Assembly: GCA_024762535.1 (NCBI GenBank)
Contig: JANTHG010000004.1
Location: forward strand, 1 to 41,705
Length of the DNA stretch: 41,705 nucleotides
Origin: Calditrichaceae bacterium
GTDB lineage: Bacteria; Calditrichota; Calditrichia; Calditrichales; Calditrichaceae
Direction of reading: 5' to 3'
Below the pieces are notes generated by a model. That model saw nothing but the letters and a program-made list of their open reading frames with translations. It was not told the origin of the DNA and ran no database searches. The position numbers and the translations under genes were made by a program. This document shows, piece by piece, positions 1 to 41,705 of the stretch; position 1 is the first letter of the stretch; the number at the start of each line of letters is the position of its first letter.

Positions 1-300
1 ATCTATAATTTACAAGAAGTTGATGGAAAATCCTCGTACTCGATTGAACAGGTGGTTCAGCCCCTTTTGGCAAATGAATCGTTGGTCACAAAGTTTTTGA
101 ACCTGTTTAAAAGCGGTAATAATCAGCGAATATCCATTAGTAAACAAGGGGAAACCGTTCAAAAAATTGCACAGGAATATTCCGCACTCGACTTTAGTGC
201 CTGGGGTACCGGTTTAGTGGAAATAAAAATTAAAATAACGGATTTGAATAGGGCCCAAAATGCGGAACTGAAAGTTAAACTCAAATTAAATAATGAGTAG
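1..300 (+). CDS. C-terminal fragment of unidentified protein
   Basis: The frame is open from the first base of the window to a TAG at 298-300, so this is the last 99 residues of a gene that begins outside the window. A GTG at 52 is only an internal codon. The visible part alternates hydrophobic and polar residues like a beta-sandwich, and has a segment reading WGTGLVEIKIKITDL near the end. The 'IYNL' opening and this final strand pattern faintly recall the C-terminal beta domain of GWxTD-type proteins of the FCB group, but the diagnostic GWxTD motif would lie outside the window. No function is assigned. Confidence 0.55.
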   Translation: MYNLQEVDGKSSYSIEQVVQPLLANESLVTKFLNLFKSGNNQRISISKQGETVQKIAQEYSALDFSAWGTGLVEIKIKITDLNRAQNAELKVKLKLNNE

Positions 301-868
301 AAATTGTGCCAGGCTCTTGTGCTGACCGGATGGTCGAATTCCTACAGTTCTCAAATACTTTGTTCTCACTAAAATACTACCTAACCAGATGAAACTTGTT
401 TAGTACGGATATTGTCTATATGCAGGGAAACCAAAACAAAGAAACCCATATGCTTAAGATAAATGGATTTTTTTCCGGATTAACATAGTAACAGTAAATA
501 TAAACTGAAATTGATTTTGAAGCTTTCAACTATGCCGGTACCAAAGATTCATTTTAAAATATCCTTATATTTACACAGCAAACATTTTATGATTAAATAA
601 TAAATCAGTTTGTTTGTAATTCCATTATATGTATTTTCGATTGAAAATTCTGACAAGTTAATTTTCTTACTCAGTTGGCGTATTCATTATTTCTGTTTGA
701 ACGGTTTGACATTTTGGAACGGGATTTACTACTATAAACCCACTGCAGACGCTCAATCACAGGTAGGTAAATTAGTTATTTTGTACTAAAAAATCTGTAC
801 GGGAATAGTGATCTATATTTTTATGTTTAGTTGGGTATGAATGAGCATGATTTTTTGGTAAAGATCGT
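301..868. other. Long non-coding stretch before the Crp/Fnr gene
   Basis: This AT-rich stretch of 568 bases has no convincing gene. Only very short frames occur, for example 12 codons from 450. No strong hairpin with a T-run follows the upstream gene. It probably carries the promoter region of the Crp/Fnr gene; a weak candidate is listed separately. Confidence 0.6.
706..735 (+). promoter_or_regulatory. Candidate promoter of the Crp/Fnr gene
   Basis: TTGACA at 706-711 matches the sigma-70 -35 consensus exactly. TACTAT at 730-735, after an 18-base spacer, is a 4/6 match to the -10 box. It would leave an untranslated leader of about 125 bases. This is only pattern matching and the -10 is weak. 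Confidence 0.3.
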
Positions 869-1561
869 ATGATGACCGCTAATGACAAACTTTGGCATCT
901 GCAAAGAATAAACTTATTTAAACGATTGCGTAAACCGGTTTTGGATCAGCTTAATAAAGAAAGCTCCATGACCACGATTCCCAAAAAACAGGTTATTTAT
1001 TTTAATGACGATCCGTCACGTAATATCTATTTTCTTAAAACAGGTAAAGTTAAGCTTATCCGCGTGGATGAAAACGGCCAGGAAATGATTTTGGATATTA
1101 TCAATGCCGGAGAGCCTTTTGGTGAAAATGCGCTCTTTAACGAAGAACGGCGTAGCGATATTGCCGTGAGTATGGATGAGTGCCTGCTTTGCGCCATTGA
1201 CAAAGATCGTTTTGAAGAGATTGCCCGTAACAGTCCGGGATTGAATATCGAGCTGGTAAAATTCGTCGGTTTTAGAATGCGTAAATTTAGTCATCGTCTT
1301 GAAATGTTGACCTTTAAAGATGCTCGTCAGCGGGTGATGGAACTTATCAGGGAATTGGGAGAACAGCATGGACGAGTGACAGGTAACGAATTATTCATCC
1401 GTAATTTTTTAACTCACGAAGAAATAGGAGAGCTCACCGGTCTTAAACGCCAAACTGTTTCCACCATCCTCAATGATTTAAAAAAAGAAGGCTTAATTAG
1501 GTTTAATCGTAAGTATATCATCCTTTCAGATCCAAAAGTATTTTTAGAACACCTTCAATAA
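869..1561 (+). CDS. Crp/Fnr-family transcriptional regulator
   Basis: This 230-residue protein has the standard Crp/Fnr architecture. An N-terminal cyclic-nucleotide-binding-like beta-roll (about 15-130, with the segment GEPFGENALF) is followed by a dimerisation helix and a C-terminal winged helix-turn-helix (about 180-225, around THEEIGELTGLKRQTVSTIL). It lacks the N-terminal cysteine cluster of oxygen-sensing FNR; the only nearby cysteines are an ECLLC in the beta-roll. The effector is therefore unknown. Two adjacent ATG codons (869, 872) could start translation, and neither has a clear ribosome binding site. A perfect palindrome at 1591-1608, just downstream and before the next gene, is a likely target of this or a related regulator. 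In FCB bacteria such regulators often control redox or respiratory genes, so control of the nearby cytochrome locus is possible but unproven. Confidence 0.9.
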   Translation: MMTANDKLWHLQRINLFKRLRKPVLDQLNKESSMTTIPKKQVIYFNDDPSRNIYFLKTGKVKLIRVDENGQEMILDIINAGEPFGENALFNEERRSDIAVSMDECLLCAIDKDRFEEIARNSPGLNIELVKFVGFRMRKFSHRLEMLTFKDARQRVMELIRELGEQHGRVTGNELFIRNFLTHEEIGELTGLKRQTVSTILNDLKKEGLIRFNRKYIILSDPKVFLEHLQ

Positions 1562-1590
1562 ATTCTCAAAAACAGCAAAAAAATGAAAAA

Positions 1591-1608
1591 CTGTCAGCTG
1601 GCTGACAG
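1591..1608. promoter_or_regulatory. Perfect palindrome, candidate Crp/Fnr-type operator
   Basis: CTGTCAGCTGGCTGACAG consists of two 8-base arms that pair perfectly around a 2-base centre. It lies 30 bases after the Crp/Fnr gene and about 75 bases before the ATG at 1684. No T-run follows, so it is not a standard terminator. The size and symmetry fit a homodimeric winged-helix regulator. Confidence 0.5.
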
Positions 1609-1683
1609 AACCATGTATTCCTTCTTCCGATATTTGTGTGAAGTTACAATCAAATTTTATTCATTCACTTAACGGAGGTTTCT

Positions 1684-3888
1684 ATGAAACGACTATCACA
1701 ACAACTTTTAACGCTTACCCTGTTTGCTTCGTTTGCATTTGCTCAGGTTCAGGTCACAAAAACTTCGGTGTACCAGACCGCTGAACAAATGTTGCTCGCA
1801 AATGAAATTAATGAAAGCGGAGAACCCTTTGCCGAAGCGCTGGGTTACAACCTGGATGATCTGGATCCTATGCTTGCCAATCAGCCTGATTCCATTTCCT
1901 ACACGTTGGGGATTGATAATTATGAATATTCCCGTTACCAATTGGGAACGATCATTTCACGCTCCGGAATGGGTCTGCATATGATGTGGGCACCGATTAT
2001 ACGAAAAATGGCTGCTATGGAATCCGATGATTTTGACGGTCAGTTCACCATGGCTCCCAATGGTTTTAAAGAAGATGACGAATTGATGAAAACCATCATG
2101 CATTTTTCTATGCTTTCCAATCACACGCCTCCCGGAAACCCCTGGCCGCAGTTTGCCGAATTTGTTTCCGGCGATCCTCATCTGCCGCAGGCTATTGATC
2201 CGGACCATTTTGTATGGGAGGACTTTTCAACCCTTCGTTGGGATCGTGCCAAAATGGATAAAACGTTAAACCCGGCTGCCATGGGGCAGGCCATGATGAA
2301 ACAGTACCTGTGGGCGCAGGATATGCTCAGTGCCTTCCATGACAGCGAGGATAACGGCATAGATCCGGATGGCACCGTTTCTCCCGACTATCCGGATAAT
2401 CCCCATTTCGATCCCAACAACGATGTTTATTTTGGCGGAGACGCCTTAGACGGCTTTGTTGGTCAGGTGCTCACAGCCGAAGCCATAAACAAAGTGGCCT
2501 TCTTAATGAACGCACTGGCCTTTGATGGATCTACTTTGGGTGCTGTGGATCCCATGACCTATGATCCGAGCCAGGGTTTAAAATATTTTCCTCATAAAAT
2601 TGCTATTAGTGAAGGTCCGGTTGCACCTATGCTGCCACCCCGTTTAAATGGAATGACCGTAACGGATGCGGGTAGCGATCTTTTCGATCAGTTTTCCATT
2701 TTTTGGGGGGTACTGAACTTTAAAAATATGATGGACCCGAATAATAATTCGGATGCGGCACACCTGGCGTACAAAGAAGTATTTGATGGTGATCCGTTCC
2801 CGCCGGCTATGTCAATTAGCGGTATGCCCGGCCCGTTTGATTTGATGAAAGGCACCAGCAAGGTGATTTTTCAGAATTTAATGTATATGCATTACAATCG
2901 ACGTATGCATAGCTTTGTAGATCGCGTAGACGTTGAAAGCGGTCGTGTGGTGCAGGGCAATCACATTTCTACCATCAATGCAGCATATACGATTGTTGGT
3001 TTGCAAAAATTTATCGAGGAATTTGCCGGTAGTAATTTAGCAAATGTGGCACGTAAAGCCGTTTTTACACAGGCTAATTTTATTCTGCATAAATTAAGTA
3101 ACGGTAAAGGTATGTACTTTAACGGTTATACGTTTAAAAAGGGAACCGATCGTTCGGAAATGACCGTAGAAGCCCAGGCCGGTGCGGTTAGAGCGCTGTA
3201 TGCTACTTATCAGGTTCTTGGAAAACGAATCTATTTAAAAGCAGCCAATCAGGCCTATGCCGCCCTAATCGGCAACTATTATGTGCCAGCCGCGCATGGT
3301 TTCCGTACTACAATGGGAGAAACAGAAGCAACCTATACACCTTTTAATTTTGCTGTTTTAGCCGGTGCGTTACGCGAGGCTAATTTAGTGGGGAATCAGC
3401 CCGCAGCACCGGCTATTTATGTTCGTTTTTTTACTAAGGTAGGCAATGCCATGCAGCTTTCCGAAGGCGCTGCAACCGGTGAAACCGGCGGCGATTCCGA
3501 CGGTGACGGCATACCTTTTATACCGGAACAGGCTGATCAATTGCCGCCTGTATTTGCCTCCGAAGCTACCTATGATCTGAGTTCTTATGAAAAGACAAAT
3601 AATCGTCGTGTAGCTCAAAATGGACGCGCTTTCAGGCTAAAAGGGAATTATCCAAATCCTTTTAATCCTTCTACCCAAATACGTTTTGATGTAAACAAAG
3701 CCGGTGATTACAGTCTCAAAATATATGATGTTTTAGGACAAGAAATTGCTTTGCTCTTAAATAAACATTTGGAAAAAGGGAATTATCAGGTAAAATTTAA
3801 TGCATCCCGTCTATCCGGAGGTGTATATTTTTATCAACTACGCGGAAACGGCTTTACGCAGGTACGCAAACTCTTCTTACTCAAATAA
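1684..3888 (+). CDS. T9SS-exported protein of unknown family
   Basis: This 734-residue protein starts at an ATG with a strong GGAGG five bases upstream. Residues 1-20 form a signal peptide ending FAFAQ. The C-terminal ~85 residues are a T9SS type-A sorting domain (GNYPNPFNPSTQIRFDV, then the GGVYFYQL and KLFLLK pattern), so the protein should cross the outer membrane and be anchored or released at the surface. A DSDGDGIPF segment near residue 605 resembles a calcium-binding linker. The large middle part has no CxxCH heme motif and no recognised active site. Its last third (about 420-590) looks helical, with repeated alanine-rich segments such as EAQAGAVRALYATY, as in alpha/alpha-toroid enzymes or binding proteins. 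It stands alone after the Crp/Fnr gene and ends in a strong terminator. Function unknown. Confidence 0.85.
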   Translation: MKRLSQQLLTLTLFASFAFAQVQVTKTSVYQTAEQMLLANEINESGEPFAEALGYNLDDLDPMLANQPDSISYTLGIDNYEYSRYQLGTIISRSGMGLHMMWAPIIRKMAAMESDDFDGQFTMAPNGFKEDDELMKTIMHFSMLSNHTPPGNPWPQFAEFVSGDPHLPQAIDPDHFVWEDFSTLRWDRAKMDKTLNPAAMGQAMMKQYLWAQDMLSAFHDSEDNGIDPDGTVSPDYPDNPHFDPNNDVYFGGDALDGFVGQVLTAEAINKVAFLMNALAFDGSTLGAVDPMTYDPSQGLKYFPHKIAISEGPVAPMLPPRLNGMTVTDAGSDLFDQFSIFWGVLNFKNMMDPNNNSDAAHLAYKEVFDGDPFPPAMSISGMPGPFDLMKGTSKVIFQNLMYMHYNRRMHSFVDRVDVESGRVVQGNHISTINAAYTIVGLQKFIEEFAGSNLANVARKAVFTQANFILHKLSNGKGMYFNGYTFKKGTDRSEMTVEAQAGAVRALYATYQVLGKRIYLKAANQAYAALIGNYYVPAAHGFRTTMGETEATYTPFNFAVLAGALREANLVGNQPAAPAIYVRFFTKVGNAMQLSEGAATGETGGDSDGDGIPFIPEQADQLPPVFASEATYDLSSYEKTNNRRVAQNGRAFRLKGNYPNPFNPSTQIRFDVNKAGDYSLKIYDVLGQEIALLLNKHLEKGNYQVKFNASRLSGGVYFYQLRGNGFTQVRKLFLLK

Positions 3889-3910
3889 AATTAACAAGCT
3901 GTAAACAAAA

Positions 3911-3940
3911 GGCGAAACCAATTTGGTTTCGCCTTTTTTT
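3911..3940. terminator. Rho-independent terminator, probably bidirectional
   Basis: GGCGAAACC and GGTTTCGCC form a 9-bp stem with a 5-base loop, followed by seven T on the plus strand. On the minus strand the stem is followed by a TTTTG run. It lies between the convergent genes 1684-3888 (+) and 3994-5295 (-) and can serve both. Confidence 0.9.
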
Positions 3941-3993
3941 GTTACAGAAAACGTTTACCCACACAAAACGAGAAAGAACCAAATGTATTTTAG

Positions 3994-5295
3994 TCATTTC
4001 TTAGATGAGCCAAATTGAATGCCGATTTTTTTAAGAAGTCCAAAGGGCGCTTCTCCACCGGCAAATATAAATACATAATCATTGCTTAGATTTATGCGTT
4101 GATCCCCTAAATCGATTCCAACCTGTTTTTCCTCGATGCGAACCAGATTTGAATTATACAAAATTTTAATTGTACCAGTTCGGGTTAGTTCCTTTAAGCG
4201 TTCTTCATTTCTTTTCTTTATACGGAAAAACTTTTCTTTTCGATACGAAACGGTTACCTGGGTTCCGGGTTGTCTGGCCAGACCAATGGCAGCTTCAATT
4301 GCGCTGTCTCCACCTCCAACCACTAAAATATGTTCATTTTCATAAGAAGTCGCATCTAAGAGTTTGTACATCACTTTTGGAAGATGTTCCCCTGGGATAT
4401 TTAATTTACGTGGCATACCACGCCGACCTAATGCTAATACTACATTCCGTGTTTTAAATGTGTGGGTGCTGCATTGCACTTCGAGAATTCCATTTGGCCT
4501 GGTTATATTCAGTAATTTTTCATTAGTATGAATAGCTATTGAGAATCGTTTTTGAACTTGTTCCCAAATTTTCAGTAATTCTTCTTTACTATATTCCGGT
4601 TTATCAAGAATACCGTATAACGGAAGTTCGACCGGTTGCGTCATTACCAACTTTTTACGCGGGTATTGTAAAATGGTACCGCCTGCCTTCTGATGATCGA
4701 CCAGTAGGTAGGATAATTTATTTTTTTCAGCTGTTAAGGCTGCACTCATTCCTGCAGGGCCGGCTCCAATAATAACCAAATCAAAATCCGATGATGATGG
4801 ATCCGGTACAACGTGTTTACTTAAATGTTCAACAACTTTATTTCCTTGTTTAATCGCATTTCGAATCAACGCCAAACCACCCAATTCACCGGCAATATAA
4901 ATTCCTGGAATATTTGTCTGGCCTTGCTCATCATAAAATGGGATATCGTCCCGTTTGCTTATATCGCCCAAGCCAACCTGAATGGCGCCCACAGGACAGG
5001 CTTCTGCACATTTACCATGCCCCACACATTTAAGACCATTAATGATAGTGGCTTTACCAGATACGATTCCCAGCACGTCTCCTTCGGGACAGGCATCTAC
5101 ACAGGAAGCACAACCAATACAATTTAATTCATCAATCTGAGGATATTGGGCAATTGGTTTGTCCGATCCTAAACGCTGGGCTTCTAATTTTCGGATTCTA
5201 TCTTTATCCTGAAGTTTTTTAAATTTGAGGAAATACGGGAGAACAATAGATAAGGCAACTATAAAAGTAATAATCCAGATGAAATATGATTCCAT
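3994..5295 (-). CDS. Membrane-anchored Fe-S/FAD pyridine nucleotide oxidoreductase
   Basis: This 433-residue protein has an N-terminal transmembrane helix (about 5-24). A ferredoxin-like part follows with one full [4Fe-4S] motif (C59, C62, C65, C69) and a second motif in which the second cysteine is a histidine (C90, H93, C96, C100). Then comes a thioredoxin-reductase-like flavoprotein: FAD-binding GAGPAG at 177-182, NAD(P)-binding GGGDSA at 327-332 and a terminal FAGGE motif. A short AGELGGLALIRNAIKQG segment between the Fe-S and FAD parts resembles the end of another such flavoprotein, suggesting domain rearrangement. The redox CxxC of true thioredoxin reductases is absent. It is the last gene of the cytochrome operon, 11 bases after the barrel gene. 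It probably moves electrons between NAD(P)H and a membrane or Fe-S partner on the cytoplasmic side. Substrate and direction are inferred. Confidence 0.85.
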   Translation of the reverse strand: MESYFIWIITFIVALSIVLPYFLKFKKLQDKDRIRKLEAQRLGSDKPIAQYPQIDELNCIGCASCVDACPEGDVLGIVSGKATIINGLKCVGHGKCAEACPVGAIQVGLGDISKRDDIPFYDEQGQTNIPGIYIAGELGGLALIRNAIKQGNKVVEHLSKHVVPDPSSSDFDLVIIGAGPAGMSAALTAEKNKLSYLLVDHQKAGGTILQYPRKKLVMTQPVELPLYGILDKPEYSKEELLKIWEQVQKRFSIAIHTNEKLLNITRPNGILEVQCSTHTFKTRNVVLALGRRGMPRKLNIPGEHLPKVMYKLLDATSYENEHILVVGGGDSAIEAAIGLARQPGTQVTVSYRKEKFFRIKKRNEERLKELTRTGTIKILYNSNLVRIEEKQVGIDLGDQRINLSNDYVFIFAGGEAPFGLLKKIGIQFGSSKK

Positions 5296-5306
5296 GATAA
5301 ATCCTG

Positions 5307-6902
5307 TTAAAAGCGATAGCCTAATTCCGTTATAAAAGTATGCCCTTGACGGTCATCACCAAATTCATAGCTATACGTTCCGGCAAGATAGAGCTTGGCA
5401 GGCAGCTCAATTTGTCCATTAAGTCGAACCCATTGGTTAAGTTTGTTCTGCCCGCTGGAGCTCAACTGATAGATATAGTTGCCATAACTAAGATACAGGG
5501 CATGTCCCTGTTTAAAATATTTCCCGATTCGAAGTGATGGGTTAATTCCCTGATTAAAATAGTTTGAAAAGCCACTGATCCGAGTACTCAGGTTTATCTT
5601 TGGGAAAATGAAATTGTTTTTGGTCATCCTTATGGCGCCGGAAAAAGTGTAATCTGCATAATCGCTGCGGGTTCGTACGCCGGCGGTTATATAAAAAAGA
5701 TAATCATTAAAAACACGCGCACTTGCATTAATGCGTAAACCCTGCCGAAAGGCATCATCAAAAAGACTGTCCGCTAAAGTATAAATATCATAAGTCCAGT
5801 AATTCTGACGGTTATCTAAACTGAAGCCTGCACTCATAGAGTTTGTAAAGCGGTATTGACCACTGAGATACAAACCACTCACATTGAATGTACTTCTGCT
5901 TTTCTGCTGACGCCAGGCACGGTTGATATCCAGTTCTAAACTTTGATATAGATTCCAGCGATTATCGGATGCGTACGAAGATTGCAAATAGAGATATTCT
6001 CGGCTTACAACAGAACCGTGGTAGGCTCCGCTTGCTGCAAGAGTGATCTCTGTACGTTTTCGGCCATAGGTACCTTGTAAATAGTTAAGGAATAAACCAT
6101 ATTTCTGAATGGATGTTCGATAATCATTATATTGCCATTGGGGTTGAATACCGGCAAAACCACCCATTTTCCAATTTTGTTTCACTTGATATTCTGCCTG
6201 CAGACCATCGATATATCCCAGCCCACTGAATACATTAGAAATGATCCGACCAACCTGTAGTTGGACAGGTCCTGGTGGCTCCCAGGCAAGAGCAAAACGG
6301 TACAACCGATTATTCCATTCGTTTTTAGGCGTTCCATTTGAGAAAGCCCGCTGGCGTTGATTGTAGCGGCTGCGTACATAAAAATTAAATCGTAAATCGC
6401 TTCCCCACAAATGATCCGCCTTAAATTTGAAGCGAACTGTTGGTTGATTGAAATTAAAACCTAGTTTACTCCGGTCCATAAATTGGTACCATTGCAAACC
6501 AAGGTAGCCGCGAATCCGTGTCCTGTTCTTTCTTTCAATAAATGGAGCGGATGATTTTTGAGAGGATATTACTGGGAAGGCTGGTTTGACAGTTTGTTTT
6601 GTATCGATATTGTGTTTACTTAAAAGGAAAACCGGATCCCCCACATGGTAAGGGCTGTTTTGCTTTAAAACTTTACAGGATGCCGAATGCCGGGCTAAAT
6701 GGGATACTTTAAACATAGCAATTTGTTTATTGCCAATACGTACTTCGACCGTATCATTTACCTGTAAACCATCAGCAGAACCCTTACTGATATAAACCAA
6801 ATTGGCTGAAATATAACTGATTTTCATTTTCGTAATATTTGATCCTGCGAGAAGTATCATCCAACTAGCCAGAATCAAAAATAATATTTTTGATACGTTC
6901 AT
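5307..6902 (-). CDS. Outer-membrane beta-barrel of the cytochrome operon
   Basis: This 531-residue protein begins with a signal-peptide-like segment (MNVSKILFLILASWMILLAG). A small N-terminal beta domain (about 25-95, with ADGLQVNDTVEVRIGNKQ and HVGDPVFLL) resembles the small barrels that precede some FCB outer-membrane proteins. From about residue 130 to the end there are many alternating-hydrophobic strands rich in Tyr, Trp and Asn, ending in ELGYRF; the terminal Phe is typical of BamA-assembled barrels. It has no heme motif. It lies 2 bases after the 10-heme cytochrome gene and 11 bases before the Fe-S/FAD gene. This placement suggests it is the porin of a porin-cytochrome conduit, by analogy with MtrB-type and PCC porins. 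That role is inferred from context, not from recognised homology. Confidence 0.75.
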   Translation of the reverse strand: MNVSKILFLILASWMILLAGSNITKMKISYISANLVYISKGSADGLQVNDTVEVRIGNKQIAMFKVSHLARHSASCKVLKQNSPYHVGDPVFLLSKHNIDTKQTVKPAFPVISSQKSSAPFIERKNRTRIRGYLGLQWYQFMDRSKLGFNFNQPTVRFKFKADHLWGSDLRFNFYVRSRYNQRQRAFSNGTPKNEWNNRLYRFALAWEPPGPVQLQVGRIISNVFSGLGYIDGLQAEYQVKQNWKMGGFAGIQPQWQYNDYRTSIQKYGLFLNYLQGTYGRKRTEITLAASGAYHGSVVSREYLYLQSSYASDNRWNLYQSLELDINRAWRQQKSRSTFNVSGLYLSGQYRFTNSMSAGFSLDNRQNYWTYDIYTLADSLFDDAFRQGLRINASARVFNDYLFYITAGVRTRSDYADYTFSGAIRMTKNNFIFPKINLSTRISGFSNYFNQGINPSLRIGKYFKQGHALYLSYGNYIYQLSSSGQNKLNQWVRLNGQIELPAKLYLAGTYSYEFGDDRQGHTFITELGYRF

Positions 6903-6904
6903 TT

Positions 6905-7705
6905 TTAATCCCCGCTTCCGGTTGGATGACAGGAGTAGCAGGCATCACTGTTATAACTATAGTTCTGTATTCCACTGTGCCTGCGATTCATATCATTCTC
7001 ATTATGTTCATGGCAATTAAAACAACTAAAAACTTGAAAATTATTAGTTGAAACGTGACAATCAGTACATTCATTCCATTCGGAACGATGCGTTCCTAAA
7101 TAGATCGGAAATATAGTTTCATGATCGGAATACAGCGCTGGTTGCCAGCCATTCATTGAATGACAATCTTCACAGCGAACACCTAAGGAGATAACTACAT
7201 GGGGTGGGTTTTTAGTATTCAGATAATTGCTTTTATGACAACCGTAACAATCGGAAGAAAGCCGTAAATAAGAATTTGTATTGCTTCGTTTATGGCAGGC
7301 AGAACAATCCAGGCTGGTATGTTGTCCTAATAAAATAAAAGTTGTATTTGCATGCGCTTTATAATAATCCGTTACCGCCCAGCTATCAGCTGTATGGCAA
7401 TTTTTGCATTGAATTCCCAAGCGCTGTTCGTGAATATCCTCATGACATGAGGTACAGTTGCTTTCAATTTTTGAAAAATTACGGATATCATGGCAATCCT
7501 TACAGGTAAGCAGATTATGTTTTCCTTCCAGAATAAATCCGGTTTTCTGGTGGTCAAAATGAATGGACTGCCATGATTGATCATTATGACATTGTTGACA
7601 ATTTTCGGAAATCTTTTTATGAGGCATTTCCCGGGCGAAAACCGTATTACCCAGAAAGAGAAAAAATACGAAAACAAAAATTCTGATACAACTTACCTTA
7701 ATCAT
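6905..7705 (-). CDS. Decaheme c-type cytochrome
   Basis: From the ATG at 7705 the protein has 266 residues: a signal peptide (MIKVSCIRIFVFVFFLF to VFA) and ten CxxCH motifs. Most sit in the recurring pattern F-x-H, T-x-F-x-L-x-G-x-H, C-x-x-C-H, where extra histidines can act as distal heme ligands. This is the cytochrome c3/c7-like multiheme style. Its C-terminal part (FPIYLGTHRSEW to CYSCHPTG) closely parallels the end of the 19-heme protein encoded just upstream, so the two are paralogues. The frame extends upstream to 7750, but those codons overlap the neighbour further and would bury the signal peptide; 7717 is another possible ATG. The 7705 start overlaps the upstream stop by 8 bases. 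Likely periplasmic or outer-membrane-associated electron carrier. Confidence 0.9.
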   Translation of the reverse strand: MIKVSCIRIFVFVFFLFLGNTVFAREMPHKKISENCQQCHNDQSWQSIHFDHQKTGFILEGKHNLLTCKDCHDIRNFSKIESNCTSCHEDIHEQRLGIQCKNCHTADSWAVTDYYKAHANTTFILLGQHTSLDCSACHKRSNTNSYLRLSSDCYGCHKSNYLNTKNPPHVVISLGVRCEDCHSMNGWQPALYSDHETIFPIYLGTHRSEWNECTDCHVSTNNFQVFSCFNCHEHNENDMNRRHSGIQNYSYNSDACYSCHPTGSGD

Positions 7706-9173
7706 CACTTTTACCATTCGGGTGACAGGAATAACAGGCAGTGCTTTCATAAGTATAGTCGATTACTTCATGATGTTTACTGTCAGTATCGTTCTTATTG
7801 TGCTCATGGCAATTAATACATTCAAATCGTTTATAGTCGGCCGTATTCACATGGCAATCGGAACAGGTATTCCATTCATTGCGGTGTTTGCCCGAATATA
7901 TGGGAAAATACTGCCCGTCATGATCCCAATTAGCCGGTTGCCAGGCGCTTGTGGAGTGGCAATCCTGACAGGTGGTGGGGAATTGCGCTGCTTTGTGATC
8001 GGGATCAGTAGTAGTATTGAAATCGGATTGATGACAGGCAACACATTCAGTGGGTGTATTGCTGTAGCCGTTACTATGACAGTCAGTACAGGAAACGGAA
8101 GTATGCGCCCCGGTCAACGGAAAAGTTGTTTGGTTGTGATCAAAAGTAGCCGGTTGCCAGGCGCTTGTGGAGTGGCAATCCTGACAGGAAGTGGGGAATT
8201 GGGAATCTTTGTGATTGGGGTCGGTAGTAGCATTGTATTCGGATTGATGGCAGGCAACACATTCAGTGGGTGTATTACTGTAGCCGTTACTATGACAGTC
8301 AGCACAGGAAACGGATTTATGCGCGCCGGTTAACAGAAAAGTGCTCAGATTATGATCAAAAGAAGCCGGACTCCATCCGTTTATAGTATGGCAATCTTCA
8401 CAGACGGTAGAAAAATGGGCGGTCACATGATTTGGATCGGTTGTAGAATTGAAATCATTTTGATGACAACTTACACACAAAGTAGAAATTTTTTGAAAAC
8501 CGGAAGTATGGCAATCCTGACATTGTAAACCAGAATGCCCGCTAATGAGTGGAAATGTGGAACTATGAATGAAACCGGTTCCGTTCCAGTTTGCGGATGA
8601 AATGAGGTGGCACTGTTGGCATTCCAGGTTAAAGCCAACTTTTTGGTGATTTGGATTGCGTGTTTGTATATAATCCTGCAAATGACATGATTTGCAAAGC
8701 ATGGAGGTGTTGGCATATTCATCCGGTTGTTGCCCGCCATGACAGGCCTGGCAATCGAGCTGGGCGTGAACGCCCATCAATGGGAAACCATATTCCAGAT
8801 GTTTTTTAGACTGGGTGTTCCTGTCTTCCCAACCTTGGGGACTGTGGCATTGTTCACAATTTTTCCCTAAACGATTTTTGTGGATGTCTGTGTGGCAATC
8901 GGCGCAGGAACTACCAATTTTATTAAATTCGAGACTCTGATGACAACTTAGGCAGGAAACCTGCTGATGTTGTCCAATTAAGGTGAAACCGGTTTGGGAA
9001 TGGTTGAATTTTAATCTTGAATAATCAATTTTCCACGAATCTGTTGTGTGACAGGTTTTACAGGCAAGGTCAAATTCGGTTCCATGCGGCATTTTTAAAT
9101 TATTCTGCCCATTAACAATTGACAGAATGCCGATCATAAAGAATAAAAATTTTAGGAATTTCATCATTTTCAT
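7698..9173 (-). CDS. 19-heme c-type cytochrome
   Basis: This 491-residue protein has a signal peptide (MKMMKFLKFLFFMIGILSIVNG) and nineteen CxxCH motifs, about one per 25 residues. The central part consists of a 72-residue unit present in two close copies and one diverged copy. Each unit has three hemes: CQDCH, then CTDCH or CADCH, then CVACH, with TTFPLTGAH between the first two. The end (PIYSGKHRNEW to CYSCHPNG) matches the decaheme protein. Its start overlaps the stop of the 20-heme gene in an ATGA, indicating translational coupling. Such a long string of bis-His hemes would act as an electron wire in the periplasm, possibly reaching the outer-membrane barrel encoded two genes downstream. 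Confidence 0.92.
   Translation of the reverse strand: MKMMKFLKFLFFMIGILSIVNGQNNLKMPHGTEFDLACKTCHTTDSWKIDYSRLKFNHSQTGFTLIGQHQQVSCLSCHQSLEFNKIGSSCADCHTDIHKNRLGKNCEQCHSPQGWEDRNTQSKKHLEYGFPLMGVHAQLDCQACHGGQQPDEYANTSMLCKSCHLQDYIQTRNPNHQKVGFNLECQQCHLISSANWNGTGFIHSSTFPLISGHSGLQCQDCHTSGFQKISTLCVSCHQNDFNSTTDPNHVTAHFSTVCEDCHTINGWSPASFDHNLSTFLLTGAHKSVSCADCHSNGYSNTPTECVACHQSEYNATTDPNHKDSQFPTSCQDCHSTSAWQPATFDHNQTTFPLTGAHTSVSCTDCHSNGYSNTPTECVACHQSDFNTTTDPDHKAAQFPTTCQDCHSTSAWQPANWDHDGQYFPIYSGKHRNEWNTCSDCHVNTADYKRFECINCHEHNKNDTDSKHHEVIDYTYESTACYSCHPNGKSDD
7932..8363. repeat. 216-bp tandem repeat inside the 19-heme cytochrome gene
   Basis: Two adjacent units, 7932-8147 and 8148-8363, each encode 72 residues with three hemes. 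The first 41 bases of both units are identical, and other long blocks are shared, for example the stretch around GGCAACACATTCAGTGGGTG. A third, more diverged unit follows at about 8364-8570. The period is an exact multiple of three, so copy-number change keeps the reading frame. Confidence 0.85.
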
Positions 9174-10891
9174 TGTTTAACCTTGTTTGTCTTTGAATTT
9201 CCATGGCAAGAAGCACAATCTGTACTTAAAGGTTTGTAGCGAATAAAGATATCCTGCTTACTTTTTTGCGCCGGATGACATCGAACGCATTCTACACGGA
9301 GATGGGCTCCATTCAGTTGAAAGCGACTGTCACGATTATGGTCAAATTTGAGTTTTGCCCAACCGATCGGTGAATGGCATTTGGCGCAGGATGTTTTATT
9401 CTGCTGATCGGCAAACTGTCCATGATGGATATCCTGATGACAGTTTGAGCATGAAGCGTCATTTATTTTTAACGGGATCAAAACTTTACCCGAAATATCC
9501 TTAAGTATTTTGTGACAATTCTGACAGCGAACCTGTAAATGCTTTCCTAATAAAGGAAATTTAGTTTTGCTGTGATCAAACGGAATAGCCTGCCAGCTTT
9601 GACTTGAGTGGCAAAAGGTACATCGCTCTGAGTTACTATAAAGATTTTGAGCTTTAAGAAAATCGTCAGCCGCACCATTATGTACATCTCTATGGCAATC
9701 AAAACATTCAAATGAATCATAATGAAAGCGTATCTTCTTTATTTTTCCGTCTGCTTCGATTTTTTTATGGCAGACCAGGCAGGGAATTGCCTGATGAGCT
9801 CCCTTTAAGGGAAAGCGTGTTTTGGAATGTTGCAGCAATGAAAAATTTGTGCGTTCAAATCCGTTGGTCGTATGGCAGTCTGCACAATCTTTTTGGCTGA
9901 GTTTGACTGAGAATTCATTACGGTGAAAATTTTCATGACAATTTTTACATTTATTAAAATGAGCTATACGCTTTGATGTTGTATTAGTATGGCACTTTTC
10001 ACAAGCAACATTTTTATGCATTCCCTTCAGTTTATATCGTGTCCGGTCGTGATTAAATGAATTTTTACTATATTGATTCCAGCCGGAAGTGTTGTGGCAA
10101 GAGCTGCATTTTTTACCCAATTGCCCACGATGCACATCTTCATGACAACTGATGCAGGTATTATGTTTTATGTGCGAAAATTTTAAGAAATGGGGACTTT
10201 CTACGGATGCATGGTCTGTTACAACTTTATGGCATTTTTGACATTTTACCTGTTTATGTTTTCCGGTTAACTTAAATGTAGTATTATTATGGTCGAACCC
10301 CGGAACTGGTTTCCAGGCTATTTGATTGTGGCAATGTGTACAGCTCTGTTTAAACTGTGCTCGGTGCTCATCCATGTGGCAACGGACACAACTTGTATCT
10401 AAGCCTAAAAAAGTATGTTTTAAATTCTTTTTCTTTTGAAGCAGTTCTTCTTTATGCGCTATAAATTCCGGTTTATGACAATCCCGGCATTTTAATTCTT
10501 TGTGTTTTCCCTGAAGTGGCATTCCGGTTTGAGCATGATCAAAATTATTTTGACCATTTTCCCAGAAAATTAGATCTGCATTTCTACCCTGGTGTTCCAC
10601 ATGACAAGTTTCACACCTTTGATATTTTGGATTTGCATGTAAGCCTTTCTTCTGGTTGATTTCATCTTTAATCAGTGTATGGCAATTGAGGCAATTATCC
10701 GAAGATAACTGCTCACCTGTTTTATGACATTGCGTACAGTTTTCCAAGCCTTCAAGTTGACTGTGAGAATGGTGCAAATCCCCTGGGGAAAGTTGAGAAA
10801 ATACAGGGCTGCTACTTAATATGATCAGAGTTAAAAATCGTACAAAGAATCCGTAATGCAATATTTTGCCAACTTTCTGAATCAAGGGCAT
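9170..10891 (-). CDS. 20-heme c-type cytochrome
   Basis: From the ATG at 10891 the protein has 573 residues, a signal peptide ending SSSPVFSQ and twenty CxxCH motifs. Hemes are mostly arranged as F-D-H, T-x-F-x-L-x-G-x-H, C-x-x-C-H followed by C-x-x-C-H-x-D-x-H, giving many candidate bis-His hemes. It is lysine-rich, so probably basic, unlike the more acidic 19-heme protein. The frame extends to 10924, overlapping the membrane gene upstream; the 10891 start leaves a 5-base gap and a cleaner signal peptide. It is the first soluble cytochrome of the operon, directly after the b-type membrane protein. The simplest role is to accept electrons from that protein in the periplasm, which is an inference. 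Confidence 0.9.
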   Translation of the reverse strand: MPLIQKVGKILHYGFFVRFLTLIILSSSPVFSQLSPGDLHHSHSQLEGLENCTQCHKTGEQLSSDNCLNCHTLIKDEINQKKGLHANPKYQRCETCHVEHQGRNADLIFWENGQNNFDHAQTGMPLQGKHKELKCRDCHKPEFIAHKEELLQKKKNLKHTFLGLDTSCVRCHMDEHRAQFKQSCTHCHNQIAWKPVPGFDHNNTTFKLTGKHKQVKCQKCHKVVTDHASVESPHFLKFSHIKHNTCISCHEDVHRGQLGKKCSSCHNTSGWNQYSKNSFNHDRTRYKLKGMHKNVACEKCHTNTTSKRIAHFNKCKNCHENFHRNEFSVKLSQKDCADCHTTNGFERTNFSLLQHSKTRFPLKGAHQAIPCLVCHKKIEADGKIKKIRFHYDSFECFDCHRDVHNGAADDFLKAQNLYSNSERCTFCHSSQSWQAIPFDHSKTKFPLLGKHLQVRCQNCHKILKDISGKVLIPLKINDASCSNCHQDIHHGQFADQQNKTSCAKCHSPIGWAKLKFDHNRDSRFQLNGAHLRVECVRCHPAQKSKQDIFIRYKPLSTDCASCHGNSKTNKVKQ

Positions 10892-10896
10892 TTTTA

Positions 10897-11775
10897 TCAA
10901 AAAATCCAACGATAGCCAAGCCAAACAGTGATCCCCACGTGTACAAACATTATCAGATACATCAAAATAGCAAAGGGTTTATGAAATACATGCCAATAGT
11001 GGAATACTTGATGTATCCGGTTAAGAAAGCGGATACGGCGTGTAAGTTTATTTTTTTGATATAAAAGCGATACTAATTCATGTTTTTGTTTACCATCAAT
11101 CCCATAAGAATCTTTTAATTTTTTGAATATTTTGGGGCGGCGTATTTGAAATAATAGATCATCCGCTATAAAATGCAGTAAAATTGAGAAAAAAGAAGGA
11201 GAACCCTGAATCCGTTTCATAACAAGAGAGCTGATTTCTTCAATTTCCTGTATGGTAAGTTTGAATTGCTCTTGTAATTGTAAATTCAGATTGGTATTGA
11301 GTTTGTCCAGCTCGTCATGGGTTAATTCGTGCCCACGAATATTACGTGGAATCTGCAAATAAAGATAACGACCCAACACTCCGGAAAGAGCAACCGCAAT
11401 CATAGACCAAAAACTAACTGCAATCAATCCATTAAGCTTAAAGGTACTATGTAAAATAATGAACATCGGCCCACTTATACCAAAAAATATATGTATTTGC
11501 AACCAGTGACTCATACTCCCAAATTGTCCAAATAGTCGGGTTCGTTTTCGAAGGGAGTAAAGTAACAGAAGAAGTAGCATCGTAGAACCGATAATTCCAA
11601 AACCATGTCCCCACCACCCCCCGGGTTTATATTGACTATAATTTGTGTGACGTACTCGTTCTGCAAGCGGAGTGATAAAATAATCGAATTCGGTTAACAT
11701 AAAATATATAAATAGGGCTATTGTAATTGAATACAAGAAAAATAAAAAAAATTTAAACCGAAATAGTCTTTGCAT
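10897..11775 (-). CDS. Di-heme b-type-like integral membrane protein
   Basis: From the ATG at 11775 the protein has 292 residues and about five membrane helices (roughly 8-27, 56-74, 92-112, 117-140, 266-287). Helix three carries H95 and H109 and helix five carries H265 and H279. Both pairs are spaced His-x13-His, the spacing that holds two stacked b-hemes in cytochrome b and in ferric-reductase/NOX-type domains, where helices three and five are also used. A charged, helical, probably cytoplasmic loop of about 120 residues separates helices four and five. The frame extends to a GTG at 11850, adding a basic, non-hydrophobic tail; an AGAGG lies just before the 11775 ATG. As first gene of the cytochrome operon it is a good candidate for the quinol- or NAD(P)H-linked electron entry point. 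I do not recognise a named family. Confidence 0.75.
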   Translation of the reverse strand: MQRLFRFKFFLFFLYSITIALFIYFMLTEFDYFITPLAERVRHTNYSQYKPGGWWGHGFGIIGSTMLLLLLLYSLRKRTRLFGQFGSMSHWLQIHIFFGISGPMFIILHSTFKLNGLIAVSFWSMIAVALSGVLGRYLYLQIPRNIRGHELTHDELDKLNTNLNLQLQEQFKLTIQEIEEISSLVMKRIQGSPSFFSILLHFIADDLLFQIRRPKIFKKLKDSYGIDGKQKHELVSLLYQKNKLTRRIRFLNRIHQVFHYWHVFHKPFAILMYLIMFVHVGITVWLGYRWIF

Positions 11776-11850
11776 TGGCCTCTTTCGAATGGTCTTTTTT
11801 TTATTTGGTTTTAGTACCCGGGGTTCAGGAAATGGGTTTATTAAAATCAC

Positions 11851-11966
11851 CTAAGAGACGAATTGTCCTCAGGAATTTCATCATAATTCAATGTAATACA
11901 TTACCACAAGAAAAAAAACATATTTTGTCCCGCAGTAATGGATTCGTTTTAGGTGACTTACAATAC
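11851..11966 (-). promoter_or_regulatory. Upstream region of the cytochrome operon
   Basis: This AT-rich gap lies between the terminator of the surface-cytochrome gene and the first gene of the six-gene operon, so it should hold the operon promoter. A small perfect dyad, AATGTAATACATT at 11890-11902, has 6-base arms and could be an operator. I see no clear -35/-10 pair. Confidence 0.4.
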
Positions 11967-12009
11967 AAAAAAGCAACCGGGCGATATATGTACTCATCCC
12001 GATTGCTTT
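11967..12009 (-). terminator. Rho-independent terminator of the surface-cytochrome gene
   Basis: On the minus strand AAAGCAATCGGG pairs with CCCGGTTGCTTT (one mismatch) around a 16-base loop, followed by six T. It begins 13 bases after the stop at 12023, so the surface cytochrome and the six-gene operon are probably separate transcripts. Confidence 0.75.
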
Positions 12010-12022
12010 ATTTGGTAGTATT

Positions 12023-13483
12023 TTATCGCATTACAAACATTTTTCGGGTTTGGCTAAAATGATTAATGCTCAAACGGTAAAAATAGACTCCCGCTGCTAA
12101 GAAAGAACCATTATACTGAACGCGGTATTCACCTGGATTCAGTTTTTTATTTAAGATGGTTGCCAATTTGCGTCCATTTAAATCAAAAACATCAAGATGA
12201 ACGCGACCGGGTTTCTGAATATTAAAACGTATCGTAGTAGAAAGTTGATTTCCTTTTCCGGATAGTTCCCCAAAAGGATTGGGGTAATTTTGGAATAATG
12301 TGTAAGATGAAGGAGGGTTAGGTGACATTGTCTCTAAAACAGAAGCCAGTAAACCATGCGGTCCGGGACCGTCGGGATTAATTCCATGACAGGTTTTACA
12401 ATCATTTAAGGTGCCGCTGTGCCCCTGCAGGGCGATAGCCTGAACATTGTCCCGGTCGTTGCCACTGGGAGCAATCGCATGTTGTTCGCCGTGGCAGGCA
12501 CTGCAATAAAGCCCGCCATGACCTTTGGAATCTTTGTACAGTTTTCCGCTTTCTTCGGCATATTTATTTCCATGGCAATTGGCATCTCCGCAGGATGGCT
12601 CATCAAGCCAGGGTCTGCGGCCGTTTTCGACGGATACGCCCACTTCGCGGACGCTGCCATGGCAATCCTGGCAAACAAAATTATGATCGGTTTTCATGGT
12701 ACCGCGCAAACATTGGGTATTGGGACCCGGATGGCATTTATAACAATCATTTGTTTTATCGGCATGCTTTTTATGAATGACCTCGGAAAATGAAGGAACA
12801 CCGGCATGGCCCGGTTTGTTCAGCGCATTGTCTTCATGACAGTCAGAGCAGAAAACCGGTTTGTCGTTGGGGTCGAAGCCACCCTCACGCTCATGTTCGT
12901 TTAAAATATCCTGTTCACTCGAGTGGCAGCCCGAGCTGACGCAGTTAATTTCATTAGAAACCGGAATGACCGGTTGTGTTTCTGCCAGGAGATTGCTTTG
13001 CGTGTCATAAACACGAATCAATCCGAGCTGAAAGGCGTCTTCATGTTGTAAATCGGCATCTGTGTATGGCGTTAAGGGAACGCCGAAAGCGCTAAAATGG
13101 TCACTCTGCTGATCCAGATTGCCAGATAAACCGTGGCCTTCAAGCCCCATATTGGGCTCCAAGTTCACACCAAATAATTTATCCTCATAATCCCAAAAAT
13201 TTGTTTTACCCACAGAATAGGTGTTACCAGGGATTTCGTATGTGGCGGAAATATTTTGGGAAACAACATGCGGTGGATTAAGAGCATCTCCTTTTTGTAT
13301 AACCTGTGCGAAAATATTATTGTACGGTGGTAAAATGGAAATAGTTGAAAAATCCTGATTGCAGCAGTGCATGCCCAGGTCATTCCAGCTGATTACAATG
13401 TAGTCCTGTGCTTTGATGCTGCTGAACCCAAAAAAGAAAATCACTAAAAAAGAAACTGAAAATGCAAATGAACGCTTACGCAT
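12023..13483 (-). CDS. T9SS-exported multiheme surface cytochrome
   Basis: From the ATG at 13483, which has a strong GGGGGAA ahead of it, the protein has 486 residues. It has a signal peptide ending SIKAQ and an N-terminal domain starting ISWNDLGMHCCNQDF. A heme region follows with five CxxCH motifs (C202, C237, C261, C317, C352) and two CX4CH motifs (171-177, 288-294), so five to seven hemes. The end (about 395-486) is a T9SS type-A sorting domain with YTLFQNYPNPF and GGVYFYRL-like pattern. It should therefore be placed on the cell surface. It sits between lpd and the cytochrome operon, with its own likely promoter and terminator. The predicted role is the outermost electron carrier contacting a solid or soluble extracellular acceptor or donor. 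The frame extends 47 codons further upstream to a TTG, which I reject. Confidence 0.85.
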   Translation of the reverse strand: MRKRSFAFSVSFLVIFFFGFSSIKAQDYIVISWNDLGMHCCNQDFSTISILPPYNNIFAQVIQKGDALNPPHVVSQNISATYEIPGNTYSVGKTNFWDYEDKLFGVNLEPNMGLEGHGLSGNLDQQSDHFSAFGVPLTPYTDADLQHEDAFQLGLIRVYDTQSNLLAETQPVIPVSNEINCVSSGCHSSEQDILNEHEREGGFDPNDKPVFCSDCHEDNALNKPGHAGVPSFSEVIHKKHADKTNDCYKCHPGPNTQCLRGTMKTDHNFVCQDCHGSVREVGVSVENGRRPWLDEPSCGDANCHGNKYAEESGKLYKDSKGHGGLYCSACHGEQHAIAPSGNDRDNVQAIALQGHSGTLNDCKTCHGINPDGPGPHGLLASVLETMSPNPPSSYTLFQNYPNPFGELSGKGNQLSTTIRFNIQKPGRVHLDVFDLNGRKLATILNKKLNPGEYRVQYNGSFLAAGVYFYRLSINHFSQTRKMFVMR

Positions 13484-13534
13484 AATTCCCCCAGGATTTA
13501 TATGAAAAATTGAGTTACTATTTAAAACACAAAT

Positions 13535-13563
13535 AGCATAACCAAATATTTCATAATCATCAA
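13535..13563 (-). promoter_or_regulatory. Candidate promoter of the surface-cytochrome gene
   Basis: Reading the minus strand, TTGATG (13558-13563) is followed after exactly 17 bases by TATGCT (13535-13540), each a 4/6 match to sigma-70 boxes. It lies about 50 bases before the chosen start, in the 137-base gap after lpd. Confidence 0.35.
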
Positions 13564-13620
13564 GAGGTAAATTTTTTTTACGTACACTTAAAAAATCATT
13601 GTATGGGAATATAAATTCTA

Positions 13621-15036
13621 TCAACGATTTCTTTTGGGACGGTACACATGGGTGCTTTGCCCAAATACCATTTCAGCACTTTCCATTAGAGTCTCCGAGA
13701 GGGTGGGGTGGGGATGTATACTCAGTTTTAAATCATTTGCATTCGCGGCCATCTCAATGGCTAATACGCCTTCGGCAATCATTTCGCCGGCTCCGCTGCC
13801 TACAATGCCAACTCCAAGGATACGTTGTGTCTCTTTATGGATAATTAATTTCGTTAATCCATCCGGACGATCCATGGTGAGTGCGCGACCGGAAGCGGCC
13901 CAGGGGAAACGCATAATTTCTACAGCTAGTTTTTGATCTTTTGCCTCTTGTTCGGTTAAGCCGGCCCAGGCAATTTCCGGATCTGTAAAAACAACGGCAG
14001 GAATTGCAGCCGGTTCGAATGCTGCTTTATGCCCGGCAATAACTTCGGCGGCAATGCGGCCTTCGGCAGAAGCTTTGTGTGCTAACATGGGTTCACCGGC
14101 CACGTCGCCAATAGCAAATATGGTGGGCTCAACTGTCCGATTGTGTGCATCCACCGGAATAAATCCCTGCCGGTTTGGTTTGATCTTTGTATTTTCCAAA
14201 CCAAGAGCTTCGGAATTAGGTGTGCGACCTATGGAGTAAAGCACTTTGGAAAAAATCTGATCTTCTGCACCTTCAAACTGAATTTTAATTCCGTTTTTTA
14301 CCTCTTTCATGGAAGAGACTTTGGTGTTGAGCATGATTCTTTCAAATCTCTTATCAAGATTTTTCTGTAATATCCTAACCAGATCGCGATCGGCAGCTGT
14401 GAGCAGATTCGGAAGCATTTCCACAACCGATACCTTACTGCCAAGGGCAGCATACACGGTGCCCATTTCTAAGCCGATATAGCCACCGCCAATGATAAGC
14501 AACGATTCGGGAATATCTTCCAGGTTTAAGGCCTGAGTAGAATTCATTACCCGTTTACTATCAATAAAAAGCTTGGGAATGGTTGTTGGTCGGGAACCCG
14601 TTGCAAGGATGCTGTAGTCGAATCTGATTACTTGTTTTTCATTATTCAGATCTTTCAGTTCCAGATGATGGGCATCTTTAAATTGTGCCCGGGCGCGAAT
14701 ATGATTTATTTTACGTTGAGTAGAAAGACTTCCCAGGCCGCTGGTTAATTGAGAAACTACGGAATCTTTCCAGCTCCGTATTTTGTTGATATCTATTTCC
14801 GGTTCACCGAAGGTGACTCCCCATTTATGGGACTCCCTAGCTTCATTTATTAATTTTGCGAGATGCAACAGGGCTTTGGAAGGAATGCAACCGCGATACA
14901 GACAAACGCCACCCGGATTTTCAGCGGGATCGATTAATGTAACTTCAAAACCTAGATCTGCTGCCATAAAAGCGGCGGCATATCCTCCCGGACCTCCACC
15001 AATGACGGCAACCTGTGTTTTTGTTATTTCAGACAT
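13621..15036 (-). CDS. lpdA: Dihydrolipoyl dehydrogenase (E3)
   Basis: This 471-residue flavoprotein reoxidises dihydrolipoamide with NAD+, completing the pyruvate dehydrogenase cycle. It has the FAD motif GGGPGG near the N-terminus, the redox-active disulfide in GGVCLYRGCIPSK (about residues 42-54), the NAD-binding GGGYIGLEMG, the second FAD motif AIGDV and the C-terminal catalytic HPHPTLSE. The 'CLYRGC' form of the redox loop differs from the commoner CLNVGC but keeps both cysteines. CGGAG lies 6-7 bases before the ATG. It is the third gene of the aceE-aceF-lpd cluster, 34 bases after aceF. It may also serve other 2-oxoacid dehydrogenases. Confidence 0.96.
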   Translation of the reverse strand: MSEITKTQVAVIGGGPGGYAAAFMAADLGFEVTLIDPAENPGGVCLYRGCIPSKALLHLAKLINEARESHKWGVTFGEPEIDINKIRSWKDSVVSQLTSGLGSLSTQRKINHIRARAQFKDAHHLELKDLNNEKQVIRFDYSILATGSRPTTIPKLFIDSKRVMNSTQALNLEDIPESLLIIGGGYIGLEMGTVYAALGSKVSVVEMLPNLLTAADRDLVRILQKNLDKRFERIMLNTKVSSMKEVKNGIKIQFEGAEDQIFSKVLYSIGRTPNSEALGLENTKIKPNRQGFIPVDAHNRTVEPTIFAIGDVAGEPMLAHKASAEGRIAAEVIAGHKAAFEPAAIPAVVFTDPEIAWAGLTEQEAKDQKLAVEIMRFPWAASGRALTMDRPDGLTKLIIHKETQRILGVGIVGSGAGEMIAEGVLAIEMAANANDLKLSIHPHPTLSETLMESAEMVFGQSTHVYRPKRNR

Positions 15037-15070
15037 GCATTACTCCGATTTCAATTTAAAAGAATTAAAC

Positions 15071-16366
15071 TTATATTGACAGCAGGAAGGGTTCTTCTAA
15101 GGCTTCACAAACCCATCTTAAAAATCGTGCCGCTGCTGCTCCGTCTATGATTCGATGATCGTAAGAGAGGGATAAGGGCATGATCAACCTGGGTACAAAA
15201 GTTCCATCCAAATATACCGGTTGTATTTGGGATCGGGATACACCCAAAATGGCCACTTCGGGACTATTCACAACCGGAGTGAAACCTGTTCCACCGATAC
15301 CACCTAAATTTGAAATGGTAAAATTTCCACCCTGCATATCATCTAAACTTAATTTTCGCTGCCGTGATTTTTCAGAAATTTGAGTTAGTTCAATGGCTAA
15401 TTGGGAAATATCTTTTTGATTCACATCTTTAACTACTGGAACAACCAGCCCGTGTTCCGTGTCAACCGCTACGCCGATATTAAAATAATTTTTGTAGATA
15501 ATTTCAAAACTATTCATATCAATGGATGTATTAAAAGAAGGGAATTTTTTAAGAGCCTTTTCGATTACTTTAATTAAGATCGCCGTTACGGTTAATTTGC
15601 CGCCAGCCTGTGCAACCAAGGGGGAATATTGTTTACGTAATTTTTCAAGATTTGTAATGTCGGCCTGATCAAATTGGGTAACATGAGGGATGGTTGCCCA
15701 GGCATAGCTGAGATGTTTGGCGGCCGTTTCACGTAATTTGCTGAAACGTTTACGTTCAATCGAGCCAAATTTTTCAAAGTCCGGCAATGTTTCAGAAAAT
15801 ATAGCGGCACTTCCGCTAGCTTCGCTACCACGTCGGGCGTTCAATTGTTTGGAATACCGTTTTACATCTTCCTTGGATATGCGACCGGCGGGGCCACTGC
15901 CAGGAACTGAGTCGATTGATATGCCAATTTCACGGGCAAAGCGGCGTACCGAAGGTGCTGCCGGAGCAATATCTGCGGGGTTCCGTTTAGCGATGACTGG
16001 TAATGTATTCGTCTCTTCCGGTAATTCCGATATTGGCTCGGAATTATCTTGATCCGGTTCTTCAATAGCGACAGGGGGCAGAACTTTTTCTGCTTCCTGC
16101 TGAGGCTCTGATTTTTCTTCGGCAGAACTATCTTCTTCAACAATCATGGTAACCATGCCGACCGATACTTCATCACCATCGGCAATTTTAATATCCGTAA
16201 TTTTCCCTTTGACCGGACTGGGTACTTCAATGACAGCTTTGTCTGTTTCTAGTTCAAACAAAGGCTGATCGATTTCAATGAGGTCTCCAATTTTTACAGT
16301 AAGGGACACGACCCGACCGCCAACTACATTTTCTCCCAAATCTGGAATTTTTATTTCTGTTATCAT
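15071..16366 (-). CDS. aceF: Dihydrolipoamide acetyltransferase (E2 of PDH)
   Basis: This protein transfers the acetyl group from lipoate to CoA and forms the core of the pyruvate dehydrogenase complex. The chosen ATG (16366, MITEIKIPDLGEN) gives 431 residues, with AGGG upstream; the frame runs further to 16417 but would overlap aceE and add a non-conserved tail. Domains in order: one lipoyl domain with the lipoyl lysine in ETDKAVIEV, a Glu/Pro-rich linker, a peripheral-subunit-binding domain (PSVRRFAREIGI to ISKEDVKRY), and the catalytic domain ending with the active-site DHRIIDGAAAARFL. A single lipoyl domain contrasts with the three of E. coli AceF. Confidence 0.95.
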   Translation of the reverse strand: MITEIKIPDLGENVVGGRVVSLTVKIGDLIEIDQPLFELETDKAVIEVPSPVKGKITDIKIADGDEVSVGMVTMIVEEDSSAEEKSEPQQEAEKVLPPVAIEEPDQDNSEPISELPEETNTLPVIAKRNPADIAPAAPSVRRFAREIGISIDSVPGSGPAGRISKEDVKRYSKQLNARRGSEASGSAAIFSETLPDFEKFGSIERKRFSKLRETAAKHLSYAWATIPHVTQFDQADITNLEKLRKQYSPLVAQAGGKLTVTAILIKVIEKALKKFPSFNTSIDMNSFEIIYKNYFNIGVAVDTEHGLVVPVVKDVNQKDISQLAIELTQISEKSRQRKLSLDDMQGGNFTISNLGGIGGTGFTPVVNSPEVAILGVSRSQIQPVYLDGTFVPRLIMPLSLSYDHRIIDGAAAARFLRWVCEALEEPFLLSI

Positions 16367-16409
16367 ATAAAATACCCTATCAATAAGAATATTGCCAGTG
16401 TGATGTACA

Positions 16410-19091
16410 CTAAGCAATCATTGGATTTACTTTTTCCGGATCTATGTCTAAATCCTTGATCGCTTGTTTTACAAGCGAAAGCTCTATTTCACCCTGCTGC
16501 ATCAGTTTATACAGGGTCGCCAATACAATATAACGTTCATCCACTTCAAAGAAATCTCTTAAGTGGTGGCGTCCGTCACTTCGTCCGAAGCCATCTGTTC
16601 CGAGGCTAAACAAGGGCCCTGGTATCCAACTGGCAATGGATTCCGGCAAAGCTTTGACATAATCGGAAACGGCAATAAAAACACCCTGTGCATCTTTAAA
16701 AGATTCTTCAATATAGGATTGTTTGGCCTTTTTGCCCGGATGTAACATGTTTTCTCGTTCGGTAAGTAAGGCATCCCGATGTAATTCCTTATAACTGGTA
16801 ACAGACCAGACTGCGCTGGCTACATTATATTTTTCTTCCAGTATTTTCTGTGCATCTACCACTTTGTTTAAAATAGCTCCGCTTCCCAGTAATTGTGCTT
16901 TTAGTTTAGTCTTTTTCTTGCTGGCAGGCAGATAGAGATAGAGTCCTTTAATGATACCCTCTTTCAGTTTTTTGGTCATCTTGCGAGCCGGTTGGGGGTA
17001 GTTTTCGTTCATTACGGTAATGTAATAGAAGAGGGCTTCCTGGTTCCGATACATGCGCTGAACACCATCTTCAATAATCACGGCTAATTCGTAAGCAAAG
17101 GCCGGATCGTAGGCTTTTAAATTAGGAATGGGATAGGCGAGTAAATGGCTGTTACCATCCTGGTGCTGTAACCCTTCTCCAGCCAGCGTTGTACGGCCGG
17201 AAGTTCCGCCAATAAGAAAACCACGGGTGCGCATATCTCCGGCTGCCCAGGCTAAATCGCCAATGCGTTGCAGGCCAAACATGGAATAAAAAATAAAAAA
17301 AGGAATGGTATTTATCTGGTGATTCGAATAGGCCGTTCCCGCTGCAATAAAAGAGGACATGGAACCCGATTCGGTTATGCCTTCTTCTAAAATTTGTCCG
17401 TCTTTAATTTCCTTATAATAGAGCAAACTCTCTTTATCCACAGGCTCATAAAGCTGACCGCTATGGGCGTAAATACCAACCTGCCTGAACAAGGATTCCA
17501 TTCCAAAGGTGCGCGCTTCATCGGGTACAATCGGTACGATCAGTTTTCCCACTTTTTTATCTTTTAACAGCTTACTTAGCATCCGTACAAAAGCCATGGT
17601 TGTGGATATGGCCCGCCCATCGGTTCCTTCATAAAATTCATCAAATAAATTTGAATCTAAATCTGAAATAGGTTCTGATTTTAAGCGGCGTGAAGGGACA
17701 AAACCCTTTAACTGTTTGCGGTGTTCTAATAAATATTGCATTTCTGGTGAATCGTCAGCCGGTTTATAAAAGGGAACCGTGTCAATTTCTTCATCAGAAA
17801 TCGGGATACCAAAGCTGGCTCTAAAATGGCGTAATTCCTGCTCATTTAGTTTTTTCTGTGAATGGGTGATGTTTTTACCTTCACCGGCTTCACCCATTCC
17901 ATATCCTTTAACCGTTCGGGCTAAGATCACCGTTGGAGAGCCCTTGTGTTTCATTGCGGCATCGTAGGCTGCATATACTTTCTCAGGATCGTGTCCACCA
18001 ATACGGAGTTTTGCTAACTGATCATCGGAAAGATGCTCGACCAGTTTTAGTAATTCAGGATATTTCCCCCAAAAATGTTCCCGTAAATAGGCGCCACCTT
18101 CTACAGTGTACTTTTGATAATCACCATCTACCGCTTCAGCCATTCGCTTTAACAGTAAACCATTTTTATCTTTGGCTATGATCGGGTCCCAATCACTGCC
18201 CCAAATTACTTTAATAACGTTCCAGCCGGCACCACGGAAATTAGTTTCCAGCTCCTGAATAATTTTACCGTTACCTCGGACCGGGCCGTCTAACCGTTGC
18301 AGATTGCAATTAATGACAAAAATTAGATTATCCAGGTTTTCGCGGGATGCCAGTGAAATGGCACCTAAGGCTTCCGGTTCATCGGTTTCACCATCCCCAA
18401 GAAAAGCCCAAACCTTTTCGTTGTTTGGTTTTTTAAGTCCCCGATCTTCTAAATAGCGAGTAAAGCGTGCCTGGTAAATGGCCATAATGGGGCCAAGTCC
18501 CATGGAAACCGTGGCGAATTGCCAAAAATCCGGCTTTAACCAGGGATGAGGATATGATGGAAGCCCTTTTACGTCCTTATGATGTTCGTGTCTGAAATTT
18601 ATTATTTCTTCTTTCGAAATTCGACCTTCCAAATAAGCGCGGGCATAAATACCGGGTGAAGCATGTCCCTGAAAGAAAACCATGTCTCCGCTAAAATCAT
18701 CGGATGCGGCCCGAAAAAAATGATTGAATCCTACTTCATATAACGTGGCTGCTGAAGAATAAGTGGATATATGTCCGCCGATACCGTTTTCGTTTCGGTT
18801 TGCCCTAACAACCATAGCCATGGCATTCCAGCGAATAATGCTTTTTATGCGTCGTTCAATTTCTCTGCTGCCCGGGTAAGTTGGCTGTTCTTCGAGCGGG
18901 ATCGTATTGATATAGGGTGTGTTGGCTTCGAAGGGTAATTTGATGCCCGATTTAAAAATATGTTTCTGCACTTCATGCAATATTTCCTTTACACGATCCG
19001 GCCCACTATGTTCAATTACATAATCGATTGATTCCAGCCATTCCAAAGTTTCCAATTCCGTTTCGGAAAGGTTTGTTCTATTATGATTCAT
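16410..19091 (-). CDS. aceE: Pyruvate dehydrogenase E1, homodimeric type
   Basis: This 893-residue, thiamine-diphosphate-dependent E1 decarboxylates pyruvate and acetylates E2 lipoate. Its length is close to the 887 of E. coli AceE, so it is the single-chain (homodimeric) type rather than the split alpha/beta type. The TPP-binding motif runs from GDGETDEPEALG to FVINCNLQRLDGP (about 232-268). Other recognisable AceE blocks are YSSAATLYEVGFNHFFRA and the C-terminal GTDGFGRSDGR. GGAG lies 5 bases before the ATG. It is the first gene of the aceE-aceF-lpd operon, and a repeated operator-like element lies 49-86 bases upstream. Confidence 0.97.
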   Translation of the reverse strand: MNHNRTNLSETELETLEWLESIDYVIEHSGPDRVKEILHEVQKHIFKSGIKLPFEANTPYINTIPLEEQPTYPGSREIERRIKSIIRWNAMAMVVRANRNENGIGGHISTYSSAATLYEVGFNHFFRAASDDFSGDMVFFQGHASPGIYARAYLEGRISKEEIINFRHEHHKDVKGLPSYPHPWLKPDFWQFATVSMGLGPIMAIYQARFTRYLEDRGLKKPNNEKVWAFLGDGETDEPEALGAISLASRENLDNLIFVINCNLQRLDGPVRGNGKIIQELETNFRGAGWNVIKVIWGSDWDPIIAKDKNGLLLKRMAEAVDGDYQKYTVEGGAYLREHFWGKYPELLKLVEHLSDDQLAKLRIGGHDPEKVYAAYDAAMKHKGSPTVILARTVKGYGMGEAGEGKNITHSQKKLNEQELRHFRASFGIPISDEEIDTVPFYKPADDSPEMQYLLEHRKQLKGFVPSRRLKSEPISDLDSNLFDEFYEGTDGRAISTTMAFVRMLSKLLKDKKVGKLIVPIVPDEARTFGMESLFRQVGIYAHSGQLYEPVDKESLLYYKEIKDGQILEEGITESGSMSSFIAAGTAYSNHQINTIPFFIFYSMFGLQRIGDLAWAAGDMRTRGFLIGGTSGRTTLAGEGLQHQDGNSHLLAYPIPNLKAYDPAFAYELAVIIEDGVQRMYRNQEALFYYITVMNENYPQPARKMTKKLKEGIIKGLYLYLPASKKKTKLKAQLLGSGAILNKVVDAQKILEEKYNVASAVWSVTSYKELHRDALLTERENMLHPGKKAKQSYIEESFKDAQGVFIAVSDYVKALPESIASWIPGPLFSLGTDGFGRSDGRHHLRDFFEVDERYIVLATLYKLMQQGEIELSLVKQAIKDLDIDPEKVNPMIA

Positions 19092-19139
19092 TTTTGCTCC
19101 GCTTATAATAATATCTTTTGTCCTCTATAACATTTTTTA

Positions 19140-19178
19140 TGTAAAAATATTTCCGTATTTACGAAAATATTTCCGTAA
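19140..19178. promoter_or_regulatory. Direct-repeat operator upstream of aceE
   Basis: AAAATATTTCCGTA occurs twice, at 19144-19157 and 19164-19177. The period is exactly 20 bases, about two helical turns. The second copy is part of a near-perfect dyad, TTACGAAAATATTTCCGTAA (19159-19178). The position, 49 bases upstream of the aceE start in the aceE/aldolase divergent gap, suits a repressor or activator of the pyruvate dehydrogenase operon. Confidence 0.55.
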
Positions 19179-19315
19179 TCTTTTCAAAATGCCTTTTAAT
19201 TTTTTTTTCGACCCTTTAATTCTTTGGATCGTTAGATTTATTTTTATCTATGCAGCTGGATTGTTAAATTGCACACATAAAATTCTTTAAAAAATAGTAA
19301 TCTACTGTAAAAAAA

Positions 19316-20080
19316 ATGTCAGCACTTCAGTTTAAAAAAGATTTAGTCGAAATCGGTCGCAGAATGTATCAGCGCGGCTTTGTGGCTGCCAATGATGGTA
19401 ATATGAGTATTCGGGTTTCGGAATCCGAAATACTTATAACGCCAACCGGGGTAAGCAAGGGGTATATGAACCCGGATGATATGGTAACGGTGGATCCGGA
19501 AGGTAACACGGTTCAGGGCAATACACGACCCTCATCCGAACTGAATATGCATTTGGCAATCTATAAAAACAGAGCAGATGTGCGTAGTATATGTCATGCG
19601 CATCCTGCTTATGCCACTGCTTTTGCTGCCTGTGGGAAAGAACTGGACCAATGTGTCCTTTCCGAAATGGTTTACAGCCTGGGACGGGTGCCGCTTGTGG
19701 CTTATGGGATGCCCGGTACGGAAGATTTGTATGCGGATATATTTCGCTTTTTACAGGATTATGATGCCTTTTTACTGGCGAATCACGGCGTCGTTACGGT
19801 AGGTAAAGACCTGTTGAATGCCTATCACAAAATGGAAACTGTGGAACACACGGCAAAGATCACTTTTTTAAGCGACCAGATGGGTGGCGCAAAAAAACTA
19901 TCTGCTCAACACGTTCAGTATATGATTTCAAAAAAAGAAGCGCAGGGTATCCATACCAAAACCGATTGTACCACATGCAAAGATGATTCCGATTGTGCAA
20001 TTTCCATCACGGATTCTCAAACCAATTTAATCGATGAAATTGTGAATAAGGTTCTGAGGGAAGTGGCAAAAAGAAAATGA
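19316..20080 (+). CDS. Class II aldolase family protein with Cys-rich tail
   Basis: This 254-residue protein belongs to the zinc-dependent class II aldolase/adducin family, which includes L-fuculose-phosphate aldolase. Visible active-site features are NDGNMSIR near residue 27, the metal and catalytic residues E75, H94 and H96 in ICHAHP, and H157 in LANHGV. The family core is about 215 residues. Here it is extended by a tail with CTTC-x5-C (C218, C221, C227) and a short amphipathic helix LIDEIVNKVLREVAKRK. Such a detached terminal helix resembles cargo-targeting peptides of bacterial microcompartments, where aldolases of this family are known cargo. No shell genes are in this window. The substrate (fuculose-1-P, rhamnulose-1-P or another sugar phosphate) cannot be told from sequence alone. 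It is transcribed divergently from aceE. Confidence 0.85.
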   Translation: MSALQFKKDLVEIGRRMYQRGFVAANDGNMSIRVSESEILITPTGVSKGYMNPDDMVTVDPEGNTVQGNTRPSSELNMHLAIYKNRADVRSICHAHPAYATAFAACGKELDQCVLSEMVYSLGRVPLVAYGMPGTEDLYADIFRFLQDYDAFLLANHGVVTVGKDLLNAYHKMETVEHTAKITFLSDQMGGAKKLSAQHVQYMISKKEAQGIHTKTDCTTCKDDSDCAISITDSQTNLIDEIVNKVLREVAKRK

Positions 20081-20146
20081 GTTTTTAATTGACTCATACT
20101 TAGCTTTTCTTTTAACTTATTTGATGAACCAAACCAAGAGGGCAAA

Positions 20147-20629
20147 ATGGAATTGAAAATATTTAACATCCGTAAACCAGAGGATATGAATTTTATCCTC
20201 GGTCATTCCCATTTTATAAAAACCGTTGAAGACCTTCATGAAGCCATTGTCAATATTAATCCGGATATCCAATTTGGGCTGGCTTTTTGTGAAGCGTCAC
20301 AAGAGGCGTTGGTTCGATTTAGCGGAAATGATGATAAGCTGATCGACCTGGCTAAAGAAAACGCAATGGAGCTCGGTGCGGGGCATAGTTTTATTATTTT
20401 TCTCGGTAATGCCTTCCCGTTAAACGTACTTAACGCTATTAAAAATGTCCCGGAAGTAACCAGAGTTTACTGTGCTACTGCCAATCCAACCCAGGTTATT
20501 TTGGCCGAAACCGAACAGGGAAGAGCGATTCTTGGCGTGGTGGATGGTGTGCGCACTAAAGGCGTTGAAACAGAAGAAGACATCAAAAAACGGAAAGAAT
20601 TTTTACGTGCGATCGGCTATAAATTTTAA
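20147..20629 (+). CDS. Adenosine-specific kinase family protein
   Basis: This 160-residue protein matches the small family annotated as adenosine-specific kinase (Pfam PF04008, DUF355), known mostly from structural genomics. Characteristic segments are the N-terminal MELKIFNIRKPEDMNFILG, the ENAMELGAGHSFII loop, and ATANPTQVILAETEQGRAILGVVDG. It would be cytoplasmic. AGAGGG lies a few bases before the ATG. The gene is followed after 12 bases by the HEAT-like gene, so they probably share a transcript. The catalytic assignment rests on family annotation only; the true role in the cell is not well established. Confidence 0.85.
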   Translation: MELKIFNIRKPEDMNFILGHSHFIKTVEDLHEAIVNINPDIQFGLAFCEASQEALVRFSGNDDKLIDLAKENAMELGAGHSFIIFLGNAFPLNVLNAIKNVPEVTRVYCATANPTQVILAETEQGRAILGVVDGVRTKGVETEEDIKKRKEFLRAIGYKF

Positions 20630-20641
20630 TCAGGAGCATGG

Positions 20642-21259
20642 ATGCAAAATCTTCAGGATTTGTTTGAGTTCTATAAAGAAACCGAACCCACAAAAGGCAA
20701 ATTGAGTTCGGCTGTAAATGTGCTAATTCATATATCACAGGCGCTAAATGTTGCCGGTCCGGAACAGGTGGGACCGGATAAATATGCGGAAATTATTCCC
20801 GCTATTGACGAGTATTTCCCCAACTCTATAGATAAAGCCATTCAGGATAAAAGTATTTTAGGCGAAATGATTGGCCGGTACGGCCCCAGAGATGGCTGGG
20901 AAAATCCTCTTCACGCTTTGCTAAATTCGGCGGATTCCAATCTTCGGCAATATGTGTTTCAGGCATTGGAATACATAGGTACTCGTTCACCAGAATTAGT
21001 ATTGCCTTATATAGAAAAGTATCGTAAGTCGTCTGATTTACTGATGCGGAATGTGGCATCCATTCTGGTAGGCAAAATCTTTTGTGCCGGGCATGCCGAT
21101 GTTTTAAAACCCGTTATCCTTGCATGGAATAAAAACGATGGTCATATATTCATTGATGATATCATGATTCAACTTAAAACCAGAAAAAGTTCCTTTTCAT
21201 CAAAAGATTGTGAACATTTTATGCAATGGCTTCATGATGATTTAAATATTACATTTTAA
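20642..21259 (+). CDS. HEAT-repeat-like helical protein, unknown function
   Basis: This 205-residue protein starts at an ATG preceded by AGGAG. It appears all helical. The region about 90-160 (NLRQYVFQALEYIG, PELVLPYIEKY, LLMRNVASILVGKI) has the paired-helix rhythm of HEAT/PBS-lyase-like repeats, which usually mediate protein-protein contacts. It has no signal peptide or membrane helix and is likely cytoplasmic. It is encoded directly behind the adenosine-specific kinase family gene. No family name recognised. Confidence 0.7.
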   Translation: MQNLQDLFEFYKETEPTKGKLSSAVNVLIHISQALNVAGPEQVGPDKYAEIIPAIDEYFPNSIDKAIQDKSILGEMIGRYGPRDGWENPLHALLNSADSNLRQYVFQALEYIGTRSPELVLPYIEKYRKSSDLLMRNVASILVGKIFCAGHADVLKPVILAWNKNDGHIFIDDIMIQLKTRKSSFSSKDCEHFMQWLHDDLNITF

Positions 21260-21340
21260 TATTATTTGTAAAATTGCTCTTCATCAAAGATTATTCGTCT
21301 CTGATATTGTAGGTTTTAAGTGTATTTATTGAGGCGACCC

Positions 21341-21706
21341 ATGTTTCAGGAAATTGATCCTTCTTTTTTAAAAGAGCGTGATGGAAATAAATCCTGGTTT
21401 CGGGATGCGGAAAACAATTGTGAATTGTTTATCTGGAAAAACAATGTTCACCAAATTGTCCGATTCCAGTTTTGGCACGAAGACTATTTGGTAGAATGGA
21501 ATATCGAAACAGGTTTTAAGAGTGGGCGGCTTGATCCTGAAGTAGGGGCTTTCAGAAGTTATCAGTCGCCCAGTTTTCGTTATCACCACCATTTTGAAAG
21601 TGATTTAATTTCTAAAATGGAAAAATTGTTGATATCTCATGATAGTCAAGAGGTTCTCCCGGACGCACTCCATTTTGTTCATACAATTATTTTGAACCAA
21701 CTTTGA
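21341..21706 (+). CDS. Small protein of unknown function
   Basis: This 121-residue frame starts at the ATG at 21341, preceded by GAGG with a 6-base gap; a GTG at 21320 in the same frame has no such site. The protein is rich in aromatic residues and histidine (QFWHEDYLVEW, FRYHHHFES) and reads as a short beta-rich domain followed by helices. It has no signal peptide, membrane helix or cysteine pair. It stands between the HEAT-like gene and mutM with gaps on both sides. Function not recognised. Confidence 0.6.
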   Translation: MFQEIDPSFLKERDGNKSWFRDAENNCELFIWKNNVHQIVRFQFWHEDYLVEWNIETGFKSGRLDPEVGAFRSYQSPSFRYHHHFESDLISKMEKLLISHDSQEVLPDALHFVHTIILNQL

Positions 21707-21864
21707 AATATTTCCTATACTTGGATTCTGCTTACTTTATAACTAAATTTGTTTTAATATGTACACTTAGGGGCTGTGGCCAGGTTATCACACTCGATAT
21801 TTTATTGATCTGTAGGCCCTATTAAGTATGATTGGGTTTTCATTAAAGCAAGAGAAAAGAATGT

Positions 21865-22668
21865 ATGCCTGAACTGCCCGAAGTAGAAACTATAATTCGT
21901 GAAATACGTCCGCGTATTACCGGAAGACTAATAAAAGAACTTGATGTGTTTTGGGCAAAAACGTTTGAGAATCGTTTACAAATTCCCATAGTTGGCCGAA
22001 GGATTGAACAAGTGTCGCGACTGGGGAAATACATACTCATTAAGTTAGATGAAGGAAATCTGATTATTCATTTACGTATGAGTGGGCAAATATTGATAAA
22101 TCCCTCAGTAAAACCATCTCATATGCGGGTATTAATGCGGCTCGAAAATGGAATAAACATGGCGTTCAATGACGTCCGAAAATTTGGTCGATGGTATTTT
22201 GTCCAATCCCTTAATGAAGTGGTAAAAAAGGTGGGTATGGATGCTTTAGATCCCAGATTTACTCCCGTTCTTTTTGCGGAATTGTTAAAGAAAAGCAAGA
22301 TGGGAATAAAAGCCTTTCTACTTTCTCAACGATATATTGCAGGTCTGGGGAATATCTATGTTGACGAATCTTTGTTTCGAAGCCGAATACACCCACTTTC
22401 TGTCAGTGCTAAGATAAGCCGAAAGGCTGCTGGCCATTTATTTGAAGAAATCAGAAACGTTTTAACATTTGCCATTGAGCATATGGGGAGTACGATTTCT
22501 GATTTTCGCGATGCTAACGGGAAAGTTGGTAATGCACAAAACTTTTTTTATGTGTACCAACAGCAGGGAAGACCATGTGTAAGATGCGGAACGCTTATAA
22601 AAAAACAAAAAATAAGTGGCAGAGGAACACACTTTTGTCCCGATTGTCAAAAAAAATATGGAAGATAA
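21865..22668 (+). CDS. mutM: Formamidopyrimidine-DNA glycosylase
   Basis: This 267-residue base-excision repair enzyme removes 8-oxoguanine and formamidopyrimidines and cleaves the strand at the abasic site. The start is fixed by the diagnostic MPELPEVET: P2 is the nucleophile and E3 the catalytic acid after Met removal. K55 in LGKYILIKL matches the conserved beta-hairpin lysine. The C-terminus holds the zinc finger with C238, C241, C258 and C261. The NFFYVYQQQGRPC segment before it is typical of MutM. It is the first gene of a tight five-gene run (mutM, SAM hydrolase, ybbR-like, tsaD, VWA protein). Confidence 0.96.
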   Translation: MPELPEVETIIREIRPRITGRLIKELDVFWAKTFENRLQIPIVGRRIEQVSRLGKYILIKLDEGNLIIHLRMSGQILINPSVKPSHMRVLMRLENGINMAFNDVRKFGRWYFVQSLNEVVKKVGMDALDPRFTPVLFAELLKKSKMGIKAFLLSQRYIAGLGNIYVDESLFRSRIHPLSVSAKISRKAAGHLFEEIRNVLTFAIEHMGSTISDFRDANGKVGNAQNFFYVYQQQGRPCVRCGTLIKKQKISGRGTHFCPDCQKKYGR

Positions 22669-22671
22669 ATA

Positions 22672-23439
22672 TTGTCTGTCGTTACCTTGTTGAGTGATTT
22701 TGGCACAGCCAACGGTTATGTGGGAGCCATGAAAGGGGTTATCAAATCAATGGCGCCTGATGCGGAACTTATTGATATCACACATGATATTACACCGTTT
22801 TCAATATCCTATGCAGCCTACACCATTCTAAACTATTACAATCACTTTCCTAAAGGAACCATTCATGTTTGTGTTGTAGATCCTGGTGTCGGGAGTAGCA
22901 GAAAGGGCTTAATACTGCAATCCGAACAAGCCTTTTATATTGGCCCGGATAATGGATTGTTTGATCTTCTCATGTTGGAAGAATCCTTGCTAAGGCTTTA
23001 TGAGATTAATGATCTGGCCGAAAGTAGTTCTACGTTCCACGGCAGGGATGTTTTTGCACCTGTGGCCGGCCTGATTGCAACAGGAACCGATCCTTCAAAA
23101 TTAGGGAAAGCCATTCCTCTTAAAAAACCTAAGCCATTTCAATTCAGAAAAGTAGGATCAATCCTTTACATACCAAAATTGATAACAGACCATTTTGGAA
23201 ATATTATTTTTGCCATTAAACGTAATGAGTTAAGCAGAAAAACAATAAGGGCAATTTATTATAAGGGATATAAATTTGACCGCATTAATAATTTTTATGC
23301 CCAAGAAAAAGCAGGAGGTTTGCTCTGTTTATGGAATAGTCTTAACTTCCTCGAAGTTGCACAAAACCAAGGCAGTGCTGCTGAATATTTTTCAGCTTGT
23401 GCTGAAGATGAAATAGAAATTCACCTGGATGAAAAATGA
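22672..23439 (+). CDS. SAM hydroxide adenosyltransferase (DUF62 family)
   Basis: This 255-residue protein belongs to the DUF62 family, which hydrolyses S-adenosyl-methionine to adenosine and methionine and is related to the SAM-dependent fluorinase and chlorinase. The hydroxide-activating triad described for the family can be placed as D70 and R77 (VVDPGVGSSRKG) and H123 (FHGRD). The N-terminal TLLSDFG and the later DHFGNI block are also typical. Translation appears to begin at a TTG three bases after the mutM stop, suggesting coupling. The end overlaps the next gene in an ATGA. Adenosine production is of note because an adenosine-specific kinase family gene lies 2 kb upstream, but no link is shown. 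Confidence 0.9.
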   Translation: MSVVTLLSDFGTANGYVGAMKGVIKSMAPDAELIDITHDITPFSISYAAYTILNYYNHFPKGTIHVCVVDPGVGSSRKGLILQSEQAFYIGPDNGLFDLLMLEESLLRLYEINDLAESSSTFHGRDVFAPVAGLIATGTDPSKLGKAIPLKKPKPFQFRKVGSILYIPKLITDHFGNIIFAIKRNELSRKTIRAIYYKGYKFDRINNFYAQEKAGGLLCLWNSLNFLEVAQNQGSAAEYFSACAEDEIEIHLDEK

Positions 23440-24386
23440 GTCGTTTTTTAAACTTTTTATCAAAAAATTATAAACCGTTGTTGGCATCCTTTTTTCTTGC
23501 CTTACTATTGTGGGTAGCTGTGATCACAGATAAAAACTACTCAATGCGTTTAGAGGTCCCTTTTAAAATATCAGAATTAGCCAGGGGCTATGTTTTGGCC
23601 GAAAAAGTACCGGATCATGTTTTACTTGAAGTCAGTGGGAAAGGACGTGCCCTTTTTGGTTTAAATTTTTATCATCCTACTATAGATCTGGAACTCACAG
23701 ATGTTAAAAAGAGCGAAACGATTAAGCTGAAAGATTTTCAGCAACGATTTCATATTCCGAGAAATCTTGGAATTAAAATTGTGGATATTATTCGACCCGG
23801 TAAAATCGACTTAAAAGTAGATAAACTACTAACAATTAAACGAAAAATTAATTTACAAGCCACCATAAAACCTGCACCCGGATATGTTTTTAACAAAGTT
23901 GTGTTAAATCAGGATTCCACATTGGTAAGTGGACCAGCACAACTGGTTCGATCGATACATGTCATTAAGAGTGATACGGTTTCGAAGAGTCAAAAAAAAT
24001 ATCCTTTTAATATGAGTATAGATCTCGTGAATCCAAAACCTGGTATATTGAAACTAAATCCTTCAAAAATATCAGCACGGTTTATATTGGAACAATTAGT
24101 GGAACGAACGTTTTATAACATCCCTATTCAAATCCTTGGTGTGCCTACTGATTATCAGGGGGCGGCGGTACCTCCAACCGTTACTGTAAAGGTAAAGGGA
24201 AGCGAAAGTCTTATTTCAAACTTAACGCAGAATCAAATTACGGCACTTTTCGATTATCGAATCTGGTATAAGAGCGGTAAATTGATGTATTCTGCTCAGA
24301 TTGATGTACCAAATGGCGTAGAAGTAATAGATATAAGCCCCAAACAATTCCGTCTGCAATTAAAACGAAATGAGGATACAGAGTGA
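23436..24386 (+). CDS. YbbR/CdaR-like membrane-anchored protein
   Basis: This 316-residue protein has one N-terminal membrane helix (about 13-31, LLASFFLALLLWVAVI) followed by an extracytoplasmic part made of beta-rich YbbR-like repeats, with the recurring pattern of a valine-rich strand, a proline turn and a PS/PSKI-type ending. In Firmicutes the YbbR protein CdaR modulates the cyclic-di-AMP synthase, encoded next to it. Here no diadenylate cyclase gene is adjacent, so that role should not be assumed. It overlaps the upstream SAM enzyme (ATGA) and the downstream tsaD (GTGA), so the three are translationally coupled. Confidence 0.8.
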   Translation: MSRFLNFLSKNYKPLLASFFLALLLWVAVITDKNYSMRLEVPFKISELARGYVLAEKVPDHVLLEVSGKGRALFGLNFYHPTIDLELTDVKKSETIKLKDFQQRFHIPRNLGIKIVDIIRPGKIDLKVDKLLTIKRKINLQATIKPAPGYVFNKVVLNQDSTLVSGPAQLVRSIHVIKSDTVSKSQKKYPFNMSIDLVNPKPGILKLNPSKISARFILEQLVERTFYNIPIQILGVPTDYQGAAVPPTVTVKVKGSESLISNLTQNQITALFDYRIWYKSGKLMYSAQIDVPNGVEVIDISPKQFRLQLKRNEDTE

Positions 24387-25399
24387 TTGTATTAGGTGTA
24401 GAAACCTCTTGCGACGAAACATCAGCAGCCATTATCAAAGATAATACAGTGCTATCAAGCATTATATCGTCACAAGAAATCCATAGTCAGTTTGGTGGCG
24501 TTGTGCCGGAACTGGCCTCACGGGCACATATACGTTTGATTGTTCCGATTGTTGAAAAGGCTCTTAAAGAATCCGGTTTAGATCCAAATGATATAGACGG
24601 CCTGGCTGTTACCAAAGGCCCCGGCCTGGTTGGTGCTTTGCTGGTAGGGGTGAATTTTATTAAGGGCCTGAGCGTTTCCTGGCAGAAACCGTTTGTTGGA
24701 GTAAACCATATAGAAGGTCATATTTATGGTAATTTACTTTCGCAAAAATCAGAAATTCGGTTCCCAATTATTTTTCTAATCGTTTCAGGCGGACATACCC
24801 AAATTGTATTAATGAGAAATCATCTCCAATACGAAATTCTCGGAAAAACCAGGGATGATGCTGTTGGGGAAGCTTACGATAAGGGCGCCAAATTACTGGG
24901 TCTTGGCTATCCGGGAGGTCCTAAAATTGATATTTTGGCTAAACAAGGAAACCCTGATTTTGTTAAGTTCCCCCGGGCACTGATGAATAATGATGCGTTT
25001 GATTTTAGTTATAGTGGACTGAAAACAGCATTGCTGGTGTATTTAAGGGACTTACATGAAAAAGAAAAAGAAATCCATTTGGCAGACATATGTGCCTCAT
25101 ACCAAAAAGCAGCTGTAGAAGTTCTGGTTAAAAAAACCTTACTTGCTGCCCAAAAATTTGGAGCCAAAACAATTGGGATTGCCGGTGGTGTGGCAGCAAA
25201 TACATTGTTACGTGACTGGCTTAAAATAGAATGTGACCAGCGAAAGTATGAGCTGTATTTGCCGGATATTGTTTATTGCACTGATAATGCGGCCATGATT
25301 GCGCGTGCAGGGCTGGAACATCTTAAGCGAGGAAAACGAGATGAACAAACACTTAACGCATTTCCTTCTCTAATCCTTCAATCTTTCCCGAACCATTGA
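24383..25399 (+). CDS. tsaD: tRNA N6-threonylcarbamoyladenosine synthase subunit TsaD
   Basis: This 338-residue ASKHA-fold protein transfers the threonylcarbamoyl group to A37 of ANN-decoding tRNAs together with TsaB and TsaE. It starts at a GTG overlapping the preceding stop. The family signature is clear: VLGVETSCDETS at the start, the iron-binding histidines H109 and H113 in VNHIEGH, VSGGHTQ, and the C-terminal GGVAAN and CTDNAAMIA. It is of normal length and appears intact. The next gene starts in a TGATG overlap with its stop. Confidence 0.97.
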   Translation: MIVLGVETSCDETSAAIIKDNTVLSSIISSQEIHSQFGGVVPELASRAHIRLIVPIVEKALKESGLDPNDIDGLAVTKGPGLVGALLVGVNFIKGLSVSWQKPFVGVNHIEGHIYGNLLSQKSEIRFPIIFLIVSGGHTQIVLMRNHLQYEILGKTRDDAVGEAYDKGAKLLGLGYPGGPKIDILAKQGNPDFVKFPRALMNNDAFDFSYSGLKTALLVYLRDLHEKEKEIHLADICASYQKAAVEVLVKKTLLAAQKFGAKTIGIAGGVAANTLLRDWLKIECDQRKYELYLPDIVYCTDNAAMIARAGLEHLKRGKRDEQTLNAFPSLILQSFPNH

Positions 25400-27489
25400 T
25401 GATGTCTGTGCCAGAATTAATCCGAATAAATATACCTTTTATTATTTTAGTCCTATTGTTACTTGTTGCAGCAGGCCTAACATATTGGCAATACAAAAAT
25501 ACAGTCCCTCAACTAAATCGAATCAAAAAATATTTTTTAATGACTTTACGTTTTGGCGTCTGGTTTTTATTGCTTTTACTTATTTTAAAACCACAATTAA
25601 CGCTATCTTTTTTTAGAAGTGATCAGGTTAAAAATGCTTTGTTTGTAGATCAATCGCTTTCCATTAGCCAAAAAGGTAAAAAGATTCAAGAGGTACAAGC
25701 AGTTCGCGGTTTACAAAAAATGATTGAAATTCCTGTTAAAATGTTCGGTTTTAATAATCACGTTTGGGAAATAACTGCAGATAGTATCAAAAAAGGGCAG
25801 GGCCCAACAAATTTTTCAACCCTGTTTAAATATATCAATAATTCCCATTTTGATAATGTGGTAATCCTAAGTGATGGCTATATTACTGAAGGTCCAATTC
25901 CACAATATCTGGACAAGTCTCAAATCCGATTATTTACCGTGGGAGTTGGACAAAATACAAATCAACCTGATATTTATATTGATCAGATTCAAGCCCCTCC
26001 AACTACGTATGCAAATTCCAAACAAAATATTCTGATACGAGTCGGTAGTAAGCATTTAAGGCGCGATACAACGATCGCCATTCAATTGAGCAGCGGAGGG
26101 AACGTCCTGTTCAAAAGAAAGATTTATTTTAAACATGAGCAAAATACTTTTAAAGAATTAAATTTCCCGATTGTATCATCCGGGTTGGGCATAAAAAAAT
26201 ATTCAATTTCAATGGATACTCTTCAAAATGAACGGAATATAGAAAATAATAGTAGACAGTTTATTCAGCAGGTACTGAAAAAGAGATTATCCATTCAGAT
26301 TTTGGGAGGAAAAGTTGGTTTAGACGGGAAATTTTTGTATGAATTATTACATCAAAACCCGGATTTTGATGTAATTTATCATGTTGAATTACAGGAAGGT
26401 ACTTTTTTAACAGCTGAGAAAAAAACAATAAATTGGAATGCGGATGTTTTTATTTTAGTCAATTTCCCGGGCGCATTTACAACACAGCATACTATCCGAA
26501 AATTAGAAGCGTCCAAATCCGGGAAATTGGTTTTATTAGGTGCTAATACTCGTGTTGATTTATTGACCCAATTGCTTGGAAATGATTCATTTAAAAATAT
26601 TAAAATAAAAACCAAACCTACCACATATTCATCCTTTCAACTTTCTGAAAATTCTGTGTTGAGTGTATTTTCTAAAGCAGATTTAAACCAACGTTTTTGG
26701 ACCACATTACCGCCTGTAAATTCCTTTTACCAGTTACCGTCTTCTGTGACATCTCACATGAATAAATGGGTAATTAGTCAGGGTAAACCTTTAATTGGTT
26801 CATTTACAGAAAAAAGAAATAAATGGATATTAATGAATGGTTATGGATTTTGGCGGTGGCATTTTTGGCTTCAGGAAAATAATGAGCTTAACAACGGATA
26901 TCGTCTTTTATTAGAAAAATTTATGCGTTGGCTGGCTATACAAAAAAAAATAAAGAGAGTCGTTTTGGAAACAAATCAGCTCTTTGGAAGGGTTGGCCAA
27001 CCTTTACAATTAACAACATATTTATATGATAATGCTTTTAAACCGGTTACAAATGGAAATGTGCAGATTGAAATAGATAACGGATATAAAAAAATAATTT
27101 TGGATGCTTTTCCTGCTGACAGTTCGGGAACTTATTCCGCCACTTTTATTCCCGGTAAGCAGGGCCTGCATATTTTTAAAGCGATGGGGAAAATACAACA
27201 AAGGTTTGTTGGATCAGATGTTTTGAAAATGGAAGTACTTCCGGTAGAAAAAGAATGGCTTCATAACGGAGTTAACAAAACTTATTTGGAGCAAATTGCA
27301 AATGATAATCATGGCCTTTATGTCTCTGCAGGTGAAATAGATAGTTTAAGATCTTTGTTTACAGGTAAAGAAAAAATAAAAAAAGAAATACTTAGTGTGG
27401 AATTATGGCAAAAAACTGTAATTCTGGTCCTGATATTAGTTTTGATTGGACTTGAGTGGATTGTTCGTAAACGATTCGGCTTGGTTTAG
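25399..27489 (+). CDS. Membrane-anchored VWA-domain protein
   Basis: From the ATG at 25399 the protein has 696 residues. Two membrane helices open it (about 12-30 and 48-66) and one closes it (about 672-690). Residues about 80-190 form a von Willebrand A-type domain with an intact metal site: DQSLS (DxSxS), a threonine in TNFSTLF, and VILSDGY. The remaining extracytoplasmic part has beta-sandwich segments and a class-I-glutamine-amidotransferase-like stretch (LSIQILGGK to LVLLGAN). This layout is common for envelope proteins of FCB bacteria next to BatA/AAA modules, but no MoxR-type ATPase gene is here. It is coupled to tsaD by a TGATG overlap. Function unknown; possibly envelope assembly or stress. 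Confidence 0.8.
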   Translation: MMSVPELIRINIPFIILVLLLLVAAGLTYWQYKNTVPQLNRIKKYFLMTLRFGVWFLLLLLILKPQLTLSFFRSDQVKNALFVDQSLSISQKGKKIQEVQAVRGLQKMIEIPVKMFGFNNHVWEITADSIKKGQGPTNFSTLFKYINNSHFDNVVILSDGYITEGPIPQYLDKSQIRLFTVGVGQNTNQPDIYIDQIQAPPTTYANSKQNILIRVGSKHLRRDTTIAIQLSSGGNVLFKRKIYFKHEQNTFKELNFPIVSSGLGIKKYSISMDTLQNERNIENNSRQFIQQVLKKRLSIQILGGKVGLDGKFLYELLHQNPDFDVIYHVELQEGTFLTAEKKTINWNADVFILVNFPGAFTTQHTIRKLEASKSGKLVLLGANTRVDLLTQLLGNDSFKNIKIKTKPTTYSSFQLSENSVLSVFSKADLNQRFWTTLPPVNSFYQLPSSVTSHMNKWVISQGKPLIGSFTEKRNKWILMNGYGFWRWHFWLQENNELNNGYRLLLEKFMRWLAIQKKIKRVVLETNQLFGRVGQPLQLTTYLYDNAFKPVTNGNVQIEIDNGYKKIILDAFPADSSGTYSATFIPGKQGLHIFKAMGKIQQRFVGSDVLKMEVLPVEKEWLHNGVNKTYLEQIANDNHGLYVSAGEIDSLRSLFTGKEKIKKEILSVELWQKTVILVLILVLIGLEWIVRKRFGLV

Positions 27490-27551
27490 CCGCTTAAGTT
27501 GTATTCTTTTCTGTCGATTATAAAAGAAACAACTTTTCGAAGAGGTCTGCC

Positions 27552-27902
27552 ATGTATGCGGAAACACCACTAATACCACAAAATAATAAAAGCTACAGCT
27601 TACTTCAGGAACGTCGTATTAAAGACTTCAATTTACTTAAAGATCGTGGTCAATTAGAAAGCGAATTAAACGGTCTGGCATTTCGAGGATTTGATTTACG
27701 CGGATTAGATGCCAGTGGACTCGATTTGTCTAATTGTAAATTTAAACAAGCTGATCTGAGAGGCATCAATTTTAGCAATACAAATTTGCATGGTGCCAGT
27801 CTGTATGGTGCAAAGATATCCGGTTGTTTATTTCCTAAAGAACTTAGTGCACCAGAAATCTTAATGTCAGTTACCCACGGAACCCGCCTGCGCTATTCTT
27901 AA
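27552..27902 (+). CDS. Short pentapeptide-repeat protein
   Basis: This 116-residue protein has a GAGG six bases before the ATG. After a charged N-terminal half comes a run of A(D/N)LXX-type pentapeptide repeats (about 50-95, for example FDLRGLDASGLDLSNCKF and ADLRGINFSNTNLHGASL), which fold as a right-handed beta-helix. About nine turns are visible, fewer than in gyrase-protecting Qnr/MfpA proteins, so no such function is claimed. It lies 62 bases after the VWA gene and may be the last gene of that operon. No signal peptide. Confidence 0.8.
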   Translation: MYAETPLIPQNNKSYSLLQERRIKDFNLLKDRGQLESELNGLAFRGFDLRGLDASGLDLSNCKFKQADLRGINFSNTNLHGASLYGAKISGCLFPKELSAPEILMSVTHGTRLRYS

Positions 27903-27924
27903 TTTGAAAAAATATTTTTTTCTA

Positions 27925-27969
27925 TTGACTTTAAATTGCCAGTTAGTATATTGTTGCCAATACAGTAAC
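27925..27969 (+). promoter_or_regulatory. Promoter with overlapping operator dyad for the Rrf2/ALDH genes
   Basis: TTGACT (27925-27930), a 16-base spacer and TATATT (27947-27952) form a good sigma-70-type promoter. An inverted repeat overlaps the -10 box and start site: GTTAGTATATTG (27942-27953) and CAATACAGTAAC (27958-27969), pairing at 10 of 12 positions around TTGC. This is the classic place for a repressor, most simply autorepression by the Rrf2 protein encoded 14 bases downstream. Confidence 0.65.
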
Positions 27970-27982
27970 AAATAGAGCAATT

Positions 27983-28402
27983 ATGTCCGCTTCAACCAAA
28001 TTATCCACATCTGTCAAGGCCCTTAGCCTGTTGGCTACGCATTCCGAACAAGCGCTCAACAGCGCTGCTATTGCGGCACAAATTGGAGGAAATGCTTCCA
28101 AGTTGCGTCGTTTACTTTCTCTGCTTTCCAAACAAAATATTGTTGCAGCGCGCAAAGGCAAAGAGGGAGGATTTGTCTTACAAAAAAAACCGGATACAAT
28201 TACTTTACAGGATATTTATTGTGCTATTGAGGACCAAAAAGCATTCCATCTGGATGTTCATACCGGTTCTGCTGAAGATGAACAGCAAAATATACGAACC
28301 AATAATTTTTTCATCGATCTGTTTTCTGAGATTCAGGTGGAAATCGAGACTAAAATGAAAGAAATTACGCTGCAGGATATTATTGAAAAAACCAAATCAT
28401 AA
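27983..28402 (+). CDS. Rrf2-family transcriptional regulator
   Basis: This 139-residue protein has the Rrf2 winged helix-turn-helix at residues about 5-70 (VKALSLLATHSE, SAAIAAQIGGNASKLRRLLSLLSKQNIV, RKGKEGGFVLQK), followed by the long dimerisation helix. It has a single cysteine, so it cannot bind the three-cysteine Fe-S cluster of IscR or NsrR; it belongs with the cluster-free (YwnA-like) branch. The aldehyde dehydrogenase gene follows after 20 bases, almost certainly in one transcript. The regulator probably senses a metabolite or reactive aldehyde linked to that enzyme, which is an inference. Confidence 0.9.
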   Translation: MSASTKLSTSVKALSLLATHSEQALNSAAIAAQIGGNASKLRRLLSLLSKQNIVAARKGKEGGFVLQKKPDTITLQDIYCAIEDQKAFHLDVHTGSAEDEQQNIRTNNFFIDLFSEIQVEIETKMKEITLQDIIEKTKS

Positions 28403-28422
28403 ATTAAAGAAAGGATTACCCT

Positions 28423-29964
28423 ATGTTTGATTCAAAAAACCTGGAAATTCTGGGTATTAAGTCAACCAACTTTGGCTCCTCTACCGGACTGGAGTGGGGA
28501 AGCACAACAACAGAAGGTGAACTGAAAATTTCTTCTCCGGCAGATGGTAAAGCCATTGCCTCTGTGTATCAGGCTTCGGAAGAAGACTATGAACACATCG
28601 TGGCCAAAGCTCAGGAAGCCTTCAAATACTGGCGAACCGTTCCGGCTCCCAAACGTGGTGAAATTGTGCGTCAAATCGGTTTAAAACTGCGCGAATTCAA
28701 AGATCCTCTGGGCCGTCTTGTTTCGTATGAGATGGGTAAATCCCTGCAGGAAGGCTGGGGCGAAGTGCAGGAAATGATTGATATTTGCGATTTCGCTGTT
28801 GGTCAATCCCGTCAGCTTTATGGATTTACCATGCATTCGGAACGTGCTTCGCACCGTATGTACGACCAGTATCATCCGTTGGGCCCGGTTGTAACTATCT
28901 CGGCCTTTAACTTTCCGGTAGCGGTTTGGGCCTGGAATGCCATGATTGCCGCTGTTGCCGGTGATGTAAACATCTGGAAACCGGCTTCTAAAGTACCGTT
29001 GACAGCTATTGCGGTTCAAAATATTTTAAGTGCGGTCTTAAAAGAAAACAATATCCCGGAAGGTGTTTTTAACCTGATTGTCGGTAAAGGATCCACCGTA
29101 GGCGAGCGCATTTTAAATGACAAACGCATTCCGCTGGTTTCCTTGACCGGTTCCACCCGGGTTGGACGTCACGCCGGTGAAGTGATTGCCCGCCGTTTGG
29201 GTAAATACATCCTGGAACTGGGTGGTAACAATGCCATTATCTTAACCCCGGATTCCAATTTAAAGATGGCCTTACCCGGCATCGTATTTGGCGCTGTAGG
29301 CACAGCCGGACAACGTTGTACCACTACCCGTCGTCTGATTATTCATGAATCCATCTACGATCAGGTGAAAGATATTCTCGTAAAAGCTTACAAAGGTATC
29401 CGTATCGGCAATCCGCTTGATGAAAAGAACCATATGGGTCCGCTGATTGATACCGGCGCGGTTCAGATGTATGTAAACGCCATTAAAAAGGCTAAAGACG
29501 AAGGCGGTAAAGTGATTTACGGCGGTAACGTACTTTCCGGAGAAGGATATGAATCCGGTTGCTATGTGGAACCCTGTATTGTGGAAGCGGAAAATCATTA
29601 TGAAATCGTTCAGGAAGAAACTTTTGCTCCTATTTTGTACCTGATTAAATACAGCGGTACGGTAGAAAATGCTATTGAAATTCACAATGATGTGGTTCAG
29701 GGTTTGTCATCAGCCATTTTCACCAACAATCTGCAGGAAGCGGAAACCTTCCTTTCACACTGGGGATCTGATTGCGGGATTGCGAATGTAAATATTGGTA
29801 CATCCGGTGCGGAAATCGGTGGCGCGTTTGGTGGTGAAAAAGAAACAGGTGGTGGCCGCGAATCCGGTTCCGACGCCTGGAAAGCGTATATGCGCCGGCA
29901 GACGAATACCATCAACTATGGTACGGATCTGCCATTGGCACAGGGAATTAAATTCGATATTTAA
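28423..29964 (+). CDS. ALDH7-like aldehyde dehydrogenase (aminoadipate-semialdehyde type)
   Basis: This 513-residue NAD-dependent aldehyde dehydrogenase best fits the ALDH7 (antiquitin-like) branch, which oxidises L-2-aminoadipate 6-semialdehyde in lysine breakdown and other aldehydes. The catalytic cysteine is C299 in GQRCTTTRR and the general base E265 in ELGGNNA. Branch-like features are the opening [24 protein letters not shown], and the ending [25 protein letters not shown]. The length is normal and AAAGGA precedes the ATG. It follows the Rrf2 gene and ends in a strong terminator, so the pair is a self-contained unit. The substrate is inferred from family membership; no other lysine-catabolism gene is nearby. 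Confidence 0.92.
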
Positions 29965-29984
29965 TTCGTTGTAACACAAATACA

Positions 29985-30020
29985 AAGTTCCGCACTGCTT
30001 TCGGTGCGGAACTTTTTTTT
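29985..30020 (+). terminator. Rho-independent terminator after the ALDH gene
   Basis: AAGTTCCGCAC and GTGCGGAACTT form an 11-bp perfect stem with an 8-base loop, continuing into eight T (30013-30020). It closes the Rrf2/ALDH unit. Confidence 0.92.
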
Positions 30021-30060
30021 ATTAAAATTTGAGCATTACTGCTTCCGGAGAATGCCCTAT

Positions 30061-31386
30061 ATGAGCGAGCAGCCAATACTGACCTACAAAAAGATATTCC
30101 GATTCTGGATTCCGCTCTCTGCTACCTGGCTGATGATGTCTGTGGAAGGCCCGCTTATTGCCGCCATTATTGCCAGAATGGATCAACCTAAAATAAATCT
30201 GGCAGCCTATGGGGTAGCCTTTGCTTTCGCGCTCATCATTGAATCTCCTGTGATCATGATGCTCAGTGCTTCCACAGCGCTGGTAAGGGATTCTCAATCC
30301 TTTTACAAATTACGCCGTTTTACCTTTTTGCTCAATGTGGGCATCACCATTTTCATGTTGCTGCTGCTGTATCCACCCTTGTTCCATTTAATCCTGAACC
30401 GGGAAATGGCGTTACCGCTTTCCGTTACCCGGTTGGTACACCCCTCTTTATTGATTTTACTTGTCTGGCCCGCGGCCATTGGCTACCGCCGTTTCTATCA
30501 GGGCATCTTAATCCGTTACGGTTTTACACGGCGTGTAGCGTATGGAACCATTGTACGCTTAAGTTTTATGAGTATGACCGTTTTTCTTCTTTATTTTGAA
30601 AAATGGGTGCCTGGCGCAGTGGTCGGGGCCAGCGCTCTGTCCATAGGTGTGTTGGCGGAAGCGGTTGCTAGTCGTCTGATGGTAAAACCGGCTTTGCCCA
30701 TTGTACATAATCAACCTGTTCAAACCCAACCCATTTCCCATCGCAGTATTACAAAATTCTATTATCCCTTGGCTCTTACATCGATTCTTGGGTTGGTAAT
30801 CCAGCCGGCATTAACTTTTTTTATGGGACAGGCAGCATTTGCTTTGGAATCTTTAGCTGTCTGGCCGGTGGTTAATTCATTTGTATTTATTTTTCGCTCT
30901 TTTGGGTTATCCTTTCAGGAAGTTGCCATATCTTTATTCGGAAATGAAGATCAGTATTACCGGATGATCCGACGTTTTGCCAGAGTCCTGGCAGTAACTG
31001 TAAGCGGCATCCTGATGATAATATCGTTTAGTCCGTTACTCATGTTTTGGCTCACCTCTGTAGGGGGATTGCATCCCGACCTGGCCCAATTTGCCCGGGT
31101 TCCCATCCAGATTTTATCATTGATGCCGGCGCTTTCTGTTATGTTATCGTTTCAGCGGGCTGTATTGGTGCATCATCAGCAAACCAGCCCCATTACAACA
31201 GCCACAGCCATCGAAGTAACTCTTATTGTGTTGCTGATGGCCCTGTTGATTTACAGCTATTCCTGGAGCGGAGCGGCTGCGGCGGCTCTGGCTCTGTTAA
31301 TAGGCCGGTTCGGATCTAATGGATATTTATGGACAACAATTATTAAAGCCCGCGCCAAGTTTGACGAAAGTTACTTAAAACACTAA
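30061..31386 (+). CDS. MATE/MOP-superfamily transporter, possibly ANKH-like
   Basis: From the ATG at 30061 (GGAG ten bases upstream) the protein has 441 residues and about twelve membrane helices in two similar halves, the layout of the MOP flippase/MATE superfamily. The frame continues upstream through the terminator hairpin and was rejected there. Typical segments are FWIPLSATWLMMSVEGPL near the start, a matching FYYPLALTSILG at the second half, and VPIQILSLMPALSVMLSFQRAVLV near the end. The last resembles the vertebrate ankylosis protein ANKH family in general pattern. Sequence memory suggests this resemblance but I cannot verify it. Substrate unknown. It leads an operon with a STAS protein and a GH13 enzyme. 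Confidence 0.75.
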   Translation: MSEQPILTYKKIFRFWIPLSATWLMMSVEGPLIAAIIARMDQPKINLAAYGVAFAFALIIESPVIMMLSASTALVRDSQSFYKLRRFTFLLNVGITIFMLLLLYPPLFHLILNREMALPLSVTRLVHPSLLILLVWPAAIGYRRFYQGILIRYGFTRRVAYGTIVRLSFMSMTVFLLYFEKWVPGAVVGASALSIGVLAEAVASRLMVKPALPIVHNQPVQTQPISHRSITKFYYPLALTSILGLVIQPALTFFMGQAAFALESLAVWPVVNSFVFIFRSFGLSFQEVAISLFGNEDQYYRMIRRFARVLAVTVSGILMIISFSPLLMFWLTSVGGLHPDLAQFARVPIQILSLMPALSVMLSFQRAVLVHHQQTSPITTATAIEVTLIVLLMALLIYSYSWSGAAAAALALLIGRFGSNGYLWTTIIKARAKFDESYLKH

Positions 31387-31399
31387 CATGGAGCTAGCA

Positions 31400-31741
31400 A
31401 TGAATTTTGAAATTCAGGAATTGGAAAACAATGTGATTGTTTTTGGAACACCGGATCGACTGACCATGGACGTATCGGATGAATTGAAAAAATTGTTTAA
31501 AGAACATGTGGAAGCAGGTCATATTAAAATTGTAGTGGACCTGCACAAAACGAACTACATGGATTCCAGTGGTTTGGGTGCCATTGTTTCCAAAATTGCT
31601 GCTACCCGCTCTCAAAATGGTGATATCCGGCTGGCAAGTCCCCGCCCAACCGTATCCAATTTACTGGAACTCACGCATATAGATCAGATTGTGCAAATCT
31701 TTGACTCTGTAGATCAGGCTGTTAAAAGTTACGGAACCTAA
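31400..31741 (+). CDS. STAS-domain anti-anti-sigma factor
   Basis: This 113-residue protein is a single STAS domain like SpoIIAA/RsbV, which releases a sigma factor by binding its anti-sigma kinase when unphosphorylated. The phosphorylatable serine lies in the signature MDSSGLGA (S56/S57). I chose the ATG at 31400 because GGAG lies 6 bases before it; an ATG at 31388 has none. No anti-sigma kinase or PP2C phosphatase gene is in the window, so the partner is elsewhere. It sits 13 bases after the transporter gene and 2 bases before the GH13 gene, so it is co-transcribed with both. Confidence 0.9.
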   Translation: MNFEIQELENNVIVFGTPDRLTMDVSDELKKLFKEHVEAGHIKIVVDLHKTNYMDSSGLGAIVSKIAATRSQNGDIRLASPRPTVSNLLELTHIDQIVQIFDSVDQAVKSYGT

Positions 31742-31743
31742 GC

Positions 31744-33600
31744 ATGGCGGTAAACCATCAGAATATGGACAGAAGAAATTTCCACCACTTACAACCGGAT
31801 TACACCCGTCCCATTTATAAAATTCCGGAAGAGATAAAAGAACGTATCGAATCGAAACTACGTTTTTTGTACCAAAACAATTGTCCCGACTATTGTTTTA
31901 AAGAATTGGAACGGATATTACAGGTTTATTATGCTCATAAAACGCCACAAATGCTGGAATGGGAAAAGAGTTTTAAACCGGAAAATCGTTTTTCGGAACA
32001 GGATATTATTTTAATTACGTATGGCGATTTAATACGCAGGGCGCGCGAAAAACCACTTAAAACCATTAAGAAATTATTAAAAAAATATTTAAACGGTGTG
32101 TTTAACACGGTTCATATTTTGCCTTTTTTCCCGTATTCATCGGACAGGGGATTTGCGGTAATGGATTTTGAAGAAGTGGATCCCAATCTCGGTACCTGGG
32201 ATGACTTATTGGAACTTAAATCCGATTTTAAACTTATGTTCGATGGTGTGTTTAATCATGTCTCTTCCAAAAGTCGCTGGTTCCAGGAATTCCTAAATCA
32301 GAATCCCGCTTTTGTGGATTTCTTTACTGTATTTTCCACCAAGAACGAAATTTCTACCGATCACTTAAAGCTGATCGTACGTCCCCGAACTTCCGAAGTA
32401 CTTAGCAGCTTTCACACCCTATATGGAACGCGTATGGTCTGGACGACATTTAGCCCGGATCAGATTGATTTGAATTACCACAATCCCCGCGTTTTGCTCA
32501 AAATGATTGAAATTTTGCTTACCTACGTACGCCGCGGCGCCGATCTGATTCGTTTGGATGCTGTAACATATCTTTGGGAAGAATTGGGAACCAGTTGTGT
32601 GCATCTGGAACAAACCCATGTAATCATTCGGCTGTTTCGGGATATTTTAAATGCCGTTGCTCCGCATGTAGCCATTATAACCGAAACCAATGTGCCGCAT
32701 CAGGATAATATCCGCTACATGGGGAACGGATATGAAGAAGCGCAGATGATTTACAACTTTGCCTTGCCGCCCTTAGTACTACATGCTTTTCAGAATGAAA
32801 ACAGCCATGTGCTAAGCGATTGGGCTGCAAGCATTAAACCTGTTTCGGAACAATCCACTTTTTTTAATTTTCTGGATTCTCATGACGGTATCGGTGTGAT
32901 GGCCGTAAAAGATATTTTACCGCCGGAAGAAATTGACATGATAGCCTTAAAAGTACTGGAACACGGCGGTTACATTTCGTATAAAGCCAACGGTGACGGT
33001 ACCAATAGTCCCTATGAATTCAACATTACCTGGTGGTCGGCCATTAATAATGACGATGCGGATGAACCCATCGATTTGCAGGTCAATCGTTATATTGCTT
33101 CCCGGGCTATCGCTCTGGTTTTAACCGGTGTTCCCGGAATTTATATTCATGGCCTGCTGGGCTCTAAGAATGATGCGGAACTGGTAATCGAAGAGAAGCA
33201 AACCCGCAGTATTAACCGTAAAAATATCAAAGCGGATGAGCTGCTTAATTCACTGGAATCTTCCAGGAGTACCACATTCATGGTTACCACACGCCTGATT
33301 CGATTGATCAAAAAACGCATTCGTGAAAAAGTGTTTCATCCCAATGCGCCACAACGTATTTTACCTTTATCTGACGCCTTGTTTACTGTAATGCGCTTTA
33401 CTGAAGATCAAAGTGAATTTCTGCTGTCAGTGATAAATGTAACCAGTAAGCCTCAGCAGCTTAATATCAGCAAGAAGCAGCTGCAGGCTCCTGTAGTGCA
33501 TTGGAAAGATATTATCAGCAAAAAACCGTATGAATGGAAAAAAGACAACCTACATCTGGAATTAGCCCCCTATCAAATTATATGGCTCAAAAGTCAGTAA
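31744..33600 (+). CDS. GH13 sucrose-phosphorylase-like enzyme (subfamily 18 type)
   Basis: This 618-residue (beta/alpha)8 enzyme of glycoside hydrolase family 13 keeps the full catalytic set: nucleophile D272 in IRLDAVTYLW, acid/base E314 in ITETNVPH, and transition-state stabiliser D381 in LDSHDGIG. The LPFFPYSSDRGFAVMDFEEVDPNLGTW block is characteristic of sucrose phosphorylase and its relatives such as glucosylglycerate phosphorylase and sucrose-6-phosphate phosphorylase. It is longer than typical sucrose phosphorylases (about 500 residues) because of an extra N-terminal segment of about 85 residues, closer to the glucosylglycerate-phosphorylase type. The acceptor-sugar specificity cannot be read from the sequence. 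No signal peptide, so cytoplasmic. It follows the STAS gene after 2 bases. Confidence 0.85.
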   Translation: MAVNHQNMDRRNFHHLQPDYTRPIYKIPEEIKERIESKLRFLYQNNCPDYCFKELERILQVYYAHKTPQMLEWEKSFKPENRFSEQDIILITYGDLIRRAREKPLKTIKKLLKKYLNGVFNTVHILPFFPYSSDRGFAVMDFEEVDPNLGTWDDLLELKSDFKLMFDGVFNHVSSKSRWFQEFLNQNPAFVDFFTVFSTKNEISTDHLKLIVRPRTSEVLSSFHTLYGTRMVWTTFSPDQIDLNYHNPRVLLKMIEILLTYVRRGADLIRLDAVTYLWEELGTSCVHLEQTHVIIRLFRDILNAVAPHVAIITETNVPHQDNIRYMGNGYEEAQMIYNFALPPLVLHAFQNENSHVLSDWAASIKPVSEQSTFFNFLDSHDGIGVMAVKDILPPEEIDMIALKVLEHGGYISYKANGDGTNSPYEFNITWWSAINNDDADEPIDLQVNRYIASRAIALVLTGVPGIYIHGLLGSKNDAELVIEEKQTRSINRKNIKADELLNSLESSRSTTFMVTTRLIRLIKKRIREKVFHPNAPQRILPLSDALFTVMRFTEDQSEFLLSVINVTSKPQQLNISKKQLQAPVVHWKDIISKKPYEWKKDNLHLELAPYQIIWLKSQ

Positions 33601-33681
33601 AATAATCCACCGAACAACAGCCTCTTGCCTTGCATTCTATAGGTTTAATTGAGTAACTTCCTCTTTTAAAAACGAATTTAA

Positions 33682-35937
<2,256 letters not shown>

Positions 35938-35953
35938 GCGACGAAATAAGGAA

Positions 35954-35993
35954 TAAAAAAAGGCCGTCTCTGTGAACAGGGATGGCCTTTTTG
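35954..35993. terminator. Bidirectional rho-independent terminator
   Basis: GGCCGTCTCTG and CAGGGATGGCC form an 11-bp stem (two G-T pairs) with a TGAA loop, flanked by A-rich and T-rich runs. It therefore ends both icd (+) and the fad operon (-), whose last gene stops at 36010. Confidence 0.9.
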
Positions 35994-36009
35994 TTTTAGA
36001 CTTGTTACG

Positions 36010-38343
36010 TTAATTCCGTAACGGTTTTCCTGTTTTCAGCATGTAGGCCATGCGTTCCTGGCTCAGCTTTTCACCGCATAGGCTGACAAATGCTTCCCGT
36101 TCCAAATCCAGAATATCCTGTTCACGCACAGGGCGGACCGGGGAAGCATGTTCTCCGCCACACAATACCCATGCCAGTTTTTCGCCAACCAGACGATCGT
36201 GTTCGGAAATATTCCCCAGCTTAACATAACCCTTTAGTGAATCCTGAATGACCGCAAAGCCATCAGGACCTGGTAGCAGCAAATCTTCCCGTTCTGTAGG
36301 TGGCTGGTAGTTTTCGGCCAGTTTTAGAACAGCCTGTTTCGCTTCGTAAATCTGGTGATCGGGATTTATAACAATGCTATCGCTGCGCTGCAGGTAACCG
36401 AGTTTAACCGCCTCTTTGGCGGAAGTGGAAACCTTGCCAAACCCAATGGTTTCGAAGGCTTTCTGTACCGGCGGGAACGGACCGGGTCGCATCCGGCTCA
36501 TGGAATTCAGAAAGTTCATCAGCACACGCAAATTGCCACCTGCGCCGGGAATTAAGCCCACGCCCACTTCCACAGCGCCGCAGTACAATTCTGCCGAGGC
36601 GACGATACGATCGGATGCGGCCGAAATTTCGAAGCCACCGCCCAGGGTAATGTTGAATGGTGCCGCAACAACAGGGAAGGGGGCAAAACGCAGATTTTGG
36701 GTAATATCCTGAAAAGTTTTACTAAGCTGTTCTACTCCTTTCCAGTTTTTAGCTTTACTCATTTCCAGCAATAACTGCAAGTTGGCTCCGGCTGAAAAAT
36801 TGGGCCCGAGACTGCTGATAATCAGTCCTTTATAGCCTTGTGCCGGAATCCAATCAACCATCTCCGCCAGCATGTCCAGCATGGAGCCGTCCACCGGATT
36901 CATATCCGCTTTAAGCACACTGTGAAAATCCAGAAAAGCCACGCCATCGTTAATATCGTAGATGCTGGCGCTCCAGTTCTTTTTAACCCGTTTGCCTTGC
37001 AGCTTAGGTTGAATTTCTTTCACATTTTCCGGGATGGGTTTATGTGCTTTATCCGGAAGGGAATAGTACCAGCGCTTTTTATCCTGAATCTTGTAAAAGA
37101 AGGGTGTCTCGGTTTGCAGCATTTCATTAACCCAGGCGGGAATCTGTTTGCCTTCCCGTTTCATGCGCTGTACCGAGCGTACCGGATCGAGCATATCCCA
37201 AATTTCAAAGGGGCCCAGTTCCCAGCCAAAACCCCATTTCATGCCCCGATCCACATTCACCAGATCATCGGCAATTTCGGGAATGCGGTTGGCGGCATAA
37301 ATCAGCGTTTGAGATAATAACTCCCAGACGAATTTTCCGGCCTTGTCATCAGCATAAGCCAGTGCCCGGATTTTTTCGCCGGTGCTGCTGTGGGATTTGG
37401 CATTTTTAAGCGAACTAAAACGTACTTTTATCTGAGGTTCATATTCCAGCGTTTCAAAATTAATGGATTGTATTTTTCCGTCCACTTTTTTGAAGAAGCC
37501 GGCCCGTGTTTTTTGCCCCAGCAGATTGTTCTCTATCATTTTGAGCATAAATTCCGGCACTTTAAACACATCTCTGCGCTCATCATGTTCCCCTTTATCA
37601 TACGAGGATTGCGCCACGTGCGCCAGCGTATCCAGTCCTACCACATCGGCGGTACGGTAGGTGGCGCTTTTGGGCCGGCCCATGATGGGCCCGGTCAGTT
37701 TGTCTACTTCTTCGAGCCTAAGCTGCATTGTTTTGGCTAACTGCATGGTCAGCATCATGCCAAATACGCCAATGCGATTGGCGATAAAATTAACCGTGTC
37801 ATTGGCATAAACGATACCTTTACCCAGTTTATTCTCACAGAAATCCACCAGAATCTTCACGGCTTCGTCGCTGGTTTCTTTACCGCGGATAATTTCCAGC
37901 AAGTGCATGTAGCGCGGTGGATTGAAAAAATGGGTGACCAGAAAATTCTTTTTAAATTCCGGCGGCATTTCCTGAACCATATCTTCGATCAGCAGACCCG
38001 ATGTGTTGGATGTGACAATGGTATCCGGCTGCAGATAGGGAAGAATGCGTTTAAACAAGTCCTGTTTCCAGTCTAACCGCTCGGCAATAACTTCCACAAT
38101 CCAGCCCGTTTCCTTCAAATGATCCAGGTGATCTTCGTAGTTCATCGGCGTAATGAGCTTAATATCCCGCGGATTGTAAAAAGGCGCTGGTTTCAGTTTT
38201 AAGGCAGCCTGTAAACCCTTTTCGGCCAGTTCCTGATTTAAATCGAACAGCAAAGACGGGATACCGGCATTGGCCAGATGGGCGGCGATTTGGCTTCCCA
38301 TCACTCCGGCTCCCAAAATGGCTACTTTCTTTATTTCCTTCAT
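36010..38343 (-). CDS. fadN: 3-hydroxyacyl-CoA dehydrogenase / enoyl-CoA hydratase, FadN type
   Basis: This 777-residue fusion carries out hydration and NAD-dependent oxidation of enoyl-CoA in fatty-acid beta-oxidation. The dehydrogenase comes first (NAD-binding GAGVMG at 10-15; VTHFFNPPRYMHLLEI with the catalytic histidine) and a crotonase domain comes last (oxyanion segment FSAGANL, VEVGVGLIPGAGG). This order is that of Bacillus FadN and opposite to E. coli FadB/FadJ. The protein starts with a strong AGGAGG ribosome site. It is the last gene of the operon, 12 bases after the thiolase. Confidence 0.94.
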   Translation of the reverse strand: MKEIKKVAILGAGVMGSQIAAHLANAGIPSLLFDLNQELAEKGLQAALKLKPAPFYNPRDIKLITPMNYEDHLDHLKETGWIVEVIAERLDWKQDLFKRILPYLQPDTIVTSNTSGLLIEDMVQEMPPEFKKNFLVTHFFNPPRYMHLLEIIRGKETSDEAVKILVDFCENKLGKGIVYANDTVNFIANRIGVFGMMLTMQLAKTMQLRLEEVDKLTGPIMGRPKSATYRTADVVGLDTLAHVAQSSYDKGEHDERRDVFKVPEFMLKMIENNLLGQKTRAGFFKKVDGKIQSINFETLEYEPQIKVRFSSLKNAKSHSSTGEKIRALAYADDKAGKFVWELLSQTLIYAANRIPEIADDLVNVDRGMKWGFGWELGPFEIWDMLDPVRSVQRMKREGKQIPAWVNEMLQTETPFFYKIQDKKRWYYSLPDKAHKPIPENVKEIQPKLQGKRVKKNWSASIYDINDGVAFLDFHSVLKADMNPVDGSMLDMLAEMVDWIPAQGYKGLIISSLGPNFSAGANLQLLLEMSKAKNWKGVEQLSKTFQDITQNLRFAPFPVVAAPFNITLGGGFEISAASDRIVASAELYCGAVEVGVGLIPGAGGNLRVLMNFLNSMSRMRPGPFPPVQKAFETIGFGKVSTSAKEAVKLGYLQRSDSIVINPDHQIYEAKQAVLKLAENYQPPTEREDLLLPGPDGFAVIQDSLKGYVKLGNISEHDRLVGEKLAWVLCGGEHASPVRPVREQDILDLEREAFVSLCGEKLSQERMAYMLKTGKPLRN

Positions 38344-38355
38344 CAGAGCCTCCTT

Positions 38356-39489
38356 TTAGATCCGTTCAATGATGGTTGCAATACCCTGCCCGGAACCGAT
38401 GCACATGGTCGCCAGTCCGTATTTTCCGTCATTTTGTTCCATTACATTGAGTAACGTGGTTAGAATGCGGGCGCCGGAGCAACCCAGGGGATGTCCCACG
38501 GCAATGGCGCCGCCGTTTATATTTATTTTTTCCATGGGCCAGCCGGTTTTACGAATCACATACAAAGACTGCGCCCCAAAGGCTTCATTCAATTCGATAT
38601 AGTCGATATCGTCGATGGTCATACCTGCCCGTTCCAGCGCTTTGGCAGAAGCGGGGATAGGGCCTTTGCCCATCAGTTCCCATTCCACGCCGGCAACCGC
38701 CCGTGCAATAATGCGGGCGCGCGGCTTCATCCCCAGCGCTTCGGCCAGGGTGTTGCTCATTACCAGAACAGCAGCCGAGCCGATGGTGATGGGACTGGAA
38801 GTAGCAGCTGTGACGGTTCCGTCTTTATCAAAAACAGGTTTGAGCGAACGGATTTTTTCTATATTCGGTTCACGCGGACCTTCATCGTTTTTGATTGTAG
38901 TTCCGTTAAATTTAATGGGGATGATTTCGTTGTCAAAGCGGCCTTGGGCCTGGGCATCTAATGCTTTACGATGGGAATTGATGGAAAATTCTTCCTGGTC
39001 TTCACGAGAAATATTCAGCTCTTTGGCCAGATTCTCGGCGGTTTCGCCCATGCCGATATAGAATTTTTGTTTCACCAATTCGGGATGAAAACTGGGATTG
39101 TATCCGCCCATGGGCACTGAAAACATATCTTCCGTTCCGACGGCAATACCGCATTCCAGGTCGCCGGCTAAAATAGCCTGATTCAATTGGTGCACGGCAT
39201 CCATGGAAGAACCGCAAAAACGATTCACCACTTTAGCGCCGGCTTCTTTAGGAATGCCTGCCAGAACGGCGGCGCCGCGGGCCATTAGCATGCCTTGAGA
39301 GGCTTCCGGAAAGGCGCATCCCAAAATCACGTCTTCTATTTTATCTAAGGGAAGTTTGGGATTGCGTTCTAACAGACCTTTAATGACTCTTGCACTCAAT
39401 TCATCCGGACGGATGCCAACCATTTTTCCGTTTTTTACACCAATCGGGCTGCGTACGGCATCAATGATTACTGCGTATTTTTCAGACAT
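38356..39489 (-). CDS. fadA: Acetyl-CoA acyltransferase (3-ketoacyl-CoA thiolase)
   Basis: This 377-residue thiolase cleaves 3-ketoacyl-CoA to acetyl-CoA and a shortened acyl-CoA. The catalytic residues are C92 in [12 protein letters not shown]333 in [16 protein letters not shown] and C363 in CIGSGQG. GGGAG lies six bases before the ATG. It sits between the acyl-CoA dehydrogenase and FadN genes, as in the B. subtilis fadNAE set. The acetyl-CoA produced can enter the TCA cycle (icd lies nearby). Confidence 0.95.
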
Positions 39490-39524
39490 GGTAAACTCCC
39501 TTCAAAGGTTTAAATTCTATCAAA

Positions 39525-39599
39525 GTCATTCCCGAGGGTTTCTATCGGGAATCCACTCCGAACAAAAGTAGATTCCCACCTAAAGATTGCGGGAATGAC
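39525..39599. repeat. Imperfect-palindrome intergenic repeat (REP/MITE-like)
   Basis: A 75-base element is bounded by GTCATTCCCG (39525-39534) and its exact reverse complement CGGGAATGAC (39590-39599). Inside it a second pair, CGGGAATC and GATTCCC, makes a nested hairpin. It lies in the 132-base gap between fadE and fadA. The GTCATTCCCG/CGGGAATGAC ends are typical of dispersed REP-like elements found in many bacterial genomes. Confidence 0.75.
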
Positions 39600-39621
39600 A
39601 GGTCTATTGGTGACCCGCAGT

Positions 39622-41388
39622 TTACAGCATATATTTCCCGTGTTCATATAAAGAATCCGCCAGCTTACGCCGCAGTTCAAACAGGTTTAAGCGCAGACCG
39701 GCCGGACGGGAAAGTGTTTCCAAATCGGTCAGCGCCTGATCCAATTCGTGTTCGGTTTCGATGGAAAGAAGAGCCGTGCGTGCATTGTTGGTGATGCGCT
39801 GCGTTCCCAAAGCTGTGCTGATTTGCGCGATATTGATGCGATTGGCTTCGTAGTCATTTTTCTCCACATACTGGCTTACCCGCGCCAGAACGCTGTCCAT
39901 CACGTACACATCCGTAAACATATCCGCGAGCAGTTCACCCAACTGTTGTTCGTGGCGCAGGGCCTGACCAAAGCGAATTATGGATTCGTTAAACACATAC
40001 AAGGTGATTGCCTTGGCGTATTCCAGCGCAGTTTTCTCCGCGCGTAAAATGTCACTTACTATCTTAATCGATGCACCATTCAGCAATGCTTCATTTTGTT
40101 TGATTCTATCACGGATGGGTAAGGCTTCCGTCAGCGCTTTTTTTAAGAAGTAGCCGGTGATAATCTGGCGGTTAATTTCGTTTGTTCCTTCAAAGATGCG
40201 GTCCACGCGGGTATCGCGTACCATGGCTGCCAGGGGATATTCTTCAGTGTACCCGTAACCGCCGAAAATCTGCAGGCCGTCGTCCGTGGTGAGCCAGTGT
40301 GATTCGGTGCCAAATACTTTGGTCATCGAGGCTTCGGTAGCGTAGGTTTCGATAGCCGGGACAATTTTCTGGTAATAGTCATCGGCCTTTGGATCTAATT
40401 TACCGATGGCAGCGTCAATATCACCCACGGTTCGGTAGAGAATACTTTCCAACTCGTAGGTACGCACAATCATATTGGCAAATTTGGATTTGATGGCGTC
40501 GAAATCGGCAATGGGCTGACCGAACTGGCGGCGTTCCAGAGCGTATTTAACTGCTTCGTTAATGGCTGCCTTAGAGGAACCCAGGACTGCGGCCCCGAGT
40601 TTGTAGCGCCCGATGTTCAATGTGTTAAAGGCGATATGATGGCCTTTCCCGGGAATGCCCAGCATATCTTCCACCGGCACTTTTACGTCATTTAAAACGA
40701 CACTAACGGTGCTGGAACCCTTGTAGCCCATTTTCACTTCTTCCGCACCGATTTCCACACCGGGCAGATCCATGTTGACGATAAAGCCGGTAAACTTTTC
40801 GCCGTCAATTTTGGCATAACAGATAAGTGTTTTAGCCCAACTGCCGTTGCTGATGAATTGTTTACTACCATTTAAAATGTAATATTTTCCGTCTTCGCTT
40901 AAAACGGCCGTGGTTTTGGCTGCCAGCGCGTCGGAACCGGCGCCGGGTTCGGTTAAGCCGTAGGAACCAATCCATTCGCCGCTGCCGAGTTTCGGAAGGT
41001 ATTTCTTCTTCTGTTCTTCGGTACCGAAAAAAACAATGGGCAGGGTAGCAATACCGGTATGGGCGGAAAAGGTGACCATAAAAGAACCGGATTCACCCAT
41101 GGCGACTTTCTCATTAATCAGAGCCGAGGTTACCTTGTCCATACCCATGCCATCGTATTCTTCGGGGATATCGACACTAAGCATCCCCAGTTCGCCCAGG
41201 TCACGCATTAATTTCTTGGTGAGGTCACCGTTCAATTTTTGAATGTCGCTTTTTTTTGGTAAAATCTGTTCCACTGCAAACGATTCGGCCATACGACCGA
41301 TTTCCTGCTGTTCTTCGCTGATGTCATCTACCGTAAATATGTTACGGCGTCCGATGGGTTCTACAATAAAACTTCCTCCAACAGCCAT
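39622..41388 (-). CDS. fadE: Acyl-CoA dehydrogenase, FadE type
   Basis: This 588-residue flavoenzyme performs the first, dehydrogenation step of beta-oxidation. The acyl-CoA dehydrogenase core has the typical blocks YGLTEPGAGSDA, FISNGSWA, ALERRQFGQPI and QIFGGYGYTEEYPL, and the catalytic glutamate near residue 400 in RIFEGTNEINRQ. A C-terminal extension of about 180 residues makes it longer than short/medium-chain enzymes (about 380) and like the very-long-chain/Bacillus FadE type. AAGGAG precedes the ATG. It is the first gene of the operon, and a FadR-like operator lies about 108 bases upstream. Confidence 0.95.
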   Translation of the reverse strand: MAVGGSFIVEPIGRRNIFTVDDISEEQQEIGRMAESFAVEQILPKKSDIQKLNGDLTKKLMRDLGELGMLSVDIPEEYDGMGMDKVTSALINEKVAMGESGSFMVTFSAHTGIATLPIVFFGTEEQKKKYLPKLGSGEWIGSYGLTEPGAGSDALAAKTTAVLSEDGKYYILNGSKQFISNGSWAKTLICYAKIDGEKFTGFIVNMDLPGVEIGAEEVKMGYKGSSTVSVVLNDVKVPVEDMLGIPGKGHHIAFNTLNIGRYKLGAAVLGSSKAAINEAVKYALERRQFGQPIADFDAIKSKFANMIVRTYELESILYRTVGDIDAAIGKLDPKADDYYQKIVPAIETYATEASMTKVFGTESHWLTTDDGLQIFGGYGYTEEYPLAAMVRDTRVDRIFEGTNEINRQIITGYFLKKALTEALPIRDRIKQNEALLNGASIKIVSDILRAEKTALEYAKAITLYVFNESIIRFGQALRHEQQLGELLADMFTDVYVMDSVLARVSQYVEKNDYEANRINIAQISTALGTQRITNNARTALLSIETEHELDQALTDLETLSRPAGLRLNLFELRRKLADSLYEHGKYML

Positions 41389-41490
41389 AATGAACTCCTT
41401 TTATTCAAATAATGGATAATTTAACCCGTTGTGTAGTCCGTTTTCCGTTCAACAGAACAGTTTGAAATAAAGCTTACCCCTAATATAATA

Positions 41491-41518
41491 AAAAATGAAT
41501 GAATGTCCATTCATTTTT
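41491..41518. promoter_or_regulatory. FadR-like (TetR-family) operator upstream of the fad operon
   Basis: Arms AAAAATGAATG (41491-41501) and CATTCATTTTT (41508-41518) are perfect inverted repeats around a 6-base centre. The core TGAATGAATGTCCATTCA (41496-41513) matches the Bacillus FadR consensus TGAATGA-M-TA-N-TCATTCA at about 16 of 18 positions. FadR is a TetR-type repressor released by long-chain acyl-CoA. No fadR gene is in the window. Confidence 0.7.
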
Positions 41519-41659
41519 ATACTTTTTTTTAACATTCTTTTTTCAATAGAAATTCATTAGTGTTCGGTTAAAATCTCAACTTTTTTAAAACCAAAGCCAA
41601 AAAGGTTAAGGCCAAACAGTAAGCTAATGCGTTAATGATGAAGAAAACTGACGTGTGAG

Positions 41660-41705
41660 GGCAGGGGATTGCTTCGCTCCTATGTCGCTCGCAATGACGG
41701 GCGAG
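41660..41705. repeat. Dispersed-repeat-like sequence, cut by the window edge
   Basis: GGATTGCTTCGCTCC and GCTCGCAATGACGGG resemble the two halves of a common intergenic palindromic element (ATTGC ... GCAAT) and differ from the repeat at 39525. It may continue beyond the window. No second copy is visible here. Confidence 0.4.

Follow-up and report, generated by a model that had tools for sequence, protein, structure and literature searches.

A conserved multiheme cytochrome operon with a putative NAD(P)H dehydrogenase as a candidate trans-envelope electron conduit in Calditrichota and other phyla

Does a six-gene operon in a Calditrichaceae genome encode a complete path for electrons across the cell envelope, and, if so, from which donor and in which direction would they flow? 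The operon lies in a 41,705-nucleotide stretch of contig JANTHG010000004.1 (Calditrichaceae bacterium, GCA_024762535.1; hereafter the window), for which an earlier note had proposed such a conduit from the letters alone. We read its parts, motifs, synteny, co-occurrence and repeat grammar directly from sequence, and complement these with structural models of the inner-membrane protein and the barrel.

Operon layout

All six open reading frames occupy the minus strand at 3994-11775 of the window, as had been described. In transcription order, with the flanking hairpins, the features are:

about 11967..12009, minus strand: terminator-like hairpin just upstream of the operon (fold energy -19.5 kcal/mol, z -5.0, with a T-run after it)
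10897..11775, minus strand: IMP, a five-TM, di-heme b-type-like inner-membrane protein (292 aa from the ATG at 11775)
9170..10924, minus strand: MHC-A, a 20-heme c-type cytochrome (20 CxxCH)
7698..9173, minus strand: MHC-B1, a 19-heme c-type cytochrome (19 CxxCH)
6905..7750, minus strand: MHC-B2, a 10-heme paralogue of MHC-B1 (10 CxxCH; likely start near 7705)
5307..6902, minus strand: predicted outer-membrane beta-barrel with a small N-terminal, FlgT_C-like beta domain (AlphaFold2 model)
3994..5295, minus strand: FAD/2[Fe-S] oxidoreductase with one N-terminal TM helix and a predicted cytoplasmic body (Pfam, motifs)
3907..3937, no strand assigned: two-sided terminator-like hairpin at the operon end (14-pair stem, T-runs, z -6.5)

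The CxxCH counts (20 + 19 + 10) give the 49 c-hemes claimed earlier, and the spacing is as tight as claimed, with junctions of -28, -4, -53, +2 and +11 bases in transcription order, the -53 overlap shrinking to about -8 with the alternative start of the 10-heme gene. An in-frame GTG at 11850 is a possible alternative start of the IMP. Because terminator-like hairpins stand on both sides, the operon has the look of a single closed unit, with the upstream hairpin dividing it from 7-heme and pdh genes. We considered the upstream 7-heme, T9SS-tailed cytochrome as a further member and rejected it, given the hairpin, a gap of about 250 bp and its irregular presence beside the set in relatives.

Conservation across phyla

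The doubt that these genes might never be conserved together is dispelled by the gene order in relatives: 37 of 80 named loci, drawn from over ten phyla (a dozen or so), hold the IMP, MHC-A, an MHC-B, the barrel and the FAD/Fe-S gene together, and most of the remaining loci are broken by contig ends. Such syntenic recurrence is far beyond chance. In an independent test among 297 Bacteroidota genomes, the IMP and a full-length FAD/Fe-S gene are both present in 28, the IMP only in 1, the FAD/Fe-S gene only in none and neither in 268 (Fisher p 2e-38), with 27 of the 28 FAD/Fe-S genes inside the cluster, adjoining IMP and MHC, or the barrel, or an MHC. The corresponding counts for Calditrichota are 20, 4, 1 and 15 (p 1.6e-6), where the discordant cases fall at contig ends. 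The position of the FAD/Fe-S gene varies (first, second or last), yet the gene is retained; a second B-type cytochrome is present in most Calditrichota.

The set seems to be present in cultured organisms as well. In Emticicia oligotrophica DSM 17448 it sits on a plasmid, and since this species is an aerobe, dissimilatory metal respiration cannot be the sole use of the system. Caldithrix abyssi LF13 is probably another cultured host; for this strain, growth is reported through fermentation or nitrate respiration alone, with ferric iron or ferrihydrite unmentioned (PMC5317091), and its genome paper does not discuss the set. Our literature search (open-licence papers, preprints excluded) returned no description of the set in FCB phyla.

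The inner-membrane protein and its flavoprotein partner

The IMP contains two exact WX3HX13H motifs and an SGxxG motif (positions 91-109, 261-279 and 131-135, respectively), with His95, His109, His265, His279, Trp91 and Trp261 invariant in 40 of 40 relatives. Its AlphaFold2 model (pLDDT 89.7) has five TM helices and a helical loop of about 110 aa between TM4 and TM5, placed in the cytoplasm by the positive-inside rule and of conserved length among relatives (103-123 aa). A PDB profile search gave no match, nor did Foldseek find a confident fold match to the model in the PDB; the family matches Pfam weakly, to DUF4405 (25 of 40), Ferric_reduct (9 of 40, E 4e-4 at best) and cytochrome b561 (Ni_hydr_CYTB; 6 of 40). 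These matches and the motifs suggest an FRD-like fold. Distant homologues on proteobacterial plasmids adjoin a c3 cytochrome and a FAD/NAD/2Fe-2S protein of the FNR type, which is unrelated to the flavoprotein here, and two different NAD(P)H-flavoprotein families therefore pair with this b-protein.

The flavoprotein matches Pyr_redox_3 (E=9e-49) and Fer4 domains in Pfam and combines two Fe-S motifs with a YpdA/TrxR-like flavodomain, whose nearest sequence in the PDB is YpdA/Bdr (7a7b, E=4e-26). Among 30 relatives, Cys59, Cys65, Cys69, Cys90, Cys96 and Cys100 are invariant and His93 nearly so. As its single TM helix is followed by KFKK, the body of the protein is predicted to be cytoplasmic. 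Unlike the bacillithiol disulfide reductases of the YpdA/Bdr family, the closest flavodomains by sequence, it has the TM helix, the Fe-S motifs and a permuted domain order, in which the C-terminal segment of the FAD domain precedes the N-terminal Rossmann fold. Beyond those of the Fe-S motifs it has no pair of cysteines, hence no catalytic dithiol, and the protein scores 171.6 bits against TIGR04018 (YpdA), under the 339.9-bit family cut-off; together with the obligate linkage to the cluster, this rules out an ordinary thioredoxin or bacillithiol reductase. The basic R-K/R-x2-F-x-R stretch after GGGDSA resembles, as we read it, the NADPH 2'-phosphate motif of TrxR.

Cytochromes and barrel

The three cytochromes fall into two types. 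MHC-A has a signal-like N-terminus, matches Cytochrome_C7/c3 in Pfam and hardly varies in heme number, with exactly 20 hemes in 53 of 69 complete homologues and 17, 20 or 23 in 66 of 69. MHC-B1 is built from a 7-heme N-cap, three triheme repeats of 72 aa and a 3-heme C-cap, with CxxCH spacings of 36-16-16-35-19-25 / (33,15,25)(32,15,25)(32,15,25) / 35-15-28, and within its gene a 216-bp unit is repeated in tandem (7920-8369, 86% match). The spacings of MHC-B2, 32-16-16-34-19-25 / 35-15-28, are those of the MHC-B1 caps with zero repeats, and we score it as B-type. Across relatives, MHC-B proteins hold 7 to 73 hemes, with fixed caps and a variable number of the 72-residue repeats. This new point suggests a surface wire of modular build, with the 10-heme protein as its zero-repeat form. 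Neither a T9SS tail nor a clear lipobox was found in the MHC-B proteins.

In the AlphaFold2 model of the barrel (pLDDT 87.6), a signal helix and a small beta domain (26-95) precede 22 strands (129-530). Against the PDB it matches barrels of a generic kind (ushers, OprD/Occ, AlgE), at 7-13% identity, and a PDB profile search gave one marginal match. The barrel matches no Pfam porin family; among 38 relatives, 15 match FlgT_C and none matches PF11854. We thus rejected a known specific transporter, and none of the homologues proved to be one; had they been, a joint conduit would have been unlikely by the terms of the earlier note.

Likeness to known conduits

The closest described system is PCC3 (He et al. 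2017, PMC5566968; Gallionellaceae, PMC10734462), predicted to consist of a porin, an extracellular MHC, a periplasmic MHC of about 21 hemes and a five-TM di-heme inner-membrane protein. Shared with it are an IMP of about 300 aa and five TM helices, with SGxxG on TM4 and WX3HX13H on TM3 and TM5 (the exact defining motif of the PCC3/PCC4 IMP), an outer-membrane barrel or porin in the cluster, repeat-rich sequences and about 26 aa per heme. Its periplasmic MHC has a median of 21 hemes (21, 24 and 27 in Gallionellaceae, in steps of three), compared with 20 (17/23) in the predicted periplasmic MHC-A, and its large variable MHC has 10-35 hemes in Gallionellaceae and up to 85 elsewhere, compared with 19 and 10 in the predicted surface MHC-B proteins. 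However, the PCC3 porin has up to 42 predicted TM segments rather than a predicted 22 strands, PCC3 was described from Gallionellaceae and other Proteobacteria, whereas the present set is found in FCB-group phyla and Acidobacteriota and has a second B-type cytochrome in most Calditrichota, and PCC3, as described, includes no flavo-Fe-S subunit, whereas the membrane-anchored FAD/2[Fe-S] partner is obligate here. For this last reason we count the operon as a probable variant of the PCC3 kind and not as a member, by likeness of motif, architecture and described heme counts.

The proposal of an undescribed system thus holds in part: the porin, MHC and IMP plan was already predicted for PCC3, whereas the obligate flavo-Fe-S subunit (with a TrxR-like NADPH motif, no catalytic dithiol and permuted order), the modular wire and the distribution across phyla appear to be new. 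The pairing of a flavin/Fe-S protein with an FRD-like one is indeed unusual, and we found no description of it in the literature searched.

Other systems are less similar. PCC4 (He et al. 2017) shares a porin, three MHCs, an IMP with the same motifs and accompanying redox/Fe-S genes, but its MHCs have 4, 5 and 10 hemes, all predicted periplasmic, instead of 20, 19 and 10, and the Fe-S gene beside them belongs to pfam13247. MtrCAB, MtoAB and PioAB also combine a barrel with multiheme cytochromes across the outer membrane; the inner-membrane partner here is not CymA-like, and an MtrB/PioB-type conduit is ruled out as the whole genome has no match to PF11854. The earlier statement that no part resembles MtrA, MtrB or MtrC stands for MtrB and for MtrA (21-54 bits against the DmsE/MtrA model TIGR03508, cut-off 192.2), but was too strong for MtrC: PF22113 (MtrC/MtrF domains II/IV) passes the Pfam cut-off in the 19- and 20-heme proteins, a signal that dense CxxCH proteins may share generally. 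NOX and ferric reductases (FRD) likewise place two b-hemes on HX13H pairs of TM3 and TM5 and feed them from a flavin/NADPH module; here, by contrast, the flavoprotein is separate, YpdA-like, Fe-S-bearing and permuted, the output is a multiheme wire and the Ferric_reduct match is weak.

Electron path and direction

Conserved gene order, co-occurrence, the di-heme motif, the barrel model and the lack of transporter homologues together support well the joint trans-envelope conduit first proposed. Beyond this, we lean slightly towards a complete, mainly outward-working conduit of the PCC3 kind that begins on the inside with a flavin/Fe-S NAD(P)H dehydrogenase in the cytoplasm; the localisation and contacts of the cytochromes, the cofactor loading, the electron donor and the direction are what we infer for it. 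NADPH (or NADH) would reduce the FAD of the 3994-5295 protein at the cytoplasmic face, and electrons would pass through its two Fe-S clusters to the b-heme on the cytoplasmic side of the IMP (His95/His265), then to the one on the periplasmic side (His109/His279). MHC-A, with its near-constant heme number, would span the periplasm. The 22-strand barrel would take the conduit across the outer membrane, holding inside or close to it one B-type cytochrome, perhaps that with 10 hemes and zero repeats. From there the 19-heme MHC-B1 would project as a wire of modular build and deliver electrons to a mineral, partner cell or soluble acceptor. Export is the most likely direction, argued rather than proven from the NADPH-type motif and the cytoplasmic clusters. 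For electrons that leave NAD(P)H at about -320 mV, the way out follows both the redox gradient and the membrane potential, whereas the reverse would oppose both, which favours the outward direction. Quinol or ferredoxin could be alternative donors, and further points that weigh against this reading are the lack of a confident fold match for the IMP, the missing T9SS tail and clear lipobox of the MHC-B proteins, the growth modes reported for C. abyssi and, for metal respiration as the only use, the aerobic host Emticicia.

Might the same parts instead serve uptake, oxidising Fe(II), a mineral or a partner cell outside and handing the electrons through the IMP to quinone, while the flavoprotein forms a side branch? 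PCC3, to which the architecture and heme numbers are similar, comes from Fe(II) oxidisers and was modelled as uptake via the IMP to the quinone pool (PMC5566968), and the genome has a heme-copper oxidase of its own. We nevertheless consider uptake unlikely, as the flavoprotein, absent from PCC3 as described, is an obligate partner here and reduction of NAD(P)+ by extracellular donors along this path would be uphill. Slightly more doubtful is export fed by quinol, in which the IMP would oxidise menaquinol like a cytochrome b561 or CbcL-type subunit and the flavoprotein would serve otherwise (assembly, regulation or NAD(P)H:quinone input). The b561 and DUF4405 matches of some IMP members fit this, and other conduits are known to be served at the inner membrane by quinol oxidases of the CymA, CbcL and ImcH types (PMC6295460), but the near-perfect co-occurrence of IMP and flavoprotein, the long IMP loop of conserved length as a natural docking face and the convergent pairing of IMP homologues with FNR-type flavoproteins all speak against it.

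We find it improbable that the system is a non-respiratory, assimilatory or detoxifying reductase, serving ferric reduction for iron uptake, disposal of excess NADPH or oxidant defence. FRD/NOX and yeast FRE proteins share the logic of NADPH, flavin and di-heme b, which counts for such a role, as do the plasmid location in Emticicia and the lack of an energy-conserving pump in the operon; however, no iron-uptake genes adjoin the operon in the window, and up to 73 hemes look excessive for acquiring trace metal.

Implications

Our favoured reading, a conduit with an NAD(P)H dehydrogenase at its inner end, raises the tentative idea of a widespread class of quinone-pool bypasses in many phyla from which few extracellular electron transfer systems are known. 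In these, cytosolic NADPH would feed a flavo-Fe-S enzyme, a di-heme b-protein, a 20-heme cytochrome as long as the periplasm is wide and a surface wire whose reach would depend on how many 72-residue triheme repeats it has. If the reading is true, the IMP, the FAD/Fe-S protein, an MHC of about 20 hemes and the barrel would form a recognisable signature of trans-envelope electron transfer in Calditrichota, Zixibacteria, KSB1, Acidobacteriota, Marinimicrobia and about 9-10% of sampled Bacteroidota (28-29 of 297), where such systems are rarely recognised. The MHC-B family would offer a natural series of wires, with the same caps, integer repeats and 10 to 73 hemes, for studying conduction against length, and the cultured hosts would make the system testable. 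A direct route from NAD(P)H to the outside would, moreover, alter the energetics assumed for PCC3-like systems.

A conserved operon, probably one transcription unit

All six ORFs of the operon that the earlier note placed at 3994-11775 lie on the minus strand at the coordinates it gave, and ORFs, motif counts and junctions agree with its description of tightly packed genes with 49 CxxCH heme motifs. In transcription order they are:

10897..11775 (-), five-TM inner-membrane protein (IMP), di-heme b-type-like, 292 aa
9170..10924 (-), multiheme c-type cytochrome (MHC) of A type, 20 CxxCH
7698..9173 (-), MHC of B type, 19 CxxCH
6905..7750 (-), MHC of B type, 10 CxxCH
5307..6902 (-), outer-membrane barrel, 531 aa
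3994..5295 (-), FAD/Fe-S protein, 433 aa

The gene junctions are overlaps or gaps of 2 and 11 bases. A hairpin with a T-run separates IMP from an upstream 7-heme gene, and beyond the last gene stands a strong two-sided one, so the operon is probably transcribed as a single unit. The source genome has 3.27 Mb in 317 contigs and is 89% complete, with the window as contig C4. Just upstream, within a pyruvate dehydrogenase gene run and parted from the operon by the hairpin, 12023-13624 (-) encodes a probable surface-secreted cytochrome with 7 heme motifs (5 CxxCH, 2 CX4CH), a 'WNDLGMHCC' region near its N-terminus and a type-A T9SS sorting tail. A Crp/Fnr-type protein encoded nearby (869-1561, +) is a possible redox regulator.

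Searching for the gene order in Calditrichota, Ignavibacteria and other lineages, we found the set conserved together in many phyla. Among 40 Calditrichota genomes, where IMP, A, B, B, barrel, FAD/Fe-S is a recurring order, 24 have IMP, 21 a full FAD/Fe-S protein and 20 both, and the discordant cases sit at contig ends; G004, a complete single-contig genome of 4.98 Mb from the same family as the window, has the set. A scan of genome contigs returned at least 580 relatives. The best 80, which we examined, are titled Calditrichota, Zixiibacteriota, KSB1, Acidobacteria, Ignavibacteria, Bacteroidetes, Krumholzibacteriota, Neomarinimicrobiota, WOR-3, Marinamargulisbacteria, Electryonea and Chlorobiota, among others. 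All five gene kinds occur in 37 of these 80 loci, although such homologue counts are not independent observations and many clusters are seen only in part because the MAGs are fragmented. The place of the FAD/Fe-S gene depends on lineage (last, before IMP, or between IMP and MHC-A), and two genomes of one genus have IMP apart, with the other genes together roughly 9 kb away in one of them.

In 297 genomes of Bacteroidota, the phylum of a Prolixibacteraceae MAG, chosen regardless of the operon, 28 encode IMP with a full-length FAD/Fe-S protein, one only a broken IMP and none only a full-length FAD/Fe-S protein; 27 of these 28 FAD/Fe-S genes belong to the cluster. The cultured Emticicia oligotrophica DSM 17448 has the complete set on plasmid pEMTOL02: IMP, FAD/Fe-S, a 23-heme A, a 40-heme B and the barrel. 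Part of the Bacteroidota loci (L131, L132, L134, L135, L137, L140, L141) have an extra gene of roughly 200 aa between the IMP and FAD/Fe-S genes.

Cytochromes, barrel and inner-membrane protein

The three cytochromes reported previously are present, but regroup as one A-type and two B-types, which are distinguishable by their ends. Heme counts equal 2 modulo 3 in 66 of 69 complete MHC-A homologues (17, 20 or 23, with exactly 20 in 53) and 1 modulo 3 in 43 of 60 MHC-B homologues, which range from 7 to 73 hemes. These counts are descriptive, given the kinship of the sequences and a possible overlap between a few loci. For MHC-B, motif spacing accounts for this: a 7-heme N-cap (36-16-16-35-19-25) and a 3-heme C-cap (35-15-28) enclose n 72-residue triheme units (32-15-25), visible in the DNA as a 216-bp tandem repeat. 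This grammar fits the 19-heme (n = 3) and 10-heme (n = 0) proteins, whose genes are thus paralogues, as well as a 28-heme protein (locus L058) and the 73-heme, 1827-aa cytochrome of a Zixibacteria MAG (L066:11551-17034; 21 repeats), which has a 67-heme relative in L068. Non-motif His residues number roughly 1.2 per heme, a supply that allows bis-His ligation. The B-types have neither a T9SS tail nor a clear lipobox.

The barrel assignment holds in a model (pLDDT 87.6) in which 22 strands follow a signal helix and a small beta domain at the N-terminus. The protein matches no Pfam porin family, and the solved structures that it matches, at 7-13% identity, are generic barrels of several kinds (pilus ushers, OprD/Occ, AlgE), with no specific transporter among them; in 15 of 38 relatives the N-terminal domain is FlgT_C-like. 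The MtrB barrel has 26 strands; one of 22 without a plug would in principle be wide enough for a multiheme wire.

IMP contains the exact WX3HX13H motif twice, at residues 91-109 and again at 261-279, as well as SGVLG at 131. In all of 40 sequences from many phyla, Trp91, His95, His109, Gly132, Gly135, Trp261, His265 and His279 stay the same. Its AlphaFold2 model (pLDDT 89.7) has five long helices, with His95/109 on TM3 and His265/279 on TM5; TM4 and TM5 are joined by a helical loop, 103-123 residues long and cytoplasmic by the positive-inside rule. As Pfam gives weak matches only (DUF4405, Ferric_reduct, cytochrome b561) and Foldseek matched the model to no solved fold, we infer the di-heme b-type character from the motifs. 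IMP matches the described IMP of the predicted porin-cytochrome conduits PCC3 and PCC4 (He et al. 2017, PMC5566968).

A probably permuted flavoprotein

The FAD/Fe-S protein begins with a TM helix and a positively charged segment, after which come two Fe-S motifs, CX2CX2CX3C and CX2HX2CX3C, and then a YpdA/TrxR-like flavodomain. Across 30 relatives six Cys never vary and His93 hardly does. Fe-S ligation would be unusual in both motifs: the second has His where a second Cys is usual, and in the first the second Cys, Cys62, is replaced in one large subclade of the alignment (A6). The segment 'TNIPGIYIAGE' precedes the N-terminal GxGxxG fold, while its type is the C-terminal FAD segment of thioredoxin and glutathione reductases; searched alone, it aligns, each time weakly, to the C-terminal part of many solved reductases, so the flavodomain is likely a circular permutation. 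Apart from its Fe-S motifs the protein has no Cys pair, and a basic motif like that of TrxR, located after the second Rossmann motif, suggests NADPH as donor.

Other genomes encode fusions of a related permuted flavodomain with a NosR/NapH-like membrane polyferredoxin (L124:1939-4236, minus strand; frames of 800-900 aa in several Bacteroidota too), presumably the same electron-entry module on another membrane carrier. Plasmid loci of Methylophaga, Acetobacter and Alteromonas (L121, L122, L123) join an FNR-type FAD/2Fe-2S protein, an IMP-like b-protein and a c-type cytochrome in a three-gene module, with copper-resistance or [NiFe]-hydrogenase genes next to it; sphingomonad plasmids perhaps have it too.

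Relation to known conduits and direction of electron flow

An MtrAB/PioAB type was rejected, as the genome has no PF11854, and PCC4 because its heme numbers differ. Compared by description, PCC3 is the closest system: its architecture is the same, and its heme numbers are much alike (periplasmic 21, 24, 27; extracellular 10-35; PMC10734462). We do not claim membership, since the described set has no flavo-Fe-S subunit, unlike this operon. The earlier note's 'undescribed system' thus stands in part: the kind of conduit resembles PCC3, but we found no paper in the open-licence literature describing the flavo-Fe-S-bearing set in these phyla. By sequence, the operon would be a variant of the PCC3-like kind with an added flavo-Fe-S subunit.

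Two independent observations point to the flavoprotein as the putative electron entry. It co-occurs almost perfectly with IMP, and on plasmids of Alteromonas and Methylophaga the partners of distant IMP homologues are a c3 cytochrome and an FNR-type FAD/NAD/2Fe-2S protein that is unrelated to the flavoprotein. PCC3 is modelled as quinone-linked electron uptake (PMC5566968). Uptake may operate here instead, and if it went as far as NAD(P)+ it would work against both redox gradient and membrane potential; export may also pass through quinone. We favour export, as electrons from NAD(P)H would move down both. The most likely route would lead from NADPH through FAD and the Fe-S clusters to the two b-hemes of IMP, and from there along the 20-heme periplasmic wire to the barrel, which would hold a B-type cytochrome, and on to a surface wire.
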